64,000 nt of DNA from Limnephilus marmoratus. Lineage: Eukaryota; Arthropoda; Insecta; Trichoptera; Limnephilidae. The stretch covers positions 33,755,571 through 33,819,570 of the forward strand of contig OU862927.1 of assembly GCA_917880885.1 (NCBI GenBank), written 5' to 3'. The notes below the pieces were generated by a model, which ran no database searches, had not been told where the DNA came from, and saw only the letters and a list, made by a program, of their open reading frames with translations. Shown piece by piece: positions 1 to 64,000 of this stretch (positions are counted from its first letter, which is position 1; every line of letters starts with the position of its first letter). Both the position numbers and the translations under genes were made by a program.

Positions 1-270
1 TGTAATACGTTTGCTTAATAAAATATGTGGCGTTTTTATTTTTTCGTTATCAGTAATTTTTGTTGGAAAAACTTTATATTTCAAAAATTATATGTTTATT
101 TCGTAATATAAAATTTGAAAGCGTTTTTTTTATAACCTTTCAAAAATAGTTTTTAGTTTTCGGATACATTCAGAAACACTCCATTTATTTGGATTTTGTA
201 ACAAAGCCGAAATATTTTGATTCTCCCACAAAATAGGCTAGAGGCCTGAGTGGTTAAATTGTATTGCGTT
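1..270. repeat. Fragment of repeat family G
   Basis: Part of an interspersed element seen repeatedly in the window (about 15.2-15.8, 26.5, 37.8-38.4, 44.9-45.2, 45.8-46.0, 46.9-47.3, 48.8-49.1 and 60.7-61.1 kb). Shared signs are a stretch ending GACAAAATAGGC followed by GAGGCCTGAGTGGTTAA. The opposite end of the family reads CCTCAGGCTAATTTG, so the ends are inverted repeats. No coding capacity is seen. This copy starts outside the window. Confidence 0.55.
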
Positions 271-378
271 TCTTCAATACGCCATATTCTATATTATTTA
301 AACTTGCTGAAGTCCCCCGACTTTGCCCGGTCTTTACGCAGAGTTTTTCTTAATTTAATTTAAAAAAAAAAAAATAGT

Positions 379-925
379 AAATTCACACACTTCCCCAAAT
401 GATCATCTAGTCAACCCACGCTATGCAATTGCACTATATAAGTATTATAAATACAAAACAATACAAGAACAACATGTCAACCTACTAGAGACCAAATGGA
501 AATATAATTCACCGACTCCAGATATTTTCATATCAGAGGGTTCGGCTCTGTGGCATTTCTAATTGAACCTATAAATCCTACCGATCCCTCAATATAAATA
601 TTTCAAAAATCCTTTGTAATCCTACATGTATTTAAAATGACTGATTTTAGCATTTTTATATACAAATTCTTTGACAAATCTAATATGCTTAAATTTTGAA
701 TCAGATTCCTAGGTATTATGCCAGTGGCCGAAATAACAAATGGCAATATTTTTATAGTCCGAGAATGCCAAATTCTTTTCATCTCATTTCCTAAATCTGT
801 GTATTTTCTTATTTTTTCAGAAATAGTTTTTTGAATATTACAGGAATTTGGAATAGCTACATCAATGATATAAGTTATTTTTTTTATTTTGTCATGTGAA
901 ACTATATCAGGTCTATTATGACTAT
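379..925 (-). pseudogene. LINE 3' end (RTE-like reverse transcriptase C-terminus)
   Basis: Minus-strand translation of about 925-596 gives a C-terminal LINE domain: HNRPDIV, then IIDVAIP, then QKTISEKIRKY, then KILPFVISATG. Known RTE-like LINE proteins carry the matching pattern RPDIV..IIDVA.P....EKI.KY..L...I...W....V.VIPVVIGA.G. It ends at a stop near 596; the rest, down to 379, is 3' untranslated. Only this C-terminal part is present, as expected for a 5'-truncated copy. The 379-720 part recurs at 61209-61549 at about 97% identity by eye. The catalytic RT domain is absent. Family assignment is from motif memory only. Confidence 0.6.
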
Positions 926-1257
926 ATATTTATTATTTTTTGCATTTTTATATCAAACATGTTAGGTTTATATATTAATAAGTTTTCAGCGACTCCTATG
1001 GTTTAACTTCATGTTTGGATAAGGTTTTCCAGAAACTTCTATGACGATGTTTTAAGTATACTAGTAAGTTCATTTTCCGATAGTTCCTTCAGCCAACATT
1101 TAATGTCATTCGCATTCATACATTGTCTTATGCATACCTACTAATTTTATTTGTTAATGCGCATTTTCAACCCGCGACAAAACACCCTCCAACAAAATAT
1201 CTACTAAAACCTAACCTAATTTAAAGGTTGTCTGTATTATTTTTGTCCCATTTTTTT
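926..1257. other. No gene recognised
   Basis: AT-rich sequence without coding features. From about 1180 it contains a motif (ACAAAATATCTACTAAAACC) that also recurs at about 10.44 kb and, in reverse orientation, about 11.70 kb. It therefore belongs to a repeat that carries TTAGG tracts. Confidence 0.5.
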
Positions 1258-1475
1258 GTTAGGTTAAGTTAGGTTAGGTTAGGTTAGGTTAGGGGGCATA
1301 CATTGATTACATGAGCTCAAAAGGAGGGGGGGTCCAGCAAAATCTCACGTTACTTCAAAAGAATATACGTAGTAGCTCAAATTTATCTCACCAAGGGGGG
1401 GGGGGGTCTATATTGGAAGAAAAACTGCTCACGTAATTAATGTATGCCCCCTTAGGTTAGGTTAGGTTAGGTTTT
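1258..1475 (+). repeat. Short TTAGG (insect telomere-type) repeat tract
   Basis: About ten TTAGG units in + orientation, split into 1258-1291 and 1452-1475 by a MITE. TTAGG is the common insect telomeric repeat. Because related tracts sit in the same sequence context at 11.40 and 11.65 kb, this is more likely part of an interspersed repeat than a former telomere. Confidence 0.65.
1292..1451. mobile_element. PIF/Harbinger-type MITE, TTA target duplication
   Basis: A 160-bp element with perfect 13-bp terminal inverted repeats (GGGGGCATACATT / AATGTATGCCCCC), directly flanked by TTA on both sides. Removing it and one TTA restores an uninterrupted TTAGG tract. Each arm carries a G-run. The 3-bp TWA duplication is the hallmark of PIF/Harbinger transposition. 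There is no coding capacity, so it would need a transposase in trans. Confidence 0.8.
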
Positions 1476-1561
1476 AGTAGATATTTTGTCGCGGGATGAA
1501 AAATCGCGGAACCATGTTATTCTAACTTTTGACATGAAACGATTCAAGTATTAATTAATTT

Positions 1562-1896
1562 GGGAGGCGGGAATGGGTACCGCCGCCCCGGGAACCTTTA
1601 TTGGATAACCAACACCTCTGCCACAGGTCACCCGAAGTGGTTCGCTACGTTTGGTGATTTAGCAGAGGTGCCCGGGTCCATGGGGTGAGGTTTGTCTAGG
1701 TCTTGGAGGCAGATGACCTGGACACACTGAACTCCATATTCCTACCCACCCCTTAAACCCTTTTCCTTCCCAGAACTCTCATCTCCTTCCTTTCCTTTAA
1801 AAAATCCCTCCACACAGTATCCCCAAAGATGAGATAGGCCCTGAGGGAAATTATTTTCCTCTGGGCCTCCTGTGTGGAGCTCATGTAAAAAAAAAA
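1562..1896 (+). mobile_element. SINE-like element sharing a LINE 3' tail
   Basis: Head begins GGGAGGCGGGAATGGGTACC, rich in GC. The 3' part (about 1780-1896) reads CCCTGAGGGAAATTATTTTC and CTCCTGTGTGGAGC, ending ATGTAAAA followed by an A-run. The same tail ends the LINE at 50.53-51.2 kb. The head recurs, in minus orientation, near 9.2, 28.5, 43.8, 46.6 and 47.5 kb. A non-coding head joined to a LINE tail is the usual design of a SINE mobilised by that LINE. A degraded LINE 3' UTR is the alternative. Confidence 0.6.
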
Positions 1897-2544
1897 AAAG
1901 AAAGTGCCATGTTTTCCCCAGGCGTCCCCGACTTTTACCATCCACTTCCGCGTTGGAAGAACGGAAGTTGCAAAGTTTATATAGCGATGCCGAAATAACC
2001 GCAACCCCGAATAACACAGACTAGGTATTTTATATTATTATTTTTTGCAACTCGCCACACTGCGAATCGATTATAAAAAATGAAATCTGTTTACACTCCT
2101 GTCTCGTTTAATTTACCCCAGACTGGCAAACAGTCATATTTCAAAACCTAATGAACCGTTGTTTACAATACTAAAAATATCATTTTAAATGTTGTTTATT
2201 TCGCTATCTAATCAAGAATTCTCGCCGGATTTAGTTTATATTAATAACGGTATACAGTTTGACACGTTTAACTATCCAGGCAGCCAAAGTAGGAACTAAA
2301 GATCGAACTGTTTTTTTAGATCCGTTATTTTTTTGTATCTTAAAATCTATACGTCATCGACTGCAAAGTTGAGCATATCGATCTGTATGCAAATGAATAT
2401 CTTTATTATACCAGTCACTACCGCCGAATTGCAGTTATCTTCTCTCTTCTCTCAGACCTACCGCTGAAAGTTCCGTCGTTACCTCCCTTTCTGATTTGGA
2501 AAATATGAAGGTTGGAAAGCACCAGGCTATTCAGAACTAGCCAC

Positions 2545-3155
2545 TAAACACAATTAGTAGTGCCATTTTTTTTTCATTAACTCCACTAAGGAAGTTCTGA
2601 AGAAAATAATTCCCCTTAGGGCCTACGTCATCTTTGAAGATGCTCTGTAGAGGGTCTTTTTGAGGAGAGGAAGGAGTGAACATGAAGGGATTCATGTTGT
2701 AGGAGGGAGGAATGTTGAAGAGGCCGGAACATTCCACAGCCGAGCTGTTGAACACCAGAACGAGTCGTAAAAGCGATCCGTTCTCTGACAAATGCTGGGC
2801 GCGTATTTGGCGCGTTTCCGGTAGAACAATGCAGTATACCTCCTACCTGACACCTTGCTCTAAAGATGGCAATCTGCTTGTTAAGATAGAGGAATCTATT
2901 AAACGGACTGCCAGTTTCTGCACAGTTAAGGGGTTTTTCAGGTGTTGTGGGGCTCCAGACCAGAAGTGGCTGCCAAATTCAACACTGGGGCGCACATGCG
3001 ATTTGTACAGGGTCAGCAGTTGTGTACTATTAAAGTATCTGCGGACCCTGTACAGTACGCCCAGCTTCTGAGAGAGCTAACTTAACTCTAGCTTCGATGG
3101 AGCCCGCGTACCTGAGCTGGTCTCTAAGAGTTACACCAGCATATCAATGGACATC
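2545..3155 (-). pseudogene. LINE reverse transcriptase C-terminal fragment (ATGTAAAA-tailed family)
   Basis: Minus-strand translation gives LGVTL.DQLRYAGSIEARVK, then KLGVLYR.RRYFNSTQLLTL, then YKS.VRP.VEF and WSGAP. This is the thumb/C-terminal part of a non-LTR RT, with the LGV motif that follows the FADD box in such enzymes. It is closely related to the copy at 50.53-51.2 kb and to 16.37 kb. The 3' end at 2545-2700 carries the GATGACGTAGGCCC-type tail. Frameshifts break it and the RT catalytic motifs are missing. Confidence 0.75.
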
Positions 3156-3464
3156 TTCAGAATTTTTCATAATAATTTCAAGCATAGTTTAGATTCTGAT
3201 TGTTTTTAATCGGGGCGATGCTGAGAGCATCTACAATCATTGCCAGTGGTTAAAAGAAACGCGGATAACGTTGGATTAGTGTAGGTACTATTTATTGGCC
3301 ATTTTGAAGTTAGCCAATTTTCCGTGTTTCATGGTAACAATGACTTCGGTCTAAAAATATACACAGTATTTATTAATTTATTTGTGATCTTTTTGCGTTT
3401 TCTGGCGCTGTGACAAATGTTAATCACATAATGCATGAGTTCCTAATCTTGGGGCCGACACCCA

Positions 3465-4319
3465 CAATAGGCCACTTGCATGGACTTCATAACGACTTAG
3501 AAAAAATCGTGTGGATAGAGTTTTTTTACTAAGTTTACGAAAGTGTTAGTAAAAATTTTTAGAAATGTACAGTTTTTTTTGTTTTTATATATATACCTAA
3601 ATCCATTATTTGGGCTCGTGACGTCACTACATGAAAATGTCCCGTCGCCGAAAATGTTCCTATTAATTTTATAAAATTCCACATTGATTTATTTTTTTAT
3701 ATGGCATCACTTTGATTTCAGGCGAATTTTTTAATTCGTTCACTAGATTTATTGTTTGTTCTCTGCGAATTTATCATTTGGTTTGATTTTTTGACAGATG
3801 TTCTGAAGAGAACCCCGTACAATTAATGGGTACGGGGTTCTCTTCAGAACGTGAAGATGATGTCGGTACATGTTTCAGAGGTATAATGATTATGGTGCTG
3901 ATTTTAACAAAATAAAATTTTATAATATTCTTATTATTATAATTTACAAGTTCAAGTATATTACATTGAATTTAATAATATAGACGTTGTACATTATAAT
4001 GATTTATGATCAATATGAAAAAAATATTTATGAGATGTAATATTTTTGGTATGCCTCGTTATTCTCCTGTGCCATTCGTGTGGAAAACGTTCTTTTTATT
4101 AACAAGATTTTCGGCTATGTAATTATCGTTTTTTCACACCTATAAAATTATGTCCCGTCTTTCCGGTTTATAAAAAATGGTCTGATTTTTCGGTTTGAAA
4201 TTTTCAAAAAATTCCCAGGGTTTCAAAAATACGATTAAAAAAAAAAAATACAGAATGTCTTAGAATATTTGCCTAAACCGGAAAAAAATTTAAAAAAATG
4301 TGATGCAAGTGGCCTATTG
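3465..4319. mobile_element. Terminal-inverted-repeat element with internal perfect hairpin
   Basis: Ends are exact inverted copies: CAATAGGCCACTTGCAT at 3465 and ATGCAAGTGGCCTATTG ending at 4319, 855 bp apart. No transposase-like frame lies between them. A 21-bp perfect hairpin sits near the middle. I see no clear target duplication, so the superfamily is open. It would be a non-autonomous DNA transposon. Confidence 0.6.
3800..3850. repeat. Perfect 21-bp hairpin, 9-nt loop
   Basis: The arms GTTCTGAAGAGAACCCCGTA... (3800-3820) and their exact inverse (3830-3850) are separated by AATTAATGG. It is GC-richer than its surroundings and has no mismatch, although the host element looks old. Confidence 0.85.
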
Positions 4320-4448
4320 TTTGCTAGGGGGTAGCTTTTCGTCGGGACAAACTGTCGCTTACCAGCTCTCGTCGCATGTCGTGTTGTTGGCGATTTACTG
4401 ATATAAAACGGGGACAAAAAAATTCCATAAAGTTAGCGGTATAGTTTA
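4320..4448. other. No gene recognised
   Basis: Short AT-rich spacer between an inverted-repeat element and a LINE end; nothing supportable. Confidence 0.5.
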
Positions 4449-4587
4449 CTATTCCTTATGTATTGAACTTATAGTATAGAATTGGAAAAACGCGAGAATT
4501 GTTGAGAAATACAGCAAATACTGAATACTGAGGGGAGAATGGTGGCTGATTTTAATAAACAAACGATATATGCTTTTGAAAGAAGAA

Positions 4588-5142
4588 CATAGACATCCAA
4601 ATTTAATAGACGAGAACATACAGATGAGGGGAAAATTCAACTATGGCGGTAAAAAGAGGGGAAAGATGACTGTGATTCGTTAAAAAATCAATCTGACAGT
4701 ATACATATAGGCATCTCGCATTTCGCATTATAATGTCACCATTTAGTTCTTAAAAGTAAAATCTGCTGTTGAATGAATATTTTGTTGCCGTATTCAGTTA
4801 GGACACTTGTACAAATGTTTCATAATTTACTTACCCCTGTACCCAGCGACGAGCACACTGGAGAACCGCCCACATTCGTTATGATCGACATATTTTAGGG
4901 TGTAATGCATAGCGCACGCTTGCATTTTTGCCGTGTTATTTCGTAAAATGTACGATGCGAGCCCAACGCTGGTTGGGACAAGTATGACGACGTCACATTT
5001 TTTAGATTCAGGCTCTCGCTCTTGCTCTCGCTCTCGCTTCAGCTCTCGCAAGCCCAGCCGGTTCCAAGGAACCGGTATGGGGAGGGGGAAATAATACGCT
5101 TTTATCACTTAGGGCAGCTCTATATATATTCATATGTCTATG
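4588..5142 (+). mobile_element. hAT-type MITE, CATAGACAT family, copy 1
   Basis: Ends CATAGACATCC and CATATGTCTATG are inverted repeats. The flanking 8-mers aagaagaa / aggaagaa match at 7 of 8 positions. Four other copies in the window are at 10455, 13894, 19370 and 26670; three of these have perfect 8-bp duplications, as in hAT transposition. This copy has an expanded CTCTCG-rich tract at about 5010-5045, where the other copies have a short simple sequence. It interrupts the RNase H LINE. Confidence 0.8.
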
Positions 5143-5482
5143 AGGAAGAATAATTTTTACAATTGAAGAAGACATGGTCAAGAGTCTTCTCCTCCACACC
5201 GCGCTGGCAGAGTGGACTATCGAGGACTCAGATTATAAACAAATGAGCTGCAATAGAGCAGACATCAATTCTCATTCTCGAAATTCACTTGGAATATGAT
5301 TTTGAATTTCAGCTTAGAAAGATCCAGTTCAGGTTTTCGTATCAGTCCAATTTTCTTCCCGGGAACGAACGAGACATATTGGATTTAAGAACAGAGAAGA
5401 CGTCAGAGATAGGAATTTTAAAATCTAAAAGAATAGAACCAGATATTGTTCCAAGTTTAGCGAGAGAATCGACTTTCCGTTA

Positions 5483-5819
5483 AAGAAGGTTGCGTGTTCA
5501 TATCACGTCGGGGTCACCAATATGGGTGGGTATATTGACCTTACCAGGTATCAATACTTCCGTAAGTGTCACGGGGATTTGATAAATGATTAGAAGGCAT
5601 TAATTTAACAGATCCACTTTTTATTTTAATAGTCAAACACAATTGACGCGATACAATAATAAATTTCAGAAAGTTGCGAGGATCTGACAGCTGTAAACAC
5701 CAGGACACTTTGGACGGGAATGTCGAGCAGTAGAATTGGAAACTAAAGTTCGCTTGTCCGGTGTGACCAGCATTCAAATTGCCAGTACATACAATATATT
5801 GTACATTAAATAGTACTTT
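5483..5819 (-). mobile_element. LTR-like insert ending in a tRNA-Trp primer copy
   Basis: On the minus strand it starts TGGCAAAGTACTATTTAATG after the LINE sequence and runs about 295 bp. It ends ATACCCACCCA, then TAT, then TGGTGACCCCGACGTGAT and on through the complement of the tRNA-Trp 3' half to 5484. TG...CA ends followed by a primer-binding site is the 5' end of an LTR retrotransposon, but no gag or pol follows; the LINE resumes at once. That is what an integrated strong-stop cDNA would look like. A 4-6-bp duplication is not visible; only TA is shared by the two flanks. Confidence 0.6.
5484..5519 (+). other. 36-nt copy of tRNA-Trp nucleotides 41-76, including CCA
   Basis: The + strand reads AGAAGGTTGCGTG, TTCATAT, CACGTCGGGGTCA, CCA. 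Conserved animal tRNA-Trp, the primer of Rous sarcoma-type retroviruses, has the same sequence with TTCAAAT as the T-loop. The one difference is T for A at 5501, tRNA position 58. The CCA end is not encoded in eukaryotic tRNA genes, so the copy derives from a mature tRNA. Confidence 0.75.
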
Positions 5820-5945
5820 GCCATACCCTCAATACCTAGATGACCAGGGACCCAAACCAATATTGTCTCAAACTTGGCTTCGTTTAGAGAATTGATGTAA
5901 ACTAAACTTTCTAAATTATCAGAAGTAAGAGATTTTCTTGCCCAC

Positions 5946-6795
5946 TAGGGCGTTAATAAATAATAAATAAATTCTATTTATTTATTTATTATTTAAACGC
6001 CCGTACATAGGGCTATTACATACATAATACAAGTGTATTGAACATTTACAAACATTATATATATATATATAGAATAACATACATACGATGCATATTAGTA
6101 CAAAAAATATTTATCTTTTTACAAAGATATCAGTTACATAAATAACTAATTATTTTTGCTTTGATGCAAGACGGTGAGGTATTGAAAATATCGAAAAGGT
6201 CTGTATACGTATTGGCAGTTCGGTGAAAACGCACTAGCGGTGAATGATAGAAATAGTTAGTGCTATGATTGTCACTGTGGAAAAGGTGGTGGAGTCGAGT
6301 TGATTTAACAGGACACGAATATTTATAACACTTAACATTTGAGGGAAGTCTATGAGATTGTTCAGTAATTTAAAAAGTATAAGAATGTCATTAATAGTAC
6401 GCCGGGTAGAAAGTAGTGGTAGGTTTAGATCAGACATTAATGCATTGTAGCGGATTTCAATTACAGGCTGTCTCAATTTGAATTGAATGTATCGAAGAAA
6501 TTTTCTTTGTACTCTCTCCAAACGGTGTAAGTTACAGGTATAAATCGGAGACCATACAGGAGATGCATATTCCAGCTGCGATCTTACAAGAGAGCAGTAA
6601 AGTAGCTTAATTGACTCAATGTTTTGAAAAGTCCTTGTGTTACGTATTACAAAACCTAGAATTTGCATGGCCTTATTGGAAATTGTTTCACAGTGATCAA
6701 ATATAAGTTTCCGGTCAAAAATAACACCAAGGTCTTTGATAAATGGTACTAATGCAATTTCATTATTGTTAATTAAATACGATGTAGATATTGGA
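5946..6795 (-). pseudogene. Jockey/CR1-like LINE, RT C-terminus and 3' end
   Basis: Minus-strand translation from 6795: YLINNNEIALVPFIKDLGVI, then NKAMQILGFVIRN, LLYCSLVRSQLEYASPVWSP and LERVQRKFLRYIQFKLR, ending near 6234. This is the conserved region downstream of the RT palm in Jockey-superfamily LINEs (IKDLGV, LV.S.LEYAS.VW.P, ER.Q..F). The 3' UTR extends to 5946-5985 and ends in an AAATAAATA-type tail, marking the true 3' end. The upstream part is cut where an LTR fragment begins. Confidence 0.8.
6050..6070. repeat. (AT)n microsatellite
   Basis: Short TA-dinucleotide run inside the LINE 3' untranslated region. Confidence 0.8.
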
Positions 6796-7226
6796 ATTCA
6801 CTAATTAACTGAGCAAGGGATCGGAGGGAACCTTGCCGTTAGGCTTTGGGAACAACAAAAGCTGACGGTTCTGCTTAGAGGGTCGTACCATAGGACGAAG
6901 CGCAACTAAGGCAGCAGTCGGGGGTCTGGTTGATTCTTTACTTATGGTAGTAGAATACTCCTTAGAGGGTCGTGCCAGAGGACGAAGCGCAACTAAGTGA
7001 GCGTAATAGCCAAGAGCGAGCTGCAGACGAACTGACTAATTTAGGGCGCGCAGCCTGTTATATAGCACATTCCTTGTTGCGGGGTGTGGTTTATGTAGCG
7101 GCTCGAGGGTGGGAGATGCGCAGAAGGCGTCGGCGCATCCTGGTTTGCTTAGGGGTGGGTGAGCAGGATGGCGCTGTACGGGGGAAAGAGATGGTGTAGT
7201 GGCAAGCGTAAAAACGGCGCGCTACA
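6795..7226 (-). mobile_element. LTR fragment, same family as the solo LTR at 54.86 kb
   Basis: Minus-strand sequence begins TGTAGCGCGCCGTTTTTACG at 7226 and matches 54858-55297 nearly base for base. This includes a TATA-like TATATAACAGG box and two spaced copies of TTAGTTGCGCTTCGTCCT. The last about 80 bp of the LTR are missing here. Open frames across this stretch lie antisense to LTR signals and are not genes. The surroundings show no internal retroelement sequence. Confidence 0.8.
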
Positions 7227-7720
7227 TCTGTTATATTAGATCTGTGATCGTCACTTGAAAATAAGTTTGAGAACCTGTGATTGAACGCAAACACTCAACC
7301 CTCAGCTGGTAAGCCCATCCAAAGCACTTGCATTTTATTGTGTCTTGCTGTGTTTATGCACGTTTCTTTAAATGTGGACACAAGTGTTTGCCGTTCGAAC
7401 AGCTGACCAGATTCATTAATTAGTCACAGATTCATTTATTTATAAAGATTATTTTATTTCTCGGTATCCCCGAGGTTGTTTCGCGGTGATTTATCTTACA
7501 ACTAATAATTTAGTATTTTATTTAGATAAGCTGATTTAATCCGGTTGATTGATGTGTTACATTTTCCACTTGACTGACTGGATACTTGTCTACAACAGAT
7601 TCAACATCGTTTCTACGATCTTTGTCTGTGTTCTAACTTTTGCTAAATATCTCAGCAGTAATGCATGAATATAGAACAAAACATGAATATAGGTACGTAT
7701 TATAAATTAGCGCTATACAA
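7227..7720. other. No gene recognised
   Basis: AT-rich sequence; neither strand gives a recognisable frame or repeat ends. Confidence 0.5.
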
Positions 7721-8455
7721 TAGAGAACTCCAGTCCAATTTTTTTATTTTTTGATCTTCTAACTTAAATAACTGCGTTTTTGTTTTTATTTTTAGAGTTA
7801 GTTTTAATAGTTAAAATAATTGTCAAAGTTTTAATTTTTCGAGACCCCCGGAAATATGGTAAATCGTGTGACGTCATCACTCCCGAAAAATTAGTATGGG
7901 ATTGGGCAATCAGCTGATCTACTATTGGGCAATCAGCTGATCTGCCGCCATTTTGAAATCCGTTGTTCCGTTGTTCGAAGTATTCTCCCTAGAAGAAGCA
8001 TTACTTTTTTCATTCATTATTTTTTTGTACAGTAGTTTTTCAATATTTTAAATAATAGAGATAAACTAATAGAGTTACCTCTATTTTTGATACTGAATTA
8101 TTTAGGCTTAAATATTGTTTCAATAAACACTACAACTAAATCTCTATAAACAGTACGAAATAAAGAATAACATAAAATGTTGTTAATACTGATGGTTTGT
8201 GCCATACCTACATGTCAATTGATTTCAATACAATGTGATACAATGACTGGTGACGCGTGACGTCAGCACTAACCATTCAATCGTACCAACTTTACAGTGT
8301 ATTTTAACGAGACGTTAAAAAACGCACTTTTTATTATTTTTTTACGAACACTACGTTTAATATTATAAAAAAACTTATATATTCAGAATCAGCGTTTTTT
8401 GGTCTGTATGAACATATTTTTTTAAAGTCATCATATTTATTACTGGAGTTCCTTA
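7721..8455. mobile_element. Probable inverted-repeat element
   Basis: GAGAACTCCAGT at the left and ACTGGAGTTCCTT at the right are inverted, about 735 bp apart. An internal short direct repeat, GCAATCAGCTGATCT, occurs twice near 7905-7945. There is no transposase frame and no certain target duplication. Confidence 0.45.
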
Positions 8456-8557
8456 TTACAATTTTATAATATGATGTCCGGAAACTTGTAGGATAAACGG
8501 GAACCAGGTGGATTTACCATCACGTTTTAAACCCAAAAAAACGTTTTGTTTTTTGAT

Positions 8558-8818
8558 CTGCCGAGCGATTCTATATCTTTTGTTGGATCGTTATCGAGAT
8601 GCCGGACGTGATCAGATTAGTGTGATTTATTTGCTTTTTCTATGTACAACGTGCATTAAATGAACAAATTATCATGCATACTTGCAGGAATTCGTGTTTA
8701 AAACGATCTAAACTAAAATGTGTGACGGTAAATATGTAAAAATCACACCAATCTGACAGAAGATCACGTCCGTTAGTTCCGTAACGATCCCACAAAAAGA
8801 TATAGAATCGCTCGGCTG
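8558..8818. mobile_element. Foldback MITE (GCCGAGCGATTCTATATC ends)
   Basis: The left arm begins CTGCCGAGCGATTC and the right arm ends GAATCGCTCGGCTG. Similarity continues inwards for about 80 bp (GGATCGTTA, ACGTGATC, GGTGTGATTT on both arms). It is about 260 bp with no coding capacity. Confidence 0.7.
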
Positions 8819-8964
8819 AGCATTTCGTTTTTTTTTAAGTTTTGTAATTTTTCGGCAATTAATGGGTTCAAAACTTTAGGAGCGGGGTCTGCTCTTCGAC
8901 GCATATTAATTTTTTAAGGCTGATTTATTCGGTTTTGCAAACAGCTCGTATGCGAAATCGTTTT

Positions 8965-9240
8965 TTTTTTACATTAACTCCATACACGAGGCCCTGAGGA
9001 AAATAATTTCCCGAAGGGTCTATGTCATCTATCAAAGACGACATAGACCCTTGGAGAGTCTTTTTAAGGAATGGAAGGACAGAAAGTTCTGGGAAGGAGA
9101 AAGGTATGAGGGGTGGGTAGGAATCTGTGGTTCAGTTTGTCCAGGTCATCCGCCATCAAGACCTAGACAAACTTTGCCCATTGAATCCGGGTACCCCTGC
9201 TATGTCACCAAATGTAGCGAGCCTTAGCTTGCCTCTTGTG
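8965..9240 (-). mobile_element. SINE-like element with LINE tail
   Basis: Minus orientation. A T-run and ACATTAACTCC mark the 3' end; then comes the GGCCCTGAGGAAAATAATTT tail, duplicated over a short stretch at about 9018-9050. Next is the GGTGGGTAGGAATC block, then the head with TGTCACCAAATGTAGCGA. Same family as 1562-1896. Confidence 0.55.
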
Positions 9241-9452
9241 AAAGCGTAGACAAAGTGATTCAAAGACAAATTTATTGTAAAAATTATGATAAAATGCGAC
9301 ACAGACGTTTAATTGAAAGTAAAAGAGTTCATACGCAGAAATGAATAAAGATGATTTTAAATATGTATAAAATGACAGGTAGAAAATAAAATAAAATATT
9401 TGAAATAGGACTGCACAACACTCAACCGGCACTTCTACGAATTATCTGTTAA

Positions 9453-10162
9453 GAGGGCATTACCAGAGAAAACCGGAAATACGTCATTTTCAAAAAAGTT
9501 TTTAGACGTATTGAATCTTTTCCACAAAAAATTATAAATGGATTTCAAAAGATTGTTCTTTTATCTAGCATTCGTATGTAATAAATTTTGAGAATTTTTT
9601 TTAATTTTTAGTATAACAAGGTTATTCCGTAGGTCGTTGGCAGATTTGTTTAATTTTCAAAAAAGTTTTTGTATTATACCACACCCATTTCAAATAATAA
9701 AATTATGCAGTAAAATAAATCAATACATTATCTAGCAAACGTATGTTTTAGAATTTTAATTTTAGTTTCAATAAAATCATTAAATATGTACGTACATGTG
9801 TTTCTTGGCGAAAATTGGTCCGTTTGTGTATTTATTTGCGCACTTACAAACTAATATATTTCAGATTTTTTTAACATTCTTATTAAATTTAAACATTATT
9901 GAAAAATGATAAATACTTATAATCAAAAAATAACTACAAAAAGTACATTATTTTAATAGTTTTATCATCACGCCTTTCAGCATTTTTGGATGAAGGTATA
10001 AATTAAAGCCAATTTGAATTGAAATAAATTCGATATTGAGTTATAATTTTAAAAAGCTGGTACGGAGAATAATTAATCTTTCTCATTGTAACCGCCCTGC
10101 ACGATCGAAAGAACAACTTTCGACGAAATGTGGATTTTCGTCCGCTGGCTGGTTAAACGCTC
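9453..10162 (-). mobile_element. TTAA-flanked MITE, copy 1
   Basis: About 710 bp beginning GAGGGCATTACCAG and ending CTGGTTAAACGCTC, flanked on both sides by TTAA, the piggyBac-type target. Related copies are at 21654-22365, 40852-41852, 41853-42444 and 59414-60124. It is AT-rich and has no transposase. Frames within it are not conserved between copies. Confidence 0.75.
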
Positions 10163-10166
10163 TTAA

Positions 10167-10446
10167 TAGGGCTCACAAATAAAAATCTCGATCACTATCA
10201 TTTCTACCTCCTACGAAAAGTCTCTGAAGACGTGTTATTGGGTGCAATAAAAACAGTTCTGACGTCTTATAAAAAGGTTGTGACATGCTGTTTTAGATTG
10301 AAAATCGGATTTCAAATTGGCGTAGGCGAGCCCGTCAAGTCTAGATTCTTGCATACGTTTCAGAGTACAGCTTGATCCTCATTCACATGAGAGTTAAATG
10401 GTTCCGCGACTTTTCATACAACTAAAATACCTCCGACAAAATATCT
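10167..10446. other. No gene recognised
   Basis: Intervening sequence. The last part (ACAAAATATCTACTAAAAC) belongs to the repeat that also carries TTAGG tracts at 1.2 and 11.7 kb. Confidence 0.5.
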
Positions 10447-10454
10447 ACTAAAAC

Positions 10455-11081
10455 CATAGATATCCGAATTTAATAGACCAGAAGATACAGATGAGGGGTA
10501 AAACCAAACTATGGGAGGGGAAGAGGGGAAAGATGACCGTGATTCTTTAAAAAATCAATCTGACAGAATATTGGCATCTTGCATTATAATATCACCATTT
10601 AGTTTTCTTAAAAGCAAAATCTGCTTTGAATGAATAGACCTTTTTACATGGGAGCGCGAATTGCTTGCCACGTTAAAAACATATTTGCGATGGCTAAATG
10701 CTCGCCCCGAAAAGCTTCACCTCTATTCACATAGCAATATTTTGTTGCCGTATTTAGTTAAGACACTTTTATAAATGTTTCATAATTTACTTACCCCTGT
10801 AACCAGTGACGAGCTCACTGGAGAAATGCCCACATTGGCTATGTTCTAGGTGGGTGTATAGCACAAGCTCTCATATATTGCCGTGTTATTTGGTAAACTG
10901 TATGGATGTTAGCTCTACGCTGGTCAGGACAAGAATGATGACGTCACATTTTTTTGATTCAAGCGAGGCTTTCGTAAGCCCAGCTGGCTCCAAGGAGGAG
11001 CTCTAGCCGGCTCCATGGGGAGGGGGAAATAATACGTTTTTTTTCACTTAGGGCAGGTCCAGATATATTCATATGTCCGTG
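10455..11081 (+). mobile_element. hAT-type MITE, CATAGACAT family, copy 2
   Basis: 627 bp from CATAGATATCC to ATATGTCCGTG with a perfect 8-bp duplication, actaaaac, at 10447-10454 and 11082-11089. It inserted into the TTAGG-associated repeat. Internal sequence matches the other copies throughout, including the GTAACCAGTGACGAGC and ATGACGTCACATTTTT segments. Confidence 0.85.
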
Positions 11082-11385
11082 ACTAAAACCTTACCTAACT
11101 AATGACAAAATTAATAATAATATTTGGTTTGATCTCTCAACACTTTGTCGTTAATTCATATTATATTATTTTTTCTACAAATTTCCTCCATTTATCATTG
11201 TTTTTTTTTTTTTAATTTTATTATTTGGCTTTTACTTACTTAACTCTTTGGTAATGACCGATATTTATGTGTGCATATTTATGTGTTTTAATAAATTGTG
11301 AAATTATTAACCCTGATACAAGCTAACTAGTGGGGTTAATAATTACATGCTAAAAAATGCGTTTAAATTGTGAAGAAGCAATAAA

Positions 11386-11440
11386 TAAATAACCTAACCT
11401 AACAAAAATGGGACAAAAATAATACAGACATCCAAAAAAC
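11386..11440. repeat. CCTAA-type tract with conserved flank
   Basis: AACCTAACCTAAC followed by AAAAATGGGACAAAAATAAT. The same flank in reverse (TTTTTGTCCCATTTT, GTTAGGTTAAG) occurs at 1.25 and 11.65 kb, so the tracts are part of one repeat family. Confidence 0.6.
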
Positions 11441-11514
11441 ACAATAAATTATTGTTATCAGTATTATTTTTGTCCCATTTTACTATTTTTGAACACGGAA
11501 TTATAATTTACAAG

Positions 11515-11612
11515 ATGTCTTTTTTGTTATTTATTTGTGCGGTGTTATGCCGTGTTGCGCTACCAGAACACCCAACAATAAATAACAAAATACTTTGCCG
11601 TGGAAATCTAAA
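11515..11612 (+). mobile_element. Foldback retroposon family FB, copy 1
   Basis: Contains GGTGTTATGCCGTGTTGCGC and a partial inverse (AACACCCAACAATAAATAAC) followed by TTTGCCGTGGAAATCTAAAATC, the unique 3' tail of the family. Other copies are at 14984, 26697 (relic), 38251 and 58704. The flanks acaagatgtc and tctaggtgtc resemble each other but are not identical. Confidence 0.5.
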
Positions 11613-11639
11613 ATCATATCTAGGTGTCTGTATTATTTT

Positions 11640-11700
11640 TGTCTCATTTTTTGTTAGGTTAAGTTAGGTTAGGCTAGGTTGGGATAGGTTAAGTTTTAGT
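11640..11700 (+). repeat. Degenerate TTAGG tract
   Basis: GTTAGGTTAAGTTAGGTTAGG followed by diverged units (CTAGG, TTGGG, ATAGG). Same flanks as the 1.25-kb tract. Confidence 0.6.
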
Positions 11701-11727
11701 AGATATTTTGTGGGGGAATGTTTTTTC

Positions 11728-11862
11728 CGTTGGATATTTTGTCGGAGGATATTTTATCGGAGTATATTTTGTTGGAGGATAATTTGTCGAAGGATATTTT
11801 ATCGGAGGATATTTTGTCAGAGGATATTTTGTCGAAGATATTTTATCGGAGGATATTTTGTA
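11728..11862 (+). repeat. 18-bp minisatellite (GGATATTTTGTCGGA)
   Basis: About eight imperfect copies of an 18-bp unit, GATATTTTRTCGGAG. The unit length keeps one frame open, giving a repetitive DILSE peptide, but it is a simple repeat rather than a gene. Confidence 0.8.
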
Positions 11863-11905
11863 GCTGGGTGAAAACGCGCAGTACCCAGTTAAATGTTCGG
11901 CGGCG

Positions 11906-13156
11906 CACAGTGGGCTGAAAATCGCCTTTCATAGACATAGAGGCTTGAATTTTCAAGGGTATTTTTTTTTGCTGGAAATGTATTCTGCTGATCATTACTA
12001 TGCTACAAATTTCATATGAAGCAATTGCATGTACAAATGAAGGAGTTATAATTTTTTTAAGAAAAATTTGTATGGCACTGACATTAAAAATGAGGATATC
12101 TCTGGAATCATAAGGTTGGCCATTCCATCCTTACACACAGATATACTACTATTTATTTGTATTTTTTTGACATACTTCGTATTGTGGCACAACGTGCGAT
12201 TTATTTTTTAAAAATCTTCAAAGTTGAAAAATAAAAAAATTTATGTTGATGATTCATTTTAATGCTTAAATGCATTATTATCCTCTTCTACAATATTTAT
12301 CATGATTACTGATTAATAATTTATGTTGAAGCACCCATTTCCGTACATTACTTCGACCAGAACTGTCAAATATGCCAATGATGCCAATATGGCGCAGTAA
12401 CTCTAGAGTAACTATCGGTTTCGGAAAGTAGGTAAGTACAAAAGTTAAAAGTAACGTACGTAACGTAACGTAACGAAATTTAACTACATTAACGGCCTTT
12501 TGTTTAACTTTTATTTTTAAAGTTAAAAACAAAAGGTCGTTACTATAGTTAAATTTTACCAAAATACGTTTTTCAATCAATTTCACTGCTTGTTGTACGT
12601 TACTTTTAACTTTTGTACTTACTTTCCGAAAACCGATAGTTACTCTAGAGTTACTGCACCATATTGGCATCATTGGCATATTTGACAGTTCTGGTCGAAG
12701 TAATGTGTGCTGGGTTAATGAAAATGGGTGCTTCAACATTGATTATTAATCAGTAATCATGATAAATATTGTAGAAGAGGATAATAATGCATTTAAGCAT
12801 TAAAATGAATCATCAACATAAAAAGTTTTTTTTTTCAACTTTGAAGATTTTTAAAAAATAAATCGCACGTTGTGCCACAATACGAAGTATGTCAAAAAAA
12901 TACAAATAAATAGTAGTATATCTGTGTGTAAGGATGGAATGGCCAACCTTACGATTCCAGAGATATCCTCATTTTTAATGTCAGTGCCATACAAATTTTT
13001 CTTAAAAAAATTATAACTCCTTCATTTGTACACGCAATTACTTCATACGAAATTTGTAGCATAGTAATGATCAGCAGAATCCATTTCCAGCAAAAAAAAA
13101 TACCCTTAAAAATTCAAGCCTCTATGTCTATGAGAGGCGATTTTCAGCCCACTGTG
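11906..13156. mobile_element. 1.25-kb foldback element, CACAGTGGGC ends
   Basis: Two arms of about 590 bp are near-perfect inverted copies, meeting at about 12515 in a hairpin (GACCTTTTGTTT-type arms at 12492-12541). The termini are CACAGTGGGC and GCCCACTGTG, flanked by the 5-bp duplication CGGCG (11901-11905, 13157-13161). A 153-codon frame on the minus strand at 12278-12739 lies across the axis of symmetry and has no family resemblance, so I do not call it a gene. The arms differ by only a few substitutions. Confidence 0.85.
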
Positions 13157-13332
13157 CGGCGAGACACCCGCTGCGTGGGGTTGGCGCCCGGATCCGGACA
13201 CCCACACCGAATGTTAGGCCCTTGTTTGCTAATTAAAATAATGTACACTGTATAATAATATATTCAAATTTATTGGAATGACTTTTGAAGGTTTATACTC
13301 ATCAATGTAATATTATTGAATGCGAAGATAAT

Positions 13333-13548
13333 ACAAATAAATCTAAATGAAACATGAAGCAGAACCATACACAGAAAATAAGAAAAAGTTGTTGTAACTG
13401 GAAATCGCACCTCTCTTACCGGGACAACGCTGGACAACGGACTCAGCCATTGTTTTTCCTGATTCTGGGTTCGATTCCCAGTTGCGACAGTTTGTTTAAA
13501 TTTTATTTTCTGTGTCTTGTTCTCTTTCATTTTTCGTTTAGATTTATA
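13333..13548. repeat. Head-to-head tRNA-like SINE fragments
   Basis: The sequence is an imperfect inverted repeat. Its right half holds GGGTTCGATTCCCAGTTGC, which fits an RNA polymerase III B box, and continues into ATTTTATTTTCTGTGTCT; the left half carries the mirror (ACACAGAAAATAAG...ACTGGAAATCGC). This fits two tRNA-derived SINE copies in opposite orientation. Confidence 0.5.
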
Positions 13549-13584
13549 GGTAATCTACTTCAATAATACTTATAGTAATTATAC

Positions 13585-13880
13585 AGAAGTAACACTCGGA
13601 ATCATTCCCTCCGAGTCGATACGAGAATGAAAAGGGTAACACTCGGAATCATTCCCTCTGAGTCTATACGAGAATGAAAAGGGTAACACCCGGAATCATT
13701 CCCTATGTGGATACGAGAATGAAATGAAAAATGGAATCATTCCCTACGAGTCAATGCGAGAATGAAAAGGGTAACACTCGGAATCAGTCGATACGAGCAT
13801 GAAAAGGGTAACACTCAGAATCATTCCCTAAGTGGATACGAGAATGAAATGAAAAATGGAATCATTCAAAAAAAAACTCA
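13585..13880 (+). repeat. Minisatellite (about 46-bp unit, GGAATCATTCCCT)
   Basis: Six or so units of AACACTCGGAATCATTCCCT, then GAGTCGATACGAGAATGAAA and AGGGT, with deletion variants. It abuts the truncated end of the hAT-type MITE that follows. Confidence 0.85.
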
Positions 13881-13893
13881 ATACATTAAAAAA

Positions 13894-14485
13894 AGTGATA
13901 AAAACGTATTATTTCCCCCTCCCCATGGAGCCGGCTATAGCTCCGCCTTGCAGCCAGCTGGGCTTACGAAAGCCTCGCTTAAATAAATAAAAATGTGACG
14001 TCATCATTCTTGCCCTGACCAGCGTAGAGCTAACATCTATACATTTTACCAAATAACACAGCAATATATGAGAGCTTGTGCTATAAACCTACCTAGAACA
14101 TAGCGAATGTGGGCGTTTCTCCAGTGAGCTCGTCACTGGTTACAGGGGTAAGTAAATTATGAAACATTTGTAAAAGTGTCTTAACTAAATACGGCAACAA
14201 AATATTGTTATATGAATAAGGGGGAACCTTTTCGGGGCGAGTATTTGGCCATCGCAAATATGTTATTAACGTGGCAAGCAATTCGCGCTCCTATGTAAAA
14301 AGGTCTATTCATTCAAAGCAGATTTTGCTTTTAAGAACTAAATGGTGATATTATAATGCGAGATGCCTATATACTGTCAGATTGGTTTTTTAACGAATCA
14401 CAGTCATCTTTCCCCTTTTCCCCTCCCATAGTTTGGTTTTACCCTTCACCTGTATCTTCTGGTCTATTGAATTCGGATGTCTATG
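13894..14485 (-). mobile_element. hAT-type MITE, CATAGACAT family, copy 3 (end-truncated)
   Basis: Minus orientation. The 14485 end is intact (GGATGTCTATG), but the other terminus is missing where it meets the minisatellite, so no duplication can be read. The interior matches copies 2 and 4. Confidence 0.8.
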
Positions 14486-14489
14486 GGTA

Positions 14490-14970
14490 GACTGTAAGAA
14501 TATGACGGCGAATAAAGTGTCACAAAGACTTCTTATGCGAATGAGGCATTAGAAAAATAAAAACGAGAGTTGTTCCGTGTAGCTTGTCATGCTGCTTAGT
14601 AATAATTACTGCTGGTAACAACACCTGTTCCACACAAACAGACTCGTAATGAAATAATTATGATTAATTTCAATATTCTCGTTGCCGTTTTTGTGCGCCG
14701 CGTCACTATTCTTTGTCATTTAAAATGGTTAAACGATTTCCTAATTGAGTTATTGAAATGAAACAGTTTTATGCCGAATCTATTCATATACCGGTCGTGA
14801 TTCACTTAGTGCAGAGATTCTCAAACTTGTATTATTTGGTTCACCGCCCCTTGTAGAGAGGAATTCACAAGCTAAGCAATCTAAGCATGTGTATATTCTT
14901 AGTGTGATTTACATCACCACGAATATGGGTAAAAGGCATAAAAATCGCTTGGCAAACGGAGTCCAGAAAC
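14490..14970. other. No gene recognised
   Basis: No repeat ends, RNA gene or plausible coding frame seen. Confidence 0.5.
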
Positions 14971-14983
14971 GGTTTGAAAGTGT

Positions 14984-15104
14984 GATAAGTTTTAAGATTT
15001 TCACGGCCAGAAGCATTTTCGTTATATGTTTTGGGGGTGTTGTGCCGTGTAAAGAAGGAGGTATCGCAACACGGCACAACACCCCCAAAACATATAACGA
15101 AAAA
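14984..15104 (-). mobile_element. Foldback retroposon family FB, copy 2
   Basis: Element with arms CGTTATATGTTTTGGGGG and inverse around a short AAAGAAGGAGGTA centre, plus the tail TTTTCACGGCC at 14995. It is flanked by a 13-bp perfect duplication ggtttgaaagtgt (14971-14983 and 15105-15117). Long duplications of this kind are typical of target-primed reverse transcription, not of DNA transposons. Confidence 0.75.
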
Positions 15105-15169
15105 GGTTTGAAAGTGTTTTTAAAAGATTTTTTTTTAAATTGTCACAGATAATTTTAGCCATAAAATTG

Positions 15170-15815
15170 TATTTTTTAAGTGGTTTTTAATACATTCATA
15201 CATTTCTAAGAAGAAAAAAAAACATTTTTTTGGTATTTCACGCCTATATTTTTAAAAAAATAATTTCAAAATATTTCGGCTTTGCAATTAAATTCAAATA
15301 ATGGAGTATTTCCGAACGCATCTAAAAACTACGCTGTTTTTGAAAGGTGATGAAGTACGCCCTCAAATTTTATGATTTGAAATAAACGTATAATTTTTGA
15401 AATATAAAATTTTTTTATTTAAAGTTTTAAAATGGCTCGCCTTACGTTTTTTTCGAAATAAAATTACTGATAACGAAAAAAAAAATAAAAACACACACAT
15501 ATTTTATTAGGCAAATGATAAACATTATCGTTAACTCACTTTTTTGTCATTTCATGTAAAAATAATTAATAAGTAAATCTCAAAGAATCATAATTTGTTT
15601 TCAAATTGCTGCGGGAAACTTTAGATTCATAAAGGTGGTACATTTTAATTATTTTTTGGTTAATTTTTAGGTTTGAAAATAAAGTGTGATGTTTTTTCTT
15701 TCTAACACCATTTAGATTAGATCATATTTCTAACCATTATAGTAAGGGAGACAACGATTTGAGACCTGTATGAGTTGCTACGAAAACCTAACAAATTAGC
15801 CTGAGAGGTTAAGCG
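15170..15815 (-). repeat. Repeat family G, reverse copy
   Basis: Includes AATATTTCGGCTTTGCAATT, TTTTTTCGAAATAAAATTAC, AGTAAGGGAGACAACGATTT and ends TAGCCTGAGAGGTTAA. Same modules as 60.7-61.1 kb in opposite order. Non-coding. Confidence 0.6.
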
Positions 15816-16360
15816 AAACAATAGGAAAAGTTTCAATTTATCCAAAGCACATTTTTTGGTATTCATAATGTAAGCAGATTCGTCGTAAAGATTAATCGAA
15901 AATGTTCATTTCACATTAAACTTTGCCTTCTTTACAATCACCCCCCTCCCGCCGTCCACTCCCTCGAGAAACACTCTTGAAGACTTTTTCAACTTGTAAA
16001 ATTACTTGAAGATCCCGCTTTGTCTTTATGTCTTGAAAATCGACCATTGGTACAGATCGACATACTTAGCTTTGCATTCAGTGGAGTCGGTAAAGTAGAT
16101 TTTGTGAATGTATTGAGATTGTCAAGCAGTAATGCTCATTTTATATGTTACCTTGGTAAATAAACTGTTCATATGGTCTGCCATATGGATTATTTCATAT
16201 TTTAAAATCCCTATCTCGACGTGGCTCTGCCGCTTAGAGGTACGCTGTTTCATCCTTTCTATTACTTGCGCTGATTAAATCTTGCTTGATTATGACTAAA
16301 AGGGATCGAAATGATAATTATAGTAACCTTCAACGGTAGCAATATTCCGAATAGGCCTTC
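15816..16360. other. No gene recognised
   Basis: No coding frame of note, no repeat ends identified. Confidence 0.5.
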
Positions 16361-16364
16361 CATT

Positions 16365-16645
16365 GATTTGCTTGGTGTAACTAAGTGACCAGCTCAGACA
16401 CGGGGGCTCCATCGAAGCCAGAGTCAAGTTAGCCTCTCAGAAGCTGGGCGTACTGTACAGATAGCGCAGATACTTTAATAGTATACAACTGCCGACCCTG
16501 TACAAATCGCAAGTGCGTCTCACTATTGAATTTAGCAGCCACCTCTTGTCTGGGGCCTCAAAAATACCTGAAAATCCCATTACTGCAGAAACTGGCGGCC
16601 CGGCCGGTTTGATAGATTCGCCTATCTTACTAAACGGATTGCAAT
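16365..16645 (+). pseudogene. LINE RT C-terminal fragment (ATGTAAAA-tailed family)
   Basis: Translates, with breaks, to the same block as 50.53 kb: SQKLGVLY and TLYKSQVR, then the FSSHLLSGASK region (WSGAP in better copies). It aligns at the DNA level to 50530-50800 (GACCAGCTCAGACACGGGGG, AAGCTGGGCGTACTGTACAG). It stops abruptly at about 16645; tail and upstream RT are absent. Confidence 0.7.
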
Positions 16646-16649
16646 CTTT

Positions 16650-17370
16650 AGGTAAAATACAAGATGTGTTTAGAAATAGTGTTGGAATAAATATTTTACA
16701 TGATCCACAAAAATCGCTAAAATTGATATTGCTCTGTTGATATGTCAACATCACCTAAGTATTGATTTCCCGTAGTGTGAAATCGTTTTATCGGAGAACG
16801 GGCAATGTAGTTATGCCTATGAATAGAATAGTGTATTTTGCTACAGTAGAATAGTGTATTTTGTCTTGTTACTGTGGGTATTCGTAAGTTTACGACTGTG
16901 TGGTTTAGGAGTTCGCAACAGACTTGATTCCAAGTTGGCATGGAACCCTTGGGGAAATTTAATTAGAAACTTTGAGAATCACTGATTTCATTCAAATAAT
17001 TATTCAATCAATAGCAAGTACAAGTTTGAAAATAACCAGACAATAATTAGCTGTTGAGGCAAAGACCGGGAAATACATTTTTTAATTCGCCCGACAACAT
17101 AACATGTGCTGTGCAAACGGTGCAAAAAGATTTACTCGGTAAACTGACGCAGCGCGTGTGGGACCCCTTCGTAGAAAAACATGTTCGGAATAAAATAATA
17201 TGCTAAGCTTGAATAATTTTAAATCAGCCATGAATATATTTTTTATTGCTTCTTCTTGTGCGTGTCTTGATTCTTTTTATTTTTGATTTTCATTCATTGA
17301 TTTCACACCTAAGATGTTATAATGTCTGTCTAGATGTTTATTGAATGAATCTGTTGAATGAATCTGTAGT
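16650..17370. other. No gene recognised
   Basis: Unassigned sequence. A short direct repeat (GAATAGTGTATTTTG, twice near 16827-16860) is the only structure noticed. Confidence 0.5.
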
Positions 17371-17375
17371 CGAAA

Positions 17376-17600
17376 AAACTATGGGAGAGAACGTGCTACA
17401 TAGTCCCAACTGTTCTGTTCTGGAGCCAGTGAGGCTGTTGCATCTCCAATTGGGGTATATTGTGAGGCTGAAAGTAGCGGAGAGGTGAAGAAGATGGGGA
17501 AGTACCTGGTTTTCAAATCTAGTCCGCAAACACGGCTAAAGCCATTTCAAGCAACGTTTCATTTCTGATTGGTAGTCTAATACCTAGGGCGGTACTGGGG
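17376..17600 (-). mobile_element. tRNA-derived SINE, 3' part
   Basis: Minus orientation. TCCCAACTGTTCTGTTCTGG, CCAATTGGGGTATATTGTGA and the AGGGCGGTACTG segment match the SINE at 51443-51853. It breaks off at about 17600; related SINE sequence resumes at about 18285. Confidence 0.65.
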
Positions 17601-18284
17601 GCAAGGACGGCTGGTCGCACAGTGTGTTTGTGTGCAGCACTGGCAAATTATAATGTCTAAATTTACTTACTGAAGACTTTAAAATCTCTAATTTAATCAT
17701 TTCAAAATATTAGTTACCAGTATAATGCTACGAATATTATCAGGGAGAACGCTTTTAATCTCCCATAGCGGCCGCCGAGCGCCCTCGTATCGGCCGCATT
17801 GGTGTGCGTTCGAGTTGCAAACGAACGAAATCATAATTTTGTATGGGATATTTAAAACATCGTAAGCGCGTCGTTTTCGCTACTTGTACCAGAATTTAGC
17901 TTCAATCGGTGTGCCACCCACCTAACATAATCCGATCCTTGCCGAAGTTTACCGATTGGCCATGCACCATGACCCGAGGTGACATGAATACAATCGAATT
18001 TCGGCAAAGATCATACATAGATCAGGTTGCGCCTAGCGCAGTCTAGCGGCGCGCGCTTGACCCGTGGCGTGATAATTGTCATTGTTTTGTTTTTTTTTTG
18101 TATTGATTATATTAAATATCAATAACCTAATTTATTAATATTTAATTTTATTACATAAATGAGTGCAACCAGTGTTGAATATATAAGAGGAAATAACAGT
18201 TTGTTTGAAAATAAATTAATTATTAAAAATTCATAAGTAATTAATAATTTTTTTTTGTCATAAGTAGGTACGGATTGTCAGTGA
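17601..18284. other. Insert between SINE fragments, partly GC-rich, unassigned
   Basis: The flanks AGGGCGGTACTGGGGG and AGGGCAGGACTGGGGG (about 17590 and 18300) are similar at 14 of 16 positions, which could be a long target duplication or two SINE copies broken at the same place. About 17760-18060 is GC-rich for this window (GCGGCCGCCGAGCGCCC). No frame is recognised. Confidence 0.4.
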
Positions 18285-18487
18285 ACCACCACATTCTCAG
18301 GGCAGGACTGGGGGTATCTTTTACTCTGGAACGTGACGCAAATGTTCTATATATTATTTTTAATGAATTAATTGTGAATTACCACAAATTAATCAAATAA
18401 AATTTATTTGCCCACACCGGGTTCGAACCCGCGACCTTCGGATTGTGAGTCAAGAGTCTTATTCCTCGACCACGGTGACCGTCTAAA
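18285..18487 (-). mobile_element. tRNA-derived SINE, head region
   Basis: Minus orientation. CACCGGGTTCGAACCCGCGA (B box) and GATTGTGAGTCAAGAGTCTT (anticodon-arm side) with the A-box side at CCACGGTGACC match 36479 and 51780. This fragment carries the tRNA-like head and the AT-rich body. Confidence 0.75.
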
Positions 18488-18523
18488 GTTATATGTAAAA
18501 GCGTACATTCTATCGGAGGCGTC

Positions 18524-18935
18524 TACTAATATCTACAGGAATTCCAAAAACTGAAAAAATCGAACTAATATCTATGGGAATCAAAGTGTTGACGAATATC
18601 TACAGCCAAACTGTTGATTAATATCTATGAGAACCAAAGTGTTGACGAATATCTACAGTACTGTCAGAGGTTGGATTTGCAATTATGTATAGCATATTGG
18701 AATAACGTAATATTGCGTATGCAGTTTAAAAAACTTAATTTATGTAAGTATGTATGTAAAAATCCCTAATATCGGACTATTGGACACATTTAGCTGATTA
18801 GTCCAACCTACGCTCTGTAGATATTAGTTCAACCTACGCTCTGTAGATATTAGTCAACACTCTGAAGTTCGTAGATATTAGTTCAACATATGAGCTGTAG
18901 ATATTCGTCAAACATACAGGCTGTAGATATTAGTA
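18524..18935. mobile_element. MITE with inverted subterminal repeat clusters
   Basis: Perfect 15-bp ends TACTAATATCTACAG / CTGTAGATATTAGTA. Inside, five AATATCTA(C/T)(A/G)G-type repeats lie in one orientation at 18530-18655, and five in the opposite orientation at 18790-18935, each followed by short spacers (GTGTTGACG / GTTCAACCTACG). This suggests multiple transposase-binding sites. No coding frame. Confidence 0.7.
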
Positions 18936-18939
18936 TATG

Positions 18940-19361
18940 GAGTCCATTCTATCTGGTACAATGCTCGGATTTCTCATAAACACCACCAAATGAATTATAA
19001 TGCACTAAACTTGTAGTGAATTAAACAAAATATTGACGTTTTTTGGCTCACTAGTAGTAGGATATTTCAAAATGTCATTCTAATGTACTAGACTGTTAAG
19101 CCTCCCGGTGTTATTTTATAGCATATTTAATATGTAAAATACAGGCACGTGGAAATAATATTTGATTTATGGTGAGCATTCTAATATTACTTTCCTCATT
19201 ATTTCAAAACTTAATGTTTAAAGATGTCTGACTAAACAACTGGACGATTGATACATTCTCACCCAGATGAATCGCTTGCCTTACAGCATGTTTTAAACTT
19301 GTTATTCGACTTCAGAAGAAAATTCCACTAAAAATTGAATCACTGAAGACAATATTATAAG
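18940..19361. other. No gene recognised
   Basis: Unassigned AT-rich stretch. Confidence 0.5.
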
Positions 19362-19369
19362 GACTCAAT

Positions 19370-19984
19370 CATAGACATCAGAATAAATAGACCAGAAGAT
19401 ACAGGTGAGGGGTAAAACCAAACTATGGGGGGTGAAGAGAGGAAAGATACTGTGATTCGTTGAAAGATCAATCTGACAGTATATAGGCATCTCGCATTAT
19501 AATATCACCATTTAGTTCTTAAAAGCAAAATCTGCTTTGAATGAATAGACCTTTTTACATGGGAGCGCGAATTGCTTGCCGCGTTAATAAACATATTTGC
19601 TAAGGCCAAATGCTTGCCCCAAAACATTCGCCCCAATTCACATAGCAATATTTTGTTGCCGTGTTTAGTTAAAACACTTTTACAAATGTTTCATAATTTA
19701 CTTACCCCTGTAACCAGCGACGAGCACACTGGAGAACCGCCCACATTCGCTATGTGCACATTGATATGTAGGTATATTGTATAGCACAAGCTACCGTTTT
19801 GGCGTGTTATTTCGTTAAATGTATGGATGTTAGCTTCGCGCTGGTCACGGCAAGAATGATGACGTCACACATTTTAGATCCAAGCGAGGCTCTATCCCCT
19901 CCCCATGGAGCGAGCCGGTTCCAAGGAGGGAAATAATACGTTTTTATCACTTAGGGCAGGTCCAGATATATTCATATGTCCGTG
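19370..19984 (+). mobile_element. hAT-type MITE, CATAGACAT family, copy 4
   Basis: Complete copy from CATAGACATCAG to ATATGTCCGTG with a perfect 8-bp duplication gactcaat (19362-19369, 19985-19992). Confidence 0.87.
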
Positions 19985-20034
19985 GACTCAATCGAAAATT
20001 TGAAACAGAAAAATTAGAAAAAGATACGGTCATC

Positions 20035-20110
20035 TCAAGGAACTAAAACCAGGACCTTAGTCTAGTCAGGGCGATGCTCTAATCGTCGATGACGTAGGTA
20101 CCATCTCTCC
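20035..20110 (-). repeat. tRNA-like (SINE head) remnant
   Basis: On the minus strand: GATTAGAGCATCGCCCTGAC, TAGACTAAGGTCCTGGTTTT and AGTTCC, which fits a degraded tRNA from A box to B box. The B-box equivalent has lost its GGTTCGA core, so this is not a functional tRNA gene. Confidence 0.45.
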
Positions 20111-20454
20111 CTGGGAAGAATATACATAATATAATTGAATAAATCATCCGATATCCGTTCCTTTGTATTTAAATGCACCTACCACAGACTTAATGGGGCA
20201 GAAAATTTCAGACCGTCTGGATACTGATGATAGACGTTGGGTACCCGCTTCAATAAGATGTAAATTTGTCATTGTCCCATAAATAAACCAATAATGCGAG
20301 GCTGGCCTTACGAGCATGTTTGCGGCCTTTATATTTGTCTCAGTAAAGGATTTACATAGGATCAGACTGAAATGATAAGTTTTGTATAAATTTACACACA
20401 AAGTATAGGTCTAACGATCTTAGGCTACGAGCCGAACTACGAATTGCGGGAAAG
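20111..20454. other. No gene recognised
   Basis: A minus-strand frame of about 85 codons (20144-20401) has no recognisable motif; I do not support it as a gene. Confidence 0.4.
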
Positions 20455-20665
20455 AAACGAAGCAAACCGCAGGCGTTGAAGAAAAACAGTGTGCAATTCA
20501 CACGCCGTAGAAGTGAAATCTTCAGAAAGCTAAAGTAGATAAGAGTGAGGAGGCTACGAAGCACCGCACAAAGAGGAGACCGATTATACCATCTCATTCT
20601 CTCGCATGCTAAATCATATAGATGTATGTGTTAAGCCGCCGCTACCCGAATTTCTACCGATTTTT
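20455..20665 (+). repeat. Repeat family H copy
   Basis: Contains GTGTGCAATTCACACGCC, AAGTGAAATCTTCAGAAAGC, GAAGCACCGCACAAAGAGGA and CTCATTCTCTCGCATGC. Related copies at 28.55-28.81 and 28.83-29.05 kb; reversed at 45.21-45.44 kb. The more complete copies run between AGAAGTGAAAC and GTTTTCACTTC, so the family probably has inverted ends of about 11 bp. Confidence 0.6.
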
Positions 20666-21094
20666 TACATATATCTATCTCCTTTAAACATCTGAAGTTT
20701 TTAAGTTCTTAAAAAAAGTTTTATTTTTGAAGATAATATAAAATTCCCTCGATAGAAAAAAATCACAAAATATGCTCTGAAAATTATTATAAACACGTTT
20801 TTTTCAGTTATTTTTCAAGTTATAGTTGTGAAAAAATTCACAATGTTTCCTTAAATGATACTTAAGATACCTTCCACGAGATTTTTGCTCTATTTTAAAC
20901 GAGTCGTGTTTTATTAATCATTTATTGTAACCTTGAATATCTATTTTGACCGGACTATAGTGTGATAGTTGGGTTCAATATTCGTTAATTTCCAAGAATT
21001 TTCTTTACGCACGCTTGACTTGGGGAGTAAGCTGGTGAATGCGTGACTAGAGCGTTACGAAACGCGAGGCGAACGGTGGTTAAGAGGGAGATAT
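20666..21094. other. No gene recognised
   Basis: AT-rich, no features. Confidence 0.5.
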
Positions 21095-21295
21095 AAATAG
21101 AGAGTTACGTTTCGTATATTACTGCAGGGGCAAGAGAGAGGGGTGCGAGCACACATTTTCTTTCTCTCTTTCTCTCATAGCGAGTTACGTTTCGTATATC
21201 TAAGACACAGTGCAGGCCTATTATCTGTATCACACTGTAGGAGCAAGAGAGAGCAGTGCGCGCGCACATTTTCTTTCTTCCTATCATATAGATGG
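21095..21295. repeat. Tandem duplication of an about 100-bp unit
   Basis: GAGTTACGTTTCGTATAT begins each unit, followed by GCAAGAGAGAG and CACATTTTCTTTC. Two full units plus flanking CT/GA-rich runs. Confidence 0.65.
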
Positions 21296-21364
21296 AGCTA
21301 AAGAAGTTTTAATTCAGTCGTGTGGTCTAAAGCACACTCGTTTTTTTTTATTTTAAAAACATTA

Positions 21365-21625
21365 CAAAATTAACATTAACGTTTAAAGAGAGAAACAGAT
21401 TTAAACTAACAGCAACAAAGCATGCCGTCTAAATTGTGCTTCATTGATGTTAAACATATCGATATTAGAAGTGATTCTATTTAACAACAAGTTAGCTCTC
21501 CCTATTGGCTTGACCATTGGCAAGTTAGTTCTGCAAGCAAGGGATATAAAACAGTCTGTGTATGCTGTCGGTGACGGAGATAACCATCCGGAATATAGGA
21601 ACTTTCCATGAAATAATGCTCTGTT
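21365..21625 (-). pseudogene. Possible LINE C-terminal remnant
   Basis: Minus-strand translation gives CRTNLPMVKPIGRANLLLNR, then SNIDMFNINEAQFRRH. The order (R..L..P..R...NR, short gap, DMF, F+R) resembles the extreme C-terminus of non-LTR RT proteins. It is short and I cannot exclude chance. Confidence 0.35.
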
Positions 21626-21653
21626 ACCTAGTAAAGTTGGTATTTCTTTTAAG

Positions 21654-22365
21654 AGCGTTTAACCAGCCAGCGGACGAAAATCCACATTTCGTCGAAAGTT
21701 GTTCTTACGATCGTGCAGGGCGGTTACAATGAGAAAGATTAATTATTCTCCGTACCAGCTTTTTTAAATTATAACTCAATATCGAATTTATTTCAATTCA
21801 AATTAGCTTTAATTTATACCTTCATCCAAAAATGCTGAAAGGCGTGATGATAAAACTATTAAAATAATGTACTTTTTGTAGTTATTTTTTGATTATAAGT
21901 ATTTATCATTTTTCAATAATGTCTAAATTTAATAAGAATGTTAAAAAAATCTGAAATATATTAGTTTATAAGTGCGCAAAAAAATACACAAACGGACCAA
22001 TTTTCGCCAAGAAACACATGTACGTACATATTTTTTAATGATTTTATTGAAACTAAAATTAAAATTCTAAAACATACGTTTGCTAGATAATGTATTGATT
22101 TATTTTACTGCATGATTTTATTATTTGAAATGGGTGTGGTATAATACAAAAACTTTTTTGAAAATTGAACAAATCTGCCAACGACCTATGGAATAACCTT
22201 ATTTTACTAAAAATTAAAAAAAAATCTCAAAATTTATTACATACGAATGCTAGATAAAAGAACAATCTTTCGAAATCCATTTATAATTTTTTGTGGAAAA
22301 GAGTCAATACGTCTAAAAACTTTTTTGAAAATGACGTATTTCTGGTTTTCTCTGGTAATGCCCTC
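21654..22365 (+). mobile_element. TTAA-flanked MITE, copy 2
   Basis: 712 bp starting GAGCGTTTAACCAG after TTAA and ending CTGGTAATGCCCTC before TGAA, a decayed TTAA. Near-complete colinear match to 9453-10162 in reverse. Confidence 0.8.
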
Positions 22366-22369
22366 TGAA

Positions 22370-22925
22370 CACTTTAGTAAAAACTCTTGCCCTGTCCGTT
22401 CAACGGACTTTAACTATCCTGTTGGCTATTCGAACTTTGTTTATCCGGAAAAGCTGTACAGGAGACTGGCCAAATCACTGTCTAAGCTTTTTCAGCCATG
22501 ATGCTCTTCTTCTTCCAAGGCCCCGTCTTCCGACAATCGTTCCCTGCATTATAAAATGCAAGATCTCTCGTAGTAAAAACAGTTTTCATAATATGTATCC
22601 TTATGGATTTATTAATGATTTTAAAAATGACTATTTTCGACACAGTGGTCGCTGACCTTCAACAGTAGCAAGAACGACAATATAAAACTACCGAACGAAA
22701 CATGAGAATGTCCGAAGTAATTAATGAACAGCTGCTCTACCTGATCCAATGCTGCACTCGACCAAAACCAAAACCGGTAGCATCGGTCACCTGATAAAAA
22801 CGAACGCCGTTTTTTGTAATCGGCCGAAATAAAACTATCATTCGACAAGTAGAAAATTGAATCAATTAATTTTATATAAATGAATTACTCGTTAGTGGAA
22901 AACTAACAAACACTGTTTGCACCTG
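22370..22925. other. Unassigned; host sequence of the mariner insertion
   Basis: No certain gene. Part of 22490-22560 (CGTCTTCCGACAATCGTTCC) faintly resembles LINE/SINE tails, but I cannot name it. Confidence 0.35.
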
Positions 22926-22933
22926 TCTTGATA

Positions 22934-24022
22934 CAGGGTGGGGCAGAGAGGAGTTACTAGTTTCAAAAAATCACTGAAGGCCCCCAGACCGAGCAGAGGG
23001 GCAATGATGCCGTTTTTTTCATGATGTTTTAAAAATGATATCGTCTGGCGTGGAGGCCTTGGCAAGCAATACACATATTGAGCCTTTCAAAGAAGTTTTC
23101 GGCCACTTTTCCCAGCATACCTTGCGGAATTTCAACGATGACGTCCTCAATCGCCTCTTTCAGAGCTTCAAGGGTTCGAGGTCGAAGTTTGTTTATCTCA
23201 GCTTTGACGTATCCTCACAGAAAAAAGTCACTCGGGGTCAAGAGTGAGGGGGCCATGGAATATCCCCCCGCAAAGAGATCAGGTGACCTGGAAAGAGCTT
23301 TTGCAAAATTTCGCATGAACGATGGACAGCATATGGGCCATGGCTTCATCTTGTTGAAACCAGAAGGCTTTTGTGTCGTGTTCCTCGCCATACTCTTTCA
23401 TTTTGGGACGCCTAAGGTTCTTCAACATCTCAAAATAGTGAGATGAATACCTCAACAACTGTAATGGGTTATCCTTCGTCGCTAGTGCACAAAACAGTGC
23501 CGAGGGATACAGCAGATTGCAATGCAAGCATCTCTACGTTTCACAAAATCTTGTGGGCTCAATTCTCGTGTATGCTTCATCTTGTAGGGGTACAGGTGAA
23601 GTTCTGAGTGTAAGATTTGCCTTACAATTCTTGACGATTTTTCAAGCGCAGCGGCATGTTGGAGACTCTTCAATTCACGCTCTTGCTGCCGCGATGTTTT
23701 CAGGTGTTTGCACACTTTTAGGTAGCCCAACTGGTATTTTAGGATCTGCAGTTCCTGTCCACCTTACATTACTGATTCATTTCCGAATGGTTTTAGGATC
23801 AGGAACCGGACTCGGAAAGCCCCATGCGTAGCCACAATGCTTTCCCTTTTTTTTAAAGAACGTCTCCACAACAATGCCCCGGTACTTACCTGACCACCGT
23901 ATAGTCACTACGATAAACGGCATCATTTCCCCGACCTAACGCCACTGGCCCTACCACTTTGCTCGGTCTGGGAGGCCTTCAGTGATTTTTTGAAACCAGT
24001 AACTCCTCTCTGCCCCACCCTG
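22934..24022 (-). mobile_element. Mariner-superfamily element with about 50-bp terminal repeats and broken transposase
   Basis: Ends CAGGGTGGGGCAGAGAGGAG and its inverse, matching for about 50 bp, flanked by TA on both sides (22932-22933, 24023-24024), the Tc1/mariner target. The minus strand encodes a decayed transposase: ERELKSLQHAAALE (helix-turn-helix region), HLYPYKM and LSPQDFVKRRDACI, then FQQDEAMAHM around the second catalytic Asp, then SPDL, TPSDFFL and VKAEINKLRPRTLEALKEAI to MLGKVAENFFERL. Such transposases normally have QQDGA and SPDLTP-DFFLWGY. Here an insertion separates SPDL from TPSDFFL, and a TGA replaces the Trp codon, so it is inactive. Confidence 0.8.
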
Positions 24023-24034
24023 TACTTCTTACAA

Positions 24035-24255
24035 AACCTCTCAGGCCTCGGGCACAATTTGTCAGAAGATCAAAATATTTCCTGGAAGATGGAACGATTT
24101 TCCGGTCCCTGTCTCGGTCTCTTCAAGACCCCTGTTCACTCATTCCTCTCCTCCGAAATACTCTCTATATAGCATTTTCAAAGATGACATAGGCCCTGAG
24201 GGAAATTATTTTCCTCGGAGCCATCTGTGTGGAGTCAAAGTAAAAAAAAGAAAAT
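24035..24255 (+). pseudogene. LINE 3' end (ATGTAAAA-tailed family)
   Basis: CTCTTCAAGACCCCTGTTCA translates to LFKTPVHSFLSS, the C-terminal end seen at 51.07 kb. It is followed by the TTCAAAGATGACATAGGCCC tail, GTGTGGAGTCAAAGTAAAA and an A-run. It is 5' truncated. Confidence 0.7.
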
Positions 24256-24469
24256 TATTTTAATTGCCAATTTCGAAATTGGAACTGATTTGTCGAGAAT
24301 TCACAAAATCCCCGTTGGTGTATTATATTTAGATGACACACAAAGCGAAAAAAATCAATTCCATATTTTTACCTCTAATTCAATTTGATCTCCAATTGGC
24401 CATCGCCAAAATTACTACCGAATCCGGTCCCCGCGCATTGCTATATGTGGTAATTAGTGGAACACGTTT
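24256..24469. other. No gene recognised
   Basis: Short unassigned AT-rich spacer. Confidence 0.5.
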
Positions 24470-24606
24470 CACAGTGGAGTTGCACCTCTACGACTCTTAG
24501 ATTAAATTCGCTTGAACAATTAGAAATCAATAAACGAACGAATGACCCTAATGTAACGCTAATTAATAAAGTAAAGAAAATTATTTATTCCCCACATAAC
24601 AGTATG
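24470..24606 (+). pseudogene. 3' end of a Penelope-like element ORF
   Basis: The + strand reads LNSLEQLEINKRTNDPNVTL, then INKVKKII, then SPHN. The Penelope-like ORF at 61986-62957 ends with the matching LNLLEQLEINKNSNNQKAIL, INEQTNII, RSPL. Only the last about 40 codons remain, without RT or GIY-YIG parts. Confidence 0.7.
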
Positions 24607-24649
24607 TTTCTTCTTCTTTCCGACGTTTGCGATCACTCTTGAAAATGTC

Positions 24650-25255
24650 TCTCCGTCTTGCGCTGCCCGGAATAGCTCCTCCACACATCTAATGCCGGTC
24701 CACTCTCGTATATTTCGCAGCCAAGACATTTGTCTTCTACCAGGCCCTCGGCGACCCTATCTTGCCTTCCAATATTAAATGGAGCAAGTGATACTTGTCC
24801 CCTCGAAGTATATGACCCAGATATGAAATTTTCCGGATTTTTATTAATGTAAGCCGTTCTCTATCTGCTCTAGCCCGCCCGAGAATTTCTGTGTTGGTGA
24901 TCATGTCGGTCCACGGGACCTTGAGCATTCTCCGGTGAAGCCACATTTGAAAAGCCTCTAACCTGTTCATGGTATTTACTTTCAAGGTCCATGTTTCACA
25001 TCCATACAGCAAGACCGACCACACATAACATTTTAGCATTCTCTGCCTTTAATGAACGCTGAAGAGGGATTTCGTTTGAATGAACGCAGTTCTTGCTGCT
25101 TCAATTCTGCACCTAACCTCTACATCTGGGTCAAAAGTCTCCGTGAGAATACTGCCGAGGTATCTAAATCTTTCCACTTTTTCGACATTGCAACCATTTA
25201 ACTATATCACTGATTCAGAGTGATCTAGTCGTCCAAATGTCATCCATTTTATTGA
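24650..25255 (-). pseudogene. RTE-like LINE, RT C-terminal part
   Basis: Minus-strand translation: EKVERFRYLGSILTETFDPD, VEVRCRIEAARTAF, then MLKCYVWSVLLYGCETWTLK, MNRLEAFQMWLHRRMLKVPW, NTEILGRA and IRKISYLGHILRGDKY. These are the classical motifs downstream of the catalytic box in RTE/craTA-type LINEs (YLG..I, LLYG.E.W, E.F..W..R..L.I.W, GH..R). One stop lies between the two halves. It begins directly beside the Penelope fragment. Confidence 0.8.
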
Positions 25256-25259
25256 CCTT

Positions 25260-25635
25260 AGTTTGTTTACAAAATGTATGACATTTAGTACGTTTGCAAA
25301 ACCTAAATAACATAACACACTTAAATAAGTCACAGCACTAACGTCATTATTAAACAATTAAGAACACATTAAGATTTAGTGCGAGAAAAACAGATTTTAA
25401 AGTATCCCACATGATGAGTATAATCTACTGTCTCAATTATTTTCTCAGCAAATTGGTTTAAAGGGTAATAAATCAATTTAGACACTATCAAAAATTGAAA
25501 TTTTAATATCCTATAAATAAGTCGTCTCAAAGTGGTTTAACCATAATTTGAAAATGACCTTGTAAGCCTGTCAGCTGTCACAAAAATCATTTCATTATCA
25601 TAATCATCATTACATAGTATAACATGAAGTCGCTC
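25260..25635. other. No gene recognised
   Basis: AT-rich, unassigned. Confidence 0.5.
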
Positions 25636-25639
25636 AAAA

Positions 25640-25858
25640 TGTATGTGCGCATAGATCTTTTAAACTACGCAACGGATTTTCATGCGGTTTTCACCAATAG
25701 ATAGAGTGATTTAAGGGGAAGGTTTATATGTATAATACATGCTTATTATAGTAGAGAAAAGCCGCGAAATTCAAATATTCAATTCAGGCAATTCAATTCA
25801 AGTCGGGTAATAGCGTTGTGTTTCGTTAGCCACAGCAACGTGTGGCCGGGTCTGCTAG
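25640..25858 (+). mobile_element. Helitron 3' end fragment
   Basis: Contains TTTTCATGCGGTTTTCACCA and ATAGATAGAGTGATT, shared with 52779-53131. It ends with a hairpin (GCCACA...TGTGGC, 25829-25846) 8 nt before CTAG (25855-25858). A short GC hairpin upstream of CTRR is the Helitron 3' signature. The 5' end is not clear. Non-autonomous. Confidence 0.65.
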
Positions 25859-25859
25859 A

Positions 25860-26540
25860 AAAAAATAAAATACAGATCTTAATGGAATTCTAAGAATTAA
25901 ACAAAAAACAATTAATAATTTCGTACACTGCTTCTTTACTAGTCGACATTGATGTTCTCAATCTACCAAGCCTCGCCTTAGGTATTATTTCATCTCGTCT
26001 GGGTCGAGACATCGAGTTGTTACCGAGATTCTGAAGCTCGAACCTGATCTCCGGATGATTTTGCTCTCGGACGCTGTAAATCTGCTAAACCGGTCCACGT
26101 CTGCTTTCACCCACCACTGGCAAAAGTGGCACGCCAGAGATCAGAGATGCTGCGCGTCTGGGGCTCGATTCTCCAATCGGGGCCGCTCGCAATCGTAGTC
26201 GGAAGTACATATGTTCGTCGATTTTGTTATTCTCGAGTCTAGTCGAAGGTGCATGCTTAGACGCCAAATTTCAATTAGTGGGTTGAACCCAAAGATATTC
26301 AAATACAAAAGAGATATGCTATGGTTATTCGTTAATTATTCGTTCTTTTAGTTTATTTGGTAATTGGTAAACAATATCGGCGACACCCGGAAGCGCAGTC
26401 CCACATAGTAAAACCTGCAGATAGCACATCTACTTATATTTTTTAATATCTTTGGTTGGACCAGTCTACACCGACAAAACTGTCAAAATCTGTTTCCCGC
26501 GCGCTCTTCAAGGGCAGATAATAAACTTTTAGTTTTGAGT
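25860..26540. other. No gene recognised
   Basis: 26.0-26.28 kb is less AT-rich and has minor open frames on the minus strand, but none with a known motif. Confidence 0.4.
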
Positions 26541-26696
26541 ATAAAGGAAAAATTGTGTTTTCTTTTTCTAATGCCGTTTAAATCATATTTCTCACCCTAG
26601 TAAGGGACACAACGATTTCTATGAGACCTACTTGAATTGTTCCCAAAACGAACCAATTAGCATAAGGGGCATAGACATATGAATATGTATAGACCT

Positions 26697-26722
26697 TTTT
26701 CGTTATTTGTTTTTGGGGTATG
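26697..26722 (+). mobile_element. Deleted relic of foldback retroposon family FB
   Basis: CGTTATTTGTTTTTGGGGT is one arm end of the family seen at 58.7 kb. It is bracketed by the 8-bp repeat atagacct (26689-26696, 26723-26730), and the MITE sequence is continuous once it is removed. Nearly all of the element is gone. Confidence 0.6.
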
Positions 26723-27103
26723 ATAGACCTGCCCTGAGTGATAAAAGCGTATTATTTCCCCCTCCCAATACCGATTCCATGGAACCGGCTGGGCTTACGA
26801 GAGCCTCGCTTGAATCTACAAAATGTGATGTCATCATTCTTGTCCGGACCAGCGTCGAGCTCACATCGTACATTTTACGAAATAACACGGCAAATATGGT
26901 AGCTTGTCCTATACATTATACCCGAAAATATGTCGATCATAACGAATGTGGGCGGTTCTCCAGTGTGCTCGTCGCTGGTTACAGGGGTACGTAAATTATG
27001 AAACATTTGTAAAAGTGTCTTAACTAAATACGGCAACAAAATATTCGTCTGTGAAAAGTGGCGAACTTTACTTTGCCGTATTTGAACTTCACAAATATGT
27101 TAA

Positions 27104-27267
27104 GGGAACGTACCCAAACTACGTGACCAACTTTTTGCAACTTTTAAACCCCCCCCCCCCCCCCGGTGACCAAAATCCTTAGGAACCCGCCGCTCATTTG
27201 TATGCAGCGTGACCTTTTGAAGACCCCCCCCCCCCCTAAAAGTGTCACGTAGTATGGGTACGTTCCC
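27104..27267. mobile_element. PIF/Harbinger-type MITE with C-runs, TAA duplication
   Basis: 164 bp with ends GGGAACGTACCC / GGGTACGTTCCC; ACTACGTGACC and GTCACGTAGT continue the arms. TAA flanks both ends (27101-27103, 27268-27270). It holds C-runs of 16 (27149-27164) and 13 (27224-27236). A second copy lies at about 37006-37150. Confidence 0.85.
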
Positions 27268-27500
27268 TAATAACGTGGCAAGCAATTCGCGCTCCCATGT
27301 AAACAGGTCTATTCATTCAAAAGCAGATTTTGCTTTTAAGAACTAAATGGTGATATTATAATGCGAGGTGCCTATATACTGTCATATTGATTTTTCAACG
27401 AATCACAGTCATCTTTCCCCTCTTCGTCCCCCCATAGTTTGGTTTTACCCCTCATCCTGTATCTTCTCGTCTATTAAATTTGGATGTCTATGATAAGGGG

Positions 27501-28319
27501 TTAATATGAATTTACACATCTTATTGGCTTTTTGCACTAATGAACTGCCTCAGCTATCAACTTCCTGGGTTGTTTGGCAGTCATAATTTCTTTCGCAATT
27601 TCAATTTTGTATATTTTTTTAATATTCCATATTATAATGAATAATGACTGATGTACCGGCGATATTGGCTGCAATACTAATGTAGAACAAACTGAAGCAG
27701 ACGCTTTGAGACAGACAAGAACGTTTCGCCGAAGGGTAGATAGTTTTCACCTGAAAATTAACTTCCTAATTAAATTTCTTTTCCGGTACCAGCTGTTGGT
27801 TTTGAGTAATATACCCCCCAGCCTTTCGAAGAAAATGCGGTGAGTGCGATCGTATTCGTGATTTCGTTTCGTCAATCAATTTCTATGTTAATTGAATGTG
27901 GTGTGAATACACCATAGAAACGTGAAAACATCAGAAACTTACATAGACAATATTACAGGACTGCCAATAAAATCATATCTTCAACTTCAACCCTTCGACA
28001 TTCAAGAATACGTGTAAATGAAACATTCGAAAATATTCGTCGAAACTTCAGGTAATTTTTCGTTCGCAGATAGCCACTTAAGGAATCAGAGAATCGAGCC
28101 TCTGGACCTATATTCATAGTATAATTCAACTTCAATTACTGACTACGATTGATTCGGTTTTTTCTTATTCTTATACATCGTATGCGAATTAAGGCCGACA
28201 CTGTAATAAGAGTACACTTGCACATTGAAGTTGTTAAACTTGAATTGATTGTATTTTGTTGTTGATCAGAACTTTTGTAGTTGAGATGATATAACCACAC
28301 GAATATTGCTGTATATTTT
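27501..28319. other. No gene recognised
   Basis: Unassigned. A 60-codon open stretch ending in a donor-like AAAATGCGGTGAGT near 27830 was considered as an exon but has no supporting motif. Confidence 0.4.
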
Positions 28320-28545
28320 TTTAAATTAGCTCCACACAGGTGGCCCTGAGCAAAATAATTCCCCTCAGGGCCTTTGTCATCTTTTGGGATGCTGTGTGAA
28401 TGGTGTTTTGAGGAAAGGAAGGAGATGAAGTTCTGGGAAGGAACAAGGTAAGGGGTGGTTAGGAATCTGGGGTGTTTCCAGGAGTGAAGTACGTATACAT
28501 CTATCCCTCCCACTGCTGTGCCAGGCGATACTCCGAGAGAGAAAA
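28320..28545 (-). mobile_element. SINE-like element with LINE tail
   Basis: Minus orientation, with TTAGCTCCACACAGGTGGCC, CCTCAGGGCCTTTGTCATCT, GAAGTTCTGGGAAGG and the ATCTATCCCTCCCAC block. Same family as 1562-1896; head truncated. Confidence 0.6.
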
Positions 28546-28549
28546 AAAT

Positions 28550-29045
28550 ACAGAGTTTGCAATTCACATGCGGTAGAAGTGAAACCTCCAAAAAACTATA
28601 GTAGACAAGAGTCGGGGGGGCTACGAAGCGCCGCACAAAGAGGAGACCGATTATTTAAGAAGCACCGCACAAAGAGAAGACCGATTATATTATCTTATTC
28701 TCTCGCAGGCTAAATCCTACAGATGTATGTGATTGTCTCTTTTTCGTGTCGCTATTTTTCGTTTCGTCGCGTTTCCAATCACAACGGCGCTAAAGAAGTT
28801 TTCACTTCAATAAATACAAGGGCAGTTCACACAATAGAAGTGAAACATTAAGAAAACTAAAGTAGACAAGAGTGGGAAGGCTACGAAGCACCGCACAAAG
28901 AGGAGATCGATTACACTATCTCATTCTCTCGCAGGCTAAACCTACAGAAGGATATGTTTGTCTTTTTATAGTGTCGCTATTTTTCGTTTCATCGAGTTTA
29001 AAAATCACAACGGTGCTAAAGAAGATTTCACTTCAAAAATTAAAA
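28550..29045 (+). repeat. Repeat family H, two adjacent copies plus a partial
   Basis: The modules GAAGTGAAAC, CTACGAAGC(A/G)CCGCACAAAG and TTTTTCGTTTC occur at 28560-28815 and again at 28830-29040. An extra CACCGCACAAAGAGAAGACC at about 28662 shows an internal duplication. Each copy ends GCTAAAGAAG(T/A)TTTCACTTC. Confidence 0.65.
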
Positions 29046-29059
29046 ATAAATTCACTTTG

Positions 29060-29135
29060 GTAAGCTTGTACGCTAATTTATTCGGTTGACCACAAATTCT
29101 CGCGAGTTCAAATCCCACCAAGGACAAATATAAAC
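29060..29135 (+). repeat. Weak tRNA-like segment
   Basis: GAGTTCAAATCCCACCAAGG resembles an RNA polymerase III B box preceded by GTTGACCACAAATTCTCGC. No complete cloverleaf. Confidence 0.3.
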
Positions 29136-29501
29136 TACATATTTAATTTAGATAGATTAATAATTTGTTGGGTTTTGAAAAAAAAAACACTCCTCATTTG
29201 GTGATGCCTTTGCCCGTTTACACGGACACTTGTGCGGTGTTCACATTATAATGGAGATGTTCTAGTTAAGATTGGTAAGAGCCCGTGAAACTACTAACCC
29301 CAATAACAATTCCTCACCGTGGCGAGGAGTGACTTATCAATTATTATCAATTATCACTGTACCGTCATCACATCACTTAATCTACGTTAATTGAATGTTC
29401 CCCGTGCTGACATTCCATAAGTAGTAATACCTATATCTGTGCCATTTTATTCGGACTTGCCCGGGGCCATTGCAAAATTTCTAACTAACCGACCAACCGC
29501 C
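29136..29501. other. No gene recognised
   Basis: Unassigned; contains no repeat ends that I can pair. Confidence 0.5.
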
Positions 29502-29871
29502 TAGGGTTTGCAAATCCCTCACCTTTTTCGAATTCCGTGGGATTGCGGGATAGAATTTGGAAATCCCGCGGGATTTGCACGATTTTTAAATGTATTTATA
29601 AAATATTTTTGAATTGAGTGTTTTAAAATCTATGAACACTCTTCATTGATATCTCCCTTTTCATTATTTTCTTTAATTTTTTTTATGTTGTCTCTCCCGA
29701 AATGATTTTTATTAAACTCATTGGGAATAATGTATTAAAAAATATTATTGTAATATATTATCACTTAAATAATTTTTTTAAATAATGCTAATATTTCATG
29801 AACTTTTTTATTATTGAGTATAAATTATGGTTGATACTATATTTACAAAAAAAAGAGGACAAAATGTAAAA

Positions 29872-30080
29872 CAGACGGGTTGTTTAAAAAAATAATCACG
29901 TTCTGTATAAGTTCTATTCAAGTTCTGTTATTATACCATTATAAGCAAATTGCTTCATAAAACTGAAATCATTACAGAACTTGAATAGAACTTTCACAGA
30001 ACATTAAAATTTACTTAAAAAAATTGATGGATTGTTTAAAGTTTTTAAAACAACTCATCTTAAGTCATTTAACCCGTCTG
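29872..30080. mobile_element. Short inverted-repeat element next to the LINE
   Basis: The ends CAGACGGGTTGTTTAAA and the inverse AACCCGTCTG are joined by a second inner inverted repeat, AGTTCTATTCAAGTTCTGT / ACAGAACTTGAATAGAACT (about 29920-29995). It ends exactly where LINE coding sequence begins. Confidence 0.6.
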
Positions 30081-30081
30081 C

Positions 30082-32544
30082 TTGTTTAGGAATAAATACA
30101 TCCCAAAACACGTAATCGCGTTATACTTTCATGATCTAACCACAAACTTTCCAAATGATATCTTCCTTTTAATTGGAGACTACAACATGCCTAATATCAG
30201 CTGGAACACCACACATCATCCCCGCGGTACTGACCTTTGCTCCACCACCCTCCTTAACTGCCTATCTTATTCGGATTTAAAACAATATAACCACATTCCA
30301 AATAGGCATGGTAGAACACTTGACTTAGTGCTCTGTAACACCGCAGTCTGCGTCTCTCCTGCCGACTCCCCTCTGGTTCAGGAGGACACACATCACATAT
30401 CCCTAATAGTCGAACTTAATATTTACGCCCCTACTTCTACTTCCCAGCCCCAAACGATCAAATTATTCAATAAAGTCAACTATGACCTAGTCAACGACGC
30501 TCTGTCAAAAACTGACTGGTCTTCTGTCTTAAACGCACAAGACGTCAACACGGCGGTTAACAGTTTTTACTTAATCATTGAGGCCGTAATTGATAACTTT
30601 GTTCCAAAGAAAATTCTGAAAACAAACACATTCCCAACGTGGTACTCATCGGCTCTTATCAATATTACAAAAGAAAAGCTCAAATTTTTTCGAGCCTGGA
30701 AACGCCACAAGAACCCACTAGATTACCAAACTTTTTCACTGCTCCGAAAACGACAAAAGAAAATCGCTACTCTCACATACCACAATTATATTTCACACTT
30801 AGAACATGCTATACAAAATAATGTAAAAAAAATATGGAGCTTTGTCAAAACGCAAAGAAAATCTCCTTCCATACCCGAACACCTAACATATGGCTCGAGA
30901 ATCGCACACAATAGTAAGGAGATTACCGATCTATTTGCTGACTATTTCTCTACCGTCTTCACTGATCACACCCAAAATTTAGCATCTGATATTCATGAAC
31001 CTGATCCGCTGAATAACATATCTATATCCTCAATTACAATCAACGACGACATTACCTACAAATATCTATCATCCATTGACATTAACAAAGGACCTGGTTT
31101 AGATAGTTTGCCTGGTATCTTCATACGTAACTGTAGTAAATATATCACTCCTCCGGTCAGTGCAATTTTCAAAAAATCACTAAGTGAAGGTACGTTTCCT
31201 CATAAGTGGAAGTCTGCCGTAATAACCCCCATTTTTAAAAAGGGTGACAAACATGACGTAACAAACTACAGACCTATCTCTCAACTTCCCATCTTAAGTA
31301 AAATTCTTGAAAAAATCGTTTACGACCAACTTTACCCGACTATCACCACAACAATTTCACAGAACCAACACGGATTCATGAAAAATCGGTCTACAACATC
31401 TAACCTTGCCCTATTTGTCAACTATTTGCAGAGCAATATGGACGAAAGGGTGCAGGTCGATGCTATGTACACCGACTTCTCAAAGGCCTTCGACCGCGTT
31501 ATCCACTCAATTCTGTTAAATAAACTCACTCGTCTTGGAATACACGGTGACTTGTTTAGATGGATTAAATCATACATTAGCAATCGTAGTCAAGTTATCT
31601 CAATAAATGGAGTTTTATCTAAAATAATCAACGTAACCTCGGGAGTCCCTCAGGGTTCCCACCTTGGTCCGCTCTTCTTTAATATATACTTAAACGACAT
31701 AGGCTCATGTTTCCAATACTCTAAATTTTTATTGTTTGCAGATGACATGAAAATTTACAAAACGGTTCGCTCTCTATCGGACTGTAAAGAGCTACAAAGT
31801 GACTTAGATAGGCTCTGCAACTATTGCACAGCTAATTATTTAGACCTCAATGTTTCTAAATGCCACACTATGTCCTTTACTAGAAACAAGCATCAAATTA
31901 ACTTCTCATATTCACTCTGCGATGAACCCGTGATCTCAAAAAATGAATGTAAGGACCTTGGAGTCTATTTAGATAGTAAACTTATATTTAAAACGCATAT
32001 TGATTCAATCACCGATAGATCTTACAAAATGTTGGGTTTTATACTACGTCTGAGTAAATTATTTAGAAATCCACATACTCTAGTAATGCTTTACTCCTCA
32101 CTAGTCAGAAGTCCACTGGAATTTGCATCGCCTGTCTGGAATCCCAAATACACCCAATACGTCAACAACATAGAGCGCATACAAAATAAATTTATTAAGT
32201 ATCTCGGTTATAAATACAACAATAATTACATTTGCACTCTCCAATCCCTGAAATCCAGGCGAACGGTAGCTGACATGACATTTCTCCATAAAATTATAGA
32301 TAACGAAATAGACTGCCCAGAACTTCTATCCCAAATAAATTTTAACATCCCATCTAAAAGAACTCGCCACGCCAACCTTTTTTACACAACCAGTAATAAT
32401 ACGAACGCTGCAGCCAACTCCCCCATTTCCCGCATCCTTCAAAGTTTCAACTCTATTCAAAAAACCACAAATACAGATATATTTTTTGATTCCCTCCCTC
32501 TATTTAAGAAAAACATTTTTAGCACACTGAACTCGCACACATAA
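30082..32544 (+). CDS. LINE ORF2: endonuclease remnant plus complete reverse transcriptase
   Basis: This 820-codon open frame encodes the replication enzyme of a non-LTR retrotransposon. At the N-terminus, residues 28-38 (FLLIGDYNMPN) are the GD.N part of the AP-type endonuclease; the rest of that domain is lost, so the first codon is not a real start. RT motifs follow in order: YRPISQLPILSKILEKIV, YTDFSKAFDRV (463-473), SGVPQGSHLGPLFFNIYLND (from 520) and FADDMKIYK (552-560, catalytic Asp pair 554-555). The thumb region has CKDLGVYLDSK, SSLVRSPLEFASPVWNPKY and NIERIQNKFIKYLGY. The motifs suggest a CR1/Jockey-group element; the exact clade needs a tree. No stop or frameshift is visible, so the insertion is probably young. 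Confidence 0.9.
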   Translation: MFRNKYIPKHVIALYFHDLTTNFPNDIFLLIGDYNMPNISWNTTHHPRGTDLCSTTLLNCLSYSDLKQYNHIPNRHGRTLDLVLCNTAVCVSPADSPLVQEDTHHISLIVELNIYAPTSTSQPQTIKLFNKVNYDLVNDALSKTDWSSVLNAQDVNTAVNSFYLIIEAVIDNFVPKKILKTNTFPTWYSSALINITKEKLKFFRAWKRHKNPLDYQTFSLLRKRQKKIATLTYHNYISHLEHAIQNNVKKIWSFVKTQRKSPSIPEHLTYGSRIAHNSKEITDLFADYFSTVFTDHTQNLASDIHEPDPLNNISISSITINDDITYKYLSSIDINKGPGLDSLPGIFIRNCSKYITPPVSAIFKKSLSEGTFPHKWKSAVITPIFKKGDKHDVTNYRPISQLPILSKILEKIVYDQLYPTITTTISQNQHGFMKNRSTTSNLALFVNYLQSNMDERVQVDAMYTDFSKAFDRVIHSILLNKLTRLGIHGDLFRWIKSYISNRSQVISINGVLSKIINVTSGVPQGSHLGPLFFNIYLNDIGSCFQYSKFLLFADDMKIYKTVRSLSDCKELQSDLDRLCNYCTANYLDLNVSKCHTMSFTRNKHQINFSYSLCDEPVISKNECKDLGVYLDSKLIFKTHIDSITDRSYKMLGFILRLSKLFRNPHTLVMLYSSLVRSPLEFASPVWNPKYTQYVNNIERIQNKFIKYLGYKYNNNYICTLQSLKSRRTVADMTFLHKIIDNEIDCPELLSQINFNIPSKRTRHANLFYTTSNNTNAAANSPISRILQSFNSIQKTTNTDIFFDSLPLFKKNIFSTLNSHT

Positions 32545-32640
32545 CACACACATCCACACATAAACATACACACACACACCCTCACACACACACACACACA
32601 CCCTCACACCCTCATTTACACACATACAAACACTCTCCCA
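32545..32640 (+). repeat. (CA)-rich microsatellite in the LINE 3' UTR
   Basis: Alternating ACACAC and ACACCCTC runs immediately after the LINE stop codon. Confidence 0.8.
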
Positions 32641-33515
32641 CACCCCTCTCCTTCAATAAGTTACTAACTAAATTTAGGTAAAATGTATTATTTATCACAT
32701 ATAAATATAAGTATATAACAGCGACATGTCATTGGTACCAATTATTGTATTAATTCTATAACTTTGTAAATATTTCCCATTATGTAATAATGTACTGTTT
32801 GTTTCTGCAAAATAAAAATAAAAATAAAATAAATAAAATAAGACCAAAAACGTCCCGAGGACCTTACATTTTAAAAGCTATATATCGCTCTTCCTCTCAC
32901 GCAAACATATGTATTTTTTCTTTTAACCGGAAAGAGAACAAAATAATGCTTCTTATTGTCTTTGAAATATAAAAGCTATCTTGCTTAGATATTTTACAAT
33001 CTCAATACAAAGTGACAGTTTCAGAATATTCGCGCAAAACTGAGGCTTCCGGATTGTGAGGTGCGAATATATTGAACCAAGTAGATGGGTTAAGAGAACT
33101 TTTCGTATGAATCATATTTGGTTTTATTATTTAAAAATAAAAATATTTAAAAAAAATCGTAAACATTTATAAAAACATAACTGTCGTTAACAGGAATTTC
33201 CGTAGTCATTTGAGAAAAATCATATTTGGTATTGGTATCTAATAAAAAAAATTATAAAGTACATTGAAAATATAACGTTATATCGAAGACTTTGATGAAA
33301 AAAATAATATCGTAAAAATTCTAACTATGGAGAGTACGTAAATTAAACAGAGATTTGTGTACAAAGCTTTGCAGCGGAAAACGCCCTATCTGCTTCCAAA
33401 CTAGTTGGTGGGACTTTCGTCACAGTATGTGTAAATTTAATATTTTTTCAATCCCATAAATCCCGCGGGATGAAATATTGTTGAAATCCCGCGGGATGCG
33501 GGATTGCAAACCCTA

Positions 33516-33990
33516 CCTCCGCTGTTCCACCGCAAGAGAAGACAGAGAGGGTGGACCACCAAACGACATGGTCCCGCACACACTCCTTGCTTCATTCTAG
33601 AATAGAGTCTGACATAACCATTTATTGTCCCATGTGACATGGGCATGACAGCAATTCATAAAGTACTATTTTAGTTCAGGGGATTCATAGGTTTGCGGTC
33701 AGCTTGCTGACATGACTTTATAGTTACGCCGCTGACAAGTCCGTTGTGAACTCTCTTTCTACTACGTGCGTAGTTTAAGAGAAAGAGGGAGAGGTCACTA
33801 CGGAACTGTCAAGGGTGTGCCATTACGCCACACTTTGTGCCGATGTCCAATTCTCGGAAAAAGTTAACTTAAAACGAATTCCGCATTCAGAAATTAGTCA
33901 TCTAATTAATTAATTTTCGTAGAATTGATAAAAGGTTCACCGCAAAAATGTGTAACAAAAAAGATAATTTTATTTTTATTTGTTAATTTT
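33516..33990. other. Unassigned, with a small foldback
   Basis: At 33737-33812, CAAGTCCGTTGTGAACTCTC and the later GAGAGGTCACTACGGAACTG form an imperfect inverted pair around GTGCGTAG. Otherwise nothing is recognised. Confidence 0.4.
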
Positions 33991-33994
33991 GAAT

Positions 33995-34230
33995 ATCGCG
34001 CTAGAGTCCCAACGCTGTTAACGCTGGAGACAATGGCATCCCCAATTGGGGTTTATAAGGCTGATTGATGGCAGTGGAGAGTGACCAGATCTGAATAGTC
34101 ATCTCATCTCACTGTTCCTCATCTTCTTCGCCTCCATATCCTCTACCTCACAACATACCCCAATTATGGATGCCGTAGTCTCCCTGGCTCCGGTTAGCAG
34201 GGAGCAGTTGTTCGGCATTTACATAAGAAA
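33995..34230. repeat. Head-to-head SINE fragments
   Basis: ATGGCATCCCCAATTGGGGT (+) and CATACCCCAATTATGGATGC (its inverse) lie about 130 bp apart, each within sequence of the 51.44-kb SINE. The fragment is an inverted duplication of the SINE 3' region. Confidence 0.6.
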
Positions 34231-34239
34231 ATAAACAAT

Positions 34240-34445
34240 TTCCTCCTTCGAGAGATTTATCCTTTCGTCTTTCCCCAATAACTTTTACGTCCTGCTAGAG
34301 ATTTTCTCATAGACTTTTCACCCTTCAAGAGTTATCCACAAGTTTTTCGCCCTTCAAAAGATTATCTATCCACAGAGTTTTCGCCCTTTTGTGAGATTTA
34401 TCCACAGGGTTTTCGCACTTTTTGTGATGTTTGTCCACAGGGTTT
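34240..34445 (-). repeat. Minisatellite, inverted relative to the 35.0-35.5-kb array
   Basis: About six units of GATTTATCCACAGGGTTTTC plus GC(C/A)CTTTTGTGA. The units are the reverse complement of those at 35030-35488. Confidence 0.8.
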
Positions 34446-35029
34446 TCGCTAACTAACTAACCATCACGCCGTTTCCCCGCAGGGGTACGCAAAGAATGGA
34501 CATCCAAACAACTAACGTACGACTGTGTGTTTCCTAAATAAATGTACACAAAACAAAAATGATGAACCAAAAAATATTAAAAATAAATTCACTCCGTAGC
34601 TATTTTCGGATATTTGGTAATCTCAAAAGCATTCTTACCCCGGCGGTCAAAGTCGTCTAAATCTTCGAGTTTATCGATACTGATGATATCGAAACAAGTT
34701 ATACCTGGATAATATTATAGCAATATGCAGTATAGATTCAATCTTTACGTCCAGTGGCCTTTCATTAGCATTATAACGACAGCATGACAGGTACAATAAA
34801 CGAATAAGACTTATTTATATTCTATTTGAATACCACGGTAATATAATGATAAAATGTATCAGGTTGAATTCAAATCACGTGTTTAATAAATTTAATATTA
34901 TTCAAATCTATTATTAAATTTATAGACAGGTTTTATTCATATTTTAAAGTTAAAGTTATTGACTGTTTAAAATGATTGGTAATAATTGACTATTCTTTAT
35001 GTAATCAATAACTTACAAAATCGCTAAAA
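34446..35029. other. Spacer between inverted minisatellite arrays; no gene
   Basis: AT-rich with no recognisable frame or RNA. Confidence 0.5.
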
Positions 35030-35488
35030 AAATTGTTGATAAATCTCGCAAAAGGGTGAAAACCCTATATATAAATCTTACAAAGGGCTAAAACACTGTA
35101 GTTTAATCTCACCAAAGGGCGAAAACCATGTGGATAAATATCACGAAAGTGCGACAACCTTTTAGATTAATCTCACAAAAGGGCGAAAACCCTGTGGATA
35201 AATATCATGAGAGTGCGAAAACCCTGTAGATTAATCTCACAAAAGGGCGAAAACCCTGTTGATTAATCTCACAAAAGGGCGAATACCCTGCGGATAAATA
35301 TCACGAGAGTGCGAAAACCCTATAGATAGTATAGATTCATCTCACAAAAGGGTAAATCTCTGTAGATTAGACTCACAAAAGGGCGAAAACCCTGTGGATA
35401 AATATCACGAGAGTGCGAAAACCTTGTAGATTAATCTCGCAAAAGGGCGAAACCCCTGTGGATAAATATCACGAAAGTACGAAAAAGG
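35030..35488 (+). repeat. 32/64-bp minisatellite array
   Basis: Alternating half-units, CTCACAAAAGGGCGAAAACC with CTGTAGATTAAT, and ATCACGAGAGTGCGAAAACC with CTGTGGATAAAT. About 14 half-units, so the higher-order unit is about 64 bp. Confidence 0.85.
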
Positions 35489-35836
35489 AAGGGACGCTCA
35501 GATGGTTTGGGCATGTAGAGCAAATGAACGAGGAAAGGGTGTAAGGAGAATATATGACGCAAATGTGAATGGTAGAAGAAAACGAGTGAATCAGATACTT
35601 GAGTCGGGCCATGTCAAGAATCAAAATAATAGAAGAGTATGTATGAGACGATGTATGAATGTGAATGAGGCAAAGAGTGTGTGCCGAGACCGAGTTATCT
35701 GGCGGTCCGTCCTCTCTGCCTACCCCTGCGTGAAACGGCGTGTTAGTTATAAAATATTCTCAGTATGTGTCTTGGAAAATGTGCCTACGTTTTGTAATAA
35801 AATGACTCCTCGGTTCGGCCGTATCAATTCTACTTG
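35488..35836 (+). pseudogene. LINE RT C-terminal tail
   Basis: Frame 1 (35494-35538) reads LRWFGHVEQMNEERV, then shifts to RRIYDANVNGRRKR, CMRRCMNVNEAKSVCRDRVI and WRSVLSAYP. The pattern LRW.GHV.RM...R, G.R.RGRP, N..EA...C.DR..WR..V.AYP ends many LINE proteins. The frameshift near 35540 shows it is dead. The minisatellite array ends just before it. Confidence 0.65.
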
Positions 35837-35839
35837 ACA

Positions 35840-36478
35840 GTTGTTATGCATGCATATGTGCAATGATGCACTTGTATTAATTAATTCTGCATTCATCTGC
35901 AGTATAGTTTATCACGAGATTGATCGTGATTGAGTCGGAAATGCGTTGACTACGTCATGTGCGCAACGTCTACTGACGGAAGTTGGTGTGTTAAAAGTTA
36001 ATGCGTCACTTGTGACGACGTGCATTACAATAATGTTGAAGTAATACTAATCATTTTAAGGAGATATTTTTGAATATCTAAACTATGTAAATATATATTT
36101 AAAAAAAAAAATTCTATACTAGAATACCCCTTAACATTATGTCACCTTATTTGGATAGGATTCTAACTTCACTTCACCTGTTCTGAGATATGAGGTGCCA
36201 AAGTTTGCAAAGAAGATTTCTCATTATCTATTTACCAATTTCTAATTTCTGACATATTTTAAAGGAAAATATTTAAACATAACGTATGCTTACCATTTTT
36301 CTCAAGTATTTTTAAACTCCTCCCATAAAGGGGCGCGAATTCCGATTTAATTTTTTTCCTGGACTATTGGATCGCCTTAACGACATTTAGCCAAATTTAA
36401 ACAATGCAGTAATTGGGAAACTTTAAAAGGTTAAAATAACCATTATTATTTCTGATATTTTAATAATAAATCAAAGAC
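35840..36478. other. No gene recognised
   Basis: Unassigned AT-rich sequence. Confidence 0.5.
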
Positions 36479-36870
36479 GACCTCCGTAGTCCAGTCGGTA
36501 AGACTCTTGACTCACAATCCGGAGGTCGCGGGTTCGAACCCGGCATGCGCAAATAAATTTTATTTGATTAATTTGTGTTATTTCACAATTAATTCATTTA
36601 AAATAATATATAGTATATTTGCGGCATGTTCCAGAGTGGAAGATACTATCAGTATCGCCCTGGTGTAAGACCACCATTCAGAATTGAAACGTTGCTTGAA
36701 AATGGCTTTAGCCGTGTTAAGTAACCGGATCTGAATAGCCAGGTACTTCCCAACCTTCCTCTCCCCCACCTCCTTTCTCTCCCCACTACCTTCAGCCTCA
36801 CAACATACCCCAATTGGGGATGCCATAGTCTAACTGGCTCCAGGGCGTAGGTAATAAAAAAAAACATAAG
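36479..36870 (+). mobile_element. tRNA-derived SINE, nearly complete
   Basis: The head GACGACCTCCGTAGTCCAGT to GGAGGTCGCGGGTTCGAACC (36479-36542) has a good A box (TAGTCCAGTCGG) and B box (GGTTCGAACCC). The AT-rich body AAATAAATTTTATTTGATTA follows, then CCCTGGTGTAAGACCACCAT, CCCCAATTGGGGATGCCATA and an A-run at 36858-36866. This is the best copy in + orientation; others lie at 17.4-18.5, 45.5 and 51.4 kb. It is a polymerase III-type retroposon and not a functional tRNA. Confidence 0.85.
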
Positions 36871-36913
36871 TTTTGCATCAAAAATACCTACCTACAAATA
36901 ATAAAAATGGTTC

Positions 36914-37235
36914 CGTGACAACCCAGAATCAATCAGCAACTTCAACACCCCTTTGAAAAGTCATTGAAAGTTATGAATAAAAAAATTTAAATAGCCTATA
37001 ACATAACCTAACCAACTTTTTGCAAATTTTAACCCCCCCTCCCCCCCCAGTGACCAAAAACCTAAGCCCCTCGCTGCTCATTTGTACCAGCGTGGTATTT
37101 TGAAGACCCCCCCCTGAATAGGTCACGTAGTATGGGTACGTTCCCTAACCTATTTAACAATTTTTTTGTTCATTACTTTTAATGACTTTTCAAATGTGAT
37201 GATGTTGAAGTTGTATGATTCTGAGTTGTCCGGTC
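36914..37235. mobile_element. Foldback MITE with nested MITE
   Basis: GACAACCCAGAATCAATC... with CTTTGAAAAGTCATTGAAAG faces TTTTAATGACTTTTCAAATG...GATTCTGAGTTGTC. Same family as 47016-47185 but longer, because a Harbinger-type MITE lies at its centre. Confidence 0.65.
37006..37152. mobile_element. Second copy of the C-run Harbinger-type MITE (left end lost)
   Basis: CCAACTTTTTGCAAATTTTA, shorter C-runs (7-8), GGTCACGTAGTATGGGTACG and TTCCCTAA match 27104-27267. The GGGAACGTACCC left end is missing. Confidence 0.7.
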
Positions 37236-37261
37236 ACCAATGCAAATATATCGTTTTTAAG

Positions 37262-37400
37262 TGGCCTAACCCAGTTTGGTAATGCCTTCAGAAGGCGAAA
37301 AAGCTGTCACGCCTAATAATAATTACATAGCAGAACTTATTTATATTTATAATGTGAAAGAAATTAAAATCAAAATGGAGAAAATTATTTAATAACAATA
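37262..37400 (+). repeat. Penelope-terminus fragment with hammerhead-like relic
   Basis: CCCAGTTTGGTAATGCCTTC and AGAAGGCGAAAAAGCTGTCA, then AATAATAATTACATAGCAGA and ACTTATTTATATTTATAATG. The same series lies downstream of the Penelope-like ORF on the minus strand at 61600-61685, so this is a detached end of that family. Confidence 0.6.
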
Positions 37401-37429
37401 AATAGTAAAAAAACAAACGTGGCATTCAA

Positions 37430-37482
37430 ATATTAGTAATATTACTAATATTAGTAATATATTACAAATATTAGTAATAATA
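37430..37482. repeat. ATTAGTAAT palindromic simple repeat
   Basis: Four or five ATTAGTAAT units, self-complementary. Confidence 0.7.
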
Positions 37483-37847
37483 GTTGGTCATACGACTTTC
37501 TTTGACTCGTTTATTCTTGGCCAGACCGGTTTCAACTTATGATATTTGGCGAATTTATATAGCGCCGTTTTCGTTGAAGGACGCTGTGAACGATTAACTG
37601 AAAGTTGGTATTTTAACTAGAAGTTATTTTGATATATTTTTGTTATCTTTTGACAGGACTCACTCGATAAACAAAATGTACAGGTATTTGATTGATAGCT
37701 CTTATCTTCAGCGATAGTGTTTTTGGAGTCACCCATAAATGTGGTGTATTTTGTTTAGAAAAGTTAGACTTGTCGATTTCTTTATCATTTACTATTCACA
37801 TTCCTAGATTACGCACACATTCCTTTGACATTTTTAGCTAAACCCCT

Positions 37848-38386
37848 CAGGGCTCAGGCCTATTTTGCCGGAAAGTCAAAATATTTCCAACTTGCAATAA
37901 CATCCAAATAAATGGAATATTACTGAACGCATCCGAAAGTTAAAAACTGTTTTTGAAAGGTGATGAAATACGCTTTCTAATATATATTTTTTTAAATATG
38001 TTTTTAAAAGCACACACTTATTATATTCGGCCAATGCATTATAAACGTTATCATCAACTCATTTTTTCTGTCATTTCTTGTAAAAATAATTAATAAAAAA
38101 TTCCCGAAGTTTCATAAATTTATTTCAAATTGCGGCCGGAGACTTTGATGACATAAAGGTGTACATTTCTCTAACAATGATAGCAAGGGAGACCCAACGA
38201 TTTCCATGAGACCTATACGAGTTGTTCCGAAAAGCGAACAAGTAGCTGAGTACCCCGCACCCCGTTTTAAGATTTTCACGGCCAAAAGTATTTTCATTAT
38301 TTGTTTTTGGGGTGTTAGGCTTAACAAGGAGGTAGCGTATCACGGCATAACACCCCAAAAACAAATAACAAAAATTAGCTGAGGGA
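37848..38386 (-). repeat. Repeat family G copy carrying a foldback insertion
   Basis: From AACCCCTCAGGG to GAGGGATTAAC, with AATATTTCC, CAAATAAATGGAATATTACT and CAAGGGAGACCCAACGATTT inside. The FB element 38251-38375 is inserted close to its end. Confidence 0.65.
38251..38375 (-). mobile_element. Foldback retroposon family FB, copy 3
   Basis: Duplication tagctgag at 38243-38250 and 38376-38383; outside it, family G reads on without a break. It contains GATTTTCACGGCCAAAAGTA, TTATTTGTTTTTGGGGTGTT and the inverse arm. The loop is reduced to AGGAGGTAGCG. Confidence 0.75.
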
Positions 38387-38389
38387 TTA

Positions 38390-39690
38390 ACTAACTATAG
38401 CCTGTACCCGGCTCTGCTCGAGACTTCAACACCACTTTACTTGAAAAATATGGAATATACAATATTACATCTCGCATTATTATTGACAGCTTAAGGGATA
38501 GTTTGAAGCTCTATAGCTCATGTGGAAAAGACATGGCGACCTGAAAATGGTTTCGTTAACATTGACCCTCCAGACAGAAGTAGCTGCTTCAGATATCAAA
38601 TGCTAAAATAAGATTATTTCTACCATCAGAAAAAATGGATTTAATACATATTTTTCATTCGTTTGTTGCCCGTAGGTCTTGGTTTTCTGTTTTGTTTCGC
38701 ATTTTAAATGCGTAGCGTGATATTTTCCAACCTTTTGATGACATTTTTAAAAGGTCCTGCTAAATTGCCCACCTTTTGCATAAACCTTTAAAAATACTCA
38801 TAAATTAAGACTCGTTTACAAAGGAGTATTTTAACTGGATGCAATTTTCGCCAACGCTTTCCGCGACTTCAAATGGAGTTATTACAGCTTACTTACGAAT
38901 ACTTTATTGTTATAATACATTACTTCCAATGAGTTTAATAAAACTCATTTCGGGAAGGACAACAATATACAAGTAAAAGAAAATTATTTTTACATAAGAA
39001 TGCGAATTTAAAGGGTAGTTCAATGAACAGTACGTGGATTTTAAGTATACATAATATTTAGGTAACATTTGTTCTACACATATTATTTATTATATTTAAT
39101 CAATCAGACTTTATTTTTTTAAATAAAACAAATAATGTACGTACATTTTATTACCCTTGACATAATATAAACTTTAACAGCCTTACTAAAAGTCGTTAAT
39201 ATTTTATTCAATTGATAAACGATCGTGCAGGTGCTGGACCTTACTAATTAAAAATAGTTCATGGTCGTGACAAAATATAGTTCATGGAAAGATTTATACA
39301 TTGCTTATACAAAGAGGGTTATTTATCTTCCTTTTTCAGAATTTTTCCAACGTAGTTGGAATGATATATAATAATTAAAAATAATTTTTGGATGATTTCT
39401 ATAGCGCCATTTTCATGGTATAATCACATGCACTGCGCTTACCTAGATATATAATTCTAATGTTTGAAGATGTCGTAAAAACAAATACCATTTTAGACTA
39501 CTAGAAAAAATTTCCTTTTAGGTTTTTGTATTTGATATATTTTAAAGTTTAAAAATTGAAAAATTTTAGTTTCAAACCTGAAAAAAACTTGCCACAAACA
39601 TTTTTAATCAAAACGTCGAAAAACTTTAAAAAATTCAAAATTAAAAAAAAAAAACATTTTAAGAAATTTGCAAGAAAATTGTCACTTCCT
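38390..39690. other. No gene recognised
   Basis: 1.3 kb of AT-rich DNA without recognisable repeat ends or motifs. Confidence 0.45.
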
Positions 39691-39696
39691 CTTTTA

Positions 39697-40112
39697 TTTA
39701 TTTATTTATTTAAAATTTACGGCACAATGTGCCATTTACAAACATGTATTATTATTATATTTAAACAGTCGTAGTACAGTGAAGAAAGATTGTTTTTTTT
39801 TTTAATTTCTTATAATAAGAGAAAAAGAGAAAAAAATTCTAACAACTAATGAAAACTTCAAAAGGATACAGTGAAATAAAAGAATAACTTGTTATGAAGT
39901 AACCTCGTTACAATACGTAAGGCTGAAATGTTTGATAAGTAGAGCCTTGTATTTTAATAAGGAAATATGAAAAATATCAGCAACATTTGCATAAAAATTA
40001 CCAATGGTGAGTATTCTATTTATAACAGAATTATATCCAGCGACAGACGTATAATTGTCACAATAATACATACTAGGGAACCTTGATCTAATGGTAGGTA
40101 CATGAATACATC
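39697..40112 (-). pseudogene. LINE C-terminus and 3' end
   Basis: Minus strand: TIRSRFPSMYYCDNYTSVAG, YNSVINRILTIGNFYANVAD, IFHISLLKYKALLIKH, typical of a Jockey/CR1-type C-terminus (R, NR...I.N, D.F, K.K). The 3' UTR ends GTGCCGTAAATTTTAAATAA with AAATA repeats at 39700-39720. Only the last about 60 codons are left. Confidence 0.6.
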
Positions 40113-40124
40113 AATACATCCTCG

Positions 40125-40755
40125 TTCTTTCCGTAAAAAATTGAAGTTGCTTTCAATTCCCAAAAAATAACCCAAAAAGAACATACTGACATTTCGAACG
40201 GATTGCTTGCATATCTAAAAACATTCATTTCTTTGAAACGTTTGACATTTATTTTACAACATTTTCGACATTAGACATTTATTTTATTAAAAAAAATATT
40301 ACTTTCAAGAAATACTCCAATAAAATTCAAAATTAACCCGACTTTCTGACAACAGGAACGTTCAATTTATAAAACGCAATTTCTGTATAATTTCTTGACT
40401 AAACTGACGAAAAATAACACGTATAATTTGTAAATATATTGAATACACAAATGAAATAAGAAATTTACCGTTTTATGTAACAAAAATACAATTCATGTAG
40501 AGATTAAAAACATAAATATCTACAATAATCTCTGCACATGTGCGATCGGTTGGAATAATTACATTTGGAGTTCTTTTAGTCGGATATATTATAATTGCAC
40601 GATCTTTGTACAATGTCTAACAAAAACACCGTTTAATGGTCGTGAAGTGTTTTTTTTAGTAAGACCGTAAGACGTTACGCATTTTTCGGTGTTTTTGCGA
40701 CCAGAATTTGAAGAACTAAATTTTTCACATTATCCAACAAACTAAATGTGTACCT
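40125..40755. other. No gene recognised
   Basis: Unassigned. Confidence 0.5.
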
Positions 40756-40761
40756 ACTAAA

Positions 40762-40851
40762 GAGCGTTTAACCAGCCAGCGGCCGAAAATCCACATTTCG
40801 TCGAAAGTTGTTCTTACGATCGTGCATTGCGGTTACAATGAGAAAGATTAA
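40762..40851 (+). repeat. Tandem duplication of a MITE 5' end
   Basis: GAGCGTTTAACCAGCCAGCG through GAGAAAGATTA is repeated directly at 40852. The joint itself creates a TTAA. Confidence 0.8.
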
Positions 40852-41015
40852 GAGCGTTTAACCAGCCAGCGGACGAAAATCCACATTTCGTCGAAAGTTG
40901 TTCTTCCGATCGTGCAGGGCGGTTACAATGAGAAAGATTAATTATTCTCCGAACCAGCTTTTTAAAATTATAACTCAATATCGAATTTATTTCAATCCAA
41001 ATTAGCTTTAATTTA

Positions 41016-41018
<3 letters not shown>

Positions 41019-41059
<41 letters not shown>

Positions 41060-41294
41060 AATGTAGCTATTACTTTGTGGTTATCCATTATAGAAAAATG
41101 AAATAATTTAACTTTGTATAAACCACTTATTTGATGCGCAAATCCGACCGGTTTCGGAACAAACGTTCCTTCGTCAGGGAAAGCTTATATTAATTAGTAT
41201 AAGCTTTCCCTGACGAAGGAACGTTTGTTCCGAAACCGGTCGGATTTGCGCATCAAATAAGTGGTTTATACAAAGTTAAATTATTTCATTTTTC
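41019..41294 (-). mobile_element. Poly(A)-tailed foldback retroposon with hammerhead-like core
   Basis: On the minus strand the insert is about 200 bp of near-perfect palindrome, then a unique tail (ATAATGGATAACCACAAAG...) and a run of 40 A. It is flanked by a perfect 12-bp duplication tttaatttatac (41007-41018, 41295-41306). The empty site is known from four sister MITEs. The A-tail and 12-bp duplication show insertion by target-primed reverse transcription. It encodes no protein. Confidence 0.88.
41197..41250 (+). ncRNA. Candidate hammerhead-like motif in the foldback
   Basis: CTGACGA (41210-41216), A, stem GGAAC/GTTCC with GTTT loop, GAAA, then self-complementary ACCGGT and C. This follows the hammerhead order CUGANGA, stem II, GAAA, stem III, UH. 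Stem III is so short that it would need pairing between two molecules. TCC and GGA flank it as a 3-bp stem I start. The extra A before stem II departs from the canonical core. The palindrome puts a copy on the other strand too. Activity is unproven. Confidence 0.4.
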
Positions 41295-41852
41295 TTTAAT
41301 TTATACCTTCATCCAAAAATGCTGAAAGGCGTGATGATAAAACTATTAAAACAGTGTACTTTTTGTAGTTATTTTTTGATTATAAGTATTTATCATTTTT
41401 CAATAATGTCTAAATTTAATAAGAATGTTAAAAAAATCTGAAATATATTAGTTTGTAAGTGCGCAAATAAATACACAAATGGACCAATTTTCGTCAAGAA
41501 ACACATGTACGTACATATTTTTTAATGATTTTATTGAAACTAAAATTAAAATTCTAATACATAACTTTGCTAGATAATGTATTGATTTATTTAACTGCAT
41601 GATTACATTATTTGAAATGGGTGTGGTATAATACAAAAACTTTTTTGAAAATTTAACAAATCTGCCAACGACCTATGGAATAACCTTATTATACTAAAAA
41701 TTAAAAAAAATTCTAAAAATTTATTACATAACTATGCTAGATAAAAGAACAATCTTTCGAGATCCATTTATAATTTTTTGTGGAAAAGAGTCAATACGTC
41801 TAAAAACTTTTATGAAAATGACGTATTTCCGGCTTTCTCTGGTAATGCCCTC

Positions 41853-42444
41853 TTAATTATTAATATCGGTTTTTTTCATTCCAAATTTGCTTTAATTTAT
41901 ACCTACATCAAAAAATGCTGAAAGGCGTGATGATAAAACTATTCAAATAATGTACTTTTTGTAATTATTTTTTGATTATAAGTATTTATCATTTTTCAAT
42001 AATGTCTAAGTTAAATTAGAATGTTAAAAAAATCTGAAATATATTAGTTTGTAAGTGCGCAAATAAATATACAAACGGACCAATTTTCGTCAAGAAACAA
42101 ATGTACGTATATACTTTTTAATGATTTTATTTAAATCTAAATTAAAATTCTAAAACATGCGATACCCAGATAATGAATTGATTTATTTTACTGCATTATT
42201 ATATGATTTGAAATGGGTGTGGTATAATGCAAAATCTTTTTTGAAAATTTAACAAATCTACCAACGACCTATGGTATAACCTTATTTTAATAAAAACGAT
42301 CATTTTTTTTCTCAAAATTTAAAACATGCGAATGCTAGATCAAAGAACAATCTTTCGAAATCAATTTATAATTTTTTGTGGAAAAGAGTCAATACGTCTA
42401 AAATCTGATTTAAAAATGATATATTTCTGGTTTTCTCTGGTAAT
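41853..42444 (+). mobile_element. TTAA-type MITE, copy 4 (5' truncated)
   Basis: Begins CATTCCAAATTTGCTTTAAT and follows the family to TTTCTCTGGTAAT. More diverged than copy 3, directly downstream of it. Confidence 0.75.
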
Positions 42445-42449
42445 AAATA

Positions 42450-42850
42450 CCCTTTTAAAAACTATGAAATAATCGAAAATTCACTGGGCATCAAGGGCTC
42501 TCGTGTGTTTTTCACGAAATCGTTTTATAAAAAATATTACTGAAACGTGTTTCTGTATGTAAGCTATAGTGTAATTTAGCATTAATAGCCCTTTCATGAC
42601 GGGAAGGGAGAGGGTGCGCAATATGACACTTTTCCCCGAGGGACTATTAGGGATATTTAAGGGCTGCTTTAAGCACACACTTTTTGTGCTTAGCTGTTCA
42701 TATACGTCTATTTGTGGGCGGGGGGAGTGAGCTTTGCACGTTATTGCAGTGTTTCATGAAGTTTTTATGAGTTCTTGCTGACGATCTTAATTTGGGTTAA
42801 GGCGATTTAGGCCTGAGGGATTCTGAATTGTGTGAATGTAGTCTGTGTGT
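42450..42850. other. No gene recognised
   Basis: Unassigned. TTTAAGCACACACTTTTTGT with a nearby inverse is the only small structure noted. Confidence 0.4.
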
Positions 42851-42854
42851 GATT

Positions 42855-43850
42855 ATTTTTTTACATTATCTCCCTGAGGAAAATAATTCCCCTCAGAGCC
42901 TATGACATCTTTGGGAAAGCTGTATGGAGGATATTTCAAGGAAAGAGAGAAAGTTCTGGGAAGGAAAAAGAAGAGGAATGGGTAGGAATCTGGTAGTCAG
43001 TGGCTCCAGGAATAGCGGACATATTGAGTTCTGCAGGAGTCTCTTTAGGAAAGCTATAATATTGGGAAAGGAAGGAGAGGAGGTTCTGGGAAGGAAAAGG
43101 GTATGAGGAGTGGATAGGAATCTGGGGTCAGTGTGTCCAGGAGGCGTATTTCCTAAACCTACACCGGTTCATTCGCGGTAGCGTCAATTTACATTTTCAA
43201 TATCAAAATTTAAATATTTAGAATTAAAATTATTAATTTCTAATATACACATTTTTCTAGGTTTTAGAACAATTTTTGTTGTTGCAAAGTGATAAAAAAT
43301 TACCAATATACAGGTGTATTTACAATATTTGGGAATAATATCAAAATTTAAATATTTAGAAATAAAATTATTGATTTCTAATATTCACACTGGAAAGATT
43401 ATTTTATCTAGATTTTAGAACAATTTTTGTTTTTGCAAAGTGATAAAAAATAACCAATATAGAGGTGTATTTAAAGTGCAAATTGTCGCTACCGCGACTG
43501 AATCGGTATGGGTTTTGAAAATGCGCGTCCAGGAGTGACAGACGTATGAATCCATCCCTCCCACCGCGGTGCAAGGCGATATTCCGAGAGACTACGGCTG
43601 GAGAAACTAAAGGGACTCCCTCAACCATTCTCTCTCGATCCGGCCTGCTGTGCAGCTGGTGGGCAGACGCGTCAGCCGCCAAGACCCGGACAAACCTCAC
43701 TCCATGAAGCCGGGCACCCCCTACTGTCACCAAACGTAGCGAACCACTTGGGGTGACCTAATGCAAAGGTGTTGATTATCAAATAAATTGTTCCCGGGGC
43801 GGCGGTACCCTTACCCGCCTCCCAAATTGTATAAGCCTTAAAGGGGAGCA
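42855..43850 (-). mobile_element. SINE-like element with LINE tail, split by a hAT-type MITE
   Basis: Minus orientation. The head GGCGGGTAAGGGTACCGCCG lies at about 43800-43830. The tail CCCTGAGGAAAATAATTCCC and the T-run lie at 42855-42895. The two parts (42855-43142, 43527-43850) are continuous after removing 43143-43526 and one 8-bp duplication. A 70-bp stretch (GGAAAGGAAGGAGAGGAGGT and neighbours) is duplicated internally. Best full-length copy of this family. Confidence 0.7.
43143..43526. mobile_element. hAT-type MITE with internal tandem duplication
   Basis: The ends GGCGTATTTCCTAAACC... and ...GGTTTTGAAAATGCGC are inverted, with a strong inner block (TTCATTCGCGGTAGCG / CGCTACCGCGACTGAA). 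The perfect 8-bp duplication gtccagga is at 43135-43142 and 43527-43534. The core is an about 130-150-bp direct duplication (TCAAAATTTAAATATTTAGA twice). Confidence 0.75.
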
Positions 43851-44875
43851 GGGGGTAATGAGAGCCAGCGGGTAATAGGAGCGGTGCGACTAGAGACAAA
43901 ACTATAGCTCGTATTCACTCGGTTGCCACTCGGGCGCCTTCCACACACTGCAGCTGTGTTCCCCTGCCGCACTAGGCTCGCCAGTGCCACGCATGTGATA
44001 ATGTGACCACGGACGCTTGTCGATTTTTTGCCCCGCGCTTATAAAAAATACGAAATTTCAACGGCCAGTTAAGTGTGAAGTTATTTGTTTGTTATAATCA
44101 AACCTGTTTCATTTTATAGCTAATGTTATCAATTTTGAGTATCTGTGCGTATAATTTCATTACAAGCTAGATTGAGGATATCATTTTATTCAATTTCAAG
44201 ATGGAGGTATTCGGGTAATCAGAGCTTATTAGACAGTAAGTAAGGCTAGTACTAAGTAGATCCCATTACACATATGGAAATTTATAGGCTCTCATTTCCC
44301 GTGAAGTCGGGTAATGGGGGCGATTCTGTTTTTTTGAAAAAAGTTGATCTGTGGCCAAATGCCTAATAATCTAGCTTTGACGCTGTGATTAAATGATTGT
44401 AAAATAAGTAAGGATTTAGTTTCTAATAAAAAGTTCCTAAAGTATCTATAAATTTGCCTTTTATTGAACTTTTTCCTTAGTAGGCTCCAATTCCCCCCAG
44501 CTCCCTTACAGGTATTTACATCAAAAGGGTCATCCATTCATGCATAATGCTTTCATATATTAGGTATTCCTCAATAATACACACTCTTTCGACTAGACCA
44601 CACTAGATAGTAATATCGCTATTGACCACATTCTGAAGAACAATTTCCGCTTTTCCCCTATTTCTGTGAAGTGATTAAAAATTTAATTCGATTCAACCCT
44701 ACCCTACCCTATCTTATTGTATACAGCCCCTGTTTTGTACAATTCCCCAGTGGGTATAATAGGTGTAGTTTTGCATAATGTTGTTTGGCATTATTTAAAG
44801 ATACGACTGGACTGTAGGTAGATCATTCGTTGCATCGTAGTACGTTCTGAGGATGATCACTTCTAGACCTGGAAA
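43851..44875. other. No gene recognised
   Basis: 43.9-44.05 kb is GC-richer, with no motif found. GTAATGAGAGCC and GGCTCTCATTTCCC (43854, 44288) are inverted, which may mark an old element. Confidence 0.35.
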
Positions 44876-44879
44876 TAAA

Positions 44880-45215
44880 AAATAAAAAAACGTTTTTTAA
44901 CCCCTCTTTTGGGAACAACTGAAATAGGTCTTACAAAAATCACTGTCTCTCTTACTATCATAGTAAGAAATACGATCCAAACAGTGTTAGAAAGAGAAAA
45001 CACCACATATTATATTCAACCACAACATTATTAAAATGTACACTTTTATGAAACCAAAGTTTCCGACAATAAATTGAAAAAAAAAATTAAACTTTGGGAA
45101 TTTTATATGAATTATTTTTTTCATGAAAAGACAAAGAAGTGAGGTGACGACAAGGTTTATAATACATTTGTCTAATAAAATATGTGTGTGCTTTTTTTCG
45201 TTATCAGTTATATTT
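44880..45215 (+). repeat. Repeat family G copy
   Basis: ACCCCTCTTTTGGGAACAAC, CACTGTCTCTCTTACTATCA, CCAAAGTTTCCGACAATAAA and TCTAATAAAATATGTGTGTG, same module order as 60.7 kb. It is joined to family H at about 45212. Confidence 0.6.
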
Positions 45216-45440
45216 AAAGTGAAAACTTCTTTAGCACCGTTATGATTTGAAACTCGTTGAAACGAAAAATAGCGACAAGCGACACTAAAAAGAGACAAAC
45301 ACATACATATACTATATAATTGTTTGCGAAAGAATGAGATAGTATAATCGGTCTCCCATTTGTGCGGCGCGTCGTAGTCTTCCCACTCCTGTCTACTTTA
45401 GTTTTCTGAAGGTTTCACATCTACCGCGTATTAATTACAC
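45216..45440 (-). repeat. Repeat family H, reverse copy
   Basis: Starts GTGAAAACTTCTTTAGCACC and runs through AATGAGATAGTATAATCGGT to GAAGGTTTCACATCTACCGC, the inverse of 28.56-28.81 kb. Confidence 0.65.
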
Positions 45441-45534
45441 ACTCTGATTTTTTTTAAATTTCAGTATCACTATTATCAGTTATTAAAAAAAAGTAAGACG
45501 AGCCATTTTTTAAACTTTTTTTTTTACGTGAATA

Positions 45535-45795
45535 CCGCACAAGAGTCCCAACTGCTCCCGTCTGGAGCCAGAGATTGGGGATGCCATAGAGTGGGACTAT
45601 GGCATCCCCAATTGGGATATGTTGTGAGGTTGAAGGCAGTGCGGAGAGGAAGGAGATAGGGAAGAGGAAGGTGGGGAAGTGCCTGGCTATTCAGATCTGG
45701 TCACCAAACACGGCTAATGCTATTTCAAGCAACGTTTCAATTCTGAATGGTGGTCTTACACCAGGGCGATACTGAGAATATCTTCCACTCTAATT
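45535..45795 (-). mobile_element. tRNA-derived SINE, 3' part with small inverted duplication
   Basis: GTGAATACCGCACAAGAGTC, CAACTGCTCCCGTCTGGAGC, then GATTGGGGATGCCATAG beside CTATGGCATCCCCAATTGGG. The latter two form a short head-to-head duplication. The tRNA head is missing. Confidence 0.7.
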
Positions 45796-46435
45796 TAATG
45801 CAAATCATGTTTGCATTAAAAAAATTTACATTTCAAAAATTATATATTTATTTTGAATCATTAAATTTGAAAGCGTTTTTTATCACATTTCGAAAACTGT
45901 TTATAGTTTCCGGATATGTTCAAAAATATTCCATTTATTGGGGTTTTATTGCAAAGCGGAAACATTTTGACCTTTTGACAAAATATGTTAATACATGTTT
46001 TGCACTATTGTGCAATAAAATATTTGTCTGAAGTACATTAAATAAAAAATCTAAATAAACACGATTTTCGATTATCGCTCGGCGCCGTGCCTTTTCGTGA
46101 GAGATGTCAGTTACTGATTATTTCTATTGTTTTGTACTGATGTACAATGTTTTTAATCGTTTTTATTGATACTTATCGAAAATCTATCTGTCTTCTATTT
46201 GTATAAAGACGAGCGTCTGTGGCGAGCAGCGTTGATTTGATTTTTATACAAATCTATAGTTTTATTCAAAGATCAGTGAAATTTTGCACACTTGACCTTC
46301 CAGAATTTTGCGCACTTACGCTTTTATCGTTTTTATTGACATGCTGTTTCGAAATTGATTGCAAATTGTAGCTCTCATCGGGTTTAAGATCGCAGGTAAA
46401 TATATCTCTGCATGTAATATCAAACTTCATCGTAT
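45796..46435. other. Family G remnant then unassigned sequence
   Basis: 45.80-46.03 kb carries family G modules (AATTATATATTTATTTTGAA, CCATTTATTGGGGTTTTATT). 46.08-46.43 kb is unassigned, with faint similarity to the Helitron at 52.8 kb (GTTGATTTGATTT). Confidence 0.4.
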
Positions 46436-46436
46436 T

Positions 46437-46655
46437 AACTTAGTTGGGTGGGTAGAAGTCTGGGTGTCAGTGTGTCCAGGAGTGACGGATGTATGAATTC
46501 ATTCCTCGGTGGAAGGTGGTAGGTCGATAGAGTCCGGCTGGAGAGGTCAAAAGGTCTCCCTCAACCTTTCTCACCCTATCCGAGGTGAACAGATGGCCAG
46601 ACGCCGCCAAGACCTAGACTAACTTCACCCAGTTATAATGTGAGCGACGGTGCAT
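46437..46655 (-). mobile_element. SINE-like element fragment with LINE-tail family head
   Basis: GGGTGGGTAGAAGTCTGGGT, GTGTCCAGGAGTGACGGATG and CCGCCAAGACCTAGACTAAC match 43527-43700. The terminal LINE tail is not present. Confidence 0.55.
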
Positions 46656-46924
46656 TATTATTAAAAGAAATCGGTTCCCTGTACACTTCATGATTCATCA
46701 GAAAACATAGCGTATTCCTCTGTATGTTTTTATCTTGACATACGCAAGATGTTGGGAACACTCGGTCGTTTACTAAATCTCCCTACTATTTATAGTCTGC
46801 TCTCTATGGTATTTGTATTGCTATCGCAATTATTTTGCGAAAATACATTCATTGAAGGGGGAGGAAAGCAGAGACGATGTACCTAAGTGTATGGTATGTC
46901 AATGTTCCTTGCGATAATTATTAA
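46656..46924. other. No gene recognised
   Basis: Unassigned. Confidence 0.5.
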
Positions 46925-47265
46925 TTTGTTCGGTTTTCGGAACTACTCATATGGGTCTCATAGAAATCGTTGTGTCTCCCTTACCACTATCATGGTTAGA
47001 AATATGATCTAAACGATGACGGGACAACTCAGAATCGGACAACTCAACACCTCCTTTGAAAAGTCATTAAAAGTGATGAAAAAAATATATAAAAAAATTG
47101 GTTAAATTATTATTTTTTTTCATTGTTTTTAATGACTTTTCAAAGAGGTGTTGAGTTGAGTTGATTCCGAGTTGTCATAGAACCAATCTAAACGGTGTTA
47201 GAAAGAGAAAATATCACGCCTTATATTCAAATCTAAATGTTATTACAGCGCCCTTGAGGTGATTT
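46925..47265 (+). repeat. Repeat family G interrupted by a foldback MITE
   Basis: TTGTTCGGTTTTCGGAACTA, GTGTCTCCCTTACCACTATC, then after the insert GGTGTTAGAAAGAGAAAATA. The family reads on across the insert once the duplicated atctaaacg is removed. Confidence 0.65.
47016..47185. mobile_element. Foldback MITE with 9-bp duplication
   Basis: 170 bp. ACTCAACACCTCCTTTGAAA and its inverse form long arms; the ends are GGGACAACTC / GAGTTGTCAT. The flanking atctaaacg is at 47007-47015 and 47186-47194. The second family member is at 36914-37235. Confidence 0.78.
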
Positions 47266-47490
47266 TTCACCAAAACGGCGCTCTAGAAATTATCCAATTA
47301 TTATTAACTGCAAAATAATTACAATGTGCGAATTAGTGTTGGGTAGGACACGATATCAGGATGAGTTTGTATGAGGTACTCAAATATTGAAATGAGGTGT
47401 TGAGGTGTCCCACCTCATTTGAGGTGAGGTGTTACAAAATATTTTCGCTTACGGGGGGGGGGCTGGTTTTTTTCCTTCAGCTTGATTTTC
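47266..47490. other. No gene recognised
   Basis: Unassigned; includes a G-run at 47454-47462. Confidence 0.5.
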
Positions 47491-47494
47491 TTGG

Positions 47495-47560
47495 TTCAGA
47501 GGTGTTGGTTTTCTAATAAATACCGGGGTGGCGGTACCCATACCCGCCTCCCGTGTCTGT
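47495..47560 (-). mobile_element. Head of the SINE with LINE tail
   Basis: GAGGTGTTGGTTTTCTAATA and GGCGGTACCCATACCCGCCT are the reverse of 1562-1625. Only the head remains; a CT-rich run follows (47590-47720). Confidence 0.6.
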
Positions 47561-47728
47561 TATTTTTGTAATACGAAAAATGGATATAAAAAAGGCCTAC
47601 CCCCTCCCCCCTTCACCACCTCTGATCCCCTCCCTGCACCCCCCTCTGATCCCCCCCTCTTATCCCTCCCCCTCCTCAGCAACCCCCTCCACCTCATCTC
47701 AACACTGCCTCATCCTCCCTCCCTTGGG

Positions 47729-48360
47729 AGCTGTTGGGACTCTTGTGCGGTATTTACATAACATATAACAATAAGTAAATAAATATTTTTTTTTGGATCA
47801 GTTGGTACTGTTGTGCGGTATTCACTTATCAATACATAAATTTACAATAAAAAATATTTAGAATAAAAAAAAATTTAAGCAGTTGGGACTGTTGTGCTCA
47901 TAAATTATTGTTTTGTGTATTCACATAACAATAATTTACAAAAAAAAATATTTAAAAAAAAAAAATTTTTCGAGCAGTTGGGACTCTTGTGCTCATAAAT
48001 TATTGTTTTGTGTATTCACATAACAATAATTTACAATAAAAAAAAATTTCGAAAAAAAATTTTTTTTGGAGCGGTTGGGACTCTTGTGCTCATAAATTAT
48101 TGTTTTGTGTATTCACATAACAATAATTTACAATAAAAAAAAAATTAAAAAAAAAAAAATTCGAGCAGTTGGGACTCTTGTGCTCATAAATTATTGTAAT
48201 GTGTATTCACATAACAATAATTTACAATAAAAAAATATTTAAAAAAAATAATTTTTTTTGGAGCAGTTGGTACTCTTGTGCGGTATTCACTGAACAATAA
48301 TTTAGAATAAAAAAATAAAAAATAAAAATTTCGGAGCAGTTGGGACGCTTCTGCAGTATT
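47729..48360 (+). repeat. Tandem array derived from a SINE 3' tail
   Basis: About eight units of 70-100 bp, each starting GAGCAGTTGGGACTCTTGTG, then (inner units) CTCATAAATTATTGTTTTGT, GTATTCACATAACAATAATT and an A-rich end. CAGTTGGGACTCTTGTGCGG is the reverse of the first bases of the tRNA-derived SINE at 45535 and 51443, so the array has grown from that SINE end. Confidence 0.8.
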
Positions 48361-48829
48361 CACAATATATGAATTGGCTTACCCCATCACCACCTCACGG
48401 TTCTAATACAAAAATGTCATAGAATATACAAACACTTCACGCCTCACAACCTCATACATTTGTCCCAAACTATGCGTGACATGACATGTAGTTTAATACA
48501 TCAACCACTTCACACCTCACCTCGTATTTGTCCCATACGTGACAACGTGACATGACATGTAGTCCAATACACCAACCACCTCGAACCTTACCTCATATTT
48601 GTCCCGTACATGACATGAATGTAGTCCAACAAAACAAACCACCTCACACCTCATATTTTGTCCCTCCTTCATATTTGTAGTAATACAAATATGAAGGGGG
48701 GACAAAGAAAAAGAGTTGGTACAAATACATATTGTGAGGTGGGGGGACATTTTACGTGTTTGTATGGGACATTTGAGGTGCCTCTTGTATGAGGTACTCA
48801 ACACTAGTGCGAATGTACGAAATGTACGA
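48361..48829. repeat. Diverged CCTCACACCTCA-rich repeats
   Basis: Three irregular units containing ACCTCACACCTCA, TATTTGTCCC and GTGACATGACATGTAGT (48420-48670), then an inverted stretch (ACAAATATGAAGG). Confidence 0.55.
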
Positions 48830-49140
48830 AACCAAAGTTTAGAAAAAAAAATTATGAAACTTTGTGAATTTTTTATCTACGAGTACTTAATTATTTTTAC
48901 ATAAAACGACAAAAATTGAGTTAACGATTACGTTTAGAATACATTAATTTGTCTAATAAAATATGGGTGTTTTTATTTTTTTGTTATCAGTAATTTTAGT
49001 AGGAAAAACGTGAGGTGAGCCATTTTTTAAAGTTTTATATGGTTGCATTCAAAATTTTTAAATATTAAAAAATATATGTTTTTGGAAATATTTTGACCTT
49101 CCGACAAAATAGGCTCGAGGCCTGAGTGGTTAGGCCAATT
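48830..49140 (+). repeat. Repeat family G copy
   Basis: ACGAAACCAAAGTTTAG, TCTAATAAAATATGGGTGTT, ACAAAATAGGCTCGAGGCCT and GAGTGGTTAGG. Best match to 1-270. Confidence 0.65.
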
Positions 49141-50340
49141 TTGTATCGTACATCAAACTGCAACAATTTGACTTATTCTAACCGTTTTAACCCCATCGTA
49201 GACGTGATTAAAACAAGTTTTATTTTAGTATTTCGATCCTACAGACCTATACTATCAATCCGATTCTATAGGACCAAAACTAGTCAAGTAACCTATTCAC
49301 GTTCTTGAATCTTGAAGCATAACTTATCATTTGTATATTTCACTCACGTACGATTTATATTGCGTATTTGTATATTTTGGTACAGAAGATCCCCGACAAA
49401 GAGATACGTCCATGGTCCTTCGTAATCCCGACACAAAAGATTTAACATACCAAAAAGGGTAAAGTACAATGCTCAACAGTGGACGACCCTAAAAAGGCGA
49501 AATAGCCTATGCCATTCATAGAATTCAAAATACAAGAATCATAAATACATATATCAAGTTTTAATTGTTGTATTGAGTTGAGAATTACGAATATACGTGC
49601 ATTACAAGCGACCCACTTGTTATGCAAGTCAATTATTGCATTTTTTTCTTCTCATAATTAAATCAGTCTCTCTCTGGCAGCGGTGGTGACAACACGTGTT
49701 TCGGGAGCGCGGAGCGCGCTAGTATTGTTGTAATTTGTTTAGAAGTTAGTGCAATGTGTGGAAGTGAAGTTTGACAGTTTCATTATACCGCTATTATTTT
49801 TGCTGCTAGGCCCTGCGGGCGGCTTTTGGTTCGCATTCGCCCATTTTAAGTGTTGGTGACCATTTTATAAATCCGATAGGAACTGGTTACAAAAATAGCC
49901 GGTTCCTCGGGATAATAATTTCAGGCGATCCAGTGACAGCTAGTCACCGGCACAAAGTAACCGCGACAGGCAATGACGTCATGTACAATATATAGACGCG
50001 TGGTATTATTATTCACAACTGCCAGTTACAATAATAATTACCATCAATCTCGCCATACCCGGAGAGATTCACGAAATTAAAAATCCATTAGTACTTCCGC
50101 CTGCCAGCCGATGCTCACGCTAGCTAAGTTGCGCCATCTTTTGGAATTATTGAATATTTTCGGTTATATTACAAAGGGAGCTTTTTAACAAACTTAAGTG
50201 CGAAGATGGTTTTGCATAAGTTCATTTTTAAATTTCAACCGTACAGTCGCTAGGCTATTATTATCGCCAGATATTGGGTGTTGTTAATCATATACTAGTA
50301 AAAATAACATATGGAGTGTTTTTTTAAATTTCTCTAGGCG
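49141..50340. other. Unassigned; moderately GC-rich block at 49.65-50.12 kb
   Basis: 49.65-50.12 kb holds TACAATATATAGACGCGTGG (TATA-like), GTGACCATTTTATAAATC and CCCGGAGAGATTC, which could be a retroelement regulatory or LTR region. I find no paired repeat or internal genes, so it stays unassigned. Confidence 0.3.
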
Positions 50341-50348
50341 CAAAAACA

Positions 50349-50455
50349 CTAAACTTTGTTCCGTTCCGTATCCCTTCCGTTCCGTATCCGTTCCGCTCCG
50401 TATCCGTTCCGCTCCGTATCCGTTTCGTATCCGTTCCGTTCCGTATCCGACGATC
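50349..50455. repeat. Minisatellite (about 17-bp unit, CCGTATCCGTTCCGCT)
   Basis: About six tandem units of CGTATCCGTTCCG(C/T)TC. Confidence 0.85.
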
Positions 50456-50529
50456 CACTAGCCCTGGACCCATTCGGAATCGGGCGGAGCAAGCGACTCA
50501 GGAGCGTTAACCAATAAAAACCATAATTA

Positions 50530-51205
50530 ATAGATATGCTTGGTGTAACTCTAAGTGACCAGCTCAGGTACGGGGGCTCCATCGAAACCAGAGTTAAGTT
50601 AACCTCTCAGAAACTGGGCGTACTATACAGGGCCCGCAGATACTTTAATAGTACACAACTGCTAACCCTGTACAAATCGCAAGTGCGCCCCACAGTTGAA
50701 TTTTGCAGCCACCTCTGGTCTGGAGCTCCAAAATACCTAAAAAAACCCTTGACTCTGTACAGAAACGGGCGGTCCATTTGATAGATTCTCCCATCTTAAC
50801 AGACAGACTGCAATCTTTAGGCATAGGCGTCAGGTGGGAACGCTGTCCTTTTTTACCGGTATTACAATGTAAAATGCTCCAAAGAACTAGCGTCATTTAT
50901 CCCCTCGGCACCGGTGCGTAGTCGGGAAACATGCCAAACACGCGCCCAACATTTGTACACGGTTGACATTAGTCACATGAGAACGGGTCGTTTCTATGAC
51001 TCGTTCTTGAGTTCAACGGCTCGGCTGTGGAACGATTTGCCGGCCTCTGTGTTTCCTCCCTCCTACAACATGGGTCTCTTCAAGACCCATGTTCACTTCT
51101 TTCTTTCCTCAAAAAGACCCCCCACACAGTATCTTCAAAGATGACATAGGCCATGAGGGAAATTATCTTCCTCGGGGCCTCCTGTGTGGAGTTAATGTAA
51201 AAAAA
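50530..51205 (+). pseudogene. LINE RT C-terminal region with 3' tail (ATGTAAAA family)
   Basis: Longest copy of this LINE here. Three frames are needed: LGVTLSDQLRYGGSIETRVK, LYRARRYFNSTQLLTLYKSQ and VRPTVEFCSHLWSGAPKYL; then TLDSVQKRAVHLIDSPILTD; then HMRTGRFYDSFLSSTARLWN, DLPASVFPPSYN and MGLFKTHVHFFL to a stop. Frameshifts occur in an A-run near 50740 and before 50914. The tail CTTCAAAGATGACATAGGCC, CCTGTGTGGAGTTAATGT and A-run end at about 51205. The RT catalytic core lies outside the copy. Confidence 0.82.
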
Positions 51206-51442
51206 AATCGCCTCGAAATCTGGGCGGCAACTAAACAACACGATATCGGTCTTTCTGCTGATGGCAGAAGGATGAAATTCACTGTTAAAAATTCGCTTAC
51301 CACCTTCACTGAATTCACTAAAAAAAAAAAACGCGAAAATTAATGTTTAATTTTATTTTGTGAAGTTCAGAAACAGATATTAAAATGTTTTCCGATTATT
51401 TCCCAAGAAACTTAATTTAATTTTAAAAACCATTTTTTTTTT

Positions 51443-51853
51443 ACAGTGAATACCGCACAAGAATCTCAACTGCTCCCGTCTGGAGCCAGTGAGACTATGG
51501 CATCCCCAATTGGGGTATGTTGTGAGGCTGAAGGTAGTGGGGAGGGGAAGGAGGTGGGGAAGAGGAAGGTTGGGAAGTACCTGGCTATTCAGATCTGGTC
51601 ACTAAACACGGCTAAAGCCATTTTCAAGCAACGTTTCAATTCTGAATGGTGGTCTTACACCAGGGCGATACTGATAGTATCTTCCACTCTGGAACGTGCC
51701 GCAAATATACTATATATTATTTTAAATGAATTAATTGTGAAATAACACAAATTAATCAAATAAAATTTATTTGCGCATGCCGGGTTCGAACCCGCGACCT
51801 CCGGATTGTGAGTCAAGAGTCTTACCCACTGGACGCACTACGGAGGTCGTCAA
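51443..51853 (-). mobile_element. tRNA-derived SINE, nearly complete
   Basis: The minus orientation places the tRNA-like head at 51853-51780 (GAGGTCGCGGGTTCGAACCC), the body at 51760-51640, and the 3' region ending in the reverse of GAATACCGCACAAGAATCTC at 51443. About 410 bp, closely matching 36479-36870. Confidence 0.85.
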
Positions 51854-51859
51854 ATTTCC

Positions 51860-52775
51860 TAGAAAAGGTTTGGAAGTAGGAGATTTTGTACCCAAAGCAT
51901 TTTTATAGGCTGTATGTTATATTTTTTCTGGGCTACCTTATCAAAAAAATACTCAAAAATATGTTAGGTGATATTATTTTTAAAAATGTACTTGTTTCGT
52001 ACATACATAATCTTAAATCTTAAAATTACGATTCGTTTTGTTTTCTTAGCCACCTATCTGTATATTATAGAACCCAAAAAGAGAAGCACTAAAAAGAAGT
52101 TAAATTCCCATAAGGCATAAATGCATTAACTGGCAAAGGTGCATTATAATGTCATTCAAGGCAGCTAACACTCCACGCTTGAGTAACCGCTGAGCATCGC
52201 TCATTCTATGCGCTCAATGTGTTAAATGGAGCGAGGGAACTCCGGGTAAAGCCGGGTCAAAAGTGCACAAACCATTATTAGTTTTTTGTGTACTGCACAA
52301 TAAGGCTTCGTTCAGACTGGAGTGAAATATTCGGCGCCGAGACTTTTACATTCACACGAGATTTTGATATAAAAGTATTTACTGGTAGTTCTGTGAACAA
52401 AGCGTAGACCTCGCGTCTAAAAATTATATTTTTATTTTCTCGTATTTTAAATACGTAACTAAAATTATTAAGCACACATTTTATGTAACATTTTTTCAAC
52501 ATACGTTATAAGGATTTATGCATTTTGTCCAAAAACGTCACTATCTCAATAACAATTCTTTTATTGAAATATTCTACAAGCATCTTTCTTCTTTCTGAAA
52601 AATTTCAGTTAAGCTAGATATTCAGTCAAAGTAAAGCTTGCTTGAGTAATAACTCAGATGCAGCAGATTTTCGAAAGCTACAAACAAATTTACACACAGA
52701 CGAAATGCTAAACGGTCGAGTTAAAACAGGCCTTCGCTACTCTCCGTCAAATTTTTGTTGAACAAAGATTATAAT
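51860..52775. other. No gene recognised
   Basis: Unassigned 0.9 kb, AT-rich. Confidence 0.45.
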
Positions 52776-52778
52776 ATC

Positions 52779-53131
52779 TCTACATATTATAAATTAAAGT
52801 CCTCCGTTGCGTCTGTCTGTTCGCGATAAACTCAAAAACTAATCCATGTATTTTCATGCGGTTTTCACCAATAGATAGAGTGATTCATGAGGAAGGTTTA
52901 GGTATATAATTTTGGTTTTGTGTAAATTGTTTTAAATATATAATATATTAAGGAGAATGTCTGTGTCTTGTGGACGAACTGGCGGGCAAGCGGGTGGTGT
53001 TGATTTGATTTGTATGCAAATTTACAGATGGCGGTGTGAGTTAATAACACTTGGTTTTAAAGGTTTGGTAACCATCTAGTAGATGGTGTTGTGTTTCGTT
53101 AACCACAGCAACGCGTTGCTGGGTCAGCTAG
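52779..53131 (+). mobile_element. Non-autonomous Helitron
   Basis: Starts TCTACATATTATAAATTAAA, contains TTTTCATGCGGTTTTCACCA, and ends with the perfect 16-nt palindrome CAGCAACGCGTTGCTG (53106-53121) 6 nt before CTAG (53128-53131). 5' TC and a 3' hairpin plus CTRR, without a target duplication, are the Helitron hallmarks. 353 bp, no Rep/helicase gene. Confidence 0.7.
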
Positions 53132-53404
53132 TAATTCTTTGAATATTGATAGCTGCTGCCTGTAATCACTGATTCTATTTGTCGCTATAGTTATTAGTAA
53201 TCACTTTAGTAGACAAAAAGTACTTTTAAAAAATCAGTGAGTTACAAACAAATTCATGATGGCGTAAATTGCATTGCGCTGAAAAACTCTCTTGTGAAAT
53301 AGGCTTTACAATGCACTATGAGAAATAGCTTACCCAGCCATGTGAACATTTGAACGGGACAGAGGTTCGATTTCACGCAATAGTAATGTTTTAAGTTGCT
53401 TTCT

Positions 53405-53808
53405 GTCAATCAATTATACAATATGGCATTATAGGATGGGGCGGTACATATACAAATAAAACACAAACAATTTACATATCACAAAAACTAATAATAAAAA
53501 CAATTAAAAAAACCCTATTCATATTCGTCGGAACTTTTATTCAAACAATTTAATGTCAGAAAATTAAGTGCGTTATACTTCTACAAGATAATATTCAAAA
53601 TAAAGTTGAACCCTTTAAAAATAACAGAAATCTTAGACAAACGTCAATACTTCCTACTCCAAAATGTAAAAAAACAATAAGTCAGTTAAATCATAAATAT
53701 CTCGGAGTTAAATTTTTCAATTCATTACCAGAAAAAATTAGAAACATGAATCCTGATAAAAAAGAATTTAAAGGTCACCTTAAAAATTATACTGAAAACT
53801 TGAACTGA
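53405..53808 (+). pseudogene. LINE RT C-terminal remnant
   Basis: IQYGIIGWGGTYTNKTQTIY, SQKLIIKTIKKTLFIF, then NRNLRQTSILPTPKCKK, LNHKYLGVKFFNSLPEKIRN and KKEFKGHLKNYTENLN before a stop. The order YGI.GWGG...Q..IIK, then NSLPE.IR, then FK..LK, is the C-terminus of a non-LTR RT protein. At least one frameshift, near 53570. Confidence 0.6.
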
Positions 53809-54109
53809 ATCATGTCAAATAAAACCAATATAATAACACCCCACCATACACTCAAGCCCTGCTAATTTATTTATTTTAAAATTTATAATTAATACGTCAT
53901 CTGTTATGTAATTAATTTTACTGTATTTTTTATTTTTATTTCTTTTTATTGAGGAAACAAACAGTCATACAGTAAAATAATTTTATAACGATAAATTTCA
54001 TATGTTGTAGACCAATTAAGTTCCATTATGATAAATATTGGTTTAGTATTTTAACCTACTCAACTTATTAAATGACAAAAAGAAAAAAATAAACATAATA
54101 AAGAAAAAC
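53809..54109. other. No gene recognised
   Basis: AT-rich; may include the LINE 3' UTR on either side. Confidence 0.45.
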
Positions 54110-54857
54110 ATAAAAAAGAAGAACATAAAACATAATAAAGAAAAACGTAAATTATTAACAAACATGGTTATACTATTTACTATGGTTGATAATAATATAA
54201 TTTTCACAAAAAAGAGAAAAAAAAAGTATTTTAAGTTATTAATTTTTTAAGCTGCATTTTATATGATTTCAAGTCATGGTTGAAAATGTTCACATCTCGT
54301 AAGGTATTGTAAGTTTCACAGATACGTACTATTACAAAGTTTTGTGCGTATTTAGATTTACTGTGTGGTATTCTAAATAAGTCGTTAGATCTGGTGGTCG
54401 TTAGATACGATGAATCAACAAGGCAGTTCACGATTTTGTGTAAGAATAATGCATCAGAGATTTTTCTGCGTTTATATAAAGCGATAGGGTCAAATCGATG
54501 ATAACTAAAACGATAAGATAGGTGTTTTATAAATTTGTTCTGGATATTTTCAATGCGATAAATGTTTGATATTGAGGATTCCAAATTACTGAGGCGAACT
54601 CGACTTGTGACCGTAGATATGACATGTATAACAGAATTAGGGTGTGTGCTGTAATAAAAGGCTTTTTAATGCGAATAATGAAACCCAATTGCTTATAAGC
54701 TTTTTCTAGAATATTTTCAATATGATCCCTAAATAACATTTTAGAGTCTAGTATTACTCCAAGATCTCTTATTGTTTCTACTCGTTGTAGAGGTACATGG
54801 TTTAATTTGTATGTATAATTAATTTGAATTTTTTTTTCGTGTAAAAGTAATAACATT

Positions 54858-55378
54858 TGTAGCGCGCCGTTTTTACGCTTGCCACTACACCATCTCTTTC
54901 CCCCGTACAGCGCCATCCTGCTCACCCACCCCTAAGCAAACCAGGATGCGCCGACGCCTTCTGCGCATCTCCCACCCTCGAGCCGCTACATAAACCACAC
55001 CCCGCAACAAGGAATGGGCTATATAACAGGCTGCGCGCCCTAAATTAGTCAGTTCGTCTGCAGCTCGCTCTTGGCTAGTACGCTCTCTTAGTTGCGCTTC
55101 GTCCTCTGGCACGACCCTCTAAGGAGTATTCTACTACCATAAGTAAAGCACCAACCAGACCCCCGACTGCTGCCTTAGTTGCGCTTCGTCCTATGGTACG
55201 ACCCTCTAAGCAGAACCACAGTCAGCTTTTGTTGTTACCAAAGCCTAACGGCAAGGTTCCCTCCGATCCCTTGCTCAGTTAATTAGTGAATTGATACATT
55301 GTGACTATTTTTACCATATTATGTGATCTGTGAACTTACTTTCTTAAATAAATAACCTTTTACCAACAATTGTGTTAT
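54858..55378 (+). mobile_element. Solo LTR with TATA box and initiator
   Basis: Starts TGTAGCGCGCCG and runs to TTGTGTTAT(ACA). It includes GGCTATATAACAGGC (TATA-like, about 55018), TCAGTTCGTC about 25 bp on (an arthropod-type initiator), two copies of TTAGTTGCGCTTCGTCCT, and AATAAATAA (possible poly(A) signal, about 55346). The flanks share acatt (54853-54857, 55379-55383). If the LTR ends in ACA instead, the duplication is shorter. Either way one LINE frame is restored on removal. Solo LTRs arise by recombination between two LTRs. The terminal dinucleotide is uncertain. Confidence 0.82.
55018..55060 (+). promoter_or_regulatory. LTR core promoter (TATA box and TCAGT initiator)
   Basis: CTATATAAC lies about 25-28 bp upstream of TCAGTTCG. 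Spacing and motifs fit an RNA polymerase II core promoter as used by insect LTR elements; conserved in the 6795-7226 copy apart from single changes. Confidence 0.5.
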
Positions 55379-55440
55379 ACATTACATTTATCTATATTTA
55401 GATATAATTGATTTTTTTCGCGATATACCTCAATTTTGCT

Positions 55441-55560
55441 AACGTATAAAATAACGTATAACGTATACTTTTGTATAAAATTTATTTGTAATTTATGTAT
55501 CTTTTTGTGACTAATAAATAAATAAAAAAGTATCGTTTAAAAGGAGCACCTATTCGAGTC
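55441..55560. other. No gene recognised
   Basis: Short AT-rich stretch with ACGTATA repeats between LINE and MITE. Confidence 0.45.
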
Positions 55561-55585
55561 TAAGGCTGGCCGCATATCGTCAACT

Positions 55586-55940
55586 AAGGCATCTTTACCT
55601 AATTTTTCAATAAAAAAGTTAATAAATCAAAAAAAATCATCTTTTGAATATGCTATGGCTTTAGATAGGTTAGAATAAGATATGACTTTAATTTTATCTA
55701 TTCATTGTACTTTAAAACTGTGAAACTAACCGACTAATAATTAAAGTAGGAGGTAGGTAAAGAAACCGCAAACTTGGCAACTTTACCTACTCAAAATTTC
55801 TCAATAAAACTGAAAGTTTATGTATAAAATCGGTAAAATTGGTGTTCCTTCTAACGCTTGGATCTCGATTCTATGCTTTTTGCAAAAATAAAGAGCATTT
55901 TACTGGCAACACTGGTTAGTAGGTAAAGATGCCCGACATT
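55586..55940. repeat. Transposon-end subterminal repeat cluster (left)
   Basis: GGCATCTTTACCTA (55588), its reverse-type AGGTAGGTAAAGAAACC (55750), GGCAACTTTACCTACTC (55774) and TAGGTAAAGATGCC (55920). Repeated copies of the terminal sequence in both orientations are likely transposase-binding sites. Confidence 0.6.
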
Positions 55941-56273
55941 CTGACTACATTTCCATACAAATGCAATTCTTTCATTAGGGCTGCCACCAAAATTGAAACT
56001 ATGTAGGTAGCTATATCAAAAACATTAATATAAAAGATCCATCTTATTTTGTTTATCCAAACGTTTTATTATAAATTCTTACACAATTTTTATAGTATTG
56101 GCAATAAGAATAATTAAGTATTGGTAACTTTTTAATGAAAAAAAAGTATTATTATAAAAACAAATGTATCATTATTCAACTTTGTGAAAAAAATATTAGA
56201 ATAGGTAACTAAATAAAAAAATAATAAAATTTAAAAAATATATATAAGTATTATCATACAAACAAACTTATCA

Positions 56274-57327
56274 TTATTCAACTTTGTGCGAAAATTTGAC
56301 ATCAAAGTAAAGGATACCACGTCGAGTTTCGTCAGGTTCCGGTAAAAATTTTACAATGTCCACAGCAAATATAATGCTGACATCGTCAATCGTAGGCCAG
56401 TAAAATCCACCTTTTCTGCATCTTAAAAACTTTGCTGTAATGTCAAGGCCGCCTATGCCTATAATTTGACCACAGTAATATTTTTTTATGTTTTTGGTGC
56501 CCGCAAAGCCAACTAAAATGAATTGCCCGATTTCTATTTTTTTTATCTCCTTCCTTTTCATGCATATCTGCCTGTAGCTCCACTTTTTTTTCCATAATTT
56601 CTTCCCTCCCTCACACCACTGACTCCACATGCACTCCGATTTGTAGACAACATACGGCGGTAAAAGGAGCCCGTTGGCTACTCCAGCAAACATAATTGAT
56701 ATGCAGCCCTTCGAAGAGTTAACTATTCTCTCTGGATACTTCACCCCACGGCAAAATATACATTTGGCAGCGCCTGGGTCATCACTGACATTTGTTTCGT
56801 CATAATTTAATACATGACTTGTTGCCAACCCTTCAACGGATGCTTTTAAATTTTCAAAGTAATTTTTAAACTCTTCGATTGTTTTTTCCGCTCGCGCTTT
56901 TTTTATATTTTGTGTAGACTTCACAGTTAATTCATTCTCGTGTCTTTTTATAAAACTTTTCACCCACCAGTTTCCTGGAGGCTTATTATCAAATATATAC
57001 TATCTGTTATTTTTTGTTAGGTATTCATAAACAACCATACGAAATTCCAAATGCGCCAAAGGCATACCGAATTCTGATGCGGCTATTAACACTTTAACAA
57101 ATTTAGATTCTTCCTCCTCCGTGAATCTGAACCTAGGTCCAGGTTTATCGGTGTGTAAATTTTTTATCCTTTTTTCAATTGTCCTACGGGGGATACCAAA
57201 TTGCCTCTCTGCATCATAAGAATTAATTGTTTTTTTTAACCAAATCAATGGCAATAGACATCATCTCTTCGGAGTAATTTTTATAAGGTCTAGCCCCTAG
57301 TTGCCTTCTACTCCGTATATGTGGCAT
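56274..57327 (-). pseudogene. Pogo-like transposase, broken and internally deleted
   Basis: The minus strand starts at ATG 57327 with MPHIRSRRQLGARPYKNYS, followed by EEMMSIAIDLVKK and, after a frameshift at an A8 run (57231-57238), SYDAERQFGIPRRTIEKRIK, a psq-type helix-turn-helix DNA-binding domain (about residues 20-75). An in-frame TAG at 57000-57002 precedes FDNKPPGNWWVKSFIKRHEN. The DDE domain then starts: HVLNYDETNVSDDPGAAKCI holds the first catalytic Asp, then GVKYPERIVNSSKG and LLLPPYVVYKSECMWSQWCE. At that point the family normally continues through the second and third acidic residues; here the frame passes to a lysine-rich stretch (KKWSYRQICMKRKEIKKIEI) and a C-terminal part ending in DVKFSHKVE. 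The catalytic core is therefore incomplete. Pogo-type TA targeting agrees with the ends of the element. Confidence 0.8.
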
Positions 57328-57609
57328 CCCGAATTAACCTAAAACAATAAAAATAAATTTATATAACAAAAATTGCTACAAAGTTAATCGCACTAAAAAT
57401 ACAGTTAATCTGTCAACGGGATATATTTTTTTTTAAAACTACAGAAATAAAAAAAATATTAAAAATACATTGAATTCTTCATAATAACGGCTTTATGTGA
57501 TTTATACCCAATTATTTAAGCACTGAACATAGAATCAGATGGTTAAATAAAGAAAAAAAGCGCAAAAAAATATTATAAATATTTCTCACGATTTGGACAA
57601 CCCTATTGA

Positions 57610-58039
57610 TAGGTCAAGTTGCCACTCACCATAAGATGGTAACTTTACCTAACGTCAACTAACATTACCCAGACGAATTTCTTCATAACCATTTAAAAGA
57701 AACGCTTGAAAATCAGTTTTACGTCTTCAGAAGAGGATGTTCCTTAAAATATATCAATTCTACTCACCTCTGCTCAGCAGTTACGACGAAAATGATAAAA
57801 TTTTGCACAGGAACCTCCAGCAGCGAATGACACCACGCACTTTCAATCTTCAATGTTTTGACAACTATTACAGTGTTGCCAGTGAAAAGTTTTTTTAGAG
57901 TTGCCAGGTTCATCAAAAAACTGTCTACCAGTCATTAAAGTACCTACCGTTTTCTGTTTTCAAGGAATTTAAGTTTTTCAAGCAGTTGGTAGACGTAGGT
58001 AAAGTTAACTAAAGTAGGTAAAGATGCCATAGTTGACGG
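57610..58039. repeat. Transposon-end subterminal repeat cluster (right)
   Basis: GATAGGTCAAGTTGCC (57617), GGTAACTTTACCTAACGTCAA (57643, one base within the family variation), GTAGGTAAAGTTAAC (57996) and GTAGGTAAAGATGCC (58014), mirroring the left cluster. Confidence 0.6.
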
Positions 58040-58493
58040 TACACACATTTTCCGTATTCGATTTCCTAATGCGGAATTTCGATTTGGAATTCCGTGAGTC
58101 TAGCGCAAACGTTCGTTTTTCTTCATTCGGAATGTATACACTTCAGTACAGATAGTGATAGCGTGGTGAACGCACGACGATGGAGGACGACGATTTATTA
58201 GCGCTGTGCGGGTGCGATACTGAATAGGAATTTCCGAACGTGTGCGCCGGCACAAACAAAATATATGCAAGCGCTGCGTTCCGCATGACGTCATTAGGTT
58301 TTTTCCAGTAGGTTTCTCTGAACGCGCCGGCTTGCATTCGAAACGTACGTACGGAATTTGTTACGTTCGGAAAAAAAGCGAACATGTGCGTCAGTTAATG
58401 TATTTTCTACTGATTCCATGCATTCGGATGTCCGAATACAGAAAACGAATTCGGAAATCGAATACGGAAAACGTGTGTATGCGGCCAGCCTAA

Positions 58494-58691
58494 GACCCGG
58501 CGAGAAAACAACGAATTAAACCTAATATTCATATGTCTATGAATAAAACCTAACAATCTGTGAATATTTATTTACTAGGGTTGAAAACTGAATAAAACAA
58601 AAGTTTTCAATTACGACCCGTTTCAATCGTTTTCGTTAGAAGTTCGTTGCATTTCCGTGGAAATTCAATATTAAATTGGCGTAATTCAACA
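58494..58691. other. No gene recognised
   Basis: Short unassigned stretch between two elements. Confidence 0.5.
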
Positions 58692-58703
58692 TTTTTAATA
58701 TTG

Positions 58704-58944
58704 GATTAGTTTTAGGATTTTCACGGCCAAAAGCATTTTCGTTATTTGTTTTTGGGGTGTTATGCCGTGTTGCGCTACCTCCTTCTTTAGCCAACGTTTC
58801 GGACATCGTTGCAGTGTCCATCATGTTCACACATCTATCTACCGGATCTGCCCTGATGATGGACACTGCAACGATGTCCGAAACGTTGGCTAAAGAAGGA
58901 GGTAGCGCAACACGGCATAACACCCCAAAAACAAATGACGAAAA
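58704..58944 (-). mobile_element. Foldback retroposon family FB, copy 4 (fullest)
   Basis: The about 105-bp arms (CGTTATTTGTTTTTGGGGTG, TTATGCCGTGTTGCGCTACC, TCCTTCTTTAGCCAACGTTT...) are inverted copies. A unique tail reads GATTTTCACGGCC at the 58704 side. The 12-bp perfect duplication tttttaatattg is at 58692-58703 and 58945-58956. The loop, 58826-58852, is single-copy. Frames on both strands are mirror artefacts. Confidence 0.85.
58845..58900 (+). ncRNA. Candidate hammerhead-like motif in family FB
   Basis: CTGATGA (58853-58859), T, stem GGACA/TGTCC around CTGCAACGA, GAAA (58880-58883), then self-complementary ACGT and T. GCC before and GGC after could start stem I. Order and core match a hammerhead with very short stem III of the dimeric kind; one extra base before stem II does not. 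The other arm lacks the CTGATGA box. Untested. Confidence 0.4.
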
Positions 58945-58956
58945 TTTTTAATATTG

Positions 58957-59413
58957 TTTGTGTTTTTTTGGTCAGTTTTAAATCCAATAAATGTCATGTT
59001 ATGAATTTAGTTTTGTTATCTACCGGAAAGAGTGAGTTTTTTTCTGACATTATTTTTTAATTGACTTTCATGAAAGTAATGTTTTCTAAATAACATAAAT
59101 GTCTCATGCATGCATGTTTAAATAAATACGAATTCGAGAAATCATCGTTTGAATTGTGCAAAAAAAATCCAAAATGTCACATTTTTGGTTATTCTCGGGG
59201 AATTATTTTAATAATTTTTAATTGTATGAAAGATAAAAAGTGAAGTGACAGTTTTGTTTCAAATACTTAAAAGGAGTGTATTTAAAAAAAAAATTGAATT
59301 CTCTGAAATTTATCAACGTTTTACTTAAAAACGTACGTGGTAAAGTTTTTAGTGTTTTAACCTTAAAATTACATTTTATTAAATGAAATTCGTAGTGATT
59401 TAGCATTAATATT
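58957..59413. other. No gene recognised
   Basis: Unassigned AT-rich sequence. Confidence 0.5.
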
Positions 59414-60124
59414 CGCCTTACCAGAGAAAACCAGAAATATGTCATTTTCAAATCAGATTTTAGGCGTATTGACTCTTTTCCACAACAAAATTATAAATGG
59501 ATTTCGAAAGGTTGTTCTTTTATCTAGCATTCGCATGTAATAAATGTGATAAAAATTTTTAATTTTTAGTATGATAAGGTTATTCCGTAGGTCGTTGGCA
59601 GATTTGTTAAATTTTCAAAAAAGATTTTGTATTATACCACACCCATTTCAAATAATAAAATCATGCAGTAAAATAAATCAATACATTATCTAGCAAACGC
59701 ATGTTTTAGAATTTTAATTTTAGTTTCAATAAAATCATTAAAAAATATGTACGTACATGTGTTTCTTGACGATAATTGGTCCATTTGTGTATTTATTTGC
59801 GCACTTACAAACTAATATATTTCAGATTTTTTTAAACATTTTTAATAAATTTAGACATTATTGAAAAATGATAAATACTTAGAATCAAAAAATAACTACA
59901 TAAAGTACATAATTTTAATAGTTTTATCATCACGCCTTTCAGCATTTTTGGATGAAGGTATAAATTAACGTTAATTTGAATTGAAATAAATTCGATATTG
60001 AGTTATAATTTTAAAAAGCTGGTACGGAGAATAATTAATCTCTCTCGTTCTAACCGCCCTGCACGATCGTAAGAACAACTTTCGACGAAATGTGGATTTT
60101 CGTTCGCTGGCTGGTTAAACGCTC
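59414..60124 (-). mobile_element. TTAA-flanked MITE, copy 5
   Basis: Ends CTGGTTAAACGCTC before TTAA (60125-60128). The other end is decayed (CGCCTTACCAGAGAAAACC). Colinear with 9453-10162. Confidence 0.78.
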
Positions 60125-60129
60125 TTAAA

Positions 60130-60705
60130 TAATAATAATAATATGATGAAGTTCTGAACGGAATGCTGTTTCTGACACTCGAAAGGGAAATCCCCGACAA
60201 AAAATGGATTTTTCAACAAAACCTGTGATATCTGTATCAACAAAATGCGGAGAAAAAATAAAGTAGATAAATACAATCATTGATTTGCATCTTAGCAATG
60301 ATATTAAAGTATGCCTTCCTTATGCTATTCTCAAAGTTATTCAAGAAATAATTATTATTGTAACTAGGTTGAAATTTACCAATATGTAATGGACGATAAC
60401 CAGACGGTAGACGTAGATCCCACGTACCCCTATAAATAACTATTGTAAGTTCGCATAACCAATCGATAATACGCTATGAACACGCGGGGAACAAAGAACT
60501 CATGAACAACACCTATGTGTTCATATTACCTATGGGTGTTGTAGCAGTGGCTCACCGAGTGCCCGGGCGCTCTGGGCAAACGGCTGGGGACTAGACCTGA
60601 TATATCCGAGAGGACCCGCGCCAAAACCACCCCAACAAATTTCACGACACTGATATCAAGTTTGCCCGATATTTGTAAATCTCTTGAGATGAATTAACCA
60701 ATTAA
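60130..60705. other. No gene recognised
   Basis: Unassigned; includes a short TAATAA microsatellite at 60126-60140. Confidence 0.45.
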
Positions 60706-60707
60706 TC

Positions 60708-61110
60708 TTAACCCCCCAGGCTAATTTGTTCGTTTTTGAGACAACTCGTATAGGTCGTTAGAAATCGTTTTGTCTCCCTTACTATCATACGATATAAATG
60801 GTGTTAGAAAGAGAAAGCACCATGCTTTATATTGAAATCTAAACGTTAACCACAAAGAATTAAAATGTACACCTTTATGTTACCAAAGCTCCCAAACGCA
60901 ATTTGAAAAAAAAATTGTGAAAGTTTGTGAATTTAAAAAAATATATATTTTAGGTATAAAAAATGGAGGCGATGAAAACATTTAAATAACATTTGACTAA
61001 TAAAATATTGTTTCTTTTTCATCACCAGTAGTTTTGAGTTAGAAAAAACGTTGGTGTGCCATTTTTAAAGTTTACATTAAAAAAAAATTATTTATTGTTA
61101 TTAAGTTTAT
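60708..61110 (+). repeat. Repeat family G copy
   Basis: TTAACCCCCCAGGCTAATTT, GTTTTGTCTCCCTTACTATC, GGTGTTAGAAAGAGAAAGCA, ACCTTTATGTTACCAAAGCT and TTTGACTAATAAAATATTGT. The start is well kept and the far end is lost. Confidence 0.65.
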
Positions 61111-61208
61111 TTTGTAGAACTCCATTTTAATTTTTAATTTATTTTATATTTTTACGCACCAGATTTAAATGTCCGGGTTAAATTTTCCCCACAGGAAAAA
61201 CTAAACCC

Positions 61209-61549
61209 TTTCACACACTTCCCCAAATGATCATCTAGTCAACCCACGCTATGCAATTGCACTATATAAGTATTATAAATACAAAACAATACAAGAACAA
61301 CATGTCAACCTACTAGAGACCAAATGGGAATATAATTCACCGACTCCAGATATTTTCATATCAGAGGGTTCGGCTCTGTGGCATTTCTAATTGAACCTAT
61401 AAATCCTACCGATCCCTCAATATAAATATTTAAAAAATCCTTAATAATCCTACATGTATTTAAAATGACTGATTTTTGCATTTTTATATACAAATTCTTT
61501 GACAAATCTAATTGCTTAAATTTTGAATCAGATTCCTAGGTATTATGAT
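61209..61549 (-). pseudogene. LINE 3' end, near-identical to 379-720
   Basis: Matches 379-720 with only a handful of differences; it carries the end of the RTE-like C-terminus and the 3' UTR. It stops at AGGTATTATG, where a TTA-rich microsatellite (61550-61580) begins. Confidence 0.75.
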
Positions 61550-61985
61550 ATTATTATTATTATTATTATATTATTATTCAATGTATAAAAACAGTTTATT
61601 ATAAACAAGTTCTGCTTCTGCTTCGTAATTATTATTATGAGTTACAGCTGTTTCGCCCTCTGAAGGCATTATCAAACTGGGGTTGTTACCACCTACAGAC
61701 GATGTATTTATATCATTTCTAGACAGGTACTTATGATGACAAAATGAATAGCTTTTAATTATTATTACTTGTGCCCCTAAACTTCTAAGTAAAATGACTG
61801 AAATATAATTGGTTAAGTTTCCCAATTACTGGATTGTTTAAATTTGACTGAAGGTCGTTAATTATTCCATAAAATAAACCCTTGATGATTCATCAGGATT
61901 TACCTTATAATACAATTGATATTTGAAATGGTCATCATTCTCTTGGATAACCCACTATGACTCATGTATTTACTTAATAGCACAG
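61550..61985 (-). other. 3' flank of the Penelope-like element
   Basis: Minus orientation, downstream of the ORF stop. Includes the hammerhead-like relic and ends in a (TAA)n microsatellite at 61550-61580 against the LINE fragment. Part of the same stretch is found alone at 37262-37400, which supports its belonging to the element terminus. Confidence 0.55.
61638..61682 (-). ncRNA. Degraded hammerhead-like motif beside the Penelope ORF
   Basis: The minus strand reads CCAGT, TTGATAA, T, GCCTTCAGAGGGC (stem II), GAAAC, with self-complementary ACAGCTGT and A. It deviates from the CUGAUGA box at two positions (C3 to U, G8 to A), so it should be inactive. Hammerhead ribozymes are known in Penelope-like element termini. 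37276-37310 has the same layout with UUGGUAA. Confidence 0.45.
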
Positions 61986-64000
61986 TTAGGTATTTGGACT
62001 GGATTTAAATATGTCTAAAAGTGGCGAGCGAATTATATTTGTTTGTTCATTAATTAAAATAGCTTTCTGATTATTAGAGTTTTTATTAATTTCTAACTGC
62101 TCTAACAGATTGAGTTTGCGTCCCTTATTTTGTAAGTGGAACGGAAATGGTTTATTATTATCACTAAGTGAGTGATTGTTTTCTAAGAGATGTTTAGCAA
62201 ATTGTGATTCTATTTTATTATTATTTTTAAACGATCGCATGTGTTCTTTGAATCTAGTGTTAAGGGACCGGCCGGTTTGTCCAACATAAACAGCGTTGCA
62301 TTCATCACACTGGAGTTTATAAATGCCACTATTTTTTAGTTTGGGTATTTTTTTTTTTGAGTTTTTAAGAGACGATCCTAAAGTATTATTTGTGCGGAAG
62401 GAAACACCTAAGCCACAATTTTTGAGAACTTTAGCTATTTTATTAGATGTCGGTCCGACAAATTCCAAACATCCAAATTTATTATTTGTTTTATTGTTAG
62501 TCGCTGGGTAAATTAAGTTAAGGTTATTTTTGTGTTTTTTGTGACTAATTATTTTTTTAATGTCTCTACCCTTGAAGCCGTTATTTTTAGCAATAGTTAG
62601 AATTGTATTTTTTTCCCTCTCGTAAGCCATATTGTCAAGCGGGATGTTGGTAAGTCTATGTATCATTGAGCGGTAAGCGGATAATTTATGTGACCATGGG
62701 TGCAAAGATTTATAATTAATGGTCCTGTCGGTAAACTTAGGCTTACGGAAAATTTCAAAAGTATGTTTATTATTTTCTCTACCGATTGTTAAATCTAAGA
62801 AGTTGATTTTCTTATTACACTCCCTTTCAACCGTAAAGCAGATTTTACGGTTGATGGAGTTGGCTAAAGTAACAAAAAGATCTAGTTGTCTGTTGGTACC
62901 TTGCCAAAATAATAAATAATAATAATAAATAAATAATAATAAGAATATCATCAACATAACGAACGTAGTATATTATGTATTTACTAAAGATTGAATTTAA
63001 AATTTGTTTTTCAATATAGTCCATGAATATTTCGGCAAGAAGGGGACTGAGGGGGGACCCCATGGGCAAGCCATCGTTTTGTTGGTAGAATTTACCATTA
63101 AATATAAAATAGTTAGTTTCAACACATATTTTAAAGAGATCGAATAAGTCTTTTTTTATGATTGTGTTAATGTTGGATTTTTCTAGTATATCTTCTATGA
63201 TTTTAGGGCACTCTTGGATAGGGACATTGCTAAAAAGGCCTTACTACGTCTAAAGATAAAAATTGACAGTTGTGCGGGAGATCTAAGTTTTGTATTTTAT
63301 TTATAAGTTCTAGAGAATTTTTGACGCTATGTATTGGAGAGAATTTAGTATATTTTTTAAAAAGAAAATTAAGTTTTTTGGCGAGTATCGTCGTTGGGGC
63401 ATTTATAAAGGAAACGACCGGTCGGAAGGGAATATTTTCTTTATGTGTTTTAGGTTGCCCGTATAGTGCAGGAGCCCTCGGATTCATTACCATTGCACTT
63501 CTTCTAGCATATTTATTTATGAAAATTGATTTGCAATTATTTATTAGGTTGCGTACTTTTATTGACATTTTGTCCGTCGGATCCTTTTTTAAGATTTCAA
63601 AATCTTCTGGCTTCAGGAATGCTTCTACTTTATTTGTGCAATCGTCTTTGTTTAATATAACTACCGAATTTCCCTTATCCGCCTTAGTAATAGTAAGGTC
63701 GCAATTTTAAATTTTAGTTTTAATATCATTTAAAATTTCCGTTTCTTTATTACTGAATTTATTTTTAAAGTTGTTGGTTGATTTCAAAGTTTTCCTCAAG
63801 ATATCTGCGGTTATTTGCTTCGGTAGGCCGTTATTTTTAATTTTTGAAAGAGAAATTTCCGTATCAATTGCCAAATATTCAATTTGTTTTTTAGTGATAT
63901 CCGAATTTATTTTATATTTAAAGCCTTTATCTAATAAATTTATTTCATCTTTTTCAAAGATTGCGTCTGATAGGTTAATAGTTTTTTGGTAAAATTCAAT
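61986..64000 (-). pseudogene. Penelope-like element: reverse transcriptase and GIY-YIG endonuclease (runs off the window)
   Basis: Minus strand, from 64000 down. EIS and KNNGLPKQITADI lie in the upstream N-terminal region; then LTITKADKGNSVVILNKDDC, PALYGQPKTHKENIPFRPVV, FLSLDVV (RT motif A), GLPMGSPLSPLLAEIFMDY (motif B), YYVRYVDDILII (motif C), WQGTNRQLDLFV, FLDLTIGR and KPKFTDRTINYKSLHPWSHK (thumb). The GIY-YIG nuclease follows: GIYKLQCDECNAVYVGQTGR, then LNTRFKEHMR. This is the standard Penelope order; the enzyme primes at nicks made by its GIY-YIG domain. Lesions are a TAA at 63707-63709, a frameshift near 63235 and a microsatellite-linked shift near 62910. Inactive. Confidence 0.88.
62905..62945. 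repeat. (AAT)n microsatellite inside the Penelope RT
   Basis: AATAATAAATAATAATAATA and similar, between YVDDILII and WQGTNRQ codons. The triplet run changes the frame. Confidence 0.85.

What the first reader, a model, noticed from the sequence alone, without database searches (positions are those of the whole stretch)
5483..5819. Fossil strong-stop cDNA: LTR-like DNA joined to 36 nt of tRNA-Trp with a change exactly at the m1A58 site
Seen: 5484-5519 equals nucleotides 41-76 of conserved animal tRNA-Trp including CCA, with one mismatch (T for A) at 5501, which is tRNA position 58. It adjoins about 295 bp with TG/CA-type ends, in the position of a primer-binding site. LINE sequence resumes directly beyond, with no gag or pol. 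Known: tRNA-Trp primes some retroelements; eukaryotic tRNA genes lack CCA; m1A58 normally stops plus-strand strong-stop synthesis after 18 nt and induces misincorporation. Inference: the RT read through m1A58, misincorporated there, went on to the anticodon stem, and the product was inserted.
Basis: partly seen in the sequence, partly recalled or inferred. Interest (0 to 1): 0.87.

Follow-up and report, generated by a model that had tools for sequence, protein, structure and literature searches.

The report
LTRs fused to copied tRNA primers
This animal genome holds many LTR retrotransposon ends fused to DNA copies of their tRNA primer, and the copies vary in base at the one place where that tRNA normally carries a methylated adenine, as expected if ancient reverse transcriptase read through the modification and misread it.

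Summary
Window 5484-5519 is nt 41-76 of tRNA-Trp with CCA, differing only at nt 58, beside an LTR (5521-5825, minus strand, 305 bp, ends TATGG/CCATA). It is not unique: the PBS-proximal 31 nt have 363 places in the same genome at up to 2 mismatches. In 72 curated copies from 19-37 LTR-end groups, depending on the clustering rule, nt 58 departs from the faithful base in 46 (C23, A20, G3), against 9 of 756 cells at unselected positions. The spectrum agrees with the published m1A-A signature. The tRNA copy ends at nt 38, just before G37, in 20 of 48 copies that reach it. Relatives show inverted LTR pairs and LTR-tRNA-LTR-tip forms with integrase-type 4-bp duplications. One relative carries the CsRn1-clade Gag motif. 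Best reading: plus-strand strong-stop DNA that read past m1A58, missed normal second-strand transfer and was integrated or joined to target DNA. Weak points: no host tRNA-Trp gene was found; the window copy has no target duplication; its empty site was not confirmed. My own idea of a second misreading at nt 26 was dropped.

The parts
5521..5825 (-). LTR, 305 bp, ends TATGG...CCATA; U3 tip at 5825, U5 end at 5521
   Evidence: alignment of 23 copies from 21 loci, 39 loci; LTR ends fixed by 4-bp duplications around L008, L011, L025
5520..5520 (-). one-base spacer between LTR and tRNA-derived segment
5484..5519 (-). 36 nt complementary to tRNA-Trp nt 41-76 (cDNA of the primer tRNA, CCA included)
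5501..5501 (-). tRNA nt 58 (m1A58 site): A in the cDNA strand instead of T
   Evidence: the same site departs from T in 46 of 72 curated copies
5483..5483 (.). single filler or ambiguous base at the tRNA end of the insert
   Evidence: sequence; depends on an inferred empty site that was not confirmed
5340..5482 (-). flank: interrupted non-LTR element, part downstream of the insert (RKVDSLAKLGT...)
   Evidence: family assignment from a recalled motif, Pfam negative
5826..5945 (-). flank: same non-LTR element, part upstream of the insert (...VWVPGHLGIEG)
   Evidence: Pfam negative

Best explanation
The insert is a fossil of failed LTR-retrotransposon reverse transcription by a tRNA-Trp-primed element, probably of the CsRn1/Kabuki clade of Ty3/gypsy. 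Plus-strand strong-stop DNA copied the LTR and then the tRNA primer still attached to the minus strand. Instead of halting after 18 nt at m1A58, the polymerase read through, often inserting C or A opposite m1A, and tended to stop before nt 37. Such a product does not match the primer-binding site for normal second-strand transfer. Its 3' end was therefore joined or template-switched elsewhere: to a second LTR in inverted orientation, to the U5 tip of the far LTR, to an internal site, or, as in the window, straight to target DNA. Molecules with two LTR tips were inserted by integrase with 4-bp duplications; copies like the window's keep the U3 tip but show no duplication. Shown: the sequences, the nt-58 variability, the preferred end, the duplications. 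Inferred: the order of steps, the chemistry at nt 58 and 37, and the joining mechanism.
For: 363 genome places of the 31-mer with nt 58 free, 0 for the reversed control; the 100 listed, all exact, have T45 C27 A22 G6. 72 curated copies: 46 non-T at nt 58 against 12 of 751 cells at unselected positions (Fisher p 2.5e-45), or 9 of 756 with U26 in the template. They fall into 37 LTR-end clusters by a strict rule (13 of 17 multi-member clusters hold more than one base, hand count) or 19 by a loose rule (9 of 11 mixed; 14 of 19 hold a non-T). Window family, not selected on tRNA: 7 of 12 at nt 58 against 14 of 458 (hand count). With nt 58 fixed, 21 of 49 listed single-mismatch rows fall at nt 58, 22 at nt 47 (probably one lineage), 6 over the other 29 positions (hand count). 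Spectrum C23 A20 G3 in cDNA means little C in template sense, as published for m1A-A (PMC4787781, passages). Ends: 20 of 48 copies reaching nt 38 stop there (0.42), against 0-0.13 at nt 39-45 and 0-0.12 at nt 30-37, in 11 of 19 loose groups. 4-bp duplications: inverted pairs with 35 nt or more of tRNA L007, L011, L051, L060, L061; inverted pairs with less or no tRNA L028, L032, and L024 with one mismatch; LTR-tRNA-U5-tip L006, L014; two-LTR mini-element L062. Relative L038 has CX2HX9CX3C and a protease match below the curated cut-off; L054 has protease then RT.
Against: No host tRNA-Trp gene was found, so A58 and G37 in the gene are assumed. Of 12 window-family loci with 35 nt or more of tRNA, 8 (L002, L003, L004, L010, L012, L013, L015, L016) show no convincing duplication within about 1.5 kb, so integration is not shown for them. 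A generic duplication search in L041-L070 did not separate from its control (20 of 30 loci, control mean 16.9). L041, an inverted pair with 346-bp arms 100% identical, has no clear duplication. Copies that pass nt 37 read it faithfully (C25, T1), so m1G37 as the cause of the stop is only inferred; one LTR group of five runs past nt 37 in every copy while another of four stops at nt 38 in every copy. Stops at nt 25-29 are also common (14 of 72; 4 of 8 reaching nt 26), without an assigned cause. 26 of 72 copies have the faithful base at nt 58. The 31-mer requires read-through to nt 46, so it says nothing on how often read-through happens. On the LTR tree the tRNA-bearing label is not more scattered than shuffled labels, and gain cannot be told from loss.
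Confidence: 0.82

Rival explanations
1. The 36-39 nt are an ordinary extended primer-binding region of full-length elements; lone copies are deletion remnants and nt 58 is merely unconstrained.
For: 12 of 88 rows share an internal sequence after 39 nt of tRNA (one LTR family); L062 is a two-LTR element with 39 nt; one lineage with nt-47 G makes up 22 of 49 listed single-mismatch rows. Some copies could have inherited the tRNA part.
Against: Lack of constraint would raise all positions beyond nt 59, but nt 58 stands out (46 of 72 against 9 of 756). Near-junction flanks of 41 window-family copies are shared only within one duplication (L016), among inverted-pair arms, between L020 and L038, and in two short matches (L003/L021, L015/L027). 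Ends pile up at nt 38 and the spectrum matches m1A-A.
Confidence: 0.08
2. A LINE-type reverse transcriptase jumped from an LTR transcript onto the 3' end of tRNA-Trp and the chimera was inserted by target-primed reverse transcription.
For: The insert lies inside non-LTR sequence, and end-to-end template jumping is known for such enzymes (recalled). L004 has AT-rich similarity near both ends (by eye).
Against: The tRNA joins at the primer-binding position in all 19 loose LTR-end groups. The U3 tip of the window family is kept and relatives have 4-bp duplications. Inverted and mini two-LTR forms fit LTR-element replication.
Confidence: 0.04
3. nt 58 varies because the host has several tRNA-Trp genes that differ at nt 58.
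For: No host tRNA-Trp gene could be located, so the gene sequence is unknown.
Against: A58 is very strongly conserved (recalled). Three further bases occur, within single LTR groups too, in the ratio known for m1A-A.
Confidence: 0.05

Closest known systems
CsRn1/Kabuki clade of Ty3/gypsy LTR retrotransposons (PMC2582038, passages read)
   Same: tRNA-Trp primer-binding site, 4-bp duplication, Gag motif CX2HX9CX3C in relative L038, PR-RT order in L054
   Different: The window copy has only one LTR and the copied tRNA; no coding region, no second LTR, no duplication
HIV-1 plus-strand strong-stop products P1-P5 (review PMC13191261, passages read)
   Same: Stops at m1A58 and, as a minor product, at the modified nt 37; synthesis extends beyond A58 when the methylating enzyme is mutated
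   Different: There they are in vitro or cell products, and the figure legend says that only P2-P4 serve as active templates, not the one ending at nt 37; here equivalents are found in chromosomes, some with integrase-type duplications and one in a two-LTR mini-element (L062)
PBS mutations in mouse endogenous retroviruses (PMC7472051, passages read)
   Same: The authors asked whether misreading of tRNA modifications explains PBS mutations
   Different: They found no match to known modification positions; here the match to nt 58 is strong
Culex cqgypsy_1 with two tRNAs head to head in the PBS region (PMC3286476, passages read)
   Same: LTR element with CCA-bearing tRNA sequence at the PBS
   Different: Described there as a putative Twin insertion of two tRNAs (Lys, Glu), not read-through of the primer

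Membership tests
CsRn1 clade (for the window's LTR family) | tRNA-Trp primer-binding site | tested here: inconclusive
   36 nt of tRNA-Trp complement at the PBS position of the window copy, but that part is a copy of the tRNA; the relatives with internal sequence, L020 and L038, read TTGGTGATCCGATTTTT before it (L038 after a partial TTGGTGACCCTCGACG)
CsRn1 clade (for the window's LTR family) | 4-bp target site duplication | tested here: met
   L007, L008, L011, L025, L028, L032 and, with U5 tip, L006, L014; not seen for the window copy itself
CsRn1 clade (for the window's LTR family) | Gag motif CX2HX9CX3C | tested here: met
   CYYHARFGDNARKCLKPC in L038 downstream of an LTR of the same family; one relative only
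CsRn1 clade (for the window's LTR family) | Pol phylogeny inside the clade | not tested
   No Pol tree was built; the L020 integrase-like stretch gave no Pfam family
Read-through plus-strand strong-stop DNA | LTR then tRNA copied beyond nt 59 from the mature, CCA-bearing tRNA | tested here: met
Read-through plus-strand strong-stop DNA | Misincorporation at the m1A58 site | tested here: met
   as a population: 46 of 72 against 9 of 756; for the single window copy, mutation is not excluded
Read-through plus-strand strong-stop DNA | Host tRNA-Trp gene has A58 and the tRNA carries m1A58 and a modified nt 37 | not testable with these tools
   No host gene located; modification needs RNA
Integrase-mediated insertion (window copy) | 4-bp duplication | tested here: not met
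   AGGG on the U3 side is not repeated next to the tRNA end, nor after an LTR tip within about 1.5 kb

The most novel reading that the evidence does not exclude
The genome is a readable archive of a host tRNA's modification state: many independent reverse-transcription events wrote the misreading spectrum of m1A58 and the stop before nt 37 of primer tRNA-Trp into chromosomes. Read-through past m1A58 is a standing route by which tRNA-Trp-primed elements make short, integrase-competent derivatives, including inverted LTR pairs, and the point where copying ends may differ between element families.
Probability: 0.6. Interest if true: 0.85.

Novelty: new variant of a known kind. Interest (0 to 1): 0.75.

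Why it matters
Strong-stop products are normally studied as transient cDNAs. If these are their integrated fossils, assembled genomes can show where reverse transcriptase met modified tRNA bases, with what bases it misread them, and what became of products that failed second-strand transfer. A review of mouse endogenous retroviruses looked for such a mark in the PBS and did not find it (PMC7472051, passages). The inverted LTR pairs with 4-bp duplications also suggest a simple origin for short LTR-bounded elements with little or no internal sequence.

Tried and rejected
Rejected: a lone fossil. Rejected: misreading of m2,2G26. Copies that pass nt 26 read A in cDNA (3 of 4), but the six genome matches to the D-arm/anticodon pattern all have T26 in tRNA sense and are, or look like, retro-copies, so U26 in the primer is the simpler reading. 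Dropped on re-check: the remark that the base after an nt-38 end is never the templated C, which is true by construction of the end rule. Not settled: a snapback at the anticodon arm as origin of the inverted pairs (L070 shows a short foldback; other junctions differ). Uninformative: generic duplication scan. Negative: IMG/VR scans with the 36-mer and 18-mer, phage and plasmid searches, ARAGORN (bacterial setting) and Rfam on the window, Pfam on the interrupted non-LTR pieces and on the L020 stretch. The single bacterial hit (L001) was not followed. The script stopped with an error after L024. Never answered: search for the uninterrupted non-LTR relative. Not run: other primer tRNAs. In print: the rows listed by searches (capped lists, for example 15 of 262 papers; titles and abstract openings seen) name no paper on integrated LTR-tRNA read-through copies or an m1A58 mark in genomic PBS sequences. 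Six papers were opened, passages only: PMC13191261, PMC7472051, PMC2582038, PMC12471100, PMC3286476, PMC4787781.

Full report
What is there. Read on the minus strand, window 5825 to 5484 is an LTR of 305 bp (TATGG...CCATA), one spacer base, then 36 nt complementary to tRNA-Trp nt 76-41 with the CCA end. The only difference is at nt 58 (window 5501). Non-LTR coding-like sequence continues on both sides; its RNase H label is a recalled motif that Pfam did not confirm.

It is one of many. The window lies in a 1.63-Gb genome of 67 contigs; the insert has 44 matches, with 40 of 489 candidates scored. I read 39 loci of this LTR family. The 31-nt PBS-proximal tRNA sequence, nt 58 left free, has 363 places with up to 2 mismatches and none for the reversed control. 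The listing shows 100, all exact: T45 C27 A22 G6 at nt 58. Among the loci held I read 94 distinct copies of the exact sequence; 6 near-duplicates were dropped, leaving 88. I set aside 12 rows of one LTR family with a shared internal sequence and 5 tandem rows (one row is in both groups), leaving 72. By the last 20 nt of the LTR these fall into 37 clusters; that rule splits the window's own family, and a looser rule on the last 60 nt gives 19 groups.

The nt-58 mark. In the 72, the cDNA base is T26 C23 A20 G3. Positions not used in selection (nt 45 downward) mismatch in 12 of 751 cells with G26 in the template (Fisher p 2.5e-45), or 9 of 756 with U26. Groups are mixed: 13 of 17 multi-member clusters by the strict rule (hand count), 9 of 11 by the loose rule. 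The window family was found by LTR similarity, not by tRNA sequence: of its 12 loci with 35 nt or more of tRNA, 7 depart at nt 58 and 14 of 458 other cells depart (hand count, whose script stopped with an error after L024). With nt 58 fixed and one mismatch allowed there are 173 places; of the 49 listed single-mismatch rows 21 are at nt 58, 22 at nt 47, 6 elsewhere (hand count); the nt-47 group looks like one element lineage. The spectrum (few G in cDNA, so little C in template sense) is what PMC4787781 reports for m1A followed by A (passages); A59 follows A58 here.

The ends. Of 48 copies that reach nt 38, 20 end there; the stop fraction is 0 to 0.13 at nt 39-45 and 0 to 0.12 at nt 30-37 (stops before nt 46 cannot be seen in this sample). 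Ends at nt 38 occur in 11 of 19 loose groups, but one group of four always stops there and one group of five always runs past it, so the end may depend on the element. Animal tRNA-Trp has m1G37 (recalled); a minor HIV-1 product also stops at modified nt 37 (PMC13191261, passages). Copies that go past nt 37 mostly read it faithfully (C25, T1), so I treat the cause as likely, not shown. A further 14 of 72 end at nt 25-29, without an assigned cause.

What became of the products. Window family, inverted LTR pairs with matching 4-bp duplications: L007 (ATAT) and L011 (GACT) with 35-39 nt of tRNA between the LTRs; L032 (GAGG) and L024 (ACTG/ACAG, one mismatch) with 18 and 14 nt of the PBS; L028 (GGAG) with truncated arms and no PBS. 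An LTR, tRNA and the U5 tip of a second LTR with duplication: L006 (AGTG) and L014 (CTAT). Solo LTRs with duplication: L008 and L025. Other LTR families: inverted L051 (CAAG), L060 (ATAC, the second arm only a U3 tip), L061 (GTAA), the two-LTR mini-element L062 (CTAG); L041 is inverted without a clear duplication and L122 has too little flank. L054 has 50 nt of tRNA followed by a protease-RT frame. Of the 12 window-family loci with 35 nt or more of tRNA, 4 have a duplication and 8, the window's among them, do not (a distant match in one of the two L016 copies was taken as chance). Their U3 tip reads TATGG in 7 of 8; L012 has TGTGG. This fits failed second-strand transfer: the extra tRNA letters do not match beyond the primer-binding site, so the end is joined elsewhere; two LTR tips let integrase finish, one tip does not. 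The joining step is inference.

Independence. On a tree of 41 LTR sequences the 14 tRNA-bearing rows need 10 changes, at least 7 forced by supported branches; shuffled labels give a mean of 11.8, 81 of 500 as low. Gain versus loss cannot be told from this; the mixture of bases at nt 58 within groups is the better argument for separate events.

Family. CsRn1-clade elements share a tRNA-Trp PBS, a 4-bp duplication and Gag CX2HX9CX3C (PMC2582038, passages). The window family shows the duplication, and L038 has the Gag motif. The PBS of the relatives with internal sequence, L020 and L038, reads TTGGTGATCCG, a mismatch to tRNA-Trp that remains unexplained. No Pol tree was made, so membership is likely, not established.

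What remains open. No host tRNA-Trp gene was found. None of the 40 scored matches (of 142 candidates) to a Drosophila-type gene spans all 72 nt, and the three best are the copies L041, L119 and L090. The six matches to the primer's D-arm/anticodon pattern are, or look like, retro-copies. Empty site and other primer tRNAs were not tested because the genome search stayed busy.

Noticed in passing
G000 (whole genome), searches: No tRNA-Trp gene that matches the primer was found; the six matches to its D-arm and anticodon arm are, or look like, retro-copies. The gene may be missing, withheld or divergent in the assembly.
   Followed up: partly
L131, L132, L133: Further tRNA-Trp retro-copies with much of the tRNA; L131 lacks about nt 41-57 as if the polymerase had hopped, and all three read T (tRNA sense) at nt 58.
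   Followed up: partly
groups (L041, L045, L054, L070 and one more; L061, L068, L120, L124): The end point of the tRNA copy seems to follow the LTR family: one group always runs past nt 37, another always ends at nt 38. Perhaps the reverse transcriptases differ.
   Followed up: no
window 61986-62957 (minus): 323-aa ORF with a weak GIY-YIG match (Pfam E 0.0005, below the curated cut-off), perhaps a Penelope-like element.
   Followed up: no
window 30082-32544 (plus): 820-aa ORF with a reverse transcriptase domain and an endonuclease-like match just under its cut-off, a non-LTR element with a long open frame.
   Followed up: no
window 4588-5138 and 10452-11081, 13893-14486, 19367-19984, 26723-27494: Dispersed repeat family within the window, pairs of pieces 74-93% identical; one copy ends next to the interrupted non-LTR sequence.
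   Followed up: no
L016: Two tRNA-bearing copies of the window's LTR family 2.76 kb apart with near-identical flanks, a local duplication.
   Followed up: partly
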